From an uncultured Eubacteriales bacterium (lineage in GTDB: Bacteria; Bacillota; Clostridia; Oscillospirales; Acutalibacteraceae), in assembly GCA_949296825.1 (NCBI GenBank), contig CASFQZ010000032.1, positions 1 to 56,049 of the forward strand: a stretch of 56,049 nt of DNA, written 5' to 3'. The position numbers were made by a program, and so were the translations under genes. This document shows positions 1 to 56,049 of the stretch, in pieces (the first letter of the stretch is position 1; every line of letters begins with the position of its first letter). Under the pieces are notes generated by a model, which saw only the letters and a program-made list of their open reading frames with translations, had not been told where the DNA came from and searched no databases.

Positions 1-1
1 C

Positions 2-166
2 TCCGCCGATGCCCGCCTTGCCCTGCGGGCGGCGGTGAAGCTGGAGACGCTGGACGAAGCCAAAACCAAAGCCGCCGATGTGGATAAAAACAACCAGATT
101 TCCACCTCCGACGCGCGGAAGATTCTGCGCGTGGCGGTCAAATTGGATTCCTTTGAATCCGCTTGA
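2..166 (+). CDS. dockerin-like C-terminus of a truncated protein (5' end outside window)
   Basis: Only the last 54 codons are present, so the main function of the protein cannot be read. The visible part is a type I dockerin-like module. One Asp-Ala-Arg helix (SADARLALRAAVKLE) is followed by a calcium-loop-type segment (DVDKNNQISTSDARKIL), the duplicated F-hand pattern of dockerins. Dockerins normally tether a secreted enzyme or adhesin to a cohesin, so the missing upstream part is probably an exported protein. Two further dockerin-bearing genes occur in the window (22503 and 37342). The gene ends just ahead of a strong bidirectional terminator. The domain assignment is fairly sure; the role of the whole protein is unknown. 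Confidence 0.8.
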   Translation, partial: SADARLALRAAVKLETLDEAKTKAADVDKNNQISTSDARKILRVAVKLDSFESA

Positions 167-190
167 CGGTCAGCGAAATCAATAAAAAAG

Positions 191-231
191 CCATCTGCTT
201 CCTTCAGAGGGGAAGCAGATGGTCTTTTTTT
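191..231. terminator. bidirectional intrinsic terminator
   Basis: A perfect 12-bp stem (CCATCTGCTTCC / GGAAGCAGATGG) with an 8-nt loop is followed by a T-run on the plus strand and preceded by an A-run. It can end both the dockerin gene (plus) and the convergent gene at 249-1058 (minus). Confidence 0.9.
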
Positions 232-248
232 CGTTGGGCGGCGGGTTT

Positions 249-1058
249 TTATTCTTTGCTGTACCGGCGGATCGCCACGCCGCTGGGATAAATCACATCC
301 AGCTGATGGAAAAACGCGCCGTCCTCGGTCGGGCAGATGGTCATGCCCTCCGATTCCACGATTTGCGGACCGGCATCGCGCGCCATCACCGGCTCCACAT
401 GCCCGGTCTGCGGGTCGATGGCGTAAATATGCTTTTTCGGCCAGGAGTCATGGCAGGAAATATAAATCAGACCGTCGTACATCTCGCCGCCCTGGGTGTG
501 CTCCACCACCCGGTCGATGGGGATGGAGCGGAGGAAGGACAGATCGTCAATGTGAAATTCGTTGATATGGTCGCAGCCGTTGAAATAGCCGGTGTAAATC
601 AGCCGCTTTTCCCGGTCCGCTGCGCACCAGGGCAGGTTGCCGTTGGGCTGGATCTCGGGTCCCAAAATCTGATACTGCCCGGTAAAGCAGAGCGTATCTG
701 CGTCAAAGACCGCAATGCAGGGGTGCTGCCGGTGCAAATCCTCCACCGCCACATAGAGCTTTCCCTCAAAATAAGTGCATCCGCCGTAATGGTTAAAATC
801 CTGTTTCGCCAGTTCCTCGGGCAGATAATTGTGCCTGGCGCGGACCACAACGCCGGTTTTCATATCGATCTTGGTCAGCCCCAGATGCTTCAGCGGCACA
901 AAGGTCCCTGTGCAGTAATAGAACATCCCGTCGTTGGTGATACCCTGGGCGGAGGACAAAAAGTCCTTTCCGGTCAGATAAAAGCTGTGCAGCAGCTTCC
1001 CCCGCGACGGCTTGCCGCCGTGGTCAAAAAGCTTTACAAATTGCGCGCCGGGTTTCAT
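249..1058 (-). CDS. predicted cytosolic beta-propeller protein of unknown function
   Basis: A 269-residue protein without signal peptide or membrane segment. It is built of recurrent short blades ending in patterns such as GKLYVAVEDL, RLIYTGYF, GLIYISCHDSW and KHIYAIDPQTG, as in SMP-30/YVTN/quinoprotein-like propellers. Phrases of the type 'I-D-x-x-T-G-x-V' recur near residues 60 and 220. No catalytic motif is recognisable, so sugar-lactonase or ligand-binding roles are only possibilities. The ATG at 1058 has a strong GGAGGGG site about 6 nt upstream. A promoter at 1369-1397 would give a leader of roughly 300 nt that runs through two repeat units. The fold is likely; the function is not known. 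Confidence 0.7.
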   Translation of the reverse strand: MKPGAQFVKLFDHGGKPSRGKLLHSFYLTGKDFLSSAQGITNDGMFYYCTGTFVPLKHLGLTKIDMKTGVVVRARHNYLPEELAKQDFNHYGGCTYFEGKLYVAVEDLHRQHPCIAVFDADTLCFTGQYQILGPEIQPNGNLPWCAADREKRLIYTGYFNGCDHINEFHIDDLSFLRSIPIDRVVEHTQGGEMYDGLIYISCHDSWPKKHIYAIDPQTGHVEPVMARDAGPQIVESEGMTICPTEDGAFFHQLDVIYPSGVAIRRYSKE

Positions 1059-1153
1059 GGAATCCCCTCCGTTGTTTTTTCTTTCGGCATGCTAAAAATC
1101 CTCCCCGCAGGGGCAGCGGCGCAGCCGCGCTTTTGCCGCCGGCAAAAGGGATT

Positions 1154-1250
1154 TATGATCCAATGTTCTCAAGCGGGCGCGAAGCGCCCATCGCCGCGCA
1201 GCGGGGACAAATCCGCGTTTCGCGGATTTGAGGGTGGGGTTATTATACCA
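1154..1250 (-). repeat. intergenic hairpin repeat, copy 1
   Basis: Read on the minus strand, the unit begins TGGTATAATA and then forms two hairpins, AAATCCGCG-AAA-CGCGGATTT and GGGCGCTTCGCGCCC, ending near AACATTGGATCATA. Copy 2 at 1282-1377 is nearly identical over its whole length, and a diverged copy lies upstream of ligA. The start of the unit contains an extended -10 element, so it may act as a promoter-leader cassette. Confidence 0.85.
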
Positions 1251-1281
1251 TACGTGCGAGGCGGGAATCGTCGCCGAGCGC

Positions 1282-1377
1282 TATGATACAATGTTCTTTA
1301 ACAGGCGCGAAGCGCCGTCACCGCGCAGCGGGGACAAATCCGCGTTTCGCGGATTTGTGTTAAAGGTTATTATACCA
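1282..1377 (-). repeat. intergenic hairpin repeat, copy 2
   Basis: It has the same organisation as copy 1: TGGTATAATA start on the minus strand, the AAATCCGCG/CGCGGATTT hairpin, the GGCGCTTCGCGCC hairpin, and the end AACATTGTATCATA. The two units are spaced 128 bp apart. The linker contains GGCGACGATTCCCGCC, which also follows the diverged copy in front of ligA. Confidence 0.85.
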
Positions 1378-1397
1378 TTTGATCGGCAGCAATACAA
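1369..1397 (-). promoter_or_regulatory. sigma-A promoter for the gene at 249-1058
   Basis: On the minus strand TTGTAT, a 17-bp spacer and TATAAT, with an upstream TGG that makes an extended -10. The -10 is the first part of repeat copy 2, so transcription would pass through both repeat units before the gene. Confidence 0.6.
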
Positions 1398-1489
1398 GAA
1401 AAATTTGCCGTCTTTTGTGAATCTTGTCAGAAATTTTCGGAGACTATGAAAATTTTCGGAAAAATTTTTGGACAGCTTATGAAAAAACA

Positions 1490-1519
1490 TTGACAAACAC
1501 TAAAAATTTGTGCTATAGT
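1490..1519 (+). promoter_or_regulatory. sigma-A promoter for the secreted propeller gene
   Basis: TTGACA (1490-1495), 18-bp spacer, TATAGT (1514-1519), about 45 nt upstream of the start codon at 1564. Confidence 0.75.
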
Positions 1520-1563
1520 GAAGGCGCAAAAAAACTACAACAGAAAGAGGGAATTTTTGCGCT

Positions 1564-3102
1564 ATGAGTGGAATTTTCTTGAAAATTCTAACCTTTATCT
1601 CCGCATTCCTGATGCTGTTCCTCAGCCCCGGCGGTCATATCCGCCAGCCGCTGGAAGCGAAGGATTGCCCCGCCTACTACGGCGCGCCTGCCGAAGCCAA
1701 TCCGTTGGAAAAAGTACAGGTCCCGCAGCACCCCTACCTTGCCGAGGAAGGCAGAAACGGTATGCACGGCAACTCTTACAATACCGGCACCTATGACTAT
1801 ATGGGTCCGCTCGGTATCAACCCCGTGGTCAACAGCCGTTCGCTGAATGTCTTCGGCGGTCTGGTCGCCACCCTGACCTTCGACAGCCAGGGTCGTATCA
1901 TGTGCATGAGCGGCAATGTGGTCGGCTTCCGCCTGCTGCTTCTGGACGCCGATACGCTGGAAATCCTGGCGGAGACCCGTCTGCCCCAGCGCCCGTCCAC
2001 CATCGACGCGATCCTGTCCTTTAACTTTGATAAGATCTCCGAGGATACCTCCGGCGGCGCTTATTTCCATCTGTTGGAAGGCGATCGTCCGATCATCGGC
2101 AACTCGGAGAATGTGATCCAGATTTTTCGCGTGGATGAATCCTCCGGCAAGCCCGAGTGGGTTGTTGAGCAGGAATATGACATTATGGATGATCTGCCCG
2201 AGGGCGCTTACATCACCGACGCTTTTCCGGATTATGAGGGCAGAATCTGGTTCGTCACCCGTCCCGGCGATGTGGGCTTTATTGATCCCGACACCAAGGA
2301 AGTCCATATGATCCGCCTGGAAGGCGAAGAAATCCAGAACAGCCTTGCCATTGCCGAAGACGGTGTGTATATCGTCTCCGACCATGCCATGTACCGCTTC
2401 GATGTCGACGCCCAGGGCGAGCCCTATTTCACCTGGCGTACCGAATATGACCGCGGCACCGTCGCCAAGCCCGGCGCCATCAACCAGGGCAGCGGCACCA
2501 CCCCGACCCTTCTGGATGTGCCCCGCTCTGACGGTTCCATCGCCAAGCTCTGCGGCATCACCGACAATGCCGACGGCAGAGTCAATGTGGTCGTCTATGA
2601 CCGCCTGACCGGCGATGTCATTGCCGAGGTTCCCGTCTTTGACGAGGGATTCAGCGTCAGCGAAAACAGCCTGATCGCCCACGGCAGATCCTTTATCGTG
2701 GAGAATAACTACACCGAGACCGGCTCCGGCTTCCTGGTGAAGAATCCCACCGGCTATCCCGGCGTGACCCGTATTGATATGAACGAAGACTGCACCGGCG
2801 CCGAGGTCGTCTGGGAGAGCCGCGAGGCTTCCTGCACCGTCGTACCCAAACTGTCCACCGCCAACGGCATCGTTTATCTCTACACCCGTGAGATGAACGA
2901 CGACATCCCCGAGGACGCCGTTGCCTGGTACCTGACCGCCGTTGATTTTGAAACCGGCGAAACGCTGTATAAGGTCTTCACCGGCTGCGGCAGAAACTGG
3001 AACAACAGCTACGGTCCCATCACCATCGGACCCAACGGCAAAGTCTATGTCGGCGTCTTTAACGGTCTGATCTCCATTGAGGACACCGCGTCGACGCAGT
3101 AA
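1564..3102 (+). CDS. secreted beta-propeller protein, function unknown
   Basis: A 512-residue protein. Residues 1-30 form a signal peptide or signal anchor with a hydrophobic core (ILTFISAFLMLFL). The rest is a beta-propeller-like series of blades with repeated patterns such as GRIWFVTRPGDVGFIDPDT, DGVYIVSDHAMYRFDVD and NGIVYLYTREM, ending in NGKVYVGVFNGLISIE. This resembles PQQ-like or gluconolactonase-like folds. No lipobox, sortase motif or catalytic signature is visible. The chosen ATG has AAAGAGGG about 12 nt upstream and follows a clear promoter. It is monocistronic, with its own terminator at 3151. It may be a surface lectin, a lactonase-like enzyme or a scaffold. The fold is likely; the activity is unknown. 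Confidence 0.7.
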   Translation: MSGIFLKILTFISAFLMLFLSPGGHIRQPLEAKDCPAYYGAPAEANPLEKVQVPQHPYLAEEGRNGMHGNSYNTGTYDYMGPLGINPVVNSRSLNVFGGLVATLTFDSQGRIMCMSGNVVGFRLLLLDADTLEILAETRLPQRPSTIDAILSFNFDKISEDTSGGAYFHLLEGDRPIIGNSENVIQIFRVDESSGKPEWVVEQEYDIMDDLPEGAYITDAFPDYEGRIWFVTRPGDVGFIDPDTKEVHMIRLEGEEIQNSLAIAEDGVYIVSDHAMYRFDVDAQGEPYFTWRTEYDRGTVAKPGAINQGSGTTPTLLDVPRSDGSIAKLCGITDNADGRVNVVVYDRLTGDVIAEVPVFDEGFSVSENSLIAHGRSFIVENNYTETGSGFLVKNPTGYPGVTRIDMNEDCTGAEVVWESREASCTVVPKLSTANGIVYLYTREMNDDIPEDAVAWYLTAVDFETGETLYKVFTGCGRNWNNSYGPITIGPNGKVYVGVFNGLISIEDTASTQ

Positions 3103-3150
3103 TTTCTGTTCGTCAAAAGGGCGCTCGCCCTTTGCAAATGCTTCCCCCCG

Positions 3151-3184
3151 CCGCCCGTTCCTTTGGGAACGGGCGGCTTTTTTT
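3151..3184 (+). terminator. intrinsic terminator after the propeller gene
   Basis: Perfect 11-bp stem CCGCCCGTTCC / GGAACGGGCGG with a TTTG loop, followed by a T-run. Confidence 0.9.
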
Positions 3185-3223
3185 ACGGCTCGGGCAGTCC
3201 GCCCTCAAATTTTGAAAAAAGGC

Positions 3224-3252
3224 TTGACTTTTTTTGGTGGTTAGTGTAGACT
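3224..3252 (+). promoter_or_regulatory. promoter of the NEAT/ABC/ECF operon
   Basis: TTGACT (3224-3229), 17-bp spacer, TAGACT (3247-3252). The -10 lies inside the first TTAGT-ACTAA operator, so repressor binding would block RNA polymerase. Confidence 0.65.
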
Positions 3253-3254
3253 AA
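3241..3254. promoter_or_regulatory. DtxR-like operator 1
   Basis: TTAGTGTAGACTAA is an inverted repeat (TTAGT / ACTAA, 4-bp centre). It keeps the TTAG--TAG-CTAA skeleton of DtxR/IdeR/MntR boxes and overlaps the -10. The repressor itself is not in the window. Confidence 0.6.
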
Positions 3255-3267
3255 TAGTTGTTAGGCA

Positions 3268-3311
3268 AGACAAACTTCGGCGGATTCTGACCCCGCCGTT
3301 GCTTTTTGTCT
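3268..3311 (+). other. leader hairpin between the two operators
   Basis: The transcribed leader can fold as AGACAAA..CGGCGG, an 8-9 nt loop and CCGCCG..TTTTTGTCT. The inner GC stem is followed by a short T-rich stretch, so it could act as a weak attenuator or simply as a stabilising stem. Confidence 0.4.
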
Positions 3312-3317
3312 GATGAG

Positions 3318-3331
3318 TTAGTCTAAACTAA
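3318..3331. promoter_or_regulatory. DtxR-like operator 2
   Basis: TTAGTCTAAACTAA has the same TTAGT-N4-ACTAA inverted repeat as operator 1, centred 77 bp downstream. It immediately precedes and partly overlaps the AGGAGG ribosome-binding site. Confidence 0.55.
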
Positions 3332-3342
3332 GGAGGATGCTT

Positions 3343-4143
3343 ATGAAAAAAACGCTGACCTTCCTGATGGCGCTGGCAGTGGCGCTTTCGGGATTTTTTT
3401 ACGCTGCGGCACAGGGAGAGCTGCCGGCGGGGACCTATGAGGTGCCGGTGGAGCTCAGGCACGCCGAGGAGGACAAGACCTCCATGGGCGACAGCTTTCT
3501 GGTACACACCGGCATTTTAGAGGTGACCGAAAGCGGCAGCTTCCTGACGCTGGCTTCCGATTCCGTGATCCAGGGGATGCAGTTCTGGTATTACAACGAC
3601 GGCTCGGTCAGCGGCGATTCCACCGAGGTTCCCTCGGCGGGTACGGTAACCATCGCCGGGGAGAGCTACGAAACGACGTTCCGTTTCCCTCTGGTGGGCT
3701 CCGGGCAGCTGGTGGGCGTAATTTTTCAGGCGCCGATCATGCCGGTGCGTCCTTCCGCCCGTATCTATATTGATTACGCGAACGCGCAGCCGGTAACGTC
3801 CGCCGTCCCGGCGACAACCACCGCCCCGGCGACAACCACCGCCCCGGCGACAACCACCATCCCGGCGACAACCACCATCCCGGCGACAACCACCGCCCCG
3901 GCGACAACCACCATCCCGGCAACAGCCACCGCCCCGGCAACATCCTTGCCAGCGGCGACGGCGCCGGTCGCTGCGACGGTCACGGAGCGAACCACGGTGC
4001 CCGCCGAATCGATCACCGAAGCGGCACAGGAAACCGCCGGCGGCGTTTCGCCCTTCCTTTGGATTGGCATTGCGGCGGCATTGCTTGCCGCTGTTGCCGC
4101 AATCATCGTCGTTGTGGTGCTCCGCAAACGCAGAGGCTATTAA
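3343..4143 (+). CDS. membrane-anchored NEAT-domain protein (probable heme binding)
   Basis: A 266-residue surface protein: signal peptide (1-24), NEAT-like beta-sandwich (about 27-150), a Thr/Pro-rich linker of six-residue repeats (about 151-210), and a C-terminal membrane helix (about 238-260) ending in RKRRGY. NEAT domains bind heme or hemoproteins outside Gram-positive cells. The opening G-T-Y-E-V-P-V strand, the S47-M48 pair of the 3-10 helix region and the final strand ARIYIDYANAQP fit the family. The usual YxxxY heme-ligand pair is not evident: IYIDY offers only a YxxY spacing. The ATG at 3343 is preferred over the one at 3337 because AGGAGG (3331-3336) touches the latter. It is the first gene of an operon with ABC and ECF transporters, which supports heme capture. 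Confidence 0.75.
   Translation: MKKTLTFLMALAVALSGFFYAAAQGELPAGTYEVPVELRHAEEDKTSMGDSFLVHTGILEVTESGSFLTLASDSVIQGMQFWYYNDGSVSGDSTEVPSAGTVTIAGESYETTFRFPLVGSGQLVGVIFQAPIMPVRPSARIYIDYANAQPVTSAVPATTTAPATTTAPATTTIPATTTIPATTTAPATTTIPATATAPATSLPAATAPVAATVTERTTVPAESITEAAQETAGGVSPFLWIGIAAALLAAVAAIIVVVVLRKRRGY
3811..3945 (+). repeat. 18-bp tandem repeat coding for the Thr-Pro linker
   Basis: About seven in-frame units of GCGACAACCACC-GCCCCG (or -ATCCCG) encode A-T-T-T-A/I-P. The linker probably spans the cell wall. Copy number in such tracts commonly varies between strains. Confidence 0.85.
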
Positions 4144-4179
4144 CAGTTTGTTTCGTAGTGGGAAAAGAGGTTTTGCTCA

Positions 4180-5928
4180 TTGATCAAAACAAAATTGATC
4201 GGACTGGTGCGCCGGTCCAGGGGCGCGATCGCCCTGGTAGTGCTGAGCCAATGGGTCAGGCTGGCGGCGAATATCGTGATGGTTACGGCGGTGGCGGGGG
4301 CGCTGCGGACGCTTGCCGGCGGCGAGACGCTTTCGGGCAAACTGCTGCTTTTGCTGTTGGCGGCGGGGGTGCTGGCGGCAGCCGTTCGCTATGGATGCGA
4401 TGTATTTGCCTCGAATATTTCCTTCCGTGTTTCCGCCCGGGTAAAAAAGGAGCTGCGCGGCAGAATGTATGAAAAGCTGACGCGCCTGGGCTCTTCGTAT
4501 TCGGAAAAATTGCGTACCAGTGAAATTTTGCAGGTTTTTGTGGAGGGCGTGGATCAGCTGGAAATTTATTTCGGTAAATATCTGCCTCAATTTTTTTACA
4601 GTATGCTTGCGCCGGTGACGTTGTTCGTTCTTTTGTCCTTTGTCAGCCTGCGGGCGGCGGTGCTGCTTCTGGTCTGCGTGCCGCTGATCCCGCTGTCTAT
4701 TGTGGCGGTGCAGAAAATCGCCAAGCGGCTGCTGGCGAATTACTGGGGAAAATATACCGACCTGGGCGATACCTTCCTGGAAAATCTGCAAGGCTTGACC
4801 ACGCTGAAAATTTACCGCGCCGACGGCGAAAAGCACCGGGTCATGAACGAAAAAGCCGAGGCTTTCCGTAAAATCACCATGCGCGTTCTGACCATGCAGC
4901 TCAATTCCGTCACCGTGATGGACATCATCGCCTACGGCGGCAGCGCGGCGGGCGTGATCGTGGCGGTAAAGGAAGTGATCGAAGGCAGGCTGGATTTTTC
5001 CGGCGCCTTTCTGATTATTATGCTGGCGGCGGATTTCTTTTTGCCGCTGCGCGCGCTGGGGTCTTTTTTTCATGTGGCAATGAACGGCATGGCTGCCAGC
5101 GATAAGCTGTTCGCCATTCTGGAGACCGAGGAGGAGCCCGGCGGCACCCGGAGCGTCGAGGATGAAACGCCGTCGATTTCGGTGGAGCAGCTCAGCTTTT
5201 CCTATGACGGCTCCCGCAAGGCGCTAAACAATCTTTCCCTTTCGGTACCTGCCGGCGGCTTTGCCGCCATCGTCGGCGAATCGGGCTGCGGCAAGAGCAC
5301 GCTGGCGGCAGTGCTCAATGGAACCCGTCGGGGGTATAACGGGTCGGTGAAGCTTGGCAGCAAAGAGATCCGGGATGTGAGCGAAGAGAGTCTGAACCGG
5401 TTCGTAACCACGGTCGGCTGCGGCAGTCATCTGTTTGGCGGCACCGTTCGGGAAAATCTGCAAATCGCCAGGCCCGAAGCGACCGAAGATGAAATGATTG
5501 ACGCGCTGCGGCAGGTGCGGCTCTGGGCGTATCTTTCGACGCAAAAGGGACTGGATACCGTCCTTTCCCCGGCAGGCGCGAATTTTTCCGGCGGGCAGCG
5601 TCAGCGTCTGGCGCTGGCAAGGGCGCTTTTGCACGATACGCCGGTCTATCTGTTTGACGAGGCAACCTCCAATATCGACCCGGAGAGCGAGCGGGATATT
5701 CTTTCGGTGATCCGCCGCGCGGCGGGTAAGCGCACGGTTCTGATGATTACCCATCGGCTGGAAAATGCCGTCGGTGCGGACAAAATCTTTGTTTTGGGTG
5801 ACGGCACGCTCCTGGAAGAGGGCAGCCATGCGCAGCTGCTGGCGCAAAAAGGCGTATACGCCAAAATGTATTTCTCCCAGCGGGAGCTGGAAAAATTTGC
5901 GCGGAAGGGGGAAGGCGCAGATGCGTAA
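4180..5928 (+). CDS. ABC half-transporter, CydD-like (permease-ATPase fusion)
   Basis: A 582-residue exporter-fold half-transporter. About 300 residues of membrane domain with six predicted helices precede an ATPase domain. Visible motifs are Walker A GESGCGKST (from residue 366), the signature SGGQRQR (470) and Walker B VYLFDEATS (about 489). The segment around TLKIYRADGEKHRVMNEKAE resembles CydD/CydC, which export thiols and influence heme availability. The TTG start has AAGAGG about 9 nt upstream. It overlaps the next half-transporter by 8 bp, so the two probably form a heterodimer. Given the NEAT protein upstream and the ECF genes downstream, heme or a heme-related thiol is a plausible substrate, but this is inference. 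Confidence 0.85.
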   Translation: MIKTKLIGLVRRSRGAIALVVLSQWVRLAANIVMVTAVAGALRTLAGGETLSGKLLLLLLAAGVLAAAVRYGCDVFASNISFRVSARVKKELRGRMYEKLTRLGSSYSEKLRTSEILQVFVEGVDQLEIYFGKYLPQFFYSMLAPVTLFVLLSFVSLRAAVLLLVCVPLIPLSIVAVQKIAKRLLANYWGKYTDLGDTFLENLQGLTTLKIYRADGEKHRVMNEKAEAFRKITMRVLTMQLNSVTVMDIIAYGGSAAGVIVAVKEVIEGRLDFSGAFLIIMLAADFFLPLRALGSFFHVAMNGMAASDKLFAILETEEEPGGTRSVEDETPSISVEQLSFSYDGSRKALNNLSLSVPAGGFAAIVGESGCGKSTLAAVLNGTRRGYNGSVKLGSKEIRDVSEESLNRFVTTVGCGSHLFGGTVRENLQIARPEATEDEMIDALRQVRLWAYLSTQKGLDTVLSPAGANFSGGQRQRLALARALLHDTPVYLFDEATSNIDPESERDILSVIRRAAGKRTVLMITHRLENAVGADKIFVLGDGTLLEEGSHAQLLAQKGVYAKMYFSQRELEKFARKGEGADA

Positions 5929-7579
5929 CAGAAGAAGCGGACTTCGCATTATGGCGCGGCTGATCGGGTTGGTGAAGCCTCTTGCCGGTTTTATGGCGCT
6001 TGCCGTTCTCCTGGGCGTTGTTGGTTTTCTTTGCGCCATTTCCGTTACGGTGCTGGGCAGCGCCGCGCTGCTGCGCGCGCTGGACGGCGCGGCGCTTCTT
6101 GCGGGAAAGATCTTTGTCTGCCTCGGTGTTTTCGCTGTGGCGCGCGGATTGCTGCATTACGGAGAGCAGGCGTGCAACCATTACATCGCCTTTAAGCTTT
6201 TGGCGCTGATCCGCGACAAGGTTTTTGCCGCGCTGCGCCGTCTGGCGCCCGCCCGGCTGGAATGCCGCGACAAAGGGGATTTGATCAGTATGATCACCAG
6301 CGATATTGAGCTTTTAGAGGTTTTTTATGCCCATACCATCTCCCCGATTTGCATCGCCATTTTGACCTCGGCGGTGATGCTGGTCTTTTTCGGCAGGATG
6401 CATCCGCTGTTTGCGCTGGTTGCTTTGCTGGCGTATCTGACGGTGGGCGCCGCCGTGCCGCTGCTTTCCGCCCGGTTTGTGCGGCGGGACGGCATGGCGT
6501 ACCGGGACGGTGCCGGCGCGTTTTCGGGCTTTTTGCTGGATACGCTGCGCGGGCTGGGAGAAACGCTGCGCTATGGCGACCAGAACCGGCGCCGGGAAGA
6601 GATGAATCGCCGCTGTGACCGGCTGAATGAGGCGGGCAGACGGCTGAAACGCGCCGAAGGCCATATCGCCGCCGTCACCGATACGGTGATCCTATTCTTT
6701 TCCTTTGTCATGCTGCTGTGCGGTCTGGCTCTGGCGGGGGCAGGCAAGGTCGATTTCGACGGGGTCCTGCTTTCCACGGTAGGCATGATGAGCTCTTTCG
6801 GGCCGGTGGCGGCGCTCAGCGGTCTGACCGGCAATTTGACCCACACGCTGGCGGCGGGGGATCGGGTGCTCTCGATTTTGGAAGAAGCTCCGGTGGTCGA
6901 GGAGATAAAAAACGGCAAAGATATTTCCTTCGACGGCATGGCTTGCGAGAATATCACCTTCGCCTATGAAGAATCGCCGGTGCTGCGGGATTTTTCGGTG
7001 CAGCTGCCTGAAACGGGCATCATCGGCATCACCGGCAAAAGCGGCGCGGGCAAGTCCACCGCGCTGCGGCTGCTGATGCGCTTCTGGGATCCGGATCGGG
7101 GCAGGGTAACGATGTCCGGCGAGGATCTGCGGCGCATCAACACCGACAGCCTCCGCCAAAACCAGAGTCTGGTCACCCAGGAAACGGTGCTCTTCCACGA
7201 CACCATTGCGGCGAATATCCTCGTCGGCAGGCAAAATGCGAGCCGTGAGCAGGTCGTGCAGGCAGCGAAGATGGCGGCGATCCACGACTTTATTCTGACC
7301 CTGCCCAAGGGCTATGACACCGATGTCGGCGAGCTGGGCGATCTGCTGTCCGACGGAGAAAAACAGCGCATCGGTCTGGCGCGCGCCTTCCTCAGCGACG
7401 CGCCGATGCTGCTTTTGGATGAGCCGACGAGCAATCTGGACAGCTTGAACGAGGGCAGGATCCTGGCGGTTCTGGATCGCGTCCGCAGCAAAAAATCCAT
7501 CGTGCTGGTTTCTCATCGCCCGTCCACCAAGGGCATTGCCGATCGGTCCTGTACCGTTAGCTTCGGCAGAAAATCCTGA
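5921..7579 (+). CDS. ABC half-transporter, CydC-like (permease-ATPase fusion)
   Basis: A 552-residue partner of the preceding gene: membrane domain about 1-310, ATPase domain about 335-552. Walker A is GKSGAGKST (near 372) and Walker B MLLLDEPTSNLDS. The signature reads LSDGEKQR rather than LSGGQ, a mild change typical of asymmetric heterodimers with one less active site. The start ATG at 5921 lies inside the end of the upstream gene (ATGCGTAA overlap) behind a GGGGGAAG site, which implies translational coupling. Substrate not determined. A longer reading frame begins upstream inside the neighbour, but it lacks a ribosome-binding site and would add out-of-family sequence. Confidence 0.85.
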   Translation: MRNRRSGLRIMARLIGLVKPLAGFMALAVLLGVVGFLCAISVTVLGSAALLRALDGAALLAGKIFVCLGVFAVARGLLHYGEQACNHYIAFKLLALIRDKVFAALRRLAPARLECRDKGDLISMITSDIELLEVFYAHTISPICIAILTSAVMLVFFGRMHPLFALVALLAYLTVGAAVPLLSARFVRRDGMAYRDGAGAFSGFLLDTLRGLGETLRYGDQNRRREEMNRRCDRLNEAGRRLKRAEGHIAAVTDTVILFFSFVMLLCGLALAGAGKVDFDGVLLSTVGMMSSFGPVAALSGLTGNLTHTLAAGDRVLSILEEAPVVEEIKNGKDISFDGMACENITFAYEESPVLRDFSVQLPETGIIGITGKSGAGKSTALRLLMRFWDPDRGRVTMSGEDLRRINTDSLRQNQSLVTQETVLFHDTIAANILVGRQNASREQVVQAAKMAAIHDFILTLPKGYDTDVGELGDLLSDGEKQRIGLARAFLSDAPMLLLDEPTSNLDSLNEGRILAVLDRVRSKKSIVLVSHRPSTKGIADRSCTVSFGRKS

Positions 7580-7592
7580 AGGAGGGTCTCTG

Positions 7593-7940
7593 ATGAAAAA
7601 AACAAGAATCGAACGGGAAAAGCAAATGCTGCCCGATATGATTGCCCTGTACTGTCACGGCAGACACGGCACAAAAAAAGGCGAGCTCTGCGAGGACTGC
7701 CGCCGGCTGCAGGGGTATGCCCTCTCCCGGCTGGAACACTGTAAATTCGGCAACGACAAAACCTTTTGCAGCCAGTGCCCGGTCCATTGCTACAAGCCGG
7801 ATATGCGCGAAAAAATCCGGGATGTAATGAAATATGCCGGACCGCGCTCCCTTTTTCACCATCCCATCGCCGGAGCCGCCCACGCCGTCAGTACCATGCG
7901 GGGCGTGATCCGCGCAAAAAAACAGAAAAAACAGGGCTGA
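7593..7940 (+). CDS. YgbA_NO family (nitrous oxide-stimulated promoter) protein
   Basis: A 115-residue soluble, basic, Cys-rich protein. Cysteines sit in the patterns Y-C-H-G, C-E-D-C and C-S-Q-C-P-V-H-C, suggesting a bound metal or iron-sulfur centre. The sequence (REKQMLPDMIALYCHGRH, FCSQCPVHCYKP) matches the Pfam family known as YgbA_NO, whose biochemical role is poorly known. The ATG follows a strong AAGGAGGG site. It lies between the ABC pair and the ECF genes, about 13 bp and 18 bp from each, so it is co-transcribed. In this context it may handle the imported metal or heme, or sense redox state. Confidence 0.75.
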   Translation: MKKTRIEREKQMLPDMIALYCHGRHGTKKGELCEDCRRLQGYALSRLEHCKFGNDKTFCSQCPVHCYKPDMREKIRDVMKYAGPRSLFHHPIAGAAHAVSTMRGVIRAKKQKKQG

Positions 7941-7958
7941 TTGCCGCAAGGAGTTTTT

Positions 7959-8555
7959 ATGAAACAGAAAAACATAGAAAAGAAAAATCCTTTCCGCGCC
8001 TTTAAATTAAAAGATTTCGTTTTTCGTGCCGTGCTTTCCGCCGCCATGACGCTGGCGGGCGGCGTTACCATGCCGCTGGTGATGCACACCACGCTGTTCG
8101 GTCTGCGCAATATGGTCGCGTCACCGCTTTATGCGCTCTTCTGCGCCATTGGGCTCTCCAAGGTGCGCAAGCCGGGCGCGCTGTCCGTCATTGGTCTGTT
8201 TTCCGGCGCGCCGCTGGCGTTTATGTCCGTAGTGATGTTTTTCAATAATCTGGTCGCCGGGATTCTGGCGGAGCTTTTGATGCTGCTGTTTTTCCGCAAT
8301 TATCAAAAAAAAGGCGCGATCCTGTTTACCGCCGGGATTTATATGCCCCTGTCGCTGCCGGTGACGCTTTTGTTCAGCATGTGGCTGAACGGCAGCAGCT
8401 TTTCCGACCTGGTCGCCGCGCCCATCCCCGCCATTTTTACCTCCATCGGTACCGTGATTTTAGGCTTTTTCGGGGCGTTTCTGGGCTGTAAAATCGCAAA
8501 GGAGCTGCAAAAGGCGGGCAAGCTGCGCCCCTATGGAGAGGATGCCGATGCTTGA
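7959..8555 (+). CDS. ECF transporter S component, MptD/Trep_Strep family
   Basis: A 198-residue integral membrane protein with about six hydrophobic segments. It has the family's characteristic layout: an N-terminal basic stretch, then PLVMHTTLFGLRNMVASPLYA and late helices FTSIGTVILGFFGAFLG. S components bind the substrate and dock onto the shared EcfT-EcfA module. The next two genes supply that module, so this is a dedicated group I ECF system. The ATG at 7959 has AAGGAG 5-6 nt upstream. The end overlaps the T gene start by 8 bp. Its substrate is not fixed by sequence; the operon context favours heme or an iron complex. Confidence 0.82.
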   Translation: MKQKNIEKKNPFRAFKLKDFVFRAVLSAAMTLAGGVTMPLVMHTTLFGLRNMVASPLYALFCAIGLSKVRKPGALSVIGLFSGAPLAFMSVVMFFNNLVAGILAELLMLLFFRNYQKKGAILFTAGIYMPLSLPVTLLFSMWLNGSSFSDLVAAPIPAIFTSIGTVILGFFGAFLGCKIAKELQKAGKLRPYGEDADA

Positions 8556-9231
8556 GTTCTTCCACGCCAAAAAACCGCTCTTCCCGCCGGTGGGGTTCCT
8601 CTGCTCCCTTCTGGCGCTGGGCGTCGGTATGGCATATTCCTCCCATCTCGTCCTTTACGGGTATATTGCCGCGCTGGCTCTTCTGTTTGCGCTGTTCGGG
8701 CTTTGGCGAGCGGTGCTGGGCGCAGGGCTGATGATGGGCTGCTTCGGTCTTCTGACCGGCGTGCTGTCTTGTCTGACGGCAGGCTCCTTCGCTTCCTTTT
8801 TTGAAACACTGGGGCGCTGTCTTTTGTTGGGTGTCGCCGCCGTGCCGATGCTTTCGCTCCCCGCCGCCGATATGACGCGCAGCTTGCGGCAAATGAAATG
8901 CCCCGGCGCCCTGACGCTGGGTATTCTGGTCACAATCCGTTTTATCCCGGTGCTGGTGGGCGAGGTGCGGCAGATTCGCGAGGCGATGAAGACCCGGGGC
9001 GCCGGTTCGGCGTGGCGCCGTCCGCAAACGATATACCGCGCCTTTTTTATCCCGCTGACCATGCGGATCCTCGGGATTTCCGACGCGCTGTCGCTGTCGC
9101 TGGAAACCCGGGGCTTCCGTTTGAAGAATAAAGATGCAAGCGTCTTCCGTCCGGTGCGCTTTGGCTGGCGGGACGGCGTGTTTGCCGTCGGCACGGGGAT
9201 CCTTTCCGTTTTATTGGGGGTGCTGGCATGA
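8548..9231 (+). CDS. ecfT: ECF transporter transmembrane component EcfT
   Basis: A 227-residue membrane protein with an N-terminal helical bundle and a C-terminal cytosolic coupling region. It carries two Arg-Gly motifs, MKTRGA and LETRGF, the EcfT signatures that contact the two ATPases. The third of three nearby ATGs (8533, 8542, 8548) is chosen because GGAGAGG lies 6 nt upstream of it. It overlaps the S gene upstream and shares ATGA with the ATPase gene downstream. It transmits ATP-driven movement to the S component. Confidence 0.85.
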   Translation: MLEFFHAKKPLFPPVGFLCSLLALGVGMAYSSHLVLYGYIAALALLFALFGLWRAVLGAGLMMGCFGLLTGVLSCLTAGSFASFFETLGRCLLLGVAAVPMLSLPAADMTRSLRQMKCPGALTLGILVTIRFIPVLVGEVRQIREAMKTRGAGSAWRRPQTIYRAFFIPLTMRILGISDALSLSLETRGFRLKNKDASVFRPVRFGWRDGVFAVGTGILSVLLGVLA

Positions 9232-10655
9232 AAAAAGCCGTAGAGGTCCGGGATTTGAGCTTTTCCTATCCCGGCGAGACGAGAAAAATTCTCGACCACG
9301 CCGATTTTACTTTGGAATATGGTGAATTTGCGGTTCTTTCCGGCATTTCCGGCGAGGGAAAAACTACGCTGCTGGGCTTGTTGAACGGGGTGATCCCCTT
9401 CCTGACACCGGGAAAGCGGGAGGGCAAAATCTTTCTTGCCGGGGAGGATTGCACCGACCGCAAGGCGGGGGAGCGGGCGTTTTTCGCAGGCACTGTGCTG
9501 CAAAACGCCGACGAGCAGATCGTTTACGAAAAAGCGGCGGACGAAGCGGCATTTGGCTGTGAAAACCTGAACCTTCCGCCGGAGGAGATCGAAGGGCGGG
9601 TCGATGCCAGCCTGAAGCTGCTGCGTATCGCCCCGGATTCGTCCACCCGCACTCTGTCCGGCGGGCAGAAACAGCGGCTGATCACCGCCGCCACGCTGGC
9701 GATGGGGCAGCGCATCCTGTTTTTGGACGAGCCTCTTGCCAATCTGGATCGGGCAGGGGCGCTGCTGCTTTTGCAGACACTAAAAGATTTGACAAAGCAG
9801 GGCTGCGCCGTGCTGCTCATTGAGCACCGGTTGGATTTGGTGCTGCCCTTTGCCGACTCGGTCTACCGACTGCGGCAGGGAAAAATCGAGCGGGTCGCCA
9901 ACGTTCCCGCGCTGCTGGCGGAGAACCGTCGTCTGCTGCCGGCGTCGCAGGCACAAACCGGCGGCGGCAGCCCGCTGGTGGAGCTGGCGCATATTCGTTA
10001 TGCGCCGGGCAAAACGCCGCTTTTGCGAGACATCAGTCTTTCGGTACGGGAAGGGGAGCGGGTGTGGCTTCTGGGGGAAAACGGCTGCGGCACAACGACG
10101 CTTCTGCGGCTGATGGCGCGGCTCATTCGCCCCGACGGCGGCGCTTATCGGCAAAGCCTGCTGCCGGAGAAAGGCAGACGTCCCTCCGCCCGCTGGTTCC
10201 GCGCCGCCGGGTATGTATATCAGAATCCGTCATATCAATTGTTTATGCCGACGGTCCGTGATGAATTGGCGGTGGCGGCGCCCGAGGACGCTTATGCCGT
10301 CCGGATGGCGGAGCTCTTCGGCTTGTCCGAATTACTGGACCGGCATCCCCACGCCCTGTCGGAAGGGCAAAAACGCCGTCTCGGCATCGCTGCGGTACTG
10401 GCAGGGCAGCCGCGGCTGGTTTTTCTGGATGAGCCGACGGTGGGACAGGATGCGGAAAATCTGAAACGCATCGGGTCGGCGCTGCAAACGCTGCGGCAGG
10501 AAACCGGCATGGCGACGGTCACCGTGACCCACGATATCCGCTGTGCCGCCGCCCTCTGCGACCGGGCGCTGCTTTTGGCGGACGGCGTGATCGCCGCACA
10601 GGGAAAGGCGCACCAGGCGGAAAACTATCTCTCCGGTCAGCCTTTGAACCAATAA
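9228..10655 (+). CDS. ecfA: ECF transporter ATPase, fused EcfA-EcfA' (second Walker A altered)
   Basis: A 475-residue tandem ATPase that supplies both EcfA subunits in one chain. Domain 1 (about 1-235) has Walker A SGEGKTT, signature LSGGQKQR and Walker B ILFLDEPLANLD. Domain 2 (about 250-470) has signature LSEGQKRR, Walker B LVFLDEPTVGQD and H-loop VTHD. Its Walker A reads GENGCGTTT: the ATP-binding lysine is Thr289 (codon ACA, 10092-10094), one base away from AAA. The protein would then have one impaired ATP site unless the base is an error. The start overlaps the ecfT stop (ATGA). It is the last gene of the operon, followed by a strong terminator. Confidence 0.88.
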   Translation: MKKAVEVRDLSFSYPGETRKILDHADFTLEYGEFAVLSGISGEGKTTLLGLLNGVIPFLTPGKREGKIFLAGEDCTDRKAGERAFFAGTVLQNADEQIVYEKAADEAAFGCENLNLPPEEIEGRVDASLKLLRIAPDSSTRTLSGGQKQRLITAATLAMGQRILFLDEPLANLDRAGALLLLQTLKDLTKQGCAVLLIEHRLDLVLPFADSVYRLRQGKIERVANVPALLAENRRLLPASQAQTGGGSPLVELAHIRYAPGKTPLLRDISLSVREGERVWLLGENGCGTTTLLRLMARLIRPDGGAYRQSLLPEKGRRPSARWFRAAGYVYQNPSYQLFMPTVRDELAVAAPEDAYAVRMAELFGLSELLDRHPHALSEGQKRRLGIAAVLAGQPRLVFLDEPTVGQDAENLKRIGSALQTLRQETGMATVTVTHDIRCAAALCDRALLLADGVIAAQGKAHQAENYLSGQPLNQ

Positions 10656-10698
10656 AAATCACCGCCCGTTCCTGCGCAGGAACAGGCGGTGATTTTTT
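10654..10698. terminator. bidirectional intrinsic terminator
   Basis: A long stem (AATCACCGCC-CGTTCCTG / CAGGAACA-GGCGGTGATT) is flanked by A- and T-runs. It ends the ECF operon (plus) and the endonuclease-like gene (minus). Confidence 0.9.
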
Positions 10699-10707
10699 CG
10701 GTTTTCT

Positions 10708-11706
10708 TTATTCCGTTGCGCCCTCCCCGACCGGCGGTACGGGCAGAACAAAGTCGGCGTAGATGGGGAAATGGTCGCTCATTTCCTCCATAAAGGGGTC
10801 GGACAACAGCCGAAAGGAGGTCACGGAAGCTTCTCCATCCAGAAAGATATGGTCATAGCAGGGCTCGGACAGGCTCTGCGCCAATCCACTCTTGGCATAG
10901 AGCGCCGCATCCTTGGTGTCGGTCAGTTTTTCGGCAAGCAGCGCGTAAATCTCCTTGGCGTCGGTCTCCTTGGTGTAGGGTGTGTCTTCCATGGCGTTGA
11001 AATCTCCGGTCAGAATTACCGGACAGCCGTATTTTTCCTTCGTTTCGCCGCTGAACGCCAGCAGCTGTTCGGCTTCCGCGCGCAGGATCGGCAGCTCCTC
11101 CTCGATCTGTCCTTCGTGCAAAAGGTCCAGATGAGTCGTGGTCAAAACAAAACGCGCGCCGCTGTCCCTGCGTGAAAACAGCGCCCACTCGATCCGCCGC
11201 ATCCGCCCATCGGTCCCTTCGTCGTAGCGGAGGCTGCCGCTTTCCAGAAGGTTTAATGTGTTTTCGTTATAGATGATCGTCGTAAAACGCGAAAACAGCC
11301 CGGTCGCCGCCCGATGTACAAAGCGGTATCCCTCGGGCAGATTACGGTCCAGAAGGCAGAACCATTGTCCGCTGACCTCCTGCAAGCCCGCTGCGTCGGG
11401 CTGGTATTTGTTCAGCAACTCGATAAATTGCTTCGCCCGGGGCGCGGCGTCGCTGCCGCCCCAGCTGCGGTAATGGACCAGCAGGTTTGCGCTCATTATG
11501 CGGGTATCGTCGTCCTCGCGGCGGCCGGCGTTGTCGGCGGCAAGCCCCTCGATAAAGGCGGCGTTGGGCGCTTCCTCGGGCAGCGTGCCCCGCACGGCGT
11601 AGGCGATCGCGCCTCCGGCGGCGGCTGTCATTAGCAGCGCCAGCGTTATGGCGGTGATTTTGAAGCCCTTGCCTTTTTTTGTTGCCTTTTTCTTTATCTT
11701 TTTCAT
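10708..11706 (-). CDS. membrane-anchored endonuclease/exonuclease/phosphatase family protein
   Basis: A 332-residue protein with a very basic cytosolic N-terminus (MKKIKKKATKKGKGFK), one membrane helix (about 16-38) and an external EEP-fold domain. Family motifs are visible: the metal-binding Glu in LQEVSGQW, GDFNAMED, and the terminal SDHFPIYADF with the catalytic His. EEP enzymes hydrolyse phosphodiesters of nucleic acids, lipids or inositol phosphates. Extracellular location argues for DNA or lipid head groups, but the substrate is open. The start at 11706 is preferred to an upstream ATG at 11778 because GGAGAG precedes it and the promoter covers the upstream codons. Confidence 0.8.
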   Translation of the reverse strand: MKKIKKKATKKGKGFKITAITLALLMTAAAGGAIAYAVRGTLPEEAPNAAFIEGLAADNAGRREDDDTRIMSANLLVHYRSWGGSDAAPRAKQFIELLNKYQPDAAGLQEVSGQWFCLLDRNLPEGYRFVHRAATGLFSRFTTIIYNENTLNLLESGSLRYDEGTDGRMRRIEWALFSRRDSGARFVLTTTHLDLLHEGQIEEELPILRAEAEQLLAFSGETKEKYGCPVILTGDFNAMEDTPYTKETDAKEIYALLAEKLTDTKDAALYAKSGLAQSLSEPCYDHIFLDGEASVTSFRLLSDPFMEEMSDHFPIYADFVLPVPPVGEGATE

Positions 11707-11749
11707 ATCTCTCCAGCCTTTCCGGCGCGGGATGCCCCATTCCTTCCTT

Positions 11750-11778
11750 ATTATAATCAACGGCTGGGCGAATTGCAA
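11750..11778 (-). promoter_or_regulatory. sigma-A promoter for the EEP-family gene
   Basis: Minus-strand TTGCAA (11773-11778), 17-bp spacer, TATAAT (11750-11755). Confidence 0.75.
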
Positions 11779-11821
11779 CCGGAAAAAGGATCAGACAATT
11801 GAAAAATCATGCAAAAAATGG

Positions 11822-11849
11822 TTGACTTTCTGTATTTTTATGCTATAAT
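11822..11849 (+). promoter_or_regulatory. sigma-A promoter for the amino-acid ABC transporter
   Basis: TTGACT (11822-11827), 16-bp spacer, TATAAT (11844-11849). It leaves a leader of about 105 nt before the start codon. Confidence 0.8.
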
Positions 11850-11855
11850 TGCTCT

Positions 11856-11945
11856 GTAACGAAAGACCCCCGGCGCATTCGGGCTGCTTGTCCGCAAAAA
11901 TAAGGCGCGAGGGGTGTTTTTCACGCCCGCCGAAGGGCGGGAAAG
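11856..11945 (+). other. structured leader of the amino-acid transporter mRNA
   Basis: The leader can form a long-range helix (ACCCC near 11866 with GGGGT near 11911) enclosing a short stem. It is followed by a strong hairpin (GCCCGCC-GAAG-GGCGGG) just upstream of the ribosome-binding site. I do not recognise a known riboswitch class in it. Confidence 0.35.
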
Positions 11946-11963
11946 TAACGGAGGTAATTACAT

Positions 11964-12797
11964 ATGAAAAAAGTTTGGAAAATTGCCGCTCTGATGCTCA
12001 GCTTCGCGCTGATCCTTGGCTGCTTTGCCGCCTGCGGCGAGACCAAAACGCCCACTGCCGACAGCGAACATACCACGGAAGGCGAAGGCGGCACCACCGT
12101 CATGACCCAGAGCAGCCGCCTGACCGACGGCGTGCTGACCGTTGGCACCAATGCTGCGTTTCCGCCCTTTGAGTATCTGGGCGACGACGGCGATCCCGAC
12201 GGCTTTGACATCGCCCTGATCGAAGCGATCGGCGAAAAGCTCGGCGTCACCGTCGAGGTGATGGACATGGAGTTTGATTCCCTTTGCACGTCCGTCGGCA
12301 ACCGCATTGATGTCGCCATCGCCGGTATGACCGTGGACCCCGAGCGTGAGAAGACCGTCACCTTCTCCGATACGTATTACAAAGCGATCCAGAATGTTCT
12401 TGTTCCTGCCGACGATACCGCGATCACCGATATGGCTTCTCTGGAGGGCAAAGTGATCGGCGTACAGCAGGGCACCACCGGCGACATGATTGCCGATGAA
12501 ATTGCCGGCGCCGATGTCAGACGCTACAATACCTTCGCCCTGGCGGTGGAAGACCTCAAAAATGGCAACCTGGATGCTGTGATCATCGACCAGAACCCCG
12601 CCGAGGTCTTTGCCGGTGAAAACGAAGGCGTGCTCAAGCTTCTGGGCGCTGAGAATTTCGGCTTTACCGATGAGTATTACGCCATCGCCTGCCCGAAGGA
12701 CGATACCGCGCTGGTCGCTTCCATCAACGCAGCGCTGGCGGCATTGCAGACTGACGGCACCTTCGATGCGCTGGTTGCTGAATACATCGAGAAATAA
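11964..12797 (+). CDS. polar amino-acid ABC transporter, substrate-binding lipoprotein
   Basis: A 277-residue lipoprotein. The signal peptide ends in LILGC20, a good lipobox, with a second possible lipid Cys at 24. A short Thr/Glu/Gly-rich spacer leads to an SBP_bac_3 domain. Motifs such as LTVGTNAAFPPFEY, DGFDIALIEAIGEKLG and VAIAGMTVDPEREK are typical of glutamine/cystine/arginine binding proteins. It captures an amino acid outside the membrane and delivers it to the permease encoded 96 bp downstream. Start ATG with GGAGG about 8 nt upstream. The exact amino acid cannot be read from sequence. Confidence 0.9.
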   Translation: MKKVWKIAALMLSFALILGCFAACGETKTPTADSEHTTEGEGGTTVMTQSSRLTDGVLTVGTNAAFPPFEYLGDDGDPDGFDIALIEAIGEKLGVTVEVMDMEFDSLCTSVGNRIDVAIAGMTVDPEREKTVTFSDTYYKAIQNVLVPADDTAITDMASLEGKVIGVQQGTTGDMIADEIAGADVRRYNTFALAVEDLKNGNLDAVIIDQNPAEVFAGENEGVLKLLGAENFGFTDEYYAIACPKDDTALVASINAALAALQTDGTFDALVAEYIEK

Positions 12798-12813
12798 GTA
12801 AGATTTTCCTGCC

Positions 12814-12844
12814 GAGAGGACGGCTTACCGCCGTCCTCTTTTTG
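12814..12844 (+). terminator. intercistronic (partial) terminator
   Basis: AGAGGACGGC / GCCGTCCTCT with a TTACC loop and a T5 tail lies between the binding-protein gene and the permease. Such sites let the binding protein be made in excess over the membrane subunits. Confidence 0.75.
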
Positions 12845-12893
12845 ACCCGGCGGCTTTTTTTGTTTGGACTTTCGCAAAGGAAGGGAGATTTGC

Positions 12894-13607
12894 GTGAACT
12901 CTTTGACCCTGCCGGCGACCCGCTCCATCGGCGAGCGGTTTTACGATGCCTTCATCGAGGCGGATCGCTGGAAATTGTATCTGGAAGGCTTGGGCGTCAC
13001 GATTCAGATTACCATCTTCGCCGCCATTCTGGGCGTCGTGATCGGCATGATCCTGGCGTTTATGAAGCTGACGCGCCGCAAAAACGGCAAGCATTCGATT
13101 TTCAGCCTGATCGCTACCGCATATGTGGATATCATCCGCGGTACGCCGTCGGTTTTGCAGTTGATGATTATGTATTTTGTCATCCTGACCTCGGTCAATT
13201 CCGGGGTGCTGGTCGCCATCATTTCCTTTGGCATCAACAGCGGCGCTTATGTCTGTGAAATCATCCGCGCCGGCATTCTGGCGGTGGATAAGGGACAGAT
13301 GGAAGCCGGACGCTCTCTGGGACTGTCGCAGGCGACCACCATGCGCAAAATCATCGTTCCTCAAGCCATCAAAAATGTGCTGCCGCCTTTGGGCAACGAG
13401 TTCATCGTTCTGATGAAGGAAACCGCCATCGTCGGCTATGTCGCGCTGGCGGATATCACCCGCGTCGCCCAGCAGATCGGCTCGCGGACCTTCGATTATT
13501 TTCCGCCTCTGATCATTGCGGCGGCGGTGTATTTTGTCATCATCAAAATTCTCTCCATCCTGTTGGGTGTTCTGGAAAGGAGGCTGCGTAAGAGTGATAA
13601 CCGTTAA
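12894..13607 (+). CDS. polar amino-acid ABC transporter, permease
   Basis: A 237-residue HisM/GlnP-type permease with about five membrane helices. The cytosolic EAA-type loop [17 protein letters not shown], followed by [17 protein letters not shown], contacts the ATPase. The GTG at 12894 has AAGGGAG about 7 nt upstream. An in-frame TTG 30 nt earlier lacks a ribosome-binding site. The 3' end overlaps the ATPase gene by 14 bp, so the two are translationally coupled. It probably works as a homodimer. Confidence 0.9.
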
Positions 13608-14316
13608 GGATCTTCATAAAAGCTTCGGCGATCTTGAGGTGCTGTGCGGCATCGATTATCATATCGAGAAAGGGCAGAAGATTGTTATCGTCGGACCCTC
13701 CGGCTCCGGCAAATCCACCTTTCTGCGCTGTCTGAACCTGTTGGAAGTGCCCACCGCCGGCGAAATCTGGTTTGAGGATGTACAGGTCAACGGCAAAAAG
13801 ACCAACATCAATATGGTTCGCCGTAATATGGGCATGGTCTTCCAGCATTTCAATCTGTTTAACAATCTGACCATCCTGGATAATATCACCCTCGCGCCGA
13901 TCAGCTTAAAGCTGCAAAGCAAAGAGGAAGCCAGAGAGAATGCACTGGCACTGCTGCGGCGGGTCAACCTGGAGGAAAAGGCGGATTCTTACCCCGCTCA
14001 GCTCTCCGGCGGACAGAAGCAGCGCATCGCCATCGTCCGCTCCCTTGCCATGAACCCCAAAGTCATGCTCTTTGACGAGCCGACCTCGGCGCTGGACCCG
14101 GAAATGGTCGGCGAGGTGCTGGACGTGATGAAGGAGCTGGCGGAAAGCGGCATGACGATGATCGTCGTCACTCATGAAATGGGCTTTGCCCGGGAGGTCG
14201 CCTCCAAGGTGCTGTTTATGGATGAGGGGCTGATTTTGGAAGAAAACACCCCCGCAGAATTTTTCAGCGCGCCGAAAAATCCACGACTTCAGGACTTTTT
14301 GTCTAAAGTTTTGTGA
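13594..14316 (+). CDS. polar amino-acid ABC transporter, ATPase
   Basis: A 240-residue GlnQ/HisP-type ATPase. Walker [11 protein letters not shown]-loop region MVFQHFNLF, signature [11 protein letters not shown], Walker [15 protein letters not shown] and H-loop VTHEMGFA are all intact. The GTG at 13594 has AAGGAGG 10 nt upstream and lies inside the permease gene. It energises the importer formed with the two preceding genes. Confidence 0.92.
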
Positions 14317-14327
14317 ATATCGTCGAA

Positions 14328-14363
14328 AAAGGTCCTGAGAAGTGAAGGCTTTTTAGGATTTTT
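14328..14363 (+). terminator. weak terminator after the ABC operon
   Basis: AAAAAGGTCCT can pair imperfectly with AGGCTTTTT, followed by a T-rich stretch. The stem is short and bulged. Confidence 0.35.
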
Positions 14364-14374
14364 TATGATTTTGC

Positions 14375-14403
14375 TTGACAATTTAAGAAGAATGCGTTAT
14401 GAT
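14375..14403 (+). promoter_or_regulatory. sigma-A promoter for the sigma-factor gene
   Basis: TTGACA (14375-14380), 17-bp spacer, TATGAT (14398-14403). Confidence 0.8.
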
Positions 14404-14432
14404 AGCATTAACAAAGTATGATGAGGTGACTT

Positions 14433-14984
14433 ATGCAGCCCGAAAAACCGGCAGGCGCCGCTGATTCGGACGAGGCGCTTTGCGAAAAGGGCAGGGCTGG
14501 GGATGACGAAGCGCTGAGCATTTTGCTCAAACGCTATTCCCGCGAAATCTTTGACAAAGCAGGCAGCCTGTATTGCCATCGGCAGGAGCGGGATGACCTG
14601 TATCAGGAGGGTATGATCGCCCTGTTACGCGCCGCTCTGACTTTTGACGCCGACCGCGGCGCGTCGTTCCGCACCTATGCGCTGACTTGCGTCGGCAACC
14701 GCTTTCGCGATCTGCTGCGTAAGGAAAGCGGTAAGCCGCTCTCGGTCAGTATGGAGGACGCCGAGCTGCCCCATTCCGACGGTCCCGAAAATGAGATCAT
14801 CGCCCGCGACGAGCTGCACCGATTAAGCGAATGGATGCAAAAATCCCTGTCCGAAAAGGAACGGAGCATTCTATTGTGTTATCTCTCCGGCATGAGCTAT
14901 GCCGAAATTGCGCAAAAACAGGGCTGCGATGTAAAATCCGTGAATAATGCCCTGCTGCGTGCCCGTAAAAAACTCAAGCATTAA
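14433..14984 (+). CDS. RNA polymerase sigma-70 family factor, sigma-H-like
   Basis: A 183-residue sigma factor with region 2 (DDLYQEGMIALLRAALTFD, then SFRTYALTCVGNRFRD) and a region 4 helix-turn-helix (LSGMSYAEIAQKQGCDVKSVN). The aromatic-rich 2.3/2.4 segment and the overall size resemble Spo0H (sigma-H), which drives early sporulation genes. An ECF-like stress factor is the alternative. No anti-sigma gene is adjacent. The ATG has GAGGTG about 5 nt upstream and a strong sigma-A promoter. As a transcription regulator it acts with core polymerase; its target promoters cannot be assigned here. Confidence 0.82.
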   Translation: MQPEKPAGAADSDEALCEKGRAGDDEALSILLKRYSREIFDKAGSLYCHRQERDDLYQEGMIALLRAALTFDADRGASFRTYALTCVGNRFRDLLRKESGKPLSVSMEDAELPHSDGPENEIIARDELHRLSEWMQKSLSEKERSILLCYLSGMSYAEIAQKQGCDVKSVNNALLRARKKLKH

Positions 14985-15085
14985 CCCGATGAATCAGCCA
15001 ATGGCTTTTTCATAGAAAACGACGGCGGCTTCGGATGCCTTTTTCCGCAGCTGTGCCGGTAAAAAATTTAGCGAGGTAGAGTCCA

Positions 15086-15364
15086 ATGTACGAAGACAAG
15101 ACACTCATCTGCAAGGAATGCGGCAATGAATTTGTATTCACCGCCGGCGAACAGGAATTTTACGCGGAAAAAGGCTTTGAAAACGAGCCCCAGCGCTGCA
15201 AGGCGTGCCGTGACGCCAGAAAAGCCGCGGGCCGTGCGCCGCGTGAAATGATCGAAATTACCTGCAGCGAATGCGGCAGCGTCGCCAAAGTGCCCGCTTC
15301 CCTCCGCGGCAAGGAAGGTCTTCTTTGCAGTGATTGCTTTGCGAAAAAAAAGGCTGCCGAATAA
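15086..15364 (+). CDS. zinc-ribbon protein (two CxxC pairs of pairs)
   Basis: A 92-residue soluble, basic protein with two four-Cys modules. The first is CKECGNEF...CKACRDARK (about 9-44), the zf-trcl-like pattern. The second is CSECGSVAKVPASLRGKEGLLCSDCF (split here by its Cys pairs, about 56-85), typical of CxxC-type zinc ribbons. Such small proteins are common in Clostridia and may bind nucleic acid or protein; the function is not established. The ATG follows GAGGTAGAG. Monocistronic, with a strong terminator 30 bp downstream. Confidence 0.8.
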   Translation: MYEDKTLICKECGNEFVFTAGEQEFYAEKGFENEPQRCKACRDARKAAGRAPREMIEITCSECGSVAKVPASLRGKEGLLCSDCFAKKKAAE

Positions 15365-15392
15365 GCCACCCTTTGATTTGTTCTCTTCACAT

Positions 15393-15436
15393 AGACAGGA
15401 CCTGCCGCCCTCCGGCGTGCGGGTCCTGTCTTTTTG
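15393..15436 (+). terminator. intrinsic terminator after the zinc-ribbon gene
   Basis: AGACAGGACC(TGC) pairs with (GCG)GGTCCTGTCT, followed by TTTTTG. Confidence 0.9.
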
Positions 15437-15734
15437 TTCTTTCTCTGTCGATGCAAAAAACGATATTGCGGAAGAAATCATGTTGAAATATGACGATTTA
15501 TTGTATTTGTTTTGAAAAAACGACGATTTCATAAAACAAATGTCGCGATCTTTACAAAAAAATCGAAGCAATTGCTGTATTAATATGTGTATTCTGTCTT
15601 GTTTTTACAAAAACCATGGGTAGTGTCTATTTTTTACGGTTTCTTAATCTGAGATTCAATAAAACAGTAAAGAAAAATATATAAATCTTTATAGCAAGTT
15701 CATACGTGATTCATATCCTTCGGTTAAACTATAG
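15437..15734. other. AT-rich intergenic stretch without recognisable gene
   Basis: About 300 bp far richer in A and T than the rest of the window. I see no convincing reading frame, tRNA or clear sigma-A promoter. It leads into the candidate small RNA at 15735. Spo-type or other alternative sigma sites may be present but cannot be supported. Confidence 0.5.
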
Positions 15735-15840
15735 ACAAGCTCAAGGGACGGAGCCGCACCGCTCCTTTGAGCACAACCCCTCCTCAAGCAACCCCTCATT
15801 TGGAAAAATGACCGAGCGCTATGCCCGGTCATTTTTCTTT
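15735..15840 (+). ncRNA. candidate small RNA with duplicated C-rich motif
   Basis: An intergenic block with RNA-like organisation. Hairpin 1 is GCTCAAGG-GAC-GGAGC / GCTC-CTTTGAGC (about 15739-15772). A single-stranded linker then carries CAACCCCTC twice (15774-15782 and 15789-15797). A Rho-independent terminator closes the block (AAAAATGACCG / CGGTCATTTTT, 15804-15840). No open reading frame uses that terminator. C-rich unpaired motifs of this type in Firmicute small RNAs pair with Shine-Dalgarno sites. The promoter is not obvious (possible -10 TATAGA near 15730), so the 5' end is uncertain. Confidence 0.5.
15804..15840 (+). terminator. intrinsic terminator of the candidate small RNA
   Basis: AAAAATGACCG / CGGTCATTTTT stem with an 11-nt loop and T-rich tail. 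The nearest upstream plus-strand gene already has its own terminator at 15393. Confidence 0.8.
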
Positions 15841-15997
15841 GTCTTTTCTCACTGTGATCCGTTTCTTTTGGATGCCTCTGCGAAAAGCCGGATCCGGCTT
15901 TGCCTCTGCGCCGGCGGAACGCGCCGGCAGCAGACTTTTCGCAGCCCCTGCAAAAAAGTCGGGTTCAGTATGCGTTTTACGTCCCGCGCGCACCGAC

Positions 15998-16023
15998 AAA
16001 AAAGCCCCCAAACGGAGGCTTTT
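15998..16023 (-). terminator. intrinsic terminator of the PHP-domain gene
   Basis: On the minus strand AAGCCTCC-GTTT-GGGGGCTT followed by TTTTGT. It begins at the stop codon. Confidence 0.75.
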
Positions 16024-16703
16024 CATTCTTCCCTGGTGCCGCGGATCAGGTCAAAATCGTTTCTTCGCAGCACATCCAGCAATTGGGCGTTGGTTTTGAT
16101 CTGCCGGTCCGTCTCGATGCCGCCGGTGGCAAGGTCCCGCAGCCGATGGAAATCGCTGCCGCCGGTGCGGATGTTCATATGGTGTTCGTCCGCCCAGGCT
16201 TCGGCTTTTTCGTTGGCGTCGGTGCCGATGTTCTTGCCGTTGAATACCTCGCAGCCGTCCAGATATTTCGGGTTGGTGCGAATCATCCCCTCCCGGAAGG
16301 GATGGGCTTGCACGACGATCAGGTCATTCTTTTTTGCCAGCTTGTAAAATCTTCGTGGGTAATATGTCATCAGATTGCCATGGCTTCTGAGAAAATGCTC
16401 GTCTGCGCCGTACACCAGATAGTCGTTGGCAGTGGCGTAATACCGCAGCTCCATACCCAAAAGCACCGTGAAATCCTCCGGCGCCGCCAGCTTTGCCGCC
16501 CGCCAGCCCGAGACGTAGAAATCAATGAAATTTTGCGGCTGGAACACCGAGATGGGCGAAAAGGTCATCGGCGAAAAATGGTCGGTGATCACAATGCCAT
16601 GGTAGCCCTTTTGGCGGTATAGCTCGACAATCTGCGCCGCCGGGATCTTTCCGCAGCGGCTGACTTCCTTTGTATGACAATGTAATTCGTAACGATAGGT
16701 CAT
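16023..16703 (-). CDS. PHP-domain metal-dependent phosphoesterase
   Basis: A 226-residue soluble protein with PHP (polymerase and histidinol phosphatase) metal-site motifs: ELHCHTKEVSRCG at the N-terminus, VITDHFSPM (near 50), a central VQAHPFREGM, and the late GGSDFHRL. The PHP fold binds two or three metal ions and hydrolyses phosphate esters. Small stand-alone members are often annotated as histidinol-phosphatase-like or as oligoribonuclease/phosphatases; no histidine genes are nearby. The start at 16703 has AAAAAGGAG upstream. A longer frame to 16781 would run through the promoter. Confidence 0.82.
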   Translation of the reverse strand: MTYRYELHCHTKEVSRCGKIPAAQIVELYRQKGYHGIVITDHFSPMTFSPISVFQPQNFIDFYVSGWRAAKLAAPEDFTVLLGMELRYYATANDYLVYGADEHFLRSHGNLMTYYPRRFYKLAKKNDLIVVQAHPFREGMIRTNPKYLDGCEVFNGKNIGTDANEKAEAWADEHHMNIRTGGSDFHRLRDLATGGIETDRQIKTNAQLLDVLRRNDFDLIRGTREE

Positions 16704-16730
16704 AATGCGCTCCTTTTTGCTGCTGCCCTT

Positions 16731-16759
16731 ATTGTATGCCCTTGTGCTTCGCTTGTCAA
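16731..16759 (-). promoter_or_regulatory. sigma-A promoter for the PHP-domain gene
   Basis: Minus-strand TTGACA (16754-16759), 17-bp spacer, TACAAT (16731-16736). Confidence 0.82.
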
Positions 16760-16815
16760 GGCGACGGGAGGCTTTTGACACTTGTAAAAAAACTATGAAT
16801 TCTTCGATTTTGCGG

Positions 16816-16843
16816 TTGACTTTGCCAAAAAAGGGAATAAAAT
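16816..16843 (+). promoter_or_regulatory. sigma-A promoter for marR-fucosidase
   Basis: TTGACT (16816-16821), 16-bp spacer, TAAAAT (16838-16843), directly ahead of a perfect palindrome. Confidence 0.7.
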
Positions 16844-16844
16844 A

Positions 16845-16872
16845 CTAACAGTGTTAGCATTTAACACGGTTA
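16845..16872. promoter_or_regulatory. paired operators upstream of the MarR gene
   Basis: CTAACA-G-TGTTAG (16845-16857) is a perfect 13-bp inverted repeat. A second, related site TAAC-ACG-GTTA (16862-16872) follows, 16 bp centre to centre. The position just after the -10 fits autorepression by the MarR protein encoded 24 bp downstream. Confidence 0.65.
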
Positions 16873-16895
16873 GGATTTTATAAGGGGATGAAGGT

Positions 16896-17324
16896 ATGGA
16901 GCACAATAAGCTTGCCACAGCGTTTCTGGACAGCTTAGACGCTCTGTTTGATCTGGATGTTGTCAGCGAGCTGCACAGCCTGTCCAAGGGGGAGTCCTTT
17001 ATTTTGGATTATCTGAGCCGTCACCCGGACAGCGCCACCCCCGGTTCCATCAGCGGCGCGATGAAAACCAGCACCGCCCGCACCGCCGCCGCCCTGCGCA
17101 GTCTGGAGGCGAAGGGCTGCATCCTGCGAACCATCGACCAGGCGGATCGCCGCCGGGTGCTGGTGGAGTTGACCTCCTTCGGCAAAAGCAAGGTCGAGGA
17201 GCTGCGCAAGCATCTATACGACGGCGCGGTCTATGCCCTCAACGCCTTGGGGGACGACGCGGAGGAATTTATCCGACTGATCGACAAATTGACCGACCCC
17301 GCGCCGGCGCAAAAAGACGAGTAA
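16896..17324 (+). CDS. MarR family transcriptional regulator
   Basis: A 142-residue winged helix-turn-helix regulator with central helices SGAMKTSTARTAAALRSLEAKG and the wing motif IDQADRRRVLVELT, the MarR D-x-R-D/R-R-x signature. It should act as a dimer that leaves DNA on binding a small ligand. The perfect palindrome in its own promoter is the likely operator. It sits 18 bp upstream of the alpha-L-fucosidase gene and probably controls it, perhaps in response to a glycan or phenolic compound; the ligand is unknown. The ATG follows AAGGGGATGAAGG. Confidence 0.85.
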   Translation: MEHNKLATAFLDSLDALFDLDVVSELHSLSKGESFILDYLSRHPDSATPGSISGAMKTSTARTAAALRSLEAKGCILRTIDQADRRRVLVELTSFGKSKVEELRKHLYDGAVYALNALGDDAEEFIRLIDKLTDPAPAQKDE

Positions 17325-17342
17325 TTTTTTCAGGGAGATTGT

Positions 17343-18731
17343 ATGAGCGAAAAAGGGTATGAAAAAGCCCTCGGCGTTCTGCCGAGCGCGCGCCAGATGA
17401 ACTGGCAAAGCTATGAGTATTATTGCATGATTTCTTATGGGATGAATACCATGAAAGGGGTAGAGTGGGGCGACGGCTTCGCTTCTCCCGATTCCTTCTG
17501 GCCCGAACATCTGGATACCGACGAATGGGCAAAATATGTGAAGGACGCGGGCATGAGCGCCATCGTCTTCACCGCGAAGCATTTCGACGGCTTCTGCCTG
17601 TGGCAGACCGAGCAGACCGATTATTCTGTGAAAAGCAGCAAAAACTGGAAAAACGGCGAGGGCGACATTGTTGCCGATCTTGCCGCCTCCTGCCGCAAAT
17701 TCGGTTTGGGCTTCGGGCTTTATCTTGCCCCTTGGGATAAGCACGAAGAGAGCTACGGCGAGGGCAAGGCGTACGACGATTTTTTCTGTGGGCTTCTGAC
17801 CGAGCTTCTGACCCGCTACGGCGATATCTTCTGCGTCTGGCTTGACCCGCGCGTCGGCACCGGCGTCAACGGAAAAATCCAGGAGTTTGACATTCCCCGC
17901 TATATTGAAACGATCCACAACCTGCAAAGCGGCTGCTGCGTTGCCGGACTGGGCGATGACATCCGCTGGAACGGCGACGGGCGCTATACCCCCCGCAAAT
18001 GCGAATGGAGCGTTATCCCCGCCCGCTTTTATACCGGCGAGGGCAAAAAGAAAATGAACTTCGCCGACCCCGATCTGGGCAGCCGTAAAACCATTAAAAA
18101 CGATACCGATTTTATCTGGTACCCGCTGGAAGTCGCCGTACCGCTGCGGGACCATTGGTTCTATAACAAAGAGGATGACTACAGCGCCAAGACCAAGGAT
18201 AAGCTCTGGCGGCTGTATCTGGATTCCGTGGGCAATAACGCTTCGCTGATGCTGGGCATCTGCCCCGATAAACAGGGCAAATTCCATGCCACCGACACCT
18301 CTATCCTCACCAGCTTTTCTCGCGATCTGCAATTGCATTTCGGGTATAATCTGCTGACCGAAAAGGGCGAGCTGACCGCCTCCTCCGTGTTAAGTGAGGT
18401 CTATGCGCCGAAAAATGCCGAAAGCCGGGAAAACGACCGCTTCTGGATGCCCGACCCCAATGAGAAAAAGCCCGAATTGTACCTGACCCTTTCCGAAACC
18501 GACCTGTTTGATAAGCTGACCCTCTGTGAGCATATCGCCGGCGGACAGCGCGTCGAAGGTTTTGAGGTGCAGGTCAAGGATAATAAGGACCGCTGGAAGA
18601 CCGTCTATGCCGGCAGTACCATCGGTGCAAAAACCATTTGCGTCCTGCGCACCCTTAAAGCGAAGGAAGTGCGCGTGATCTTTACCGAATTCCGCGATAC
18701 GCCGCAGATTTCCTTTGTGTCGCTGAACTGA
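17343..18731 (+). CDS. GH29 alpha-L-fucosidase (intracellular)
   Basis: A 462-residue enzyme without signal peptide, so it acts on imported fucosylated oligosaccharides. GH29 motifs are clear: SPDSFWPEHLDTDEWAKYVK, the IVFTAKHFDGFCLW block, SSKNWKNGEGDIV and GLGFGLYLAPWD. The likely catalytic nucleophile is Asp168 in VWLDPRVG. The C-terminal 110 residues form a beta-rich accessory domain (about 345-462). The retaining hydrolysis releases L-fucose, which the L-fucose isomerase gene at 26498 could process. The ATG follows CAGGGAGA. It is co-transcribed with the MarR regulator and convergent with the lipoprotein gene 6 bp away. Confidence 0.9.
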   Translation: MSEKGYEKALGVLPSARQMNWQSYEYYCMISYGMNTMKGVEWGDGFASPDSFWPEHLDTDEWAKYVKDAGMSAIVFTAKHFDGFCLWQTEQTDYSVKSSKNWKNGEGDIVADLAASCRKFGLGFGLYLAPWDKHEESYGEGKAYDDFFCGLLTELLTRYGDIFCVWLDPRVGTGVNGKIQEFDIPRYIETIHNLQSGCCVAGLGDDIRWNGDGRYTPRKCEWSVIPARFYTGEGKKKMNFADPDLGSRKTIKNDTDFIWYPLEVAVPLRDHWFYNKEDDYSAKTKDKLWRLYLDSVGNNASLMLGICPDKQGKFHATDTSILTSFSRDLQLHFGYNLLTEKGELTASSVLSEVYAPKNAESRENDRFWMPDPNEKKPELYLTLSETDLFDKLTLCEHIAGGQRVEGFEVQVKDNKDRWKTVYAGSTIGAKTICVLRTLKAKEVRVIFTEFRDTPQISFVSLN

Positions 18732-18737
18732 GCGGCG

Positions 18738-19238
18738 CTATACTTCTCCGAAGGGATCGGTGATTTCGATCACGGAGAAAAGCGGCGTGGAGGTGCGAAG
18801 CAGGGTGTAGCCCTCAAATTGCCGCTCCTCCCGCCCAAAGGCGAAAAAAGCGCTTTGCTCCATGCTTTTTGCAATATCCACACATTCTTCCTCCGGCAGA
18901 CGCCCGAGGACCGCCAGACCCTTGCCGCAGAGCGTCAGGGCTGCGTCGGGCGCAATGCCGCTTTCCTTGGAAAAGACAAAGCGAACGGTGCGGGGTATGT
19001 TCTGTTCATCGGTTTGCAGCACCAGCAAAAAGGGCAGATTTTCCCCCAACCGGTACAGCGCGTAAAAATCTCCGTCTTTCTGCAGGAGCTTCGGTTCCCG
19101 CAGCAGGTTCGGTTCCGTTCGTTCCAGCTCTTCCAGATAGGAAAACGCATCCATGCTTCGGTATTCGGTGCAGCCGCATAAACCGAAAAGCACCGGCAAA
19201 AACAAAAGAAGGGCAATCGCCCGTTTGACAAAGCGCAT
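18738..19238 (-). CDS. small lipoprotein of unknown function
   Basis: A 166-residue protein with a type II signal peptide: MRFVKRAIALLLFLPVLFG followed by LCGC (lipid Cys near 23). The mature part is acidic, without repeats or a catalytic motif that I recognise. The ATG has GGGGGAAA upstream. It is divergent from the MacA-like gene and convergent with the fucosidase. It is probably an exported single-copy lipoprotein that may belong to the envelope; no function can be assigned. Confidence 0.75.
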   Translation of the reverse strand: MRFVKRAIALLLFLPVLFGLCGCTEYRSMDAFSYLEELERTEPNLLREPKLLQKDGDFYALYRLGENLPFLLVLQTDEQNIPRTVRFVFSKESGIAPDAALTLCGKGLAVLGRLPEEECVDIAKSMEQSAFFAFGREERQFEGYTLLRTSTPLFSVIEITDPFGEV

Positions 19239-19323
19239 AAATTTCCCCCGTTTATTCCCGCGCAGAACGCGGTTCGATCAATAGATTCCGATAAAAACTA
19301 TGTAATGCGGAGTGATTTTATTT

Positions 19324-20910
19324 ATGGCAAGTGTAAAGAATTTAAGCCGCACGGCAAAGATCATCATTCTTGTGGTGGTCGTTGTCGTGGTGGCTGCCGC
19401 CATCGCGGGCGGTACGATTTATAACCGCTGGAAGGACGCGCCCGAGGTGGTGCTCTCGCCGGTCACCTTGGGCAGCGTGTCGCAAAATTATTCCACCACT
19501 GCCCAGGTACAGGCAAAAGAGCAGACTGTTTACGAGGCGCTGGACGGCGTCGTGGTCAAAACCGTAGATGTGCAGGTTGGCGATGTGGTCAACGAGGGCA
19601 CCGTGCTGGCGACCTTTGATACCTCTGCCCTGGGCGATACGCTGGAGAGCCACCGCAAATCCTTCCAGAAAGCCAAAACTGCCTATGAAGACGCAGTGCA
19701 GGCGGCGGCGGATGCGGAAGAGCAGCTGCCCGAGCTGGAGCGGCAGATTGCCGAATTGCAGCAGAAAATCGAAAATGACCGCACCTCCACCACAACAGCC
19801 GCGACTTCTTCCGCGACCGAAGCGCCGACCCAGGCGGCTTCCGCCTCCGGCGGGATGCTGGATTCCATCATCAGCAGCATCACCGGCGGCACCGGCACCG
19901 GCGGTCAGCTTCAGCAGCTGTTGGACGCCCTGTCCGGTATGCAGAACGGCGACCTGTCGTCGATTTTGAGCACCGACCAGATTTCTTCCCTGCTTAATTC
20001 CAGTATGGGCGGGATCAGCGACCAGTCCCAGCTGGTGCAATTGCAGGCGCGCAAGGCGATCTATGATGTGATTACCACCGAGACCTATCTGAATACGATG
20101 AAGGATGCGATGGACCGCGCCGAGAACACCTACGAGGGGTACCGCGGCGCCCTGCAAATGCTGGAGGAGGGCTGGACGGCGGACTGCTACGGCATTGTCT
20201 CCCAGGTCAACCTGACCCCCGGTGAAGTCTATACCAACGAGACCGAGCAGAGCGGCGGGTTGGATTTTTCCGCCCTGGCGGGGCTTTTGGACGGCTCCGG
20301 CGACTATACCTCCATCATCAACGCCATCGCCGGTTTTTCCTCTTCGGCGAATGACAACGGCGCGCTGGTCATCCAGCATTATAACAACCTCTACCTGAGC
20401 CTGACGCTGGGTAAGTATGATTTGCAGAATATCAAAATGGGGCAGAAGGCAACCATCGAATACCTTGACAATACCTACACCGGCTCCGTGACCTATATCA
20501 GCGCCATCGCCACCGAAAGCGAGGGGCTGGACCTGGGCTCCATGGTCGGCTCCCTGACCGGAGGCGGCGGCAGCTCCACCGGCGCTGAGGCAATCGTTAC
20601 CATCGATAATCCCGACGACGGCATCGTCATCGGCTTTGATGCGGATGTAACCATCGAGACCGGCAAGGCGGACAATGTGGTCACCGTGCCTGTCGAGGCG
20701 CTGCGCGCATCCAATAATCAGCGGTTTGTCTATGTCTATGACCCGGAAACCAAGCATGTTTTCACCCGCGAGGTGACCATCGGCCTGGCGGGCGACGATA
20801 TTTATCAGATCACCTCCGGCTTAAGCGAAGGTGAGCAGGTGGTCAAGGTCATCAAGGGCACCGGCGTCACGCTGGAAGACGATATGCGCGTGCGTGTTGT
20901 AGAAAAATAA
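19324..20910 (+). CDS. MacA/HlyD-like membrane fusion (adaptor) protein
   Basis: A 528-residue adaptor. One N-terminal membrane helix (about 10-28) precedes a biotinyl-lipoyl half-motif (VVKTVDVQVGDVVNEGTVLATFD), a coiled coil (about 100-150) and a Ser/Thr/Ala/Gly-rich low-complexity insert (about 155-215). A second coiled segment, a beta-barrel and a C-terminal membrane-proximal domain (VVTVPVEALR) follow. Such adaptors work with MacB-type ABC permeases to export peptides, antibiotics or lipids. The ATG at 19324 is used (GGAG about 11 nt upstream); GTG 19312 would leave no spacing. The permease follows 24 bp later, but no ATPase gene is present in this locus. Confidence 0.85.
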   Translation: MASVKNLSRTAKIIILVVVVVVVAAAIAGGTIYNRWKDAPEVVLSPVTLGSVSQNYSTTAQVQAKEQTVYEALDGVVVKTVDVQVGDVVNEGTVLATFDTSALGDTLESHRKSFQKAKTAYEDAVQAAADAEEQLPELERQIAELQQKIENDRTSTTTAATSSATEAPTQAASASGGMLDSIISSITGGTGTGGQLQQLLDALSGMQNGDLSSILSTDQISSLLNSSMGGISDQSQLVQLQARKAIYDVITTETYLNTMKDAMDRAENTYEGYRGALQMLEEGWTADCYGIVSQVNLTPGEVYTNETEQSGGLDFSALAGLLDGSGDYTSIINAIAGFSSSANDNGALVIQHYNNLYLSLTLGKYDLQNIKMGQKATIEYLDNTYTGSVTYISAIATESEGLDLGSMVGSLTGGGGSSTGAEAIVTIDNPDDGIVIGFDADVTIETGKADNVVTVPVEALRASNNQRFVYVYDPETKHVFTREVTIGLAGDDIYQITSGLSEGEQVVKVIKGTGVTLEDDMRVRVVEK

Positions 20911-20934
20911 AAAACGGCGCGGGAGGTCCTCTCT

Positions 20935-22185
20935 TTGAATTTTAAGGAAAATTTTCAGATGGCGCTGTTCAGCATCAAAACCAATAAGGTCCGCTCCTTT
21001 CTGACCATGCTGGGTATTATCATCGGCGTCGGCGCGGTCATTACCATCATGACCCTGGGCACCGGCGCCAGGGATTATATCGTCGGCATGATCGAGGATA
21101 TGGGCGGCTCCAACGCCATCAATATCATGGTCAATATGAATACCGCCTCTGACTCCGATTATATCACGGCGGACGATCTGGACGCGCTGCGGGAGATCGA
21201 GCATGTGGACAATGTCGCTCCGGTGGTTATGGGGCTGGGTAATTTCACACTGGAGGACGGCACCAGCGGACTGTTTATGCCCATCGGCAGCACCACCGAT
21301 GTCTTTGAAATCCTGGGTCTTTCCTGTCAATATGGCAGGACCTTTACCGAGGAGGAAGCCCAAAGTGCAAAGGACGTCTGTATCATTGACGTCAGCAGCG
21401 CCCTGCTGCTCTTCGGCACCTCCGACGTGGTCGGCGAGACCATCTCCTATTCGGCGAACGATATTACCGTACCGCTGAAAATCATCGGCGTTATGGACAT
21501 TGCCAGTATCTTCGGCGGAGATTCCGGTGAAATGATCGATATGATGCAGTCCATGGGCGGCGGAATGCAGATGGCGAGCTGCATGGGGCTGGTGCCCGCC
21601 GCTACCGCGCTGGAGCTGAACGGCTCCGCCGAGCGTTATGATACACTCTATATCATGGCGGACGATCCCTCCGAGCTGGACGGCGTAGGTGCGGCGGCGC
21701 TGGCAAAGCTGCAGGCGCGCCATAACAATTACGACCGTCAGGTCTATACGGTCACCAACCTGGCGTCCTTTGTGGATCTGCTGGATACGGTGATCACCAT
21801 CTTTACACTGTTCATCGCGGCGGTCAGCTGTATTTCCCTGATCGTCGGCGGTATCGGCGTGATGAATATCATGTTCGTTTCCGTCACCGAGCGCACCCGC
21901 GAAATTGGTATACGTAAGGCGCTGGGCGCCAAAACCAAAAGCATCATGCTTCAGTTTTTGACCGAGTCGGTCATGATCTGTCTGATCGGCGGCTTTATCG
22001 GTATGATACTGGGCTTCGTGCTTTCGGCGATAGCCTCCGCCATCATGAGAATCGAAATTCATGTCCAGTTCTATTCCATTCTGATTTCCGTCGGCTTCTC
22101 CAGCGCCATCGGTATCTTCTTCGGCCTTTACCCCGCCAAGCGCGCCGCCGAAATGAACCCCATCGACGCGCTGCGCAAAGAATAA
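20935..22185 (+). CDS. MacB-like ABC transporter permease (FtsX fold)
   Basis: A 416-residue permease: one N-terminal membrane helix (MLGIIIGVGAVITIMTLG), a large external MacB_PCD domain (about 45-265) and three C-terminal helices with the FtsX motif GIGVMNIMFVSVTERTREIG and IRKALGAKTK. The TTG start follows GGGAGG. It pairs with the adaptor upstream. Usual gene order is adaptor, ATPase, permease; here the ATPase is missing, so it must be supplied from elsewhere. A Met- and Asp-rich stretch (MIDMMQSMGGGMQMAS) in the external domain is unusual. Confidence 0.87.
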   Translation: MNFKENFQMALFSIKTNKVRSFLTMLGIIIGVGAVITIMTLGTGARDYIVGMIEDMGGSNAINIMVNMNTASDSDYITADDLDALREIEHVDNVAPVVMGLGNFTLEDGTSGLFMPIGSTTDVFEILGLSCQYGRTFTEEEAQSAKDVCIIDVSSALLLFGTSDVVGETISYSANDITVPLKIIGVMDIASIFGGDSGEMIDMMQSMGGGMQMASCMGLVPAATALELNGSAERYDTLYIMADDPSELDGVGAAALAKLQARHNNYDRQVYTVTNLASFVDLLDTVITIFTLFIAAVSCISLIVGGIGVMNIMFVSVTERTREIGIRKALGAKTKSIMLQFLTESVMICLIGGFIGMILGFVLSAIASAIMRIEIHVQFYSILISVGFSSAIGIFFGLYPAKRAAEMNPIDALRKE

Positions 22186-22195
22186 ATCACCGCAT

Positions 22196-22241
22196 AAAAC
22201 CCGTCGGGCGTCCTTCCCGGATGCTGCCCGGCGGGTTTTTG
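22196..22241 (+). terminator. intrinsic terminator after the MacAB-like pair
   Basis: AAACCCG-TCGGGC / GCCCG-GCGGGTTT stem with a T5 tail. Confidence 0.85.
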
Positions 22242-22348
22242 TTTTGCTTGATTTGACACGAAATATTTTCAGAAAAGGGCATTTTCCACAAAATACGGGC
22301 TGCGGTTTTGTGTAAATAAACAAAATAATGTAAAATTATATAAAAGAA

Positions 22349-22377
22349 TTGAAAAAATTGATGGGGTATGCTAAAAT
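22349..22377 (+). promoter_or_regulatory. sigma-A promoter for the dockerin protein gene
   Basis: TTGAAA (22349-22354), 17-bp spacer, TAAAAT (22372-22377). The leader of about 120 nt contains a hairpin GGCGGCGA-AAAATCA-TCGCCGC (22441-22462) and, overlapping the start codon, a three-codon mini-ORF ATGCAATGA at 22498. Confidence 0.65.
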
Positions 22378-22502
22378 GAATATGAAAAAAAAGAAAGAAG
22401 ATGATTCCCATGGGCTGAATAGAAGCGTCGGATCCGATTGGGCGGCGAAAAATCATCGCCGCACTGGTTAGCGATTTATCATATACGAGGAGAGAAAATG
22501 CA

Positions 22503-23840
22503 ATGAAACAGAACAGAAAACAGGGGCTGGCGCTTCTGCTGGCTATTCTGTTGGCGTTCGGCTGTTCCCTTTTCGCCGCCGGAGCTTCCTCTGCTCTGGA
22601 AACGAAGGGGTCCGAGGCGCTGCGGCACACGCTGCAGACCATGGGTGATTCATCCGTATCCATGCTGCTCTGGCTGGATTACAGCGACGAGAAGCTGCAA
22701 TTGCCGGATGAGGCCTTTGTGGATTTCCGGAATTCCGTCGAGGCAGTTCAAGCCCTGCGGGAAGCCGCCGCTTCGGAGGGAAAAGAGCAGTATCAGAAGA
22801 AAAACGAAGCCTTTGCCCGGGCTTTTCTGAGCGAGGCGCAGGTGCAGTACATCAGCCCCCATTCCCCCATTCTTACCATCACAGCGAATGCATCGCAAAT
22901 TTCAGCGATTGCGGAAAATCCATTGGTCGCCGCCATTGAGCTGGCACCCGTTTCCTCGGAAATCACAAGCCAGCCCGCCTCGGCGGAGACTGAGCCGACG
23001 CCGGCGGAGCCGGGGGAGGAAAGCTCGGATCATGCCGGAACCGGCGCGATAACGGACCCCGGCGAGGAAGCGCCGGAATCCCCAAGTCAGCCCGCCTCGG
23101 CGGAGACTGAGCCGACGCCGGCGGAGCCGAGCACGGCAAGCTCGGAAAACGCCGGGTTCGGTGCAATGGCGGACATCGGCGAAGAAGCGCCGGTCTGTAT
23201 GATCCGCAATGAATTTTACAAGATTTACGCCGATGCGCTGCTGGACGAAGCCCATCAGGCGAATCGAAAGGCACAGCAAAGCGGAGAGAAACTGATTTTT
23301 TCGACAGATGAAAAAATCGACCCGGCGCTGCTTTCCCAGATGCGCGGCGGCGACGGCTTGTACTATCTGACCGTTACCCTCGACCTGCCGGAGCCTTATT
23401 CCGAACAGGCGAACCGCGAGGCACTGGACAGGTTGACCGGCATAGAGGAAACGCTTTATACCGGCGCTTCTTCTCCCTGCGCGCTGGTCAGCGTCCGGGG
23501 CGGGGCGAATATTGATTCGCTTTTCGCTGCGGATTCGGTTGCCTATGTCACTCTTGGTTTTACCGGTATCGCCGAAACGGTCGCCGCCATTCCGGAGGCG
23601 ACGCCCTATACCTTCTCGCCCACCACGGCGGACGCCCGCCATATCCTGCGCTATGCCGTCGGTCTGGGCGCGCCGGATTTTGCCCTTCGCAGCGACGCGA
23701 AAAAATTCTTCTTTGGCGCCGACACCAATCTGGATGGCGCCATCCGAACCGAGGACGCCCGGCAAGCCCTGCGCATTGCCATCGGTCTCGCCGAAGGCAA
23801 TACCTTCACCGTTTCCACCGACAGCTTCTGGGAGCGTTAA
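22503..23840 (+). CDS. secreted dockerin-bearing protein with 39-residue tandem repeat
   Basis: A 445-residue exported protein with signal peptide 1-27. An N-terminal mixed domain (about 30-155, including an alpha-helical QALREAAASEGKEQY segment) leads to two tandem Pro/Glu/Ser-rich repeats (about 156-230), each beginning SQPASAETEPTPAEP. A second domain follows (about 235-370). The C-terminus is a dockerin-like pair: TTADARHILRYAVGLG and GADTNLDGAIRTEDARQALR. No known enzyme family is recognisable in the middle. The ATG at 22503 lies 8 nt from GGAGAG. It is a surface or cellulosome-like component of unknown function. Confidence 0.75.
   Translation: MKQNRKQGLALLLAILLAFGCSLFAAGASSALETKGSEALRHTLQTMGDSSVSMLLWLDYSDEKLQLPDEAFVDFRNSVEAVQALREAAASEGKEQYQKKNEAFARAFLSEAQVQYISPHSPILTITANASQISAIAENPLVAAIELAPVSSEITSQPASAETEPTPAEPGEESSDHAGTGAITDPGEEAPESPSQPASAETEPTPAEPSTASSENAGFGAMADIGEEAPVCMIRNEFYKIYADALLDEAHQANRKAQQSGEKLIFSTDEKIDPALLSQMRGGDGLYYLTVTLDLPEPYSEQANREALDRLTGIEETLYTGASSPCALVSVRGGANIDSLFAADSVAYVTLGFTGIAETVAAIPEATPYTFSPTTADARHILRYAVGLGAPDFALRSDAKKFFFGADTNLDGAIRTEDARQALRIAIGLAEGNTFTVSTDSFWER
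22968..23192 (+). repeat. 117-bp tandem repeat inside the dockerin protein
   Basis: Two in-frame units, 22968-23084 and 23085 to about 23192. The first 45 bp are identical except for one base, and the rest has diverged. They encode low-complexity SQPASAETEPTPAEP linkers. Confidence 0.85.
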
Positions 23841-23841
23841 T

Positions 23842-23879
23842 GAAAAAAGCGGAGCCGCTGCGGCGGTTCCGCTTTTTTC
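23842..23879 (+). terminator. intrinsic terminator after the dockerin gene
   Basis: GAAAAAAGCGGAGCC / GGTTCCGCTTTTTTC stem, starting directly after the stop codon. Confidence 0.88.
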
Positions 23880-23927
23880 ATCTCAGGCAGCGTGACGCAC
23901 AGCGGCTGCATGGTCGGTCCTTTGGTG

Positions 23928-23956
23928 AAAAAAACAGCCGCCCGGGAAGGCGGCTT
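23928..23956 (-). terminator. intrinsic terminator of the small peptide gene
   Basis: On the minus strand AGCCGCC-TTCCC-GGGCGGCT followed by G and seven T. Confidence 0.85.
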
Positions 23957-23965
23957 TTCTTTAGA

Positions 23966-26338
<2,373 letters not shown>

Positions 26339-26346
26339 AATAAATA

Positions 26347-26385
26347 GGGAGCCGTCGAATCACCGCGGCTCCCTTTGATTTTTTT
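26347..26385 (+). terminator. intrinsic terminator after ligA
   Basis: GGGAGCCG / CGGCTCCC stem, followed by TTTGATTTTTTT. Confidence 0.85.
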
Positions 26386-26415
26386 GTAAATCTTTCCTGA
26401 AATGGCGTGCGGCGG

Positions 26416-26443
26416 TTGACTTTTCCGCTGGGCGTGATATAAT
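26416..26443 (+). promoter_or_regulatory. sigma-A promoter for fucI
   Basis: TTGACT (26416-26421), 16-bp spacer, TATAAT (26438-26443), with an upstream TGA that makes an extended -10. Confidence 0.82.
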
Positions 26444-26497
26444 AGGCTTGATTTGTAAACTTATACAAAATCCCCCTTTTGAAAGGAAGGTTTTACT

Positions 26498-28303
26498 ATG
26501 TCTTATCCAAAAATCGGCATTCGTCCCATCATTGACGGCCGTTGGGGCGGCATTCGTGAAGGTCTGGAAGAAAAGACCATGACCATGGCGCAATCCGCCA
26601 AAGCTCTGATCGAAAGTGAGGTCCGCTATGCCGACGGCACCCCGGCGCAGGTCGTGATTTCTCCCTGCACCATTGGCGGCGGCGCGGAGGCTGCCCGTTG
26701 TGCGGAATTTTTCTCGACGCAGAATGTCTGCGCTACGCTGTCGGTCACGCCCTGCTGGTGTTACGGCAGCGAGACGATGGATCTGGATCCCAATACAATC
26801 AAGGCGGTCTGGGGCTTTAACGGTACCGAGCGCCCCGGCGCGGTGTATCTGGCTGCGGTCATGGCTGCCCATGCCCAGCGGGGTCTGCCCGCCTTTTCGA
26901 TTTACGGGCATGACGTACAGGATGTAACGGATCATACGATTCCCGCCGATGTTAAGGAGAAAATCCTTCTTTTCGCAAAGGGCGCGCTGGCGGTCGGGCA
27001 GATGAAGGGCAAAACCTATGTCAGCATCGGTAATGTCGCCATGGGCATCGCCGGCTCTTATTGCGACGCCGCGTTTTATCAGAAATATCTCGGCATCCGC
27101 GCCGAATGGGTTGATATGGTCGAGGTTCGCCGCCGGGTAGAAAACGGAATCTATGACCATGAGGAATACGAAAAAGCCATTCGCTGGATCCGTGCCAACT
27201 GTAAAGAGGGCTTTGATATCAACGAGCATCCCCATTCCCGCGCCCGCAAGGATGAGGAATGGGAGTATAACGCCAAAATGATGCTGGTTTGCCGGGACAT
27301 CATGCGCGGCAACCCGAAGCTGGATTCGGTCATCCCCGAAAACGCCGCCGACGAACAGTCCTGGCTGCTGAAAACCGGCTGGCATGAAGAAGCCCTGGGC
27401 AAAAACGCCATCATGGGCGGCTTCCAGGGACAGCGCCAGTGGACGGACTATATGCCCAACGCCGATTTTGTGGAGGCGATGATGAACTCCAGCTTTGACT
27501 GGAACGGCAAAAAGGAGCCGATGACCTTCGCCACCGAAAACGACGGCTTGAACGGCACGGCGATGCTGTTCGGCAAGCTGCTGACCGGCAAGGCGAGCCT
27601 GTTTGCCGATGTGCGTACCTATTGGAGCCCCGAGGCGGTCGAGCGCGTTACCGGCAAAAAGCCCGAGGGCAGAGCGGCGGGCGGCTTTATCCATCTGATT
27701 AACTCCGGCGCCGCCTGTCTGGATGCCACCGGCGCCTGCAAAAACGAAAAGGGCGAGGGCGTCATGAAAAACTGGTGGGATGTCACCGACCAGGATATTC
27801 AGGCGATGCTCGACGCCACCGACTGGTGCCCGGCGAACAATCAATATTTCCGCGGCGGCGGCTTCAGCTCTCACTTTAAGACGCTGGCGGAAATGCCCTG
27901 CACCATGATTCGCGTCAATCTGGTGGATGGGCTGGGTCCCGTGCTGCAATTGGCGGAAGGGTATACCTGCGTACTGCCGGAGGAGATTCATAAGGTGCTG
28001 GATCTGCGTACCGACCCCACCTGGCCCACCACCTGGTTCGCTCCCCGCCTGACCGGCGAGGGCGCCTTCCGCGATGTGTATTCCGTCATGGCAAACTGGG
28101 GCGCCAACCACGGTGCGATTTCCTATGGACATATCGGCAAGGAGCTGATTGCGCTGGCGGGTATGCTGCGTATTCCCGTCGCCATGCACAATGTGCCCGA
28201 TGCCGAGATCTTCCGTCCCCATGCCTGGTCCGCCTTCGGTACCAAAGACCCTGAGAGCGCCGATTACCGCGCCTGCCAGACATACGGTCCGCTGTATCGC
28301 TGA
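26498..28303 (+). CDS. fucI: L-fucose isomerase
   Basis: A 601-residue isomerase converting L-fucose to L-fuculose, the first step of the fuculose-phosphate pathway in the cytosol. The length and the whole sequence match the family. Typical blocks are [19 protein letters not shown] at the start, [12 protein letters not shown], the active-site segment [25 protein letters not shown] and the late [11 protein letters not shown]. Metal ligands should be the Glu, Asp and His of these blocks. The ATG follows AAAGGAAGG. It is monocistronic: fuculokinase and the aldolase are not adjacent. The GH29 fucosidase 9 kb upstream gives a source of fucose. Confidence 0.95.
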
Positions 28304-28321
28304 TTTTAATTGCATAATAAC

Positions 28322-28361
28322 AAAAAACTCCGTTCATCCCTCCGATGGGCGGAGCTTTTTT
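28322..28361 (+). terminator. intrinsic terminator after fucI
   Basis: AAAAACTCCG..CATC / GATG..CGGAGCTTTTTT, with one small internal loop. Confidence 0.8.
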
Positions 28362-28463
28362 GTTTGGAAAAATTATTTCGTAAGCCCCGGCAAAGGCTGG
28401 AAAGCCCCGAAAACAGCCCCCGCCGCTCCTTGCCGGGCGGAGCGCGGCATGAACCGAAAAAAC

Positions 28464-28500
28464 AAAAAAACCGGACCTTCCCGTAAAGAAAAGTCCGGCT
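28464..28500 (-). terminator. intrinsic terminator of the tRNA gene
   Basis: On the minus strand AGCCGGAC / GTCCGGT stem with a T-run, starting a few bases after the tRNA 3' end. Confidence 0.85.
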
Positions 28501-28504
28501 TTTA

Positions 28505-28580
28505 TGGTGGAGATAAGCGGGATCGAACCGCTGACCTCTTGACTGCCAGTCAAGCGCTCTCCCAGCTGAGCTATACCCCC
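28505..28580 (-). tRNA. tRNA-Ala (anticodon GGC)
   Basis: A 76-nt cloverleaf on the minus strand. The acceptor stem GGGGGTA pairs with TATCTCC through two G-U pairs, the D-arm is CTCAGCTGGGAGAG, the anticodon stem CTTGA/TCAAG encloses CTGGCAG (anticodon GGC, codon GCC), and the T-arm contains GGTTCGATCC. The CCA end is encoded. It has its own consensus promoter and terminator. Confidence 0.96.
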
Positions 28581-28592
28581 AAGCCGTTGACT

Positions 28593-28621
28593 ATTATATA
28601 ACAGCCGTTTTCGTTTGTCAA
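28593..28621 (-). promoter_or_regulatory. consensus sigma-A promoter of tRNA-Ala
   Basis: Minus-strand TTGACA (28616-28621), 17-bp spacer, TATAAT (28593-28598): both hexamers perfect. Confidence 0.92.
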
Positions 28622-28647
28622 GCGTTTTTTTGGGGTATTTTATTTTT

Positions 28648-29517
28648 TTATCCGGGCGTTCCGTCCGGTTGTTCTTTTTCCTCCCAAACCAGATCGGCGA
28701 CGGCGACCGCGCCGCCGGTGAAGGCGCTGTCTTTCCAGCCGCAGGTGGTGATCAGCCAGCCCCGGTCGGTTTGCAGAAGCTCCGGCGCGTGGCAAAACAG
28801 CCGTGCGACCGGCTTCACGCCGCCGATTTCGTCGTAACAGCCAAAGGAGAGTGGATTTTCCGAAACAAAGACCAGCGTATTATGGTAGTTTTCCCTGGAG
28901 CAGTCGGTGTAGGTGGTAAACAGGTAATACAGCCCGTCCTTTTTTACCACAAAGGGGGATTCCATCGCGCCCCAGGAGGGGTTATAGGGCGTGTTAACGC
29001 CGCTGGTCAGCGCAAATCCGGAAAAATCCCAGTGCAAAAGATCCTCGGAAGTGAGGCAGGATATGGCGCTTTTTCTGTTGTGTACGCCGGTGACATACAT
29101 AACCCAGCGGTTTTCTGCGATTTGCAGTACAAAATGGTCCCGGTGGCAAGCCATCGGCGGATTGCCGCGCAGAAAAATTTCCTGACCGAACCAGTCGCCG
29201 GAATCAAAGGAAACAGCAAGCTTGGTCGGTGAAGGACCGTAAAACATATAGTACAAGCCATTGTGTTCAGTTACACAGGGCGCCCAGGCGCGGCAGCCGT
29301 CGTCGATCACCTTGCCCAGCTCGGTCATGGGCTCGTCCAGTGTGTCCGACGCAGCGTGGACAAAATACCGTTCATGGTTCGGCGTGCCCTCTTTGCTGGT
29401 GATGCCGATCAAATGCCATTTTCCGTCGTAATAAATGGTATGGTCATTGACATAATCACCGCAAAGGGTGGGAATAAACAGGGTGCGCCAGTCGGAGGCG
29501 ATGCGGGGGCGTTTCAT
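28648..29517 (-). CDS. GH43/GH32-like five-bladed propeller glycosidase, probable
   Basis: A 289-residue soluble protein with the blade rhythm of clan F/J glycosidases. NDHTIYYDGKWHLIG resembles the first catalytic-Asp blade, CHRDHFVLQ the middle RDP region, WGAMESPFVVKKDGLYYLF carries the likely acid Glu, and CHAPELLQTDRGWLITTCG matches the late GHAPEL/GH-type motif. Without signal peptide it would act on imported oligosaccharides. The family cannot be fixed by eye (GH43, GH32 or a related propeller group), and the sugar is unknown. The ATG follows GAGGAAAG. It probably has an extended -10 promoter, TGGTACAAT, near 29569. Confidence 0.7.
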   Translation of the reverse strand: MKRPRIASDWRTLFIPTLCGDYVNDHTIYYDGKWHLIGITSKEGTPNHERYFVHAASDTLDEPMTELGKVIDDGCRAWAPCVTEHNGLYYMFYGPSPTKLAVSFDSGDWFGQEIFLRGNPPMACHRDHFVLQIAENRWVMYVTGVHNRKSAISCLTSEDLLHWDFSGFALTSGVNTPYNPSWGAMESPFVVKKDGLYYLFTTYTDCSRENYHNTLVFVSENPLSFGCYDEIGGVKPVARLFCHAPELLQTDRGWLITTCGWKDSAFTGGAVAVADLVWEEKEQPDGTPG

Positions 29518-29645
29518 CAGCTTTCCTCATTTTCTTTGAATTTCGCCAGCCCGGAGGCGGCAATGCCGATTGTACCATGAATGGGAAGAAAAAACCACTG
29601 CTTTACAAAAATTTAACCTGCCGGAGGTCCGCTTGCCGGTTTGTT

Positions 29646-30614
29646 TTACGCCGGCTCGGCATTTTTTTGCACAATCACCGCGCCGGGGTAGTAGTGCAGC
29701 AGAATCTCGGCGAAGCTTGCGCCCTGCCGCGCCATATAATCGGCGCCATACTGGCTCATGCCTACGCCGTGCCCTTTGCCGGTGACGGTAAACAGAAGAT
29801 GATCTTCCTCCTCCTGGACGGTAAAATTCGCGCTGCTCAGCGCCAGCGCAGCGCGCACCTCGGCGCCGGTATAGCTTGTTTCGCCCAGCGTGATCATCTT
29901 GACTGCGCCGCCCTCGGTCCGCTCCGTCACGCCGATTGTCATGGCTTTGTCCTCCGGCGGACGGATTTCGCAAAGCGCCGAAAACGCCGCGTCTTTTTCA
30001 ACGGCTTTGGTGCTTGTCAGACCGGCGGACAGGGCGTCCCCGTCGCTGGTGACGGAGGTCAGATAGGGATAGTCTCCGCCCCAGACGTCCGAGGCGTTTT
30101 CGGTCCTGCCGCCGCTGACGGCGAAATATGCCGCCAAAATCGGCGCACCGTCATATTCCAGCGAAAGGCCGCTCACTTCCCGGATCGCTTCCAGGATTTT
30201 CTGCCGGTTCGTCTCGTAATTTTCGCCCCAGCTTTGCCGCATCTCTTCTTCGCTCCAAAATCCCTGCGCCGTCGCGCTGTCGGCGGCAACGGCGTCCTTG
30301 CTCTGCAAGGTGTGCCGCGCGTAAGAGAGCGCCGCCAGCGCCTGGGCTTTCAGCGCCTCCGGCTCGTATTCGGCAGGCATCTCCGCCGCGACAACGCCCA
30401 GGAGGTAATCCTGTACCGGGACGTCCTCTGTTTTGTTTTCTTCCGGTAAAAATACGGCGATGGTCTCTTCGCCGCCGACAGGGGCGGCAGCGGTCTGCGT
30501 AAAACCTTCCGCCTGCGCGCCGGCGGTCTCCTCCGTGCGGCTGATCATGGCCGGAACGGCTGCCAAAAACAGTCCGAATAGCAGCGATAACAGGAAAAAT
30601 CGTCTCATGGTCAT
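29646..30614 (-). CDS. spoIID: stage II sporulation protein D
   Basis: A 322-residue lytic transglycosylase-type protein of the mother cell, used with SpoIIM and SpoIIP to drive engulfment. A signal anchor (about 4-25) precedes the conserved SpoIID domain. The motifs are VVAAEMPAEYEPEALKAQA with the catalytic Glu, a central YFAVSGGRTENASDVWG, and GHGVGMSQYGADYMA near the end. The length is normal. The start is either ATG 30614 or ATG 30608: GAGGCG is 4 nt from the first and 10 nt from the second. It is monocistronic here. Its presence shows that the host belongs to an endospore-forming lineage. Confidence 0.93.
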   Translation of the reverse strand: MTMRRFFLLSLLFGLFLAAVPAMISRTEETAGAQAEGFTQTAAAPVGGEETIAVFLPEENKTEDVPVQDYLLGVVAAEMPAEYEPEALKAQALAALSYARHTLQSKDAVAADSATAQGFWSEEEMRQSWGENYETNRQKILEAIREVSGLSLEYDGAPILAAYFAVSGGRTENASDVWGGDYPYLTSVTSDGDALSAGLTSTKAVEKDAAFSALCEIRPPEDKAMTIGVTERTEGGAVKMITLGETSYTGAEVRAALALSSANFTVQEEEDHLLFTVTGKGHGVGMSQYGADYMARQGASFAEILLHYYPGAVIVQKNAEPA

Positions 30615-30633
30615 ATCGCCTCTTCCGAATATA

Positions 30634-30662
30634 TTGACATTTGCTTTTCGTTGTAATAAAAT
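30634..30662 (+). promoter_or_regulatory. sigma-A promoter for citrate synthase
   Basis: TTGACA (30634-30639), 17-bp spacer, TAAAAT (30657-30662). Confidence 0.82.
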
Positions 30663-30673
30663 ATACTGTATAT
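30661..30673. promoter_or_regulatory. palindromic operator candidate at the citrate synthase start site
   Basis: ATATAC-T-GTATAT, a perfect 13-bp inverted repeat, begins in the -10 and covers the likely transcription start. The regulator is unknown. Confidence 0.5.
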
Positions 30674-30723
30674 CATAGGGATTTTTTGATGATTGCCCCG
30701 TGCGTACGGAAGGAAGGTTTTCT

Positions 30724-32142
30724 ATGGCGAATGCCGATCATTCACTCTCCCGCGAGACACTTTCCAGTTTATGTGAAAATTTACGGGAAAATAACAGCAT
30801 CGACGCGGAATATTACGACCGATATAACGTAAAGCGCGGATTGCGCAATGCCGACGGCACCGGCGTGATGGCGGGGCTGACCAAAGTCTGCTCCGTGGAA
30901 GGCTATTATATCGACGACGGCGAACGCATCCCCAAAGACGGCAAGCTGATTTACCGCGGCGTGGATGTGGATGAAATCGTCGCCGGGTGCAAGGCGGAGA
31001 ACCGCTTCGGCTTTGAAGAAGTCGTCTGGCTTTTATTGTTCGGTTCGCTGCCGACGGCAAAACGTCTTACGAGTTTTACCGAGATTTTGTCTCAATGCCG
31101 CGAGCTGCCCCATGATTTTATCGAGGATGTCATCATGAACGCGCCCTCCGCCAATTTGATGAACAAGCTGGCGCGCTGTGTGCTGGCTCTGTATTCCTTC
31201 GACGAAAATCCGGACGATGTTTCCACCGAAAATGTTCTGCGGCAGTCCATTTATCTGATTGCCCGCCTGCCCAGCATCATGTCCTATGCCTATCAGGTCA
31301 AGCGGCGGCATTATTATCATAAAAGCATGTACATCCATCCCATCGAACCGCAGCAGCAGACGGCGGAGGTCATTTTGAACTCCCTGCGCTCCGATAAGCA
31401 GTTCAGCGATCGGGAAGCGAAGCTTCTGGATCTGTGCCTGCTGCTTCATGCCGATCACGGCGGCGGCAATAACTCCACCTTCGCCACCCGGGTGCTGACC
31501 TCCTCCGGTACCGATACCTATTCCGCCATCGCCGCGGGCATCGGCTCCTTAAAGGGGCCCAAGCACGGCGGCGCAAACCTGAAGGTCGCCGAAATGCTAT
31601 CCTATATCAAGGATGGCGTTGCGGACCCGGAAAACGAGGGGCAAATCGCGGATTTCCTGACCCGTCTGGTGCGAAGGGAAGCGGGCGACGGCAGCGGGCT
31701 GATTTACGGTATGGGGCACGCGGTTTATACCCTTTCCGACCCGCGGGCGGTTCTTCTGCGCCGGGAAGCCGAGCGCTTTTCTCACGACACCGAGTTTGAG
31801 GAGGATTTCAAAATCCTTTCGGCGGTGGAGCGCCTGACGCCGGAAATTTTTGCTCGGGAAAAGAAAAATAACAAAAAGGTCTGCGCAAACGTTGATCTGT
31901 ACTCCGGTTTGGTTTACAAAATGCTGCGCATCCCGGAGGATCTTTATACGCCGCTGTTTACCGTGGCGCGGGTGGCGGGCTGGTGCGCCCATCGCATTGA
32001 GGAAAATATGACCGGCGGCAGGATCATGCGCCCGGCGTATAAATCTATGGCGCTGCCGCAGGATTATATCCCCCTTTATCAGCGCACCGAGGATACCGAA
32101 GCCCTTGGTCACCGCGCCTATATCCCGTCGGAGGAGCGCTGA
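30724..32142 (+). CDS. citrate synthase (citrate/2-methylcitrate synthase family)
   Basis: A 472-residue enzyme that condenses acetyl-CoA with oxaloacetate. Catalytic blocks are visible: LHADHGGGNNSTFATR, GPKHGGANLKV with the first catalytic His, GMGHAVYT with the second, and NVDLYSG with the catalytic Asp. It is longer at the N-terminus than CitZ-type enzymes, as is usual for many clostridial homologues. The ATG at 30724 has GGAAGG upstream and a near-consensus promoter. A 2-methylcitrate synthase role cannot be excluded by motif alone. No other TCA cycle genes adjoin, so it may feed glutamate synthesis. Confidence 0.9.
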   Translation: MANADHSLSRETLSSLCENLRENNSIDAEYYDRYNVKRGLRNADGTGVMAGLTKVCSVEGYYIDDGERIPKDGKLIYRGVDVDEIVAGCKAENRFGFEEVVWLLLFGSLPTAKRLTSFTEILSQCRELPHDFIEDVIMNAPSANLMNKLARCVLALYSFDENPDDVSTENVLRQSIYLIARLPSIMSYAYQVKRRHYYHKSMYIHPIEPQQQTAEVILNSLRSDKQFSDREAKLLDLCLLLHADHGGGNNSTFATRVLTSSGTDTYSAIAAGIGSLKGPKHGGANLKVAEMLSYIKDGVADPENEGQIADFLTRLVRREAGDGSGLIYGMGHAVYTLSDPRAVLLRREAERFSHDTEFEEDFKILSAVERLTPEIFAREKKNNKKVCANVDLYSGLVYKMLRIPEDLYTPLFTVARVAGWCAHRIEENMTGGRIMRPAYKSMALPQDYIPLYQRTEDTEALGHRAYIPSEER

Positions 32143-32173
32143 CGCCCCCCCGTTTTGAAAGGACTGTTTTCGG

Positions 32174-33424
32174 ATGAAAAAAATCAAAAACTCGGTGAGC
32201 GCCATCGGAGCGGACGGCTCCTTCGCGCTGTTTGCCCTGTTTACCGCAGTGGCTGTCGGCATTCGCAGCTATCAATTGATGTATCTGTTCGAGCCGGACA
32301 CCGGTTTTTATCTGTTGGAAGAAAAAGGCAATTTTACCATCCCGCTTTTGTATGCACTGGTCGGCGCAAGCTGCCTTGCCTTTTTGCTGTTTGGCTTCCT
32401 GGGAAAGGAATTTCAAAAGCCGAAACCGCTGGGAAAAAAGAACTATTATCTGGCGACTGCGTCGGTCATCTTTTCCGTTTCGCTGGTTGCGGACGCGATG
32501 CTCCGTTTTTCGGACCTTTTTAATCAATATGAGGAGAACGCCGGTGCGTCGGTGGGCGCTTTTCTTTCCGCCTCCCGTGGGTTCCCCCAGGCGTTCGAGA
32601 TTCTTTTCGCTCTCCTGGCGGCGCTGTATTTTATTATCGTCGCCGTCTCCTTCTATACCGGCAAGCCCTCCTACCGTTCGGCGCGGGTCATGTCCCTGAC
32701 GCCGGTCTGCTGGCTGATGTGCCGGCTGATCAGCCGCTTTGTGCGGGCAGTCAGCTTTCTGCATATGTCGGAGCTGTTCTGGGAGCTGGTGATGATCGTC
32801 TTTTTGATGATTTTCTTTATGGGCATGGCGCGGCTGATGAGCGGCATCGGCGCGGACGGGAAGTATTCGCTGACCTTCGGCGCCGGTCTTTGCGGCGCAA
32901 TGAGCGCGTTTCTTGTCGGTCTGTCACGGGTGATTACCTATTTTGCCGCCTCCGGCGCGTATCTTTCCGAGGATTCCCCCATCGAGGTCTGTGATCTGGG
33001 CGCGGCAATCCTTGTCTGCGTGTTTCTTGTCTCCTGCGCCCATGATTTGAGTCCCAGGGACGAGAGCGCCGCGCCGGCGCCCCAAAAGGTCGCCGCTTCT
33101 CCGGCGCCGGAACAGACCGCGCAGGAAAAGCGGGACGAAGAGGCTTTCCGCATCGCCGATCAATATGCCAACCGCTATTTGACCGAGGACAGCTTTGATC
33201 TGGATAACGAACCGGAGACTGTTCGTGCCGCGCAAAAAACCAATATCATGGAGCCGCTGACTGCCGGACAGCTCAATCCTTCTGCGCCGGCTTCCAAAAC
33301 GCCGGAGCCGACCGCCGAAGCAACGGAAACAGCTGCCGTGCCGGAGCCCACCGCCGAGGCAGCGGAAATGACCGCCGCGCCGGAAGCCCCGGCGGAGAAG
33401 GCGGAAGAGCCCGAAGAAAAATAA
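32174..33424 (+). CDS. polytopic membrane protein with acidic Ala/Pro/Glu tail
   Basis: A 416-residue protein. Residues 1-285 contain about seven or eight hydrophobic helices. The C-terminal 130 residues are hydrophilic and become a low-complexity EPTAEATETAAVPEPTAE tract. No transporter or enzyme motif is recognisable. The ATG follows TTGAAAGGA 31 bp after citrate synthase, and the AEC carrier gene follows 30 bp later, so the three may be co-transcribed. The tail is probably cytosolic if the N-terminus is inside. Function unknown. Confidence 0.7.
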   Translation: MKKIKNSVSAIGADGSFALFALFTAVAVGIRSYQLMYLFEPDTGFYLLEEKGNFTIPLLYALVGASCLAFLLFGFLGKEFQKPKPLGKKNYYLATASVIFSVSLVADAMLRFSDLFNQYEENAGASVGAFLSASRGFPQAFEILFALLAALYFIIVAVSFYTGKPSYRSARVMSLTPVCWLMCRLISRFVRAVSFLHMSELFWELVMIVFLMIFFMGMARLMSGIGADGKYSLTFGAGLCGAMSAFLVGLSRVITYFAASGAYLSEDSPIEVCDLGAAILVCVFLVSCAHDLSPRDESAAPAPQKVAASPAPEQTAQEKRDEEAFRIADQYANRYLTEDSFDLDNEPETVRAAQKTNIMEPLTAGQLNPSAPASKTPEPTAEATETAAVPEPTAEAAEMTAAPEAPAEKAEEPEEK

Positions 33425-33454
33425 ACATTCCGCAGTTGCGAGGGGATAGGGGTT

Positions 33455-34393
33455 TTGCGGTTGTTTTTTGAGAATATGACCACGGCGGGCTTACAGGTGC
33501 TGACGTTGTTTTTGCTGATTGCCGTCGGATTCCTTCTGGATAAAACCGGTGTTTTCCCCGAAAAAGCGGCAAGGGGCTGCACCGATTTGCTGTTTTACGC
33601 GGTTACGCCGGCGGTGATGCTGCATTCGTTTTTGAGCATGGAATATAATCGGGAGCGGCTGTTTTCCTTTTTTCTGGCGTTTGTCCTGGGACTTTCGACC
33701 CATTTTGTCGGGATGCTGTTGTCCCTTCCGTTTTTCCGAAAAGGGCGGGAAGACGCCAATGTGGTCTATCATTTCGCTTCCATTTACGGCAATATGGGGT
33801 ATATGTGCCTGCCGCTGGCGGAAAAAATCACCGGCAGCGAGGGCGTATTCCTCTGCTCCTCCGCCGTCGCCGCCTATAATGTGATGGTCTTCACCCACGG
33901 CGCGCGGCTGATGACAAAAAAAGGCGCCCGGCGCGCCTCTGCCCTGCGCTCGCTGTTTCTGAATCCCGGCGTCCTGACGCTGATGGTCGGCTTGCCGCTG
34001 TTTATCTTTTCAGTGAAGCTGCCCGCACCTGTGACCGACGCGGTGGACTATATCGCCAGCCTCAACAGTCCTTTGGCGATGATCATTTTGGGTACCTATA
34101 TTGCCCACTCCGATCTGAAAAAGCTTTTTTTACAGAAAGAGCATTATCTAATTGTTCTTCTGAAACAAATATTGATGCCGCTGATTATGATTTCCCTGTA
34201 TCGTCTGCTCGGGCTTTCGGGCGTCCCTCTGACCGCCTGCGGCATTTCCGCTGCGGCGCCTGCCGCCGCCAATACGGTATTGTTTGCCGCAAAATACGAC
34301 CGCGATACCGCCGCCGCTTCCCAGATTGTCTCCTTCGGTACCCTGGCAGCGGTGCTGACCATGCCGGTCATGATTGCTTATACAAAACTATGA
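33455..34393 (+). CDS. AEC (auxin efflux carrier) family transporter
   Basis: A 312-residue permease with ten predicted helices in two five-helix halves and the family patterns ...LLIAVGFLLDKTG, ASIYGNMGYMCLPLAEK and SPLAMIILGTYIA. AEC members move organic acids or amino acids (for example malate in MleP-type carriers). The substrate is not defined; the neighbourhood of citrate synthase makes a di- or tricarboxylate attractive but unproven. The TTG at 33455 has GAGGGG 9 nt upstream; the ATG at 33476 is an alternative. Its stop overlaps the next start (ATGA). Confidence 0.85.
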   Translation: MRLFFENMTTAGLQVLTLFLLIAVGFLLDKTGVFPEKAARGCTDLLFYAVTPAVMLHSFLSMEYNRERLFSFFLAFVLGLSTHFVGMLLSLPFFRKGREDANVVYHFASIYGNMGYMCLPLAEKITGSEGVFLCSSAVAAYNVMVFTHGARLMTKKGARRASALRSLFLNPGVLTLMVGLPLFIFSVKLPAPVTDAVDYIASLNSPLAMIILGTYIAHSDLKKLFLQKEHYLIVLLKQILMPLIMISLYRLLGLSGVPLTACGISAAAPAAANTVLFAAKYDRDTAAASQIVSFGTLAAVLTMPVMIAYTKL

Positions 34394-35211
34394 AAACAAG
34401 TTTTCCGGAGCTTTCCCGGCTCCTTTCTCCGGGGATTCCCTTTGGCGTCTGTGATTTTGCCCCTTTGGCGGACCATTTGCTGCCCTGCCGCAAACAATCG
34501 CTTTTGCCGCCGCAGGCAAAGCGCGTGATTGTATTGCTGTTCCCCTATCTCTTGGAAAAAGAATATTACAAAAATATCAATCTTTCCCGCTATGCCGTAG
34601 CGGCTGATTATCATACCATTGCCGGCGCCTATTTGGACGAGCTGGTACAAAAGCTCCAAGACGCCGCGCCGGGGTATGCATTTGCCGCCTTTTGCGATAA
34701 CTCTCCCATCCCGGAGGTGCGCGCCGCCGCTTTGAGCGGGCTGGGCGTCATCGGCAGAAACGGCTTGCTGATTCATCCGGTTTACGGCTCCTATTGCTTT
34801 ATCGGTGAGGTGGTCACCGACCTGCCGCTGCTGCCCACCGGCGATAAAATCAGAGGCTGCGTCGGCTGCGGCGCCTGTGAGCGGGCATGTCCTGCCCTGG
34901 CGCTGTCCGGCGGCAAGCCGGACGAAAAAAACTGCCTGTCCGCCGTGACCCAGCAGAAAAAGGACCCAACGGACCGGCAGCTTGCCCTGATGCGGCGGGA
35001 AAATACCGTCTGGGGCTGCGATCGTTGCCAGACGGTCTGCCCGATGAATCGCGGGGCGAAAACCACGCTGCTGCCGCCGTTTCGCAAAAATACAATTCCC
35101 GTCGTCACCATGACAACGCCCATCGATGGCAGAGCCTATGCCTGGCGAGGAGAAAAGGTGATCCGGCGGAACCTGAAGCTGATGTATGATACCAAGCCGC
35201 AATCCTTCTGA
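34390..35211 (+). CDS. QueG-like iron-sulfur protein (epoxyqueuosine reductase family)
   Basis: A 273-residue soluble protein. The N-terminal half resembles the QueG cobalamin-binding domain, including the catalytic-Asp context FCDNSPIPEVRAA and GLGVIGRNGLLIHP. The C-terminal half has two 4Fe-4S motifs, CVGCGACERACP (about 157-168) and CDRCQTVCPMNR (about 214-225). QueG makes queuosine from epoxyqueuosine in tRNA. It is shorter than typical QueG (over 330 residues), with no C-terminal HEAT region, so a divergent role is possible. It overlaps the AEC gene by 4 bp and leads into darA 14 bp later. Confidence 0.75.
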   Translation: MKTSFPELSRLLSPGIPFGVCDFAPLADHLLPCRKQSLLPPQAKRVIVLLFPYLLEKEYYKNINLSRYAVAADYHTIAGAYLDELVQKLQDAAPGYAFAAFCDNSPIPEVRAAALSGLGVIGRNGLLIHPVYGSYCFIGEVVTDLPLLPTGDKIRGCVGCGACERACPALALSGGKPDEKNCLSAVTQQKKDPTDRQLALMRRENTVWGCDRCQTVCPMNRGAKTTLLPPFRKNTIPVVTMTTPIDGRAYAWRGEKVIRRNLKLMYDTKPQSF

Positions 35212-35225
35212 AAGGGGAAATAGAT

Positions 35226-35552
35226 ATGAAACTGGTATTTGCCATTATCAACAACGACGACCGCAACGCCGTGATCGATGAGGTGACGGCGGCGGGGTAC
35301 AGTGTCACGCGCCTTTCGTCCTCCGGCGGTTTTTTGCGCGCCGGCAATACCACGCTGATCTTTGTGGTGGAGGAGGAACGCGTCGAGCCCCTGATCGAGC
35401 TGATCGGTAAACACAGTAAGCGCCGGGAGCAGATCGTCTCCGCCGTTGCGCCGCAATACGGCGAGGGCTTTATCTCACCGGTGCCGGTGTCGGTCACCGT
35501 CGGCGGCGCCACGATTTTTGTGGTTGACGTTGAGCAGTTCCGTCAGCTGTAA
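35226..35552 (+). CDS. darA: cyclic-di-AMP receptor protein DarA (PstA)
   Basis: A 108-residue PII-like protein that binds cyclic di-AMP as a trimer. Family sites are present: the N-terminal KLVFAIINNDD strand, the T/B-loop region TRLSSSGGFLRAGNTTLIF and the late GGATIFVVDVE strand. It is adjacent to holB and ricT, the order seen across Firmicutes as yaaQ-(yaaR)-holB-yaaT. yaaR is absent here. The ATG follows AAAGGGGAA. Its downstream partner is not known in general. Confidence 0.93.
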   Translation: MKLVFAIINNDDRNAVIDEVTAAGYSVTRLSSSGGFLRAGNTTLIFVVEEERVEPLIELIGKHSKRREQIVSAVAPQYGEGFISPVPVSVTVGGATIFVVDVEQFRQL

Positions 35553-35555
35553 GCG

Positions 35556-36419
35556 ATGAAAAAGAAATTGGAGCTGCCGGAAAAATTTTGTTCGGATGTA
35601 CGTATGCTGCTGCAAAAGGAACGGGTCCCCCAGAGCGTGCTCTTGACCGGCGGCACGGCGGAGTTGCGCCGGAACGCGGCGGTTTATCTTGCCGCCGCCC
35701 TGGAATGTGAGCAGCCGGACGCGCCCTGCCTTGCCTGCCGCGCCTGCCGGAAGGTGCTGGACGGCGTACACCCCGATGTGTATTTAACGGAAAGCGGCGG
35801 CAAATCGGACAGCGTGCGCATGGAGGATGTGCGCCGGATCCGTCAGACCGTTGATGTTCTGCCCAACGAAGGCAGCTGCAAGGTCTATGTGATCCCCCGC
35901 GCCGATCGATTGCGTCCCGAGGCGCAGAACGCGCTGCTGAAGCTGCTGGAAGAGCCGCCGCGCTTTGCCGCCTTTATTCTGTGCAGCGAGGGCAGAGCCG
36001 CCCTGCTGCCGACGGTGCTCTCCCGTCTGTTCGCTCTGTCGTTGGGCGACGGCGGAGAGGGGATTTCAAGAAAACAGGAAGAAAAAATCACAGGCATCTG
36101 CCTTTCCCTTTGCCGCGCATTGGCTGCGGGCGACGAATATGCCCTTTTGGCGTCGTTGGCGCCGCTGGAAAAGGACCGCCTTGCCGTGTCCCGCTGCGCG
36201 GAAATGCTGGGCGAAACCCTGCGCTGCGCCCTGACCGGGCAGGGAAGCGACGAGGGCGCGCTCCTGCTGAAAAAAGCCCTTTCGCCCAATGCGCTGCTGC
36301 GGGCGTATGATGTGCTTGCTTTTGTGCGGGAGGCGACGGAGCGCAACGCCAATACCTCTTTGCTGCTATGCTTATTTGCCGACGGGCTGGTTTCGCTGCT
36401 GCCCGCCGGGGTTCATTGA
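35556..36419 (+). CDS. holB: DNA polymerase III delta-prime subunit
   Basis: A 287-residue clamp-loader subunit of the replisome. It has the AAA+ fold of the family with a P-loop that lacks the Walker lysine (LLTGGTAELRR), as expected for delta-prime. It also has a zinc-binding Cys cluster (CEQPDAPCLACRACRK) and the sensor motif ALLKLLEEPP. The start ATG lies 3 bp after the darA stop, so translation is probably coupled. It is slightly short compared with B. subtilis HolB (329) through a reduced C-terminal domain. Confidence 0.9.
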   Translation: MKKKLELPEKFCSDVRMLLQKERVPQSVLLTGGTAELRRNAAVYLAAALECEQPDAPCLACRACRKVLDGVHPDVYLTESGGKSDSVRMEDVRRIRQTVDVLPNEGSCKVYVIPRADRLRPEAQNALLKLLEEPPRFAAFILCSEGRAALLPTVLSRLFALSLGDGGEGISRKQEEKITGICLSLCRALAAGDEYALLASLAPLEKDRLAVSRCAEMLGETLRCALTGQGSDEGALLLKKALSPNALLRAYDVLAFVREATERNANTSLLLCLFADGLVSLLPAGVH

Positions 36420-36436
36420 TAGAAAGGTTTGTTGTT

Positions 36437-37306
36437 ATGGCTGAAGTTGTAGGCATTAAATTTCGCGAAGTCGGAAAAATTTATTATTTTGATCCCATCG
36501 GCATCGCTTTTGTGAAGGGCGAGCGGGCAATTGTGGAAACGGCGCGGGGCGTCGAATGCGGCGATATTGCGATGGAAAATACCGATATCGACGAGCGGGA
36601 AATTGTCCAGCCCTTAAAGCCCATCATCCGCAAGGCGACGCCGGCGGATTTGCAAACGGTGGCTGAAAATACCGAGAAAGAGAAAAAAGCCTTTGACATC
36701 GCGCTGAAAAAAATCGAACAGCACCGCCTGAACATGAAACTGGTCAAGGTGGAATATACATTTGACAACAGTAAGATTCTTTTCTTTTACACCGCGCCGT
36801 CGCGGGTGGATTTCCGCGAGCTGGTCAAAGACCTGGCGGGGGTGTTCCGCGTGCGCATTGAGCTGCGGCAGATCGGTGTACGGGACGAGTGCAAAAAGCT
36901 CGGCGGCATCAGCGTCTGCGGCAGGCCCTTTTGCTGCGGCGAGTTTTTGAGCGATTTCCAGCCCGTTTCCATCAAAATGGCAAAGGAACAGGGGCTTTCG
37001 CTCAACCCAACCAAGATCAGCGGCGCCTGCGGGCGGCTGATGTGCTGCCTGAAATACGAGCAGGACGCCTATGAGCATCTTTTGAAAATCACGCCCAAGA
37101 CCGGCGCCATTGTCGATACGCCGGAGGGCAGAGGCGAAGTGATCGACGTCAATCTGATTACCGGAATCCTGAAAGTCCGGCTGAATAAGCACCCGGACGC
37201 CGCGCCGGCGGTCGTGCCGCGCGCGCAGGTCCGGATCCTGCGGGATGCGGAAATCCATGTGGGAAAAAAGGAAAGAGAAGCTCTGAAAGATATGGAAGGG
37301 GAGTAA
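36437..37306 (+). CDS. ricT: PSP1-domain protein RicT (YaaT)
   Basis: A 289-residue protein of the RicT/YaaT family. With RicA and RicF it forms a Fe-S complex that helps RNase Y cleavage and phosphorelay sporulation in B. subtilis. The cysteine-rich block GGISVCGRPFCCGEF followed by SGACGRLMCCLKYEQ is diagnostic and supplies the Fe-S ligands. The start at 36437 (GAAAGG upstream) matches the family N-terminus MAEVVGIKFRE. It follows holB by 17 bp, forming the conserved darA-holB-ricT block. Confidence 0.93.
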   Translation: MAEVVGIKFREVGKIYYFDPIGIAFVKGERAIVETARGVECGDIAMENTDIDEREIVQPLKPIIRKATPADLQTVAENTEKEKKAFDIALKKIEQHRLNMKLVKVEYTFDNSKILFFYTAPSRVDFRELVKDLAGVFRVRIELRQIGVRDECKKLGGISVCGRPFCCGEFLSDFQPVSIKMAKEQGLSLNPTKISGACGRLMCCLKYEQDAYEHLLKITPKTGAIVDTPEGRGEVIDVNLITGILKVRLNKHPDAAPAVVPRAQVRILRDAEIHVGKKEREALKDMEGE

Positions 37307-37341
37307 TCCCTTTTTATAAAAATCCTTACGGGGTGAGAGCT

Positions 37342-38583
37342 ATGGGTAAAAAAAATAAAATTCGATCTCTGGCTGCGCTGCTTCTGGCTGCGGTATGTGC
37401 ATTTTCGTGTGCGGTACCGGCGTTTGCCGCGTCGGACGGAATGTACGAGTATGAGGTGCAAAGCGGCGGTGCGGTCATCACTGCCTACCTGGGCGGCGGC
37501 AGCGCCGTGGTGAATATTCCTGCCACGCTGGGCGGCTATCCGGTCACCGGTATCGGCGCAATGGCATTCGGCGAAGTGGAAGACGGCGTGAAGCCGCACG
37601 CGGAGATTCAGCAAATCATTTTCCCCGCCACCGTCACCGAATTCGGCGATCGGGCGTTCGCGGGGACCGGCTGGTTTGATAATTCCGCCTCGGCGGATTC
37701 CGAGGGTTTTTTGACGGTCAACGGCGTGCTGCTGCGGTATATGGGCAGTGACGCGGTGGTCGTTGTGCCCGATTCGGTGAAAAGCATCGCCATCGGCGCC
37801 TTTGAAAAAAACACCGGGATCACGGATGTGACCCTTCCCGCCGGCGTCACACGGATTCCCGATTATGCGTTTTATAAATGCACTTCGCTGCAGCAGGTCA
37901 CCGTTCTGGGCGAGCTTCTGCGGATCGGTCAAAGCGCTTTTTACGGCTGCAGCGCCCTGCGCGGGCTGGGCGGCGCCGACGGCATCTTTCCGCAGACCCT
38001 TCGGTCAGTGGGGAAAAATGCCTTTTATCGCTGTACCTCCCTTTCCGGCGAGATTGATTTCGGCAGCGATCTGCTGACGCTGGAAACCTATGCCTTCGCC
38101 GACTGTCCCGCGCTGACCGGCGTCATCGTGCCCGACACGCTGGAAAGCATCGGTTCCTATGCCATCGGCTTTTCGCTGGAATATCGCTCCGGTGTCTATT
38201 ATCCGATCCAGAATGAAAATTTTATCATCCATGTCAGCCATGCGCAGGCGCAGACGCCGGAGGAGGAGCAGCTGGCGCTTACCACCTACAACAAAACCAA
38301 TATGCCGATTTACCGCTATGCCAATGACCCGGACGGTACCGGCTATTTTGACGCCTTCTCCCTGGATTGGGCGCGGCTGGCGTATCCTTTCCAGCTGGGG
38401 GATGTAAACAATGACGGCAGCGTGTCCACTGCCGACGCCCGCCTGGTGCTGCGGTGCGCGGTTTCTCTGGAAGAGATTTCCCATGAAAGCGACCGCAAGG
38501 CAGCCGATTGGGACGAAGACGGTGATATCCGAACCACGGACGCCCGTATGATCCTGCGGTATGCCATCGGCTTGCCGACTTGA
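37342..38583 (+). CDS. secreted BspA-type leucine-rich repeat protein with dockerin
   Basis: A 413-residue exported protein with signal peptide 1-30. LRR_5-type repeats (about 60-290) show patterns such as VTGIGAMAFGEV, VTEFGDRAFAGTGWF, KSIAIGAFEKNTGITDVTLP and LLRIGQSAFYGCSAL. A linker leads to a dockerin pair: DVNNDGSVSTADARLVLR (about 354-371) and DWDEDGDIRTTDARMILR (about 389-406), both with Asp/Asn calcium positions intact. LRR_5 proteins commonly bind host or bacterial surfaces. The ATG 37342 is preferred to a GTG 9 nt upstream. Cohesin partners lie outside the window. Confidence 0.88.
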   Translation: MGKKNKIRSLAALLLAAVCAFSCAVPAFAASDGMYEYEVQSGGAVITAYLGGGSAVVNIPATLGGYPVTGIGAMAFGEVEDGVKPHAEIQQIIFPATVTEFGDRAFAGTGWFDNSASADSEGFLTVNGVLLRYMGSDAVVVVPDSVKSIAIGAFEKNTGITDVTLPAGVTRIPDYAFYKCTSLQQVTVLGELLRIGQSAFYGCSALRGLGGADGIFPQTLRSVGKNAFYRCTSLSGEIDFGSDLLTLETYAFADCPALTGVIVPDTLESIGSYAIGFSLEYRSGVYYPIQNENFIIHVSHAQAQTPEEEQLALTTYNKTNMPIYRYANDPDGTGYFDAFSLDWARLAYPFQLGDVNNDGSVSTADARLVLRCAVSLEEISHESDRKAADWDEDGDIRTTDARMILRYAIGLPT

Positions 38584-38626
38584 CAGATACTTTATAAACC
38601 GAAAGAAAAAGGAACAGGTGAGCAGT

Positions 38627-40459
38627 ATGACGGACCGCAAACAACTTTGCCCTGGCTGTATGTATCCTTCGCAGGCGCCGGACCCCTGTCCGGTCTGCGG
38701 GTATGTGACGGGCGAAAAACAGAGCGCGCCGTTTCTGCCCATCGGTTCCGACGTCGGCGGACGCTATATCATCGGTAAAATCAAAACCGGCGGCGGCGAC
38801 GGCGTAACCTACCGGGCGTGGGATCTGGACCGGGGACAGCGGGTGCTTTTGCGGGAGTTTTTGCCGGATGCCATCGCTTCCCGCGATACCGGCGATTCCC
38901 CTTTATATGTCCTGAGCGGCTGCGAAAAGGTCTTTGAAGAATGCCGCACCGCCTTCACCCGCCTGTGGGATAAGCTGACCAAGCTGAACGGTTTGTCCGC
39001 GCTGGTCAGCGTGCGGGAGCTGGTCAGCGATTACGGGACCGTTTATGCCGTCTATGAGGACGGCAACACCCTTTCCCTGGATGATTATTTGCGCGCCAAG
39101 CCCCGGGGACGGCTGTCCTGGGACGGGCTGCGCCCGATGTTTTTGCCTCTGCTGTCCACGGTCGCCACGCTGCACGCGGCGGGTATCCTCCACGGCGGTA
39201 TTTCGCCGCAGACCGTCACCGTCTCTCAGGACGGCAGACTCTTTCTCGAGGGCTTTTCCATCATTCAGGCACGCTGCTCGGTGGGCGATCTGAACGCCGA
39301 GCTGTACAGCGGCTATTCTGCCGTTGAGCAGCACGGCGCAAGACAGAAAATCGGCACATGGACCGATGTCTACGCGCTGGGAGCGCTGCTGTACCGCTGC
39401 CTTGTGGGGCAGGACCCGATTCCCTCTTCCCGCCGTCAGGTACGCGATGAATTGATGATTCCCGGCGACGTGGCGAACGCTTTGCCGCCCCATGTGCTGA
39501 ACGCGATCATTGACGCCCTGCAGACCAAGCCCGAAAACCGTACCGTGGAGGTCGAAGAGCTGCGCGCCGGGCTGCTGAACCAGCCCTTCCGCAAAAAGAC
39601 CTATCCACTGACCTTTTATAATTACAGCGACGTCAGCTATGTCAATCAGGACCGCAAGCCCTATGTGGCGCAGACGGAGTATTTTACCGGCGGCAGCGGC
39701 ATTCCCAAGCCCCGCGAGCGCGGCGGCGCCAATGTCAGCCGCTCCTATGAGCCCCAGCCGAAGCCGGTCGCGCCTTCTTCTCCCGCCCCGCCGGCGGAGC
39801 AGGAGAAAAAAAGCGGCGCGGGGAAGGGCATTGCCGCCTTTGTGATTGTGCTGGTGCTGCTTCTGGCTGCGGTGCTTTTGTATCTCGGTGTCTTTACCGA
39901 CACCTTCCGTACCGCCGAGAACGAGACCACCCTCCCGGCGCAGACCGTGACCTATCCTGTCCCTTCCCTGACCGGCAGGACCGATGTCTCCCTGAAATCC
40001 GACGCGGGGCTGCGCGAACAGTTTACGCTGAATTATGTGGAAGAATATTCCGCCGATGTGGCGGTAGGCTATGTGATCCGTCAGAGCCCCGAGGCGGGCG
40101 CGGTCCTGCCCGAGGGCTCCCAGCTGACCATTTATATCAGCCTGGGACCTCAGCCGCTGACGGTGCCGCAGGTGGTCGGTATCGACGCCGCTCAGGCAAA
40201 GACCCAGCTGGAAGCCATGGGCTTTGTGGTCGAGACCACCGAACAGGCGAACGACGGCTCCCAGCGACAGGGCACCGTCGCCTCCGTCACCCCCGAGGAG
40301 GGCGCGGCTTCCTGGCAGGGCGAAACCGTCACCCTTGCCGTCTGGGGCGCGCCGCCCACTTCTCAGTCCTTCCAGATCGGTGACGATTCCGACGATTCCG
40401 CCAATTCCGGCGGCTTTGATCTGGGCGGTCTCGACCAGTGGTTCGGTATCTTCCGCTAA
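38627..40459 (+). CDS. membrane pseudokinase with PASTA domains
   Basis: A 610-residue protein: zinc-ribbon N-terminus (C8-x2-C11, C21-x2-C24), kinase-like domain (about 46-310), linker, one membrane helix (about 401-420) and two external PASTA domains (about 441-575). The architecture is that of PrkC/Stk1 kinases that read muropeptides. Catalytic residues are missing. The glycine loop is GGGDGVTY, the beta-3 lysine is Arg76 in VLLREF, HRD is H189-G-G, and DFG is LEGF (207-210). It is therefore probably a signalling pseudokinase or scaffold. It follows the LRR-dockerin gene by 43 bp; the ATG has an AACAGGTGAG site. Confidence 0.85.
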   Translation: MTDRKQLCPGCMYPSQAPDPCPVCGYVTGEKQSAPFLPIGSDVGGRYIIGKIKTGGGDGVTYRAWDLDRGQRVLLREFLPDAIASRDTGDSPLYVLSGCEKVFEECRTAFTRLWDKLTKLNGLSALVSVRELVSDYGTVYAVYEDGNTLSLDDYLRAKPRGRLSWDGLRPMFLPLLSTVATLHAAGILHGGISPQTVTVSQDGRLFLEGFSIIQARCSVGDLNAELYSGYSAVEQHGARQKIGTWTDVYALGALLYRCLVGQDPIPSSRRQVRDELMIPGDVANALPPHVLNAIIDALQTKPENRTVEVEELRAGLLNQPFRKKTYPLTFYNYSDVSYVNQDRKPYVAQTEYFTGGSGIPKPRERGGANVSRSYEPQPKPVAPSSPAPPAEQEKKSGAGKGIAAFVIVLVLLLAAVLLYLGVFTDTFRTAENETTLPAQTVTYPVPSLTGRTDVSLKSDAGLREQFTLNYVEEYSADVAVGYVIRQSPEAGAVLPEGSQLTIYISLGPQPLTVPQVVGIDAAQAKTQLEAMGFVVETTEQANDGSQRQGTVASVTPEEGAASWQGETVTLAVWGAPPTSQSFQIGDDSDDSANSGGFDLGGLDQWFGIFR

Positions 40460-40473
40460 ATATTGTTTGACAA

Positions 40474-40504
40474 AAAATCCTCATCCGCCCGGGTGAGGAT
40501 TTTA
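40474..40504 (+). terminator. intrinsic terminator after the pseudokinase gene
   Basis: AAAATCCTCA / TGAGGATTTTA stem with a GC-rich loop. Confidence 0.8.
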
Positions 40505-40578
40505 ATGATTTTACCAGAAAACCGCCATCCATTGGGCTAAAAATATACGAAAACAGACAGGATCGTTCCAATCTGCCC

Positions 40579-40607
40579 TTGCAAGAGAGAAAAAAAGAAG
40601 GTATAAT
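40579..40607 (+). promoter_or_regulatory. sigma-A promoter for the Cys-repeat protein
   Basis: TTGCAA (40579-40584), 17-bp spacer, TATAAT (40602-40607). Confidence 0.8.
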
Positions 40608-40677
40608 CATACTGTATCCTTCTATGCTTTTTCAAAGGTATGGAAAAGCAAAATCCATGCAGAAAGGTTGTTGCGAA

Positions 40678-43600
40678 ATGAGCAAGATCGGTCTTAACGC
40701 GAGAAAATTCCTCAGCATTTTTCTCTGCGCCGCCCTCTGCTTTACCAGCTATGCCCTGTTCGCTCCCACCAGCGCGGACGCGCTGATTTCGGCGGACAAT
40801 AACCCCGCCCAGGCGGACCAGTACGGTACCCAGCCCTGGAGCGGCAGCCCCGACCGTTGGGCGGAATGGGGCGAAAAAGGCTCTCGTTTCTGGACGAAAA
40901 TTTCCTATCCCTCCCATATGTATCTGGACATCAGCGAGACGCTGCAGTCCGCCGGGTATAAAATGGAGTTCAAATGGGAATATGGCTCCAGCGATCTGAG
41001 CACCCAGGACTGGCGCCTTCTGTTTACCGGCGCCGTCTACGGCGATACCCGCAATCTGACCGGTGGCAGCGGTGATGATTATTTCACCATGATCAACCAG
41101 TTTACCGATTTTGATGTGGATGTTTCCCATTGGGTCTGGTATGACGACAATGGTACGGCGCATACCGGCAAGCTCTTTGCGGATTATCCCGCGGACGACA
41201 ATTTTGATGCGGCGACCCATGTTGACAATTATGACGATTTCCGCGATCATCAGCTGATCGGCTGGCGCAGCGGCAGTGCAAGAGAGCATACCGCCTATAT
41301 GTATTGGATGGGTGCTCCGAAAACGACGGGCGAGTTTACCTATTCCACCTCCGGATATAATCCGGTCTTTGTTGTCGGTCAGGAATGGAACGGAGACCGT
41401 TTTGCGAATGATTTGGAAAAAAGTAAAGCGGATAGAGTCAGCGACTGGATGACCCCGGAGTATCAGCAGGAAGGCTGGAACGAGATTTTCTGGACCATCA
41501 CGGTGTATGATAAAGCGCAGCTGGGCGAAGCGGTCGATCAGGCGGCGCAGATCATTTCCGAAAATCAGAATTATACCGCGCTGACCGATGCGACCCTTTG
41601 GAACGCATTTTTGTCGGCGTACCAGAGCGCGCAAACCACGCTGACCACCCGCGAAACCACCCAGACCGCGATCGACAATGCGAAAAACGCGCTGGAAACG
41701 GCGATGGCGCAGGTCATTTTCAAAGCCGATAAAACCGCTTTGAATACGCTGCTGGACCGCACGCTTGTCATTATCTCCGACGCTTCTTATGAGAATATCT
41801 ATACCGAAGAAAGCCGCGCCGCCTTTGAAGCGGAAGTGATGAGAATCCGCAACGCTGCCAATGCGATTCAAACACCGGAGTTCCCGGCGGCTTCCACGGA
41901 GAATGCCGGGCAGCGGGCGCAGCAGGCGCAGGAGCAGATTGACGAGCTGGAAGCGGATGCCGAAGCTTCCTTTGAGCTGTTGAAAATGGTCGGCGCGGAT
42001 TTCAGCGCCTTTGACGCCTTTGTGGCAGCCCATGAAATAAGCTCCTGCGCTGACGGCGAAGCGGTGACGCAGTATCAGGCGATTGTCGACGAGCTGAACC
42101 GGATGAAAGCCCAGGGGGCGACCGTTGATCAGCAGCCTGTGATCGATGAAAAAGTCGAGGAGCTTGCCGCGCTGTATGAATCCTTTACCTATACCCATAC
42201 GCCGGCATCGGGCTCGGAGCTGGCGCTGAAAAACCCCACCTGCAACGAAACCGGCTTGACCCAGTATACCTGTGCGGTCTGCGGCGAAATCTATGTCGTC
42301 GAGACAGCCGCCCTCGGGCATGAATATTCCGCGACTTTTACCGTGGATATTCCCGCAACCTGCACCAGCGCCGGTAAGGAGTCTCGCCACTGCATCCGCT
42401 GCGAAGCGACCATCGACGAAAGAGAAATCCCGATGACGGAGCATGATTTCTCCGTGGAGGTGGAGGGCTCCCGCGTAGACCCGACCTGCACAAAGGAAGG
42501 CTCCGTTTGGTACCAATGCTCTGTCTGCGGAACAAAGGCGCAGCAGGCAACGGTTCTGCCGGTCGACCCGGACAATCATAATCTTGGCGAATGGGTGACG
42601 GAAACCGAAGCCACCTGCGGCGCCCCCGGGCTGGAAGTGCAGAAATGCCTGGATTGCAGAAAGACGGTCAATACCCGTGAAACCCCCGCCACCGGTCTGC
42701 ATACCGTTCCCGCCGAATGGGATGAAGTGGTGGATCCGGTCTGCGGTGAAGACGGTTACCGCGTCAAATACTGCACCGTATGTCATGCGGAGGTTGCCCG
42801 GGAGATCATTCCCGCCACCGGCGAGCATAACTATGTTTACGTGGAAGGCTCCCGCATCGAGCCGAACTGTGTTTCCGACGGCGAAGAGGTCTATCGCTGC
42901 ACGCTCTGCGGTCACCAGGAGACCCGGGTTCTGCCCATGACGCCCGACGAGCACCAGACCGAGGAATTTATTGTGGAGCCCACCTGCGGCGAAGACGGCG
43001 AGCGCGTCATCCAGTGTCTGATCTGTCATAAGGTCTTTTTGCGCGAAACGCTCCCCGCCACCGGCGAGCACCATTATGAGATCATGGACGAGACGGAATC
43101 CACCTGCGCCACCCCCGGCAGTCGTGTGTATGAATGCACCGGCTGCGGGAACATCCTGACCGAAACCTTCCCGCTGGCTCCCGATAACCATGAGGGCGAT
43201 CCTGTTTTGACGAATCAGAAGGATCCCACCTGCGGCGCCGATGGCTATACCGGCGATCTGTGCTGCGGCGCCTGCGGTCACGTGTTTGAAGCCGGCGAGG
43301 TGATCCCCGCCACCGGCGAGCACACCTACGATCAGATTACCTATCTTGTCATCTGCACCCCCGAGCGCGACGGCATCTGCCGCCATACTTGCTCCGGCTG
43401 CGGTTTGTATTACGATGAGACCGTCGTGTGGGAAAATCATACCCATCATGGCAACGAAGGCTCCGCCACCTGCACCAGCCGCGCCCGGTGCATTGCCTGC
43501 GGCGAACCCTACGGCGATTATGACAACGACAATCACACCGCCCTGGTGCCCGTCGCCGCCGTGGCTGCCACCTGTGAAAGCGCCGGCAGCGGCGAAGGTC

Positions 43601-43854
43601 TTTACTGCGCCGCCTGCCGTAAATATGTGACTGAGCCGGAGGTCATCCCCGCCCTCGGCCATGTTGATGAAAACAGCGATCAGCTCTGCGACCGCTGCGG
43701 CGCCGAGATCGAAGAGGAAATCACCAGGGAGAACTTCCGCTGCTCGATGTGCGACAATTACGATGCCAATAAGGATAAACCCCTGATCGGCTGGGTCTAC
43801 ACCGTGATCCACGCCATCGTCCACTTCTTTGAGTCCCTGTTTATCCCCGCTTAA
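40678..43854 (+). CDS. large secreted protein with FIVAR-like and Cys-rich tandem repeats
   Basis: A 1058-residue exported protein with signal peptide 1-35. An N-terminal domain of unknown type (about 36-275, rich in W, D and Y) precedes two helical FIVAR-like segments (about 280-440), for example NAKNALETAMAQV and AQEQIDELEADAEASFELL. About eleven tandem units of roughly 40 residues follow (about 500-1025), each with C-x(~10)-C-x2-C and often an ATGEH-type ending. The C-terminus is a Cys pair (CSMCDNYDANKD) plus a hydrophobic helix WVYTVIHAIVHFFESLF. The units look like serial zinc ribbons or disulfide knots. Surface adhesin or ligand binder is likely; the function is unknown. The ATG has AAAGG upstream. 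Confidence 0.75.
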   Translation: MSKIGLNARKFLSIFLCAALCFTSYALFAPTSADALISADNNPAQADQYGTQPWSGSPDRWAEWGEKGSRFWTKISYPSHMYLDISETLQSAGYKMEFKWEYGSSDLSTQDWRLLFTGAVYGDTRNLTGGSGDDYFTMINQFTDFDVDVSHWVWYDDNGTAHTGKLFADYPADDNFDAATHVDNYDDFRDHQLIGWRSGSAREHTAYMYWMGAPKTTGEFTYSTSGYNPVFVVGQEWNGDRFANDLEKSKADRVSDWMTPEYQQEGWNEIFWTITVYDKAQLGEAVDQAAQIISENQNYTALTDATLWNAFLSAYQSAQTTLTTRETTQTAIDNAKNALETAMAQVIFKADKTALNTLLDRTLVIISDASYENIYTEESRAAFEAEVMRIRNAANAIQTPEFPAASTENAGQRAQQAQEQIDELEADAEASFELLKMVGADFSAFDAFVAAHEISSCADGEAVTQYQAIVDELNRMKAQGATVDQQPVIDEKVEELAALYESFTYTHTPASGSELALKNPTCNETGLTQYTCAVCGEIYVVETAALGHEYSATFTVDIPATCTSAGKESRHCIRCEATIDEREIPMTEHDFSVEVEGSRVDPTCTKEGSVWYQCSVCGTKAQQATVLPVDPDNHNLGEWVTETEATCGAPGLEVQKCLDCRKTVNTRETPATGLHTVPAEWDEVVDPVCGEDGYRVKYCTVCHAEVAREIIPATGEHNYVYVEGSRIEPNCVSDGEEVYRCTLCGHQETRVLPMTPDEHQTEEFIVEPTCGEDGERVIQCLICHKVFLRETLPATGEHHYEIMDETESTCATPGSRVYECTGCGNILTETFPLAPDNHEGDPVLTNQKDPTCGADGYTGDLCCGACGHVFEAGEVIPATGEHTYDQITYLVICTPERDGICRHTCSGCGLYYDETVVWENHTHHGNEGSATCTSRARCIACGEPYGDYDNDNHTALVPVAAVAATCESAGSGEGLYCAACRKYVTEPEVIPALGHVDENSDQLCDRCGAEIEEEITRENFRCSMCDNYDANKDKPLIGWVYTVIHAIVHFFESLFIPA
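42235..43740 (+). repeat. array of about eleven Cys-rich units (coding)
   Basis: Degenerate in-frame units of about 120-130 bp. They are conserved mainly at the codons for P-T-C-x4-G, C-x2-C-G/H and I-P-A-T-G-E-H. Several adjacent units are close in DNA sequence, which suggests expansion by unequal crossover. Confidence 0.75.
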
Positions 43855-43863
43855 ACAAAAGCC

Positions 43864-43897
43864 AACCCCGTCGGAGTCACCTCCGGCGGGGTTTTTT
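43864..43897 (+). terminator. intrinsic terminator after the Cys-repeat gene
   Basis: AACCCCGTCGGAG / CTCCGGCGGGGTT stem with a TCAC loop and T-run. Confidence 0.9.
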
Positions 43898-43942
43898 GAA
43901 AAGAAAAAATCGGAGAACCGTCTGGGAAAATCGGCGGCGGCG

Positions 43943-44503
43943 TTACGGTTTTTGCACCGCCGTCGTCAGCCAATATCCCCGGGGATAGGGAACGGAAAAA
44001 AAAGAAACCCCGGTCGTTCTTGCGTCAAATAAGCTGCTGCCGCTGCACTTGGCGGCGGCTTCTTTTTTTGTCCAAAGCAGGGTGAACGCCGAATCGGGGT
44101 CGGCGGCGCTTGCCAGCGCCTCCTGCTCTTTTTCGGAAAAGAACCGCGCCGCGATGGCGGGGGACCAGGGGCGAATTTTTTGCAAATCCACGCCCACCGG
44201 TACCGCAGCGGCTGCGGCGGCAGCAAAATCGCCGCTGTGGGTCAGGGAAAAGAAAAAATCCGGCATCACCGGCAAAAAAGGCTTGCCCGTCCCGGTGCGC
44301 GCTTCCTTCAGGGGGAATTCAACCGGCAGAGGCGCGGCGTATTTTTTGATGTGAAAATCATTTAACAATTCCCATGCCGCCGCCCGGGCGCAGCGCGAGC
44401 GCAGCGCGGTTTTCCCCTCACTCTCCCATTGGGGCGGCAAGGCGGTTGTTTGATCCGTCAAAACCAGTGAAACGGTAATATTCTCCACGGAAAGCAGCAG
44501 CAT
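43943..44503 (-). CDS. 4'-phosphopantetheinyl transferase, Sfp/AcpS superfamily
   Basis: A 186-residue enzyme that moves the phosphopantetheine arm of CoA onto a carrier protein. Family motifs are visible: FFFSLTHSGDFA, VPVGVDLQKIRP with the metal-binding Asp, and LLWTKKEAAAKCSG with the W-x-x-K-E-A core. The start at 44503 has AGGGGG 7 nt upstream; an ATG at 44542 lacks such a site. It is shorter than Sfp (224) but complete across both half domains. No polyketide or peptide synthetase is nearby, so it may serve a single carrier protein elsewhere. Confidence 0.85.
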   Translation of the reverse strand: MLLLSVENITVSLVLTDQTTALPPQWESEGKTALRSRCARAAAWELLNDFHIKKYAAPLPVEFPLKEARTGTGKPFLPVMPDFFFSLTHSGDFAAAAAAAVPVGVDLQKIRPWSPAIAARFFSEKEQEALASAADPDSAFTLLWTKKEAAAKCSGSSLFDARTTGVSFFSVPYPRGYWLTTAVQKP

Positions 44504-44558
44504 AAACACGCCCCCTTCGGAAACAGTAGTTTCGGAATCCATAGAAAAGAGGATAGCT

Positions 44559-44912
44559 ATGATTTATCTCAAGGCTTTTTTTGTCGGCGGCGTGATTTGT
44601 GCGGTCGGTCAGATTCTTCTGGACCGCACCAAATGGACCCCCGCGCGGATTTTGGTCGGGTTTGTCTGCATCGGCGTGGTGCTCGGCGCGCTGGGACTTT
44701 ATGAGCCGCTGGTGGATTTTGCCGGTTGCGGCGCGTCGGTTCCCCTGACGGGCTTCGGCAATCTTCTGGCAAAGGGCACTGCCAAAGCCGTCGCCGAACA
44801 GGGTCTGATCGGCGCGCTGACCGGTCCGCTGACCGCCGGAGCGGGCGGCATTCTGGCGGCGGTGCTCAGCGCATTGGCGGTCTCCTTCCTGACCAAGCCG
44901 AGGGCAAAATAA
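44559..44912 (+). CDS. spoVAE: stage V sporulation protein AE
   Basis: A 117-residue membrane protein of the SpoVA dipicolinic acid channel in the spore inner membrane. The sequence matches SpoVAE (AEb form) throughout: MIYLKAFFVGGVICAVGQ, WTPARILVGFVCIGVVLGA, GLYEPLVDFAGCGASVPLTG and a Gly/Ala-rich C-terminal helix pair. It is normally encoded directly after spoVAC and spoVAD. Here it stands alone between an Sfp-type gene and rnhA. The ATG follows GAGGATAG. Confidence 0.93.
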   Translation: MIYLKAFFVGGVICAVGQILLDRTKWTPARILVGFVCIGVVLGALGLYEPLVDFAGCGASVPLTGFGNLLAKGTAKAVAEQGLIGALTGPLTAGAGGILAAVLSALAVSFLTKPRAK

Positions 44913-44925
44913 AACCGCCGGATAA

Positions 44926-45360
44926 TCAGCGGTATTGGTCGATCCTGCGGACTGCTTCCCTGTCGCACCGCTCATTTTCCGGGTGACCGTTGTGCCCGCG
45001 GATCCACACAAAGCGAATTTGATGGGGCGCAGCGGCTTGCAGATAGCTTTCCCAAAGCTCCCGGTTGGGCACGGGCTTATTGTCGCTTTTGCGCCAGCCC
45101 TTTTTTTGCCAGCCGAAAACCCAGCCCTTGGACACGGAATCGGCAACGTATTTGGAGTCGGTGGTGATCACGACCTCACAGGGACGGTTCAGCGCTCGCA
45201 GCCCCTCGATCACCGCCGTCAGCTCCATGCGGTTGTTGGTCGTTGCCCCGTCCCCGCCGCTGAGCTGCTTTTCATATTTACCATATCGCAAAATGCAACA
45301 CCAGCCGCCGGGTCCCGGGTTGCCGGAACAGGCGCCGTCGGTAAACATCTGTACTTCCAC
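44926..45360 (-). CDS. rnhA: ribonuclease HI
   Basis: A 144-residue RNase H that cleaves the RNA strand of RNA:DNA hybrids. The four acidic active-site residues are present: Asp in [14 protein letters not shown], Glu in [13 protein letters not shown], Asp in TTDSKYV and Asp in NERCDREA. The GTG start at 45360 has AAAGGATGGG upstream and fits the family N-terminus. The 3' end converges with spoVAE. It has a consensus promoter at 45384-45412. Confidence 0.94.
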
Positions 45361-45383
45361 GCGATCCCATCCTTTCGCTGAAT

Positions 45384-45412
45384 ATTATACCCGCCGCCGA
45401 AAATTTTGTCAA
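45384..45412 (-). promoter_or_regulatory. consensus sigma-A promoter for rnhA
   Basis: Minus-strand TTGACA (45407-45412), 17-bp spacer, TATAAT (45384-45389). A plus-strand TTGTCA-17-TAAAAA (45406-45434) overlaps it and may serve the divergent nucleotidyltransferase gene, so the two -35 elements share bases. Confidence 0.85.
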
Positions 45413-45474
45413 CGAGGGGTTATTTTCCTAAAAACGGGCAAAATAGCAATAAAATCGTTGAAAGGATGATCGGT

Positions 45475-47781
45475 TTGAAAGCAGTGATTTTGGCAGGCGG
45501 CGAAGGGAAGCGCCTGCGGCCTCTGACCGCCTTTACGCCAAAGCCCATGGTGCCCCTGTTTGGCAAGCCGGTGCTGTCTGACCTGCTGCGGCGGCTGAAA
45601 AACGCCGGCGTGCAGGAAGCGGTGCTGACGCTGCGCTATCTGCCCGAACAGATCCGCCATACCTTCGGCGGCGAATTTGAGGGGATGCGGCTCGGGTACC
45701 GCGTCGAACGGCAGCCGCGGGGCACGGCGGGCGCGGTGCGCGACGCGGCGGCGGGCTTTGACGAGCCCTTTTTGATTGTCAGCGGCGACGGGGTCTGTGA
45801 TTTTGATTTTGAAAAAATCATGGCGTTTCATCGGGAAAAGCAGAGCCGCTTTACCGTCGTTTGCCGTCGGGTGCGCGAGCCGGGCGAATACGGCTTGGTG
45901 CGCGTGGGCGAAGGGGGGCAGATCGTCGGATTTTCCGAAAAGCCCGGCTGGAACCGCACCGACACGGATTTAGCGAATACCGGCGTCTATGTCGCCGACC
46001 CGTCGGTCTTATCGCTGATCGACGAAGACAGCAGCGTGGATTTCGCGTCTGACGTCTTTCCCCGCCTTCTGCACGGCGGTCTGCCCTTTTTTGCCATGGA
46101 GCAGGAGGGATATTGGTGCGACATCGGCTCGCCCGAAAGCTATAAGGAATGCCACTGGGCTGTTCTGGACGGTAAGATAGACATCGCGCTGCCGAAAAAA
46201 CAAAAGGATGTTTACGGTGACGGCGCCCTGCCCGCCGGCAGTTTTACGATCATTCCGCCGGTCTGGTTCGGCAAGGGCGTCAGTGTCGGCAAAGACGCAG
46301 TCATCGGACCCTATGCCGTCGTCGGCGACGGCTGTTATATCGGCAAGGAAGCGACGGTGCGAAAATCCGTTTTGCAGCCGAAGGTTTTTCTGGGAGAAAA
46401 TTCGATGGTCAGCGACGCCGTGCTCTGCGAGGGGGTCAGCATCCGCCACAGCTGCCGTGTTTTTGAAAATGCCGTGATCGGCGCGCGAACCGTCGTCGGC
46501 GAAGGCTCCAGCGTTGCCGGCTCGGTAATCATCGACGCGGAAAAACAGGTGTCAAAGCACTCGGTCGTCTCCGAAAACATCCACGAAAACGGCGCAGCGC
46601 CGGAGCTTCTGGAGGACGGCGCCCTCAGCGGCGCGGCATTTACCGAGCTTTCGGTCAAAACGGCGGCGGCGCTGGGCGCGGCGTTCGGCAGCGTCCATAC
46701 CGGCAAATACCTGGCGCTGGGCAGCGACGGCAGAAACAGCTCCCTTGCCATCCTTTCCGCGTTCAGCGGCGGGGTGATTTCGGCGGGCGGCAATGTCTGG
46801 GATCTGGGGCGGGGCTTCGCTTCCGAATTTTTCTATATGCTCACCTACAGCGGAATGCATGGCGGCGCCTTTGTCAGCACCGAAAACGGCATGGTTTCCA
46901 TCCGTCTTTGCGGCAGCCACGGCATGGCGCCGGGCAGAAAGGAAACCCGTGACTGCGAGTACCGCTTCCGCCGCTCGGAGTTTACCGCCTGCAATCCGGA
47001 CCATTGCGGCTCGGTGCGGGAAATGGCGTATCTTTTGCCGATGTACCGCCGTCAGCTGGGGCTGTTTAAGGACGAATACTACGGCGCCCGCGCCTTTACC
47101 ATTGCGTCGGAAAACGAGGAAATCCGCGATTTCTGCCGGGAATTTTTCGGACGCCACTGCGTCGAGGAGGAGGGGCTGCCAACCTTTCATATCAGTCGGG
47201 ACGGCGGCAGCCTGACCCTGACGGACGAGCTGGGGGAGTTTGCCTCTTTTGATCATCTGACCGCCCTCTGCTGCTACGACGAGTTTTCCCAGGGCAACGA
47301 TGTTGCCGTGCCCTATGACGCGCCGAAGGTGATCGACCGCATGGCGCAGGAGAACGGCTGCCATGTGCTGCGTTGCTGCGACGAGGACGACGTCGCTTCC
47401 CCCGAGGCGGCAAAGCGCGTTGCCGACTGCGTCTGGAGCCGGGACGCGCTGTTCATGGCGGTAAAGCTTTTGGATATGAGCATTCGCCGTCACACCGACC
47501 TGCACGGACTGCTCAAGCAGCTGCCGGTGTTTTTTGTTTACGAAAAATCCATGGCGGTTTCCGACGGGCGCACCGGTGAAATTCTGCGCCGCTTCGGCGA
47601 GGAGAGTGAACGCCGCGCCGGCGCGGGCATCCGTATTTCCCGCCCGCAGGGCGATGTGCTGCTGACCGCTTCCTCCAAGGGAAAACGTATTCGGATTCTT
47701 GCCGAATCGGAAAATTCCGAGACGGCGAAGGAGCTGTGCGGCGCAATCGAGGACCAGATTTTTTCACTCATCAGCCGATGA
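45475..47781 (+). CDS. sugar-1-phosphate nucleotidyltransferase fused to a mutase-like domain
   Basis: A 768-residue protein. The N-terminal domain (about 1-235) is an NTP-transferase with LKAVILAGGEGKRLRPLT, the VSGDGVCDFD metal site and FSEKPGW. A left-handed helix of hexapeptide repeats (about 255-365) follows. The C-terminal half (about 395-765) is laid out like a phosphohexomutase, but the phosphoserine loop (TASHNP type) and the DGDxDR metal loop are not seen; the matching region reads GGAFVSTENG. It should make a nucleotide sugar, probably GDP-mannose or UDP/dTDP-glucose type, with a regulatory mutase-like domain. The TTG at 45475 has AAAGGA about 9 nt upstream and fits the family start; the ATG at 45466 sits against that site. 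Confidence 0.82.
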   Translation: MKAVILAGGEGKRLRPLTAFTPKPMVPLFGKPVLSDLLRRLKNAGVQEAVLTLRYLPEQIRHTFGGEFEGMRLGYRVERQPRGTAGAVRDAAAGFDEPFLIVSGDGVCDFDFEKIMAFHREKQSRFTVVCRRVREPGEYGLVRVGEGGQIVGFSEKPGWNRTDTDLANTGVYVADPSVLSLIDEDSSVDFASDVFPRLLHGGLPFFAMEQEGYWCDIGSPESYKECHWAVLDGKIDIALPKKQKDVYGDGALPAGSFTIIPPVWFGKGVSVGKDAVIGPYAVVGDGCYIGKEATVRKSVLQPKVFLGENSMVSDAVLCEGVSIRHSCRVFENAVIGARTVVGEGSSVAGSVIIDAEKQVSKHSVVSENIHENGAAPELLEDGALSGAAFTELSVKTAAALGAAFGSVHTGKYLALGSDGRNSSLAILSAFSGGVISAGGNVWDLGRGFASEFFYMLTYSGMHGGAFVSTENGMVSIRLCGSHGMAPGRKETRDCEYRFRRSEFTACNPDHCGSVREMAYLLPMYRRQLGLFKDEYYGARAFTIASENEEIRDFCREFFGRHCVEEEGLPTFHISRDGGSLTLTDELGEFASFDHLTALCCYDEFSQGNDVAVPYDAPKVIDRMAQENGCHVLRCCDEDDVASPEAAKRVADCVWSRDALFMAVKLLDMSIRRHTDLHGLLKQLPVFFVYEKSMAVSDGRTGEILRRFGEESERRAGAGIRISRPQGDVLLTASSKGKRIRILAESENSETAKELCGAIEDQIFSLISR

Positions 47782-47788
47782 AACAGCC

Positions 47789-47820
47789 AGGGAAGGGGAG
47801 ATGCTTCCTCTTCCCTTTTT
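47789..47820 (+). terminator. intrinsic terminator after the nucleotidyltransferase gene
   Basis: AGGGAAG / CTTCCCT stem with a purine-rich 14-nt loop and T5 tail. Confidence 0.65.
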
Positions 47821-47842
47821 CTCTGCCGCAGGTTCCAAGGTC

Positions 47843-47871
47843 TTGACTTTGTCTGGGAAAAATAGTAAAAT
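47843..47871 (+). promoter_or_regulatory. sigma-A promoter for the RNase J gene
   Basis: TTGACT (47843-47848), 17-bp spacer, TAAAAT (47866-47871). A second TATAAT at 47981-47986 lacks a clear -35. A hairpin GCCGCC-GTTTGTCA-GGCGGC (47995-48014) sits just before the AAAGGAG site. Confidence 0.75.
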
Positions 47872-48031
47872 ACAGAAGATACATAAAAATGGGGAAAAGC
47901 TGTCTTTGGCAAACAGAGATAGCGGAATTTCCGGTTTTTTGAATTTTGTAAATGGACCGTGAAGGCTTCGCGGTTTTGTGTATAATGTTACCATGCCGCC
48001 GTTTGTCAGGCGGCGCGAAAAGGAGAATTTC

Positions 48032-49822
48032 ATGCCAAGACAAAAGAATAATGATTTGTCAAACGTTCGTGTCGGCGCGAAAATCACGCCGGCTAAGAAG
48101 CCCCGTGCCCCGCGCACGGCGAAGACTGCACGGACGAAGAAGACTGCCGCGCCGAAAAAGAAAGAGGAGCCGATCCGCGTCTCCTTTTTGGGCGGGCTGA
48201 ATGAAATCGGCAAAAACATGACCGTCTTTGCCTATAAGGAGGATATGATCATCCTGGACTGCGGGATGAGCTTCCCGGACGCGGATATGCCCGGCGTAGA
48301 TCTGGTTTTGCCGGATTATACCTATATCACCCGCAATGCCGACAAAATTCGCGGCATCGTCATCACCCACGGTCATGAGGATCATATCGGCGGCTTGCCC
48401 TATCTTTTGAAGGAGGTCAATCTGCCTGTCTACGCCACCCGTCTGACGGCGGGGCTGATCCTCGGCAAGCTCAAGGAGCATAATCTGGATAAATCCGTCG
48501 AGCTGAATGTCATCAAGCCCGGCGATGTGATCCGGCTCGGCGAGTTTTCCGTCGAGGCGATCCATGTCAATCACTCGATCCCCGATCCCATCGGCGTGGC
48601 GATCCGCTGCGGCGGCGGGACGATTCTCCACACCGGCGACTTTAAGATAGATTCCACGCCCATTGACGGCGAGATCATTGATCTGGCGCGCTTTGCCGCC
48701 CTGGGTCGCGAGGGCGTGCTCTGCCTGATGAGCGATTCTACCAACGCCGAGCGTCAGGGCTACACCGAGAGCGAACGCAAGGTCGGCGGCTCGCTGAACC
48801 ATCTCTTCGCGCTGGCGGGCAAGCGGCGGGTCATCGTCGCCACCTTCGCCTCCAACATCCACCGTGTACAGCAGATCATTGATATTTCCGAGCATCTGGG
48901 CAGAAAGGTCGCCCTTTCGGGCAGAAGTCTGGAGAACGTGGTGGCGGTCGCCGAGGAGCTGGGGTATTTGAAGGTACCCGACGGGATCCTGATTTCGGTG
49001 GATGAGGTCAAAAAATACCCGGACGAAAAAATCACCCTGATTACCACCGGCAGCCAGGGCGAGCCGATGTCCGCCCTGACGCGGATGTCCTCCTGTGATC
49101 ATCGTAAGATTCAAATCACGCCCAACGATGTGGTCATTATCTCCGCCACGCCCATCCCCGGCAACGAAAAAACCGTCGGCAAGGTCATTGACGACCTGCT
49201 GAAGCTGGGCGCGGAGGTCTTCTATAATCAGATGTACGACGTGCACGTGTCCGGACACGCGCGGCAGGAAGAGCTGAAAATGATTTTGAGCATCGTCAAG
49301 CCGAAATATTTTATTCCGGTGCACGGCGAACGGAAGCACCTGACTGCCAACGCCTCTTTGGGCGAAGCGGTGGGCATTCCCCGCGAAAATATCCTGCTTG
49401 CCGCCAACGGCACACAGGTTGCCCTATCCCATTCCTCCATGAAAGCCGACGCCACCGTCCCCGCCGGGCGGGTCTTTGTGGACGGCTACGGCGTGGGCGA
49501 TGTGGGCAATATCATTCTGCGCGACCGCAAAAAGCTGTCGGAGGACGGATTGGTGGCGGTCAGCCTTGCGGTAGATACGGCAAGCGGCAGCATCGTTGCC
49601 GGACCGTCGATGGAGTCCCGCGGCTTTGTCTATGTCAAGGACGCGGAGGAGCTCTTTCATGATGCGGGAGAGCTGGTCGAAAAAATCGCCGCCCGCTATA
49701 CCAAAAAAGGCAGGATGGATATCCCAGCCGTAAAAAGCCATATCCGCGACGAGCTGGCGCGCTTCCTTTATGAGCGCACCAAGCGCGCCCCGATCGTGGT
49801 GCCGATTGTTTTAGAGTTTTAA
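48032..49822 (+). CDS. rnj: ribonuclease J
   Basis: A 596-residue metallo-beta-lactamase/beta-CASP RNase with 5'-3' exonuclease and endonuclease activity in RNA decay. Residues 1-45 are a basic, Lys/Ala/Pro/Thr-rich tail (KKPRAPRTAKTARTKK) not found in B. subtilis RNase J1. The metal site THGHEDHIGG lies near residues 112-121, with HTGDFKID and the beta-CASP motifs SDSTNAER, TGSQGEP and VHGERKHL. The start 48032 has AAAAGGAG. A longer frame from 47978 crosses the pre-SD hairpin and is less likely. The leader of about 155 nt may carry regulation. Confidence 0.93.
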   Translation: MPRQKNNDLSNVRVGAKITPAKKPRAPRTAKTARTKKTAAPKKKEEPIRVSFLGGLNEIGKNMTVFAYKEDMIILDCGMSFPDADMPGVDLVLPDYTYITRNADKIRGIVITHGHEDHIGGLPYLLKEVNLPVYATRLTAGLILGKLKEHNLDKSVELNVIKPGDVIRLGEFSVEAIHVNHSIPDPIGVAIRCGGGTILHTGDFKIDSTPIDGEIIDLARFAALGREGVLCLMSDSTNAERQGYTESERKVGGSLNHLFALAGKRRVIVATFASNIHRVQQIIDISEHLGRKVALSGRSLENVVAVAEELGYLKVPDGILISVDEVKKYPDEKITLITTGSQGEPMSALTRMSSCDHRKIQITPNDVVIISATPIPGNEKTVGKVIDDLLKLGAEVFYNQMYDVHVSGHARQEELKMILSIVKPKYFIPVHGERKHLTANASLGEAVGIPRENILLAANGTQVALSHSSMKADATVPAGRVFVDGYGVGDVGNIILRDRKKLSEDGLVAVSLAVDTASGSIVAGPSMESRGFVYVKDAEELFHDAGELVEKIAARYTKKGRMDIPAVKSHIRDELARFLYERTKRAPIVVPIVLEF

Positions 49823-49852
49823 CCGAAATTTTTCCGGAAAGGATGAGCATAG

Positions 49853-50293
49853 ATGGACGTTATTTTGACCCAGGATGTAAAGAGCCTCGGCAAAAAAGGC
49901 GAAAAGGTCAAGGTCAACGACGGCTACGGCAGAAATTTTCTGCTGCCGCGCGGGCTTGCCAAGGAGGCGAACGCCCAGGCGATCAGCGAATTGAAAAACC
50001 GCGAAGCCGCCACGGCATACCGCAAGGCGGAGGAGCTGAAAAAAGCAAAAGCGGACGCCGCCAAAATCGAAGGAAAAACCGTGGTTCTGACCGCCAAAGC
50101 CGGTCAGAACGGTAAGCTCTTCGGTTCGATCACCTCCAAGGAGATTGCCGAAGGTCTCGCGGCGCAGTACGGCGTCGCGGCGGACAAACGCAAAATCACC
50201 GTGCAGGAAATTAAAGCCTTCGGCACCTATGAATGTGAAGTAAAGCTGCACACGGAAGTGACGGCGAGCTGCTTTGTGCGCGTCGGCGAATAA
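49853..50293 (+). CDS. rplI: 50S ribosomal protein L9 (bL9)
   Basis: A 146-residue ribosomal protein with the two-domain bL9 layout. The N-terminal rRNA-binding domain DVILTQDVKSLGKKGEKVKV and GYGRNFLLPRGLA, a long connecting helix (about 50-75), and a C-terminal domain with LFGSITSKEIAE are visible. The ATG follows GGAAAGGATGAG, 30 bp after RNase J. It is the first gene of the conserved rplI-dnaB pair. Confidence 0.96.
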   Translation: MDVILTQDVKSLGKKGEKVKVNDGYGRNFLLPRGLAKEANAQAISELKNREAATAYRKAEELKKAKADAAKIEGKTVVLTAKAGQNGKLFGSITSKEIAEGLAAQYGVAADKRKITVQEIKAFGTYECEVKLHTEVTASCFVRVGE

Positions 50294-50310
50294 AAACGGA
50301 GGAGTCAGTT

Positions 50311-51684
50311 TTGGCGAGTGAAACGCGTTTTACACCGGAGGGCGAGCTGCCTTTTTCGCTGGAAGCGGAACAGGCGGTGCTTGGCTCCATCCTTTTGGAG
50401 CCGTCTTGCCTGAATACGGTGGCAATGACGCTGAAGGCGGAGCATTTCTACTTACAGCAGCACCGCGAAATTTATACCCATATGCTGGCGCTGGACGCTT
50501 CCTCCGGCGGCAAGCTGGATGCGCTTCTTCTTCTGCATTCATTAAAAGAAGATCAACTGTTTACCGACGAGGCGGGCAAAAATTATCTGTACCAGCTGGC
50601 GCAGAACGTGCCCACCACCGCCAATGTGGAGCCCTACGCGCGAATCATCAAGGAGAAATTTTATATCCGCAGTCTGATTTTGGCGTCCCGCGAAATCATC
50701 GAAAGTGCCCAGAGCGGCAACGAGGACGCCGAGCTGCTGTTGGATTTTGCCGAACAGAAAATTTATAATATCCGTCAGGGGCATACGGTTTCCGGACCGA
50801 GCCGCCTGGGCGACATCATTCCCGGCGTATATGAGCGGCTGCGGCAGCTGACCAGCGAGGACAGGGAGCAGTACATGGGGCTGAAGACCGGGTTTGAAGA
50901 GCTGGACCGGGTGACCACCGGTCTGAACAAGTCCGATCTGATCATCATCGGCGCGCGCCCCGCCATGGGTAAAACCAGCTTTGCGCTGAATCTGGCGCGC
51001 AACGTCGCTGTTCGCGGCCATAAGAAGGTGCTGTTCTTTTCGCTGGAAATGGGCAAGGAACAGCTGGCGCAGCGAATCGTCGCCACGGAGGCGCGGGTGG
51101 AGAGCACTAAAATGCGCTCCGGAAAATTCGATATGGCGGAATGGCAAAAGCTGGCGCAGGCGACAATGTTTCTTTCCGACATCGAGCTGTATTTTGACGA
51201 TACCTCCAACATTACCGTGCCGGAAATGAAGGCGCGTATCCGCCGCCTGAAAAATGTGGACTGCGTGATTATCGACTATTTGCAGCTGATGAAATCGGCG
51301 GTCAAAACCGATAACCGCGTACAGGAGGTAACCGAGATCACCCGCAGCCTTAAGCTGATGGCGAAGGACCTGAATATCCCGGTCATCACCTGCGCCCAGC
51401 TGGCGCGCGGCACCGAGCAGCGCGGCAAATCCCACAAGCCCCAGCTGTCCGATTTGCGTGAATCCGGCTCCATCGAGCAGGACGCCGACATTGTCATGAT
51501 GCTCTACCGGGACAATTATTATTCCGACGCCGGCGAGGACGGGCCCGCCCTGCCCAATACGGCGCAGGTCCTTGTACAGAAGAACCGCCACGGTCCCACC
51601 GCCGACATCAATCTGAACTGGATTCCCGAATATACCCTCTTTACCACAAAGGAAAATGACCGAAATGAAAACGAAAGCGCTTGA
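50311..51684 (+). CDS. dnaB: replicative DNA helicase DnaB (DnaC in Bacillus)
   Basis: A 457-residue hexameric helicase that unwinds DNA at the replication fork. The N-terminal domain (LPFSLEAEQAVLGSILLEP) precedes the RecA-like core. Motifs are Walker A GARPAMGKTS (about 213-222), Walker B-type VIIDYLQLM and the arginine-finger region LSDLRESGSIEQDADIV. The TTG start has ACGGAGGAG upstream, 17 bp after rplI. It carries no intein. The end overlaps tilS. Confidence 0.96.
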   Translation: MASETRFTPEGELPFSLEAEQAVLGSILLEPSCLNTVAMTLKAEHFYLQQHREIYTHMLALDASSGGKLDALLLLHSLKEDQLFTDEAGKNYLYQLAQNVPTTANVEPYARIIKEKFYIRSLILASREIIESAQSGNEDAELLLDFAEQKIYNIRQGHTVSGPSRLGDIIPGVYERLRQLTSEDREQYMGLKTGFEELDRVTTGLNKSDLIIIGARPAMGKTSFALNLARNVAVRGHKKVLFFSLEMGKEQLAQRIVATEARVESTKMRSGKFDMAEWQKLAQATMFLSDIELYFDDTSNITVPEMKARIRRLKNVDCVIIDYLQLMKSAVKTDNRVQEVTEITRSLKLMAKDLNIPVITCAQLARGTEQRGKSHKPQLSDLRESGSIEQDADIVMMLYRDNYYSDAGEDGPALPNTAQVLVQKNRHGPTADINLNWIPEYTLFTTKENDRNENESA

Positions 51685-53014
51685 GGCGATCCGGCGGTAC
51701 CAAATACCGCTGGCGGGGCGGGAAATCATCGTTGCCGTCTCCGGCGGCAGCGATTCCATGGCGCTGCTGCATTTTCTTCTGTCGCTGAAAGAGGAATTTT
51801 CTCTGACCCTGCGCGCCGCCCATGTCAACCACGGCATCAGGGGCGAGGAAGCGGACCGGGATGAAAGGCTGGTGCGAAAAACCTGCCTTTTGTGGGGTGT
51901 TCCCCTTGCCGTGCTGCGGGCGGATGTTCCTGCGCTGGCGAAAAAAAACGGCGAAGGGCTGGAGGAATGCGGCAGACGGGTGCGCTACGCTTTTTTTTCG
52001 TCTCTGTCGCCCGACGCTCTGATCGCCACCGCCCATCATGTCGAGGACGCGGCGGAGAGCTTCCTTCTTCATCTTTCCCGCGGCAGCGCCCTGGCGGGGC
52101 TGACCGGCATCGCGCCGGTGCGCGGGCGGCTGATCCGCCCGCTGATTGACTGTGATAAAAAAGAAATTTACGAATATTGCCGCCAATATCAAATCCCCTA
52201 TTCCGAGGACCGGACCAATCAGGACGAAGCCTACGCCCGCAATCGGCTGCGCCGGCGGGTGCTGCCGGCGCTTACCGCGATCAACCCGGCGTTTCTGCGC
52301 TGTTTTTCCCGCTCGGTTGCCCTTTTGCGGGAGGATGAAGCCTATCTGTCCCGGCAATGCGAAGCGTTGGCAACGGCTGCAAAGACGGAAGGCGGCTATC
52401 GGGTCGCCGGGCTGCTGCAGGCGCCCGCCGCCCTGCGTCACCGGCTGCTGTTTTTTGTGATAAAGACACTGACCGGCGATTTGCCGGAAGCGAGCCATGT
52501 CTTCGCGCTGGAGCAAATCCTTGCGTCAGGCGGCGCGGTAACCGTCCCCGGCGGTAAAACCGTCCAAAGCAACGGCACCCTGCTGTTTTTGCAAATAGAA
52601 CAAAACAACCCCCGTCCTGCTCCCTTGCTTTTTGATGAACTCCCATCGCAATGTTCTTTTGGAGAAAGAGAAATCTTTTTTTCCGAACAACCGCCGAAAA
52701 AATCTGAAAAAAATGGCGACGGGGTGTTTCAATATTCCGTCAATCATGATAGAATACTATATCCCGTGTTCCTGCGTACCCGCGAAGAGGGCGATTTCTT
52801 TCGTCCGGCGGGACGGGGCGTAAAAAAAACGCTGCGGCAGCTGTTTCGCGAAGCGAGGATTCCGCCTGAGGAGCGGGCAGGCTATGTGCTGCTCTGCGAC
52901 CAAAAGGGGATTTTTCTGGCGGAGCGCTTCGGCGTGGATGAACGGGTAAAAAATACGGGTGAAACTCCCTTGTATATTACGATTCGGAGAAAAAATCATG
53001 ACGGAAAACATTGA
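51665..53014 (+). CDS. tilS: tRNA(Ile)-lysidine synthase
   Basis: A 449-residue N-type ATP pyrophosphatase that adds lysine to C34 of the CAU-anticodon tRNA-Ile. The P-loop SGGSDS is at residues 26-31, followed by HVNHGIRGEEADRDE, ECGRRVRYAFF and TAHHVEDAAESFLLHLSRGS. The C-terminal substrate-binding domain ends in the TilS_C fold (about 370-449). ATG 51656 and 51665 are both possible: AAAGGA is 2 nt from the first and 11 nt from the second. The gene overlaps dnaB upstream and hpt downstream, so the three are translated as a unit. Confidence 0.94.
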   Translation: MKTKALEAIRRYQIPLAGREIIVAVSGGSDSMALLHFLLSLKEEFSLTLRAAHVNHGIRGEEADRDERLVRKTCLLWGVPLAVLRADVPALAKKNGEGLEECGRRVRYAFFSSLSPDALIATAHHVEDAAESFLLHLSRGSALAGLTGIAPVRGRLIRPLIDCDKKEIYEYCRQYQIPYSEDRTNQDEAYARNRLRRRVLPALTAINPAFLRCFSRSVALLREDEAYLSRQCEALATAAKTEGGYRVAGLLQAPAALRHRLLFFVIKTLTGDLPEASHVFALEQILASGGAVTVPGGKTVQSNGTLLFLQIEQNNPRPAPLLFDELPSQCSFGEREIFFSEQPPKKSEKNGDGVFQYSVNHDRILYPVFLRTREEGDFFRPAGRGVKKTLRQLFREARIPPEERAGYVLLCDQKGIFLAERFGVDERVKNTGETPLYITIRRKNHDGKH

Positions 53015-53534
53015 AAAAGTCCTGCTCTCTGCGCAGCAATTGCAGGCAAAGGTCGCCGAGCTGGGCGCAAAAATCAGCGAGGACTACCGCGGAAAAAAGC
53101 TGCTGATGGTCAGTGTGCTCAAAGGCTCCGTCGTCTTTATGGCGGATCTGATGCGCAGCGTGACGGTACCCTGCGAGATCGACTTCATGTCGGTCAAAAG
53201 CTATGGCGACGACACCAAATCCTCCGGCGAGGTGCGCATCACCAAGGACCTGGATCGCCCCATTGAAGGGTATGATCTGTTGATCGTCGAGGATATTCTC
53301 GACAGTGGCAGAACCCTTTCCTACCTGCGTCAGGTGCTCTCGGCGCGCCATCCGGCGAGCATTCGCCTCTGTACCCTTTTGGATAAGCCCGACCGCCGCG
53401 AAGCGATGGATGTCGCAGCCGATTATGTCGGCTTTACGATTCCCGACGCCTTTGTTGTCGGCTACGGGCTGGACTATGCCGAAAAATACCGCAATCTGCC
53501 CTATGTGGGCATTGTGGATCCGGATAAAGAATAA
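52998..53534 (+). CDS. hpt: hypoxanthine phosphoribosyltransferase
   Basis: A 178-residue purine salvage enzyme. The PRPP-binding motif VEDILDSGRTLSYL is intact, along with SVLKGSVVFMADLM near the N-terminus and DYVGFTIPDAFVVGYGLDY near the end. The order tilS-hpt-ftsH is conserved in Firmicutes. The ATG at 52998 (GGAGA 8 nt upstream) overlaps the tilS end by 17 bp; a longer frame from 52959 lies inside tilS. Confidence 0.95.
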   Translation: MTENIEKVLLSAQQLQAKVAELGAKISEDYRGKKLLMVSVLKGSVVFMADLMRSVTVPCEIDFMSVKSYGDDTKSSGEVRITKDLDRPIEGYDLLIVEDILDSGRTLSYLRQVLSARHPASIRLCTLLDKPDRREAMDVAADYVGFTIPDAFVVGYGLDYAEKYRNLPYVGIVDPDKE

Positions 53535-53595
53535 CCATTGACGGCGCTTTCGCCGTTCCGGCTGCGCCGGGCGCAGCCAAAGGAGTGATTTTTGC

Positions 53596-55665
53596 TTGAA
53601 CAATCGGTGGAAACAAATCCTTCCGTATCTTGCGATCCCTCTGCTTCTGATCGCCATGCTGCTTCTGCTGACCACCCGTCAGCAGCCCGAGCGGCTGGCG
53701 TATTATGAGGTGATTGATCTGTTTGAGGAGGATCGGGTGGCGGAGTTTTCCCTGAACCTGAGCAGCGGCAAGCTGGAATACCGGCTGACCGGTGAGCAGA
53801 CGATCCGCAGCTATACGGTCCCCAATGTCAATATGTTTATTGACGACGTACACGACCATGTAAAAGCGTATAACGAAAAAGCGCCGGAGGATCAGCAGGT
53901 TCAGTTTGACTATGTGCGCGGCTCCGCCAATTCCTGGTGGGTCAGCCTTTTGCCGACGGTCATTTTGATGGCGGTGCTGGGCATCGCGATGTATATCATG
54001 ATGCGCAAAATGAATCAGACCATCACCAGCGAGACCAACCGCACCATCAGCTTCGGCAAGGCGCGCATCCGCAACGGCAAGGACGAAAAGCGCAAGACCA
54101 CCTTTGCCGATGTGGCGGGCGCGGATGAGGAAAAAGCCGAATTGCAGGAGATCGTCGATTTGCTGCGCGATCCCGGACGCTTCCATGAGCTGGGCGCGCG
54201 GATTCCCAAGGGCGTTTTGCTGGTGGGTCCTCCGGGTACCGGTAAAACATTGCTGGCGCGGGCAGTTGCCGGGGAGGCGGATGTACCGTTCTTCTCCATT
54301 TCCGGCTCCGATTTTCTGGAAATGTATGTGGGCGTCGGCGCCTCCAGGGTCCGCGACCTGTTTGACCAGGCGAAAAAGAACGCCCCCTCCATTATCTTTA
54401 TCGATGAAATCGACGCGGTCGGACGCCACAGAGGCGCCGGCATGGGCGGCGGTCACGACGAAAGAGAGCAGACCCTCAACCAGATGCTGGTGGAAATGGA
54501 CGGCTTTGGCTTTAACGAAGGCGTTGTGGTCATCGCCGCCACCAACCGCCCCGATATTCTGGACCCTGCGCTGCTGCGTCCGGGACGCTTTGATCGCCAG
54601 GTCACCGTCGGCTTGCCCGATGTCAAGGGCAGAACCGAAATTTTGAAGGTTCACGCCAAAAAGCCCTATAAACCCCTGGCGCCGGACGTCAGGCTGGAGG
54701 AGATTGCCAAAACCACCGTCGGCTTTACCGGCGCGGATCTGGAGAATCTTCTGAACGAGGCGGCGCTTCTGGCAGCCCGCCGGAAAAAGAAAGCCATCTC
54801 CATGAATGAGATTGAGGAGGCGACGATGAAGGTCATCGTCGGTACCGAGAAAAAATCCCATAAGCGCACCATGGAAGACAAGCGCATCACCGCCTATCAC
54901 GAAGCCGGTCACGCCATCGCAACCCATTTCCAGGACGGGCAGGATCCGGTGCAGCATGTTTCCATTGTGCCCCGCGGCATGGCGGCGGGCTTTACGCTCT
55001 CCCGTCCCGAGCAGGACACCATGCATATGTCCCGTCAGCATATTCTGGATGAAATCGTCGTCCTTTTGGGCGGCAGGGTAGCGGAGGCGCTGTTCATCGG
55101 CGACATCTGCACCGGTGCCTCCAACGATATTGAGCGCGCGACGGAAATGGCGCGCAATATGGTGACCAAATACGGCATGAGCGATTCCCTCGGTCCCATC
55201 AATTACGGCAGCGGCGACCATGAGGTCTTTTTGGGCAAGGATTACGGCAATCTGCGCAATTATTCCGAAGCCGTTGCGGCGGAGATCGACGAAGAGATCA
55301 ACCGCATCATCCATTCCAGCTATAAGCGTTGTGAAGAGCTGCTCAAAGCCCACGCCGATAAGCTGCGCCAGCTGGCGGAATATCTGATTGAATACGAAAA
55401 GATCGACGGCGACGACTTCCGCGCCATGATGGAGGACCGTCCCTTTACCCCGCCGGTGCTTTCCGACGAGCCCCCTTCGCCGGAAGCCGCCCAGCCCGAT
55501 GCCCCGCAGCCGGAACCGATGGAGCCTTCCCCGGTGCTGCCCCAGCCCGCCGAAGCGCCTCTGTCGCCCTCCGACCCCGGGCAAACGCCGGACGATTCAT
55601 CCCCGACGCCTTCCGACCCCGGGCAGACGCCGGACGATTCATCCCCGACGCCTTCCGAATCCTGA
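53596..55665 (+). CDS. ftsH: ATP-dependent zinc metalloprotease FtsH
   Basis: A 689-residue membrane protease that degrades misfolded membrane and regulatory proteins. Two N-terminal membrane helices (about 10-26 and 110-132) flank an external domain. The AAA+ module has Walker A GPPGTGKT (about 211) and Walker [13 protein letters not shown], with the SRH near [17 protein letters not shown]. The protease site is HEAGH (435-439). After residue 620 the tail is Pro/Ser/Glu-rich and includes two exact 14-residue units [14 protein letters not shown]. The TTG start has AAAGGAG 10 nt upstream. It is the end of the rplI-ftsH run, with a terminator after it. Confidence 0.96.
55570..55653 (+). repeat. 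42-bp tandem duplication in the ftsH 3' end
   Basis: Units 55570-55611 and 55612-55653 differ by a single base (A/G) and encode [14 protein letters not shown] twice. Confidence 0.9.
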
Positions 55666-55672
55666 TTGTTTC

Positions 55673-55712
55673 GGAGCTGATCCTTCGCCTTGCGAGCTTC
55701 AGCTCCTTTTTT
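55673..55712 (+). terminator. intrinsic terminator after ftsH
   Basis: GGAGCTGA / TCAGCTCC stem with an 18-nt loop and a T6 tail. Confidence 0.8.
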
Positions 55713-55870
55713 CTGTAAATTTGAAGCGACGCCGGACGGCGCGCCGCCCCCTTGCCGGGCTTCCCGGCGATGCCGTTGCTGCCGCTTCGGCGCTTGTCTG
55801 TCTTCTGTCGTATATTTTTTCTTCCGAAGGAAAGCTGATAGACAAAAAAGCAAATAACCGACGACACTTC

Positions 55871-55897
55871 GCCGCAGGAAGCTGCGGCAATTTTTTA
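55871..55897 (+). terminator. second intrinsic terminator ahead of ldh
   Basis: GCCGCAG / CTGCGGC stem with a GAAG loop, followed by AATTTTTT. It may be a fail-safe for ftsH or end an unrecognised transcript from the 160 bp before it, in which I see no convincing gene. Confidence 0.75.
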
Positions 55898-55951
55898 TAT
55901 TTTCCCGCGAAAAGGACATACTTTTAGTAAAATGAAAAAAGGCGGGATTCC

Positions 55952-56049
55952 ATGAGCGAAACAGGCAGAAAAATCGCGGTCATCGGTACGGGCTTTGTGG
56001 GCATGAGCTTTGCCTATGCCATGGTGCTGGACGGCGGCTGCGATGAGAT
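55952..56049 (+). CDS. L-lactate/malate dehydrogenase N-terminus (3' end outside window)
   Basis: Thirty-two codons are visible, giving the NAD-binding start of the LDH/MDH family: KIAVIGTGFVGMSFAYAMV, with the G-x-G-x-x-G dinucleotide loop, then LDGGCDE. The spacing and the Phe-Val-Gly-Met stretch fit L-lactate dehydrogenase best, but malate dehydrogenase cannot be excluded from this fragment. The ATG has AAAGGCGGG upstream. Lactate formation would suit a fermentative gut Firmicute. Confidence 0.75.
   Translation, partial: MSETGRKIAVIGTGFVGMSFAYAMVLDGGCDE

Follow-up and report, generated by a model that had tools for sequence, protein, structure and literature searches.

The window analysed here, a stretch of 56,049 nucleotides from an uncultured Eubacteriales bacterium, carries seven genes on its + strand at 3343-10655, with intergenic gaps of -8 to +36 nt. 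They encode a membrane-anchored NEAT protein (3343..4143), a CydD-like half-transporter with a TTG start (ABC1, 4180..5928), a CydC-like half-transporter assigned by profile and PDB comparison (ABC2, 5921..7579), a Cys-rich protein of the YgbA_NO family (7593..7940) and the S (7959..8555), T (8548..9231) and fused A-A (9228..10655) components of an ECF transporter. Pfam and NCBIfam profiles confirmed this gene content, which the original prediction had given, with several of the scores falling below cut-off. The prediction of a six-gene operon was borne out in its tight clustering and shared signals, but the number of genes is seven. A single promoter and a single terminator had been proposed as well, and a candidate for each was found: upstream lies a promoter-like site, TTGACT-17-TAGACT (3224..3252, + strand), called by consensus match only (9/12 positions), and downstream a terminator-like hairpin with a T-run (about 10657..10697, + strand), read by eye and absent from the list of the scan that gave the promoter-like site.

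Read by eye, the NEAT protein has a signal peptide, a TTTAPA-rich stalk and a C-terminal transmembrane helix, and no LPXTG motif was seen in it. The earlier assignment of its NEAT domain (3415-3792) was upheld by a structure model of the protein, which confirmed the NEAT beta-sandwich fold, but less so by Pfam, where the match to NEAT (PF05031) covers profile positions 3-67 only and reaches 22.7 bits, under the cut-off of 32.8. When the window protein (P0001) was used as the sole PDB query, no NEAT chain was matched. Its relatives fall on both sides of the Pfam cut-off, those of loci L136, L138 and L142 above it and those of L135 (28.9), L145, L146 and L149 below it; the window domain is 52% identical to that of L136. 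The window domain does not have YXXXY, the heme motif of NEAT domains of the Isd type. Clostridial NEAT domains are reported to be without YXXXY and to retain a Met within the b7-b8 loop (PMC4143258), and the heme ligands of Shr NEAT2 are two Met residues (PMC12796733). In our alignment, M50 and M135 (P0001 numbering) fall on chain residues M28 and M138 of 9w5y, whose spacing of 110 is the same as that of Met997 and Met1107. The window NEAT domain, as judged from sequence, has Met at both heme-ligand positions of streptococcal Shr NEAT2, and M50 and M135 are candidate ligands of a predicted bound heme. The A8 profile that matches Shr NEAT2 contains two long-loop NEAT domains of other loci (L084 and L088), which may carry much of the score.

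The ABC domains score strongly in the Pfam search of the operon proteins, and the NCBIfam scores of ABC1 against CydD (TIGR02857; 405.1, cut-off 435) and of ABC2 against CydC (TIGR02868; 297.7, cut-off 329.05) come near the two equivalog cut-offs but remain below both. Whole-chain PDB searches were dominated by generic ABC exporters and only queries with the transmembrane parts were informative, the closest structures being solved CydD for ABC1 (E 6.6e-21) and solved CydC for ABC2 (E 1.3e-11). CydDC is reported to carry heme outward, with H85 of CydC and H312 of CydD as axial heme ligands (PMC10374445). Both histidines are kept in the window pair, where ABC2 H88 aligns with CydC H85 and is found in 29/29 sequences scoring above 330 bits, and ABC1 H298 aligns with CydD H312 and is found in 28/28 such sequences. 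Four control half-transporters had a His at the H88 position in 2/4 cases and at the H298 position in 0/4, but this control is small (n=4) and, for H88, weak, and all four come from loci with NEAT genes. ABC2 departs from CydC at two residues, with His139 in place of R136 and Gln84 in place of R81, both conserved in 29/29 sequences.

The Cys-rich protein scores 136.7 bits against YgbA_NO (PF11756, cut-off 25) and 126 against NCBIfam NF007714 (cut-off 88). Its structure model (pLDDT 85.8) is mostly helical; a PDB search with it stayed empty at E<=0.001, the best match having E 1.6, so that the fold gives no hint of a chemistry. The YgbA_NO family is described as an NO-induced gene product, and the operon would tie it to heme or iron. 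Control of ygbA by NsrR/NO has been reported, and the gene was dispensable for one NO-scavenging activity (PMC5320621).

By sequence, the ECF transporter is complete and brings T and fused A subunits of its own. The T component matches CbiQ (56.1 bits, cut-off 25), Pfam finds two ABC stretches in the single A-A chain, which joins two ECF-type ATPase domains, and S, T and A-A are encoded together in 17/18 of the loci described below, L144 ending after T. The S component, a presumed membrane heme receptor, is Trep_Strep/MptD-like, although the window protein stays below cut-off for both Trep_Strep (PF09605; 23.1 bits, cut-off 28.7) and TIGR02185 (27.3, cut-off 76.45). Across the loci, the PF09605 match of 15/18 S sequences has E<=0.01, with 3.6e-10 as the best value, and four of the 18 also match ABC_cobalt (best E 6.1e-6). 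M89 and M93 are conserved, but there is no invariant His among the S relatives, which we count against a heme reading. One match of P0005, in genome G012, was dropped as an unrelated 786-aa protein by eye, and the source genera of SiaF and LhaS were absent among the 16 loci of one named scan.

A pair of palindromes (TTAGTNTANACTAA) flanks the operon start. Operator 1 (TTAGTGTAGACTAA, 3241..3254; GTTAG-N6-CTAAT in its 16-bp form) contains the -10 hexamer of the promoter-like site, and operator 2 (TTAGTCTAAACTAA, 3318..3331) lies directly 5' of the ribosome-binding site. With one mismatch allowed, only two further copies were found in the 2.1-Mb assembly, both bordering feoA/feoB. As the palindromes are common to the operon and the feo region, iron control of the operon is likely on sequence grounds. 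Similar sites precede related operons: GTTAG-N6-CTAAC, with one mismatch allowed, is present at 14/16 operon heads tested, and 30/41 motif sites lie within 400 nt 5' of these 16 heads. It should be noted that this test was run without L138, which starts inside ABC2, and without L150, which was wrongly set as headless and has three operator sites near its YgbA start, and that the head positions of L143 and L149 are approximate. A reversed control of the operator pattern was no rarer in the genome (6 places vs. 4). The pattern KTTAG-N6-CTAAM finds one feo site only in the window's genome, and it misses the window operators because these end in T or G. The operator motif is a handle for tracing the regulon in further genomes.

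As the original prediction had suggested, we searched for the gene set in other genomes, and the set recurs. ABC1, ABC2, S, T and A-A occur together in 16/18 loci, with varying gene order, and in 392 genomes of the class (the window's own genome excluded) ABC2 and NEAT co-occur in 22, where 2.7 would be expected. A chance neighbourhood is thereby rejected. The two remaining genes are less constant, with no NEAT match in 7/18 loci and no YgbA match in 7/18. These counts should be read with the contig ends in mind, which fall inside or right beside the operon in L138, L139, L144 and L147. In L137, L139 and L141, the gene in front of the ABC pair is another lipoprotein-like one, and the NEAT search found nothing. 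The NEAT profile of the survey was built from 15 sequences, seven of them from the 18 loci themselves; of the 11 loci with NEAT, only L115, L146, L148 (the same record as L055) and L150 lie outside the set used to build it. In the literature, as covered by titles and the starts of abstracts and with most subscription journals outside, this gene combination is described nowhere among the matches listed, which did not include the SiaFGH paper.

Among known systems, the operon is most likely related to the streptococcal sia and the Clostridium perfringens cht operons, with an ECF importer replacing a binding-protein importer. The sia operon reads shr-shp-siaABC-siaDE-siaFGH, where siaDE is an exporter-type pair and siaFGH an ECF unit. 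The sia analogy of the original prediction can thus be taken further than stated, as the parallel in gene content extends from the NEAT protein and the ECF unit to the exporter-type pair. The window operon, however, has neither a Shr-sized receptor nor a SiaABC-type binding protein and permease, and it adds YgbA_NO. The sia operon is described as iron-regulated, with ten genes and NEAT proteins that ligate heme through Met (PMC12796733). The cht locus (chtDE, srt, chtABC1, chtC2, chtC3) has its NEAT genes co-transcribed with two permease-ATPase fusion genes and an iron-type operator 5', and that report, as far as covered here, gives the exporter-type pair no job (PMC5026354). It contains a binding protein, permease, ATPase, sortase and a reported Fur box, whereas the window has an ECF transporter and palindromes of the GTTAG-N6-CTAAC type. 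LhaSTA of Staphylococcus lugdunensis is an iron-regulated ECF transporter that binds heme and allows use of heme iron; it lies in an isd locus, and the portion of its description considered here mentions neither a CydDC-like pair nor YgbA (PMC7299338). The spectrum of LhaS suggests His coordination of heme (PMC7299338), whereas the S relatives of the window share no invariant His. Heme capture by NEAT domains is shared with Isd, but Isd-type domains use Tyr heme ligands (PMC12796733) and sortase anchoring (PMC5026354), and neither the Tyr heme motif nor a sortase motif was seen in the window NEAT protein.

Taken together, we consider it probable that these genes form an iron-repressed operon with which an anaerobic clostridium acquires heme. 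The heme import that the original prediction had put forward is supported by the Met-Met NEAT domain, the CydDC histidines in genomes of which nearly all have no cytochrome bd match, the operators shared with feo, the recurrence of the gene set and a search of the window's genome that found no ferrochelatase. From this evidence we infer that the operon binds and transports heme and responds to iron. Counting against it are the scores below cut-off of the window's NEAT, Trep_Strep, CydD and CydC matches, the loci with no NEAT or YgbA match, the weak H88 control, the reversed operator control and the outward heme transport by CydDC. As no ferrochelatase was found, imported heme may serve as a cofactor, an iron source or both. 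At low iron, a DtxR-type repressor would leave the paired operators, and the NEAT protein would take heme at the cell surface and hand it to the S component; turnover of this component by the ECF module would then free the heme in the cell. A DtxR-type protein is encoded on contig C74. The CydDC-like pair may be a second heme mover that draws heme from the membrane and either completes import or sends excess heme outward, as CydDC does. The former would resemble IrtAB, which completes siderophore import. YgbA would have its role in the cytosol, acting on incoming heme or on iron released from it. A broader proposal, which we offer tentatively as a possibility, is that cytochrome bd-free fermenting anaerobes co-opted a CydDC-type bis-His heme ABC transporter as one central component of heme uptake, where it works together with a Met-ligating NEAT relay and an ECF importer of heme, with YgbA_NO as the cytosolic partner for heme or its iron, DtxR-type repressors running the regulon and their relatives sensing heme directly through a NEAT-like domain. 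Very few experiments so far underlie the notion of heme ECF importers; this operon unites one, as we read it, with an exporter-type pair in a single unit and gives candidate residues. It also suggests a way in which anaerobes that possibly cannot complete heme synthesis themselves compete for this molecule.

Other readings should be considered. Heme binding is not universal among NEAT domains, and the window domain, missing the canonical YXXXY, may have lost this ability, in which case the operon would import another iron complex or tetrapyrrole (a siderophore, a corrinoid or a heme breakdown product). The ABC_cobalt matches of four S sequences and the lipoprotein-like genes that stand before the pair in L137, L139 and L141 fit such a substrate, but both Shr NEAT2 Met positions and both CydDC heme histidines are kept and no ferrochelatase was found, and we regard this reading as unlikely. 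Slightly less likely still is that the operon mainly relieves heme stress, the CydDC-like pair exporting toxic heme while the ECF part recovers something else. Exporter-type folds usually export, and CydDC transports heme outward (PMC10374445); however, the operator-like sites shared with feo predict expression under iron scarcity rather than heme excess, and the NEAT protein and ECF importer belong to the same transcription unit. That the pair is an ordinary CydDC serving cytochrome bd or thiol export, with the ECF genes nearby incidentally, is very improbable despite its near-cut-off CydD and CydC scores, as no match to cytochrome bd was found in 41 of the 42 genomes that have an ABC2 match, among them the window's own (PF01654; genomes selected by ABC2 only, the adjoining ABC1 being observed in the fetched loci and not genome by genome), the pair accompanies S-T-A-A in 16/18 loci and ABC2 co-occurs with NEAT.

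Apart from the transport genes, the analysis found regulators in which a winged helix is joined to a NEAT-like domain, one example being in L126. The regulator of L147 had no Pfam NEAT match. In L115, the NEAT match of the survey is itself such a regulator fusion; of its downstream genes, another one read as NEAT by eye gave no NEAT match, while one has a weak NEAT match of 23.2 bits (cut-off 32.8).

The operon (3343-10655, + strand) consists of seven genes, one more than the original prediction had counted, in the order NEAT-like protein, ABC1, ABC2, YgbA_NO, S, T and fused A-A, with intergenic gaps of -8 to +36 nt. The operon is preceded by a strong terminator-like hairpin at 3150-3177 and, at 3224-3252, by a promoter-like site. 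Downstream, another hairpin, identified by eye at about 10657-10697 and carrying a T-run, stands between the operon and a convergent gene. Curated cut-offs were exceeded by the YgbA_NO, T and ABC domains; the NEAT, Trep_Strep, CydD and CydC matches of the window proteins fell under theirs and were therefore examined by other means. The parts, residues, operator-like sites and gene company of the operon are direct observations, and we consider heme import its quite probable function. Heme would be captured by the NEAT protein and handed over to S, with the ECF unit (S, T and A-A) driving import, the ABC1-ABC2 pair would move heme, either inward or outward, and YgbA would work in the cytosol. 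A search of the window's genome (92.38% complete) for ferrochelatase gave no match.

The same gene set was sought in other Clostridia, as had been proposed, and was recovered. A scan with three S sequences yielded 16 loci, clostridial by title with one exception (Treponemataceae), to which the window and locus L115 were added. ABC1, ABC2, S, T and A-A were all present in 16 of the resulting 18 loci, YgbA in 11 and a NEAT match also in 11, L115 being counted as a NEAT locus via a regulator fusion; it should be noted that L138 starts within ABC2 and that L144 stops right after T, without the pair upstream. The gene order of the window recurs in L135, other orders being NEAT-S-T-AA-ABC1-ABC2-YgbA (L136), YgbA-ABC1-ABC2-S-T-AA-NEAT (L142) and YgbA-NEAT-ABC1-ABC2-S-T-AA (L145, L146 and L148-L150). 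In L137:5128-6312, L139:5105-6247 and L141:5012-6244, a lipoprotein-like gene fills the NEAT place before the ABC pair, that of L137 being without a clear Pfam family. The S and T genes of the Treponemataceae bin (L144:3758-5034), with one operator-like site upstream, either moved between phyla or lie on a contig that was misbinned.

In other clostridia (L041 with L129, L126 and L067) the pair, often accompanied by YgbA, has NEAT genes nearby and, in place of the ECF unit, an importer of the binding-protein/FecCD type, the importer families having been assigned by eye. Among 393 genomes sampled from the class, YgbA was found in 32, NEAT in 27 and ABC2 (E<=1e-100) in 42. With the window's own genome left out (n=392) and kinship uncorrected, ABC2 and NEAT were shared by 22 genomes (2.7 expected), ABC2 and YgbA by 18 (3.2 expected) and YgbA and NEAT by 10 (2.1 expected). 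By hand count, ABC2 and NEAT lie within 10 kb on one contig in 13 of the 23 genomes holding both, own genome included.

The nearest solved structure is CydD for the transmembrane part of ABC1 (E 6.6e-21) and CydC for that of ABC2 (E 1.3e-11). The heme ligands of CydDC are reported to be H85 (CydC) and H312 (CydD), and H85A in CydC to abrogate function (PMC10374445). In pairwise alignments, these residues correspond to ABC2 H88, kept in 29/29 sequences, and ABC1 H298, kept in 28/28 (sequences over 330 bits in the fetched loci, the window's included), while CydC R136 is replaced by His139, likewise kept in 29/29 ABC2 sequences. Among four other half-transporters used as a control, His occupied the H88 position in two and the H298 position in none. 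Cytochrome bd, the known client of CydDC, gave no match in 41 of the 42 genomes in which ABC2 was matched; these 41 include that of the window. The pair is not filed as CydDC because it scores under the CydD and CydC cut-offs; it probably works like CydDC. A second, more distant half-transporter pair, with NEAT and regulator genes nearby, occurs at L128:14987-18541 and L129:8749-12277.

For YgbA_NO, the family assignment (136.7 bits) is secure. In an alignment of 16 sequences, C22, C51, C60, C63 and C67 are invariant, and H26, C34 and C37 are kept in at least 90%. The predicted structure is helical (pLDDT 85.8), and a PDB search with this model returned no significant match. E. coli ygbA is described as being under NsrR/NO control (PMC5320621). 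A small membrane protein gene of the DUF454 family (L041:7633-8022, - strand; 123.7 bits, cut-off 35.1) adjoins the ABC pair or YgbA, and similar genes were noted by eye in L042, L045, L048, L053, L056, L058, L063 and L126.

Trep_Strep matched 15 of 18 S sequences at E<=0.01. M93 is invariant in these 18, and M89 is kept in 17 of them. None of the His columns reached the 85% level used for listing. A search of the order sample with the S protein gave 2 matches in 197, the protein's own and one spurious, and this ECF version is therefore rare around the window's species. In gene content, we take the streptococcal sia operon to be the nearest system. LhaSTA, a heme ECF transporter, is reported to have been tested experimentally (PMC7299338), and in the C. 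perfringens cht system NEAT genes are described as co-transcribed with two permease-ATPase fusions (PMC5026354). The window operon is a variant not seen before, in which an ECF unit replaces the binding-protein importer and YgbA is added; among the papers listed in the literature searches, judged by title and opening of the abstract, none treats this combination.

A winged-helix (MarR/DtxR-like) regulator with a C-terminal NEAT-like domain is encoded near NEAT or ECF genes at L115:11799-12617, L126:6164-7000, L127:3983-4861 (-), L129:5732-6574 (-) and perhaps L147:5396-6199, by eye without a signal peptide. Pfam gave MarR_2 28.1 (cut-off 27) and NEAT 27.6 (cut-off 32.8) for L115, NEAT 18.7 and Fe_dep_repr_C 19.3 (cut-off 27) for L126, and NEAT 17.6 for L127; the L147 regulator had no Pfam NEAT match and is placed in the group by an alignment with 25% identity. 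Over their C-terminal part, the five proteins match the NEAT alignment (hhalign probability 92.6, E 4.6e-7, 74 columns) and, in the first half of that part only, solved IsdX1 (E 3.3e-5). A long match extending into the NEAT-like part was found in 12 of 47 scanned genomes, 4 of which had contributed alignment rows; the own genome matches the DNA-binding part only. Such a fusion is possibly a heme-sensing repressor.

With one mismatch allowed, the 2.1-Mb genome contains TTAGTNTANACTAA four times. Two sites precede the window operon (3241-3254, covering the -10 hexamer of the promoter-like site, and 3318-3331), and the other two, one of them mismatched, flank the feo genes. As the reversed control pattern gave 6 places, weight rests on the positions of the sites and not on their number. 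In the feo region, FeoA and FeoB were confirmed by Pfam and a second small FeoA-like frame was seen by eye. In this assembly, an in-frame stop divides the feoB gene beside the two sites (L006:5787-7961, - strand, own contig C85) into two frames that both carry part of FeoB_N; either real loss or a sequence error would account for this. Fe_dep_repress matched two own-genome contigs, C74 and C78; the C74 protein, of DtxR type and 120 residues long, exceeds both Pfam cut-offs and is a candidate regulator.

In the 16 operons whose head was usable, the pattern GTTAG-N6-CTAAC, again allowing one mismatch, is found 30 times within the 6,338 nt preceding the heads versus 11 times in 293,191 nt elsewhere, not all independent as near copies are included (L139/L140, L148/L149). 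L115 accounts for six of the 11, all past the end of the operon in a region where one gene shows a weak NEAT match; three more are in L147, in the interval separating divergent genes that were read as a NEAT gene and a regulator. The locus L147:1885-12656 combines the complete ABC1-ABC2-YgbA-S-T-AA set with a divergent group read by eye as NEAT-like gene (no Pfam NEAT match), binding protein and FecCD permease; operator-like sites lie between the two. The motif is missing from two of the 16 heads, L147 and L145. At L145:5334-5540, GTTCG-N6-CGAAC stands three times in its place, both half-sites having changed together relative to the other operons.
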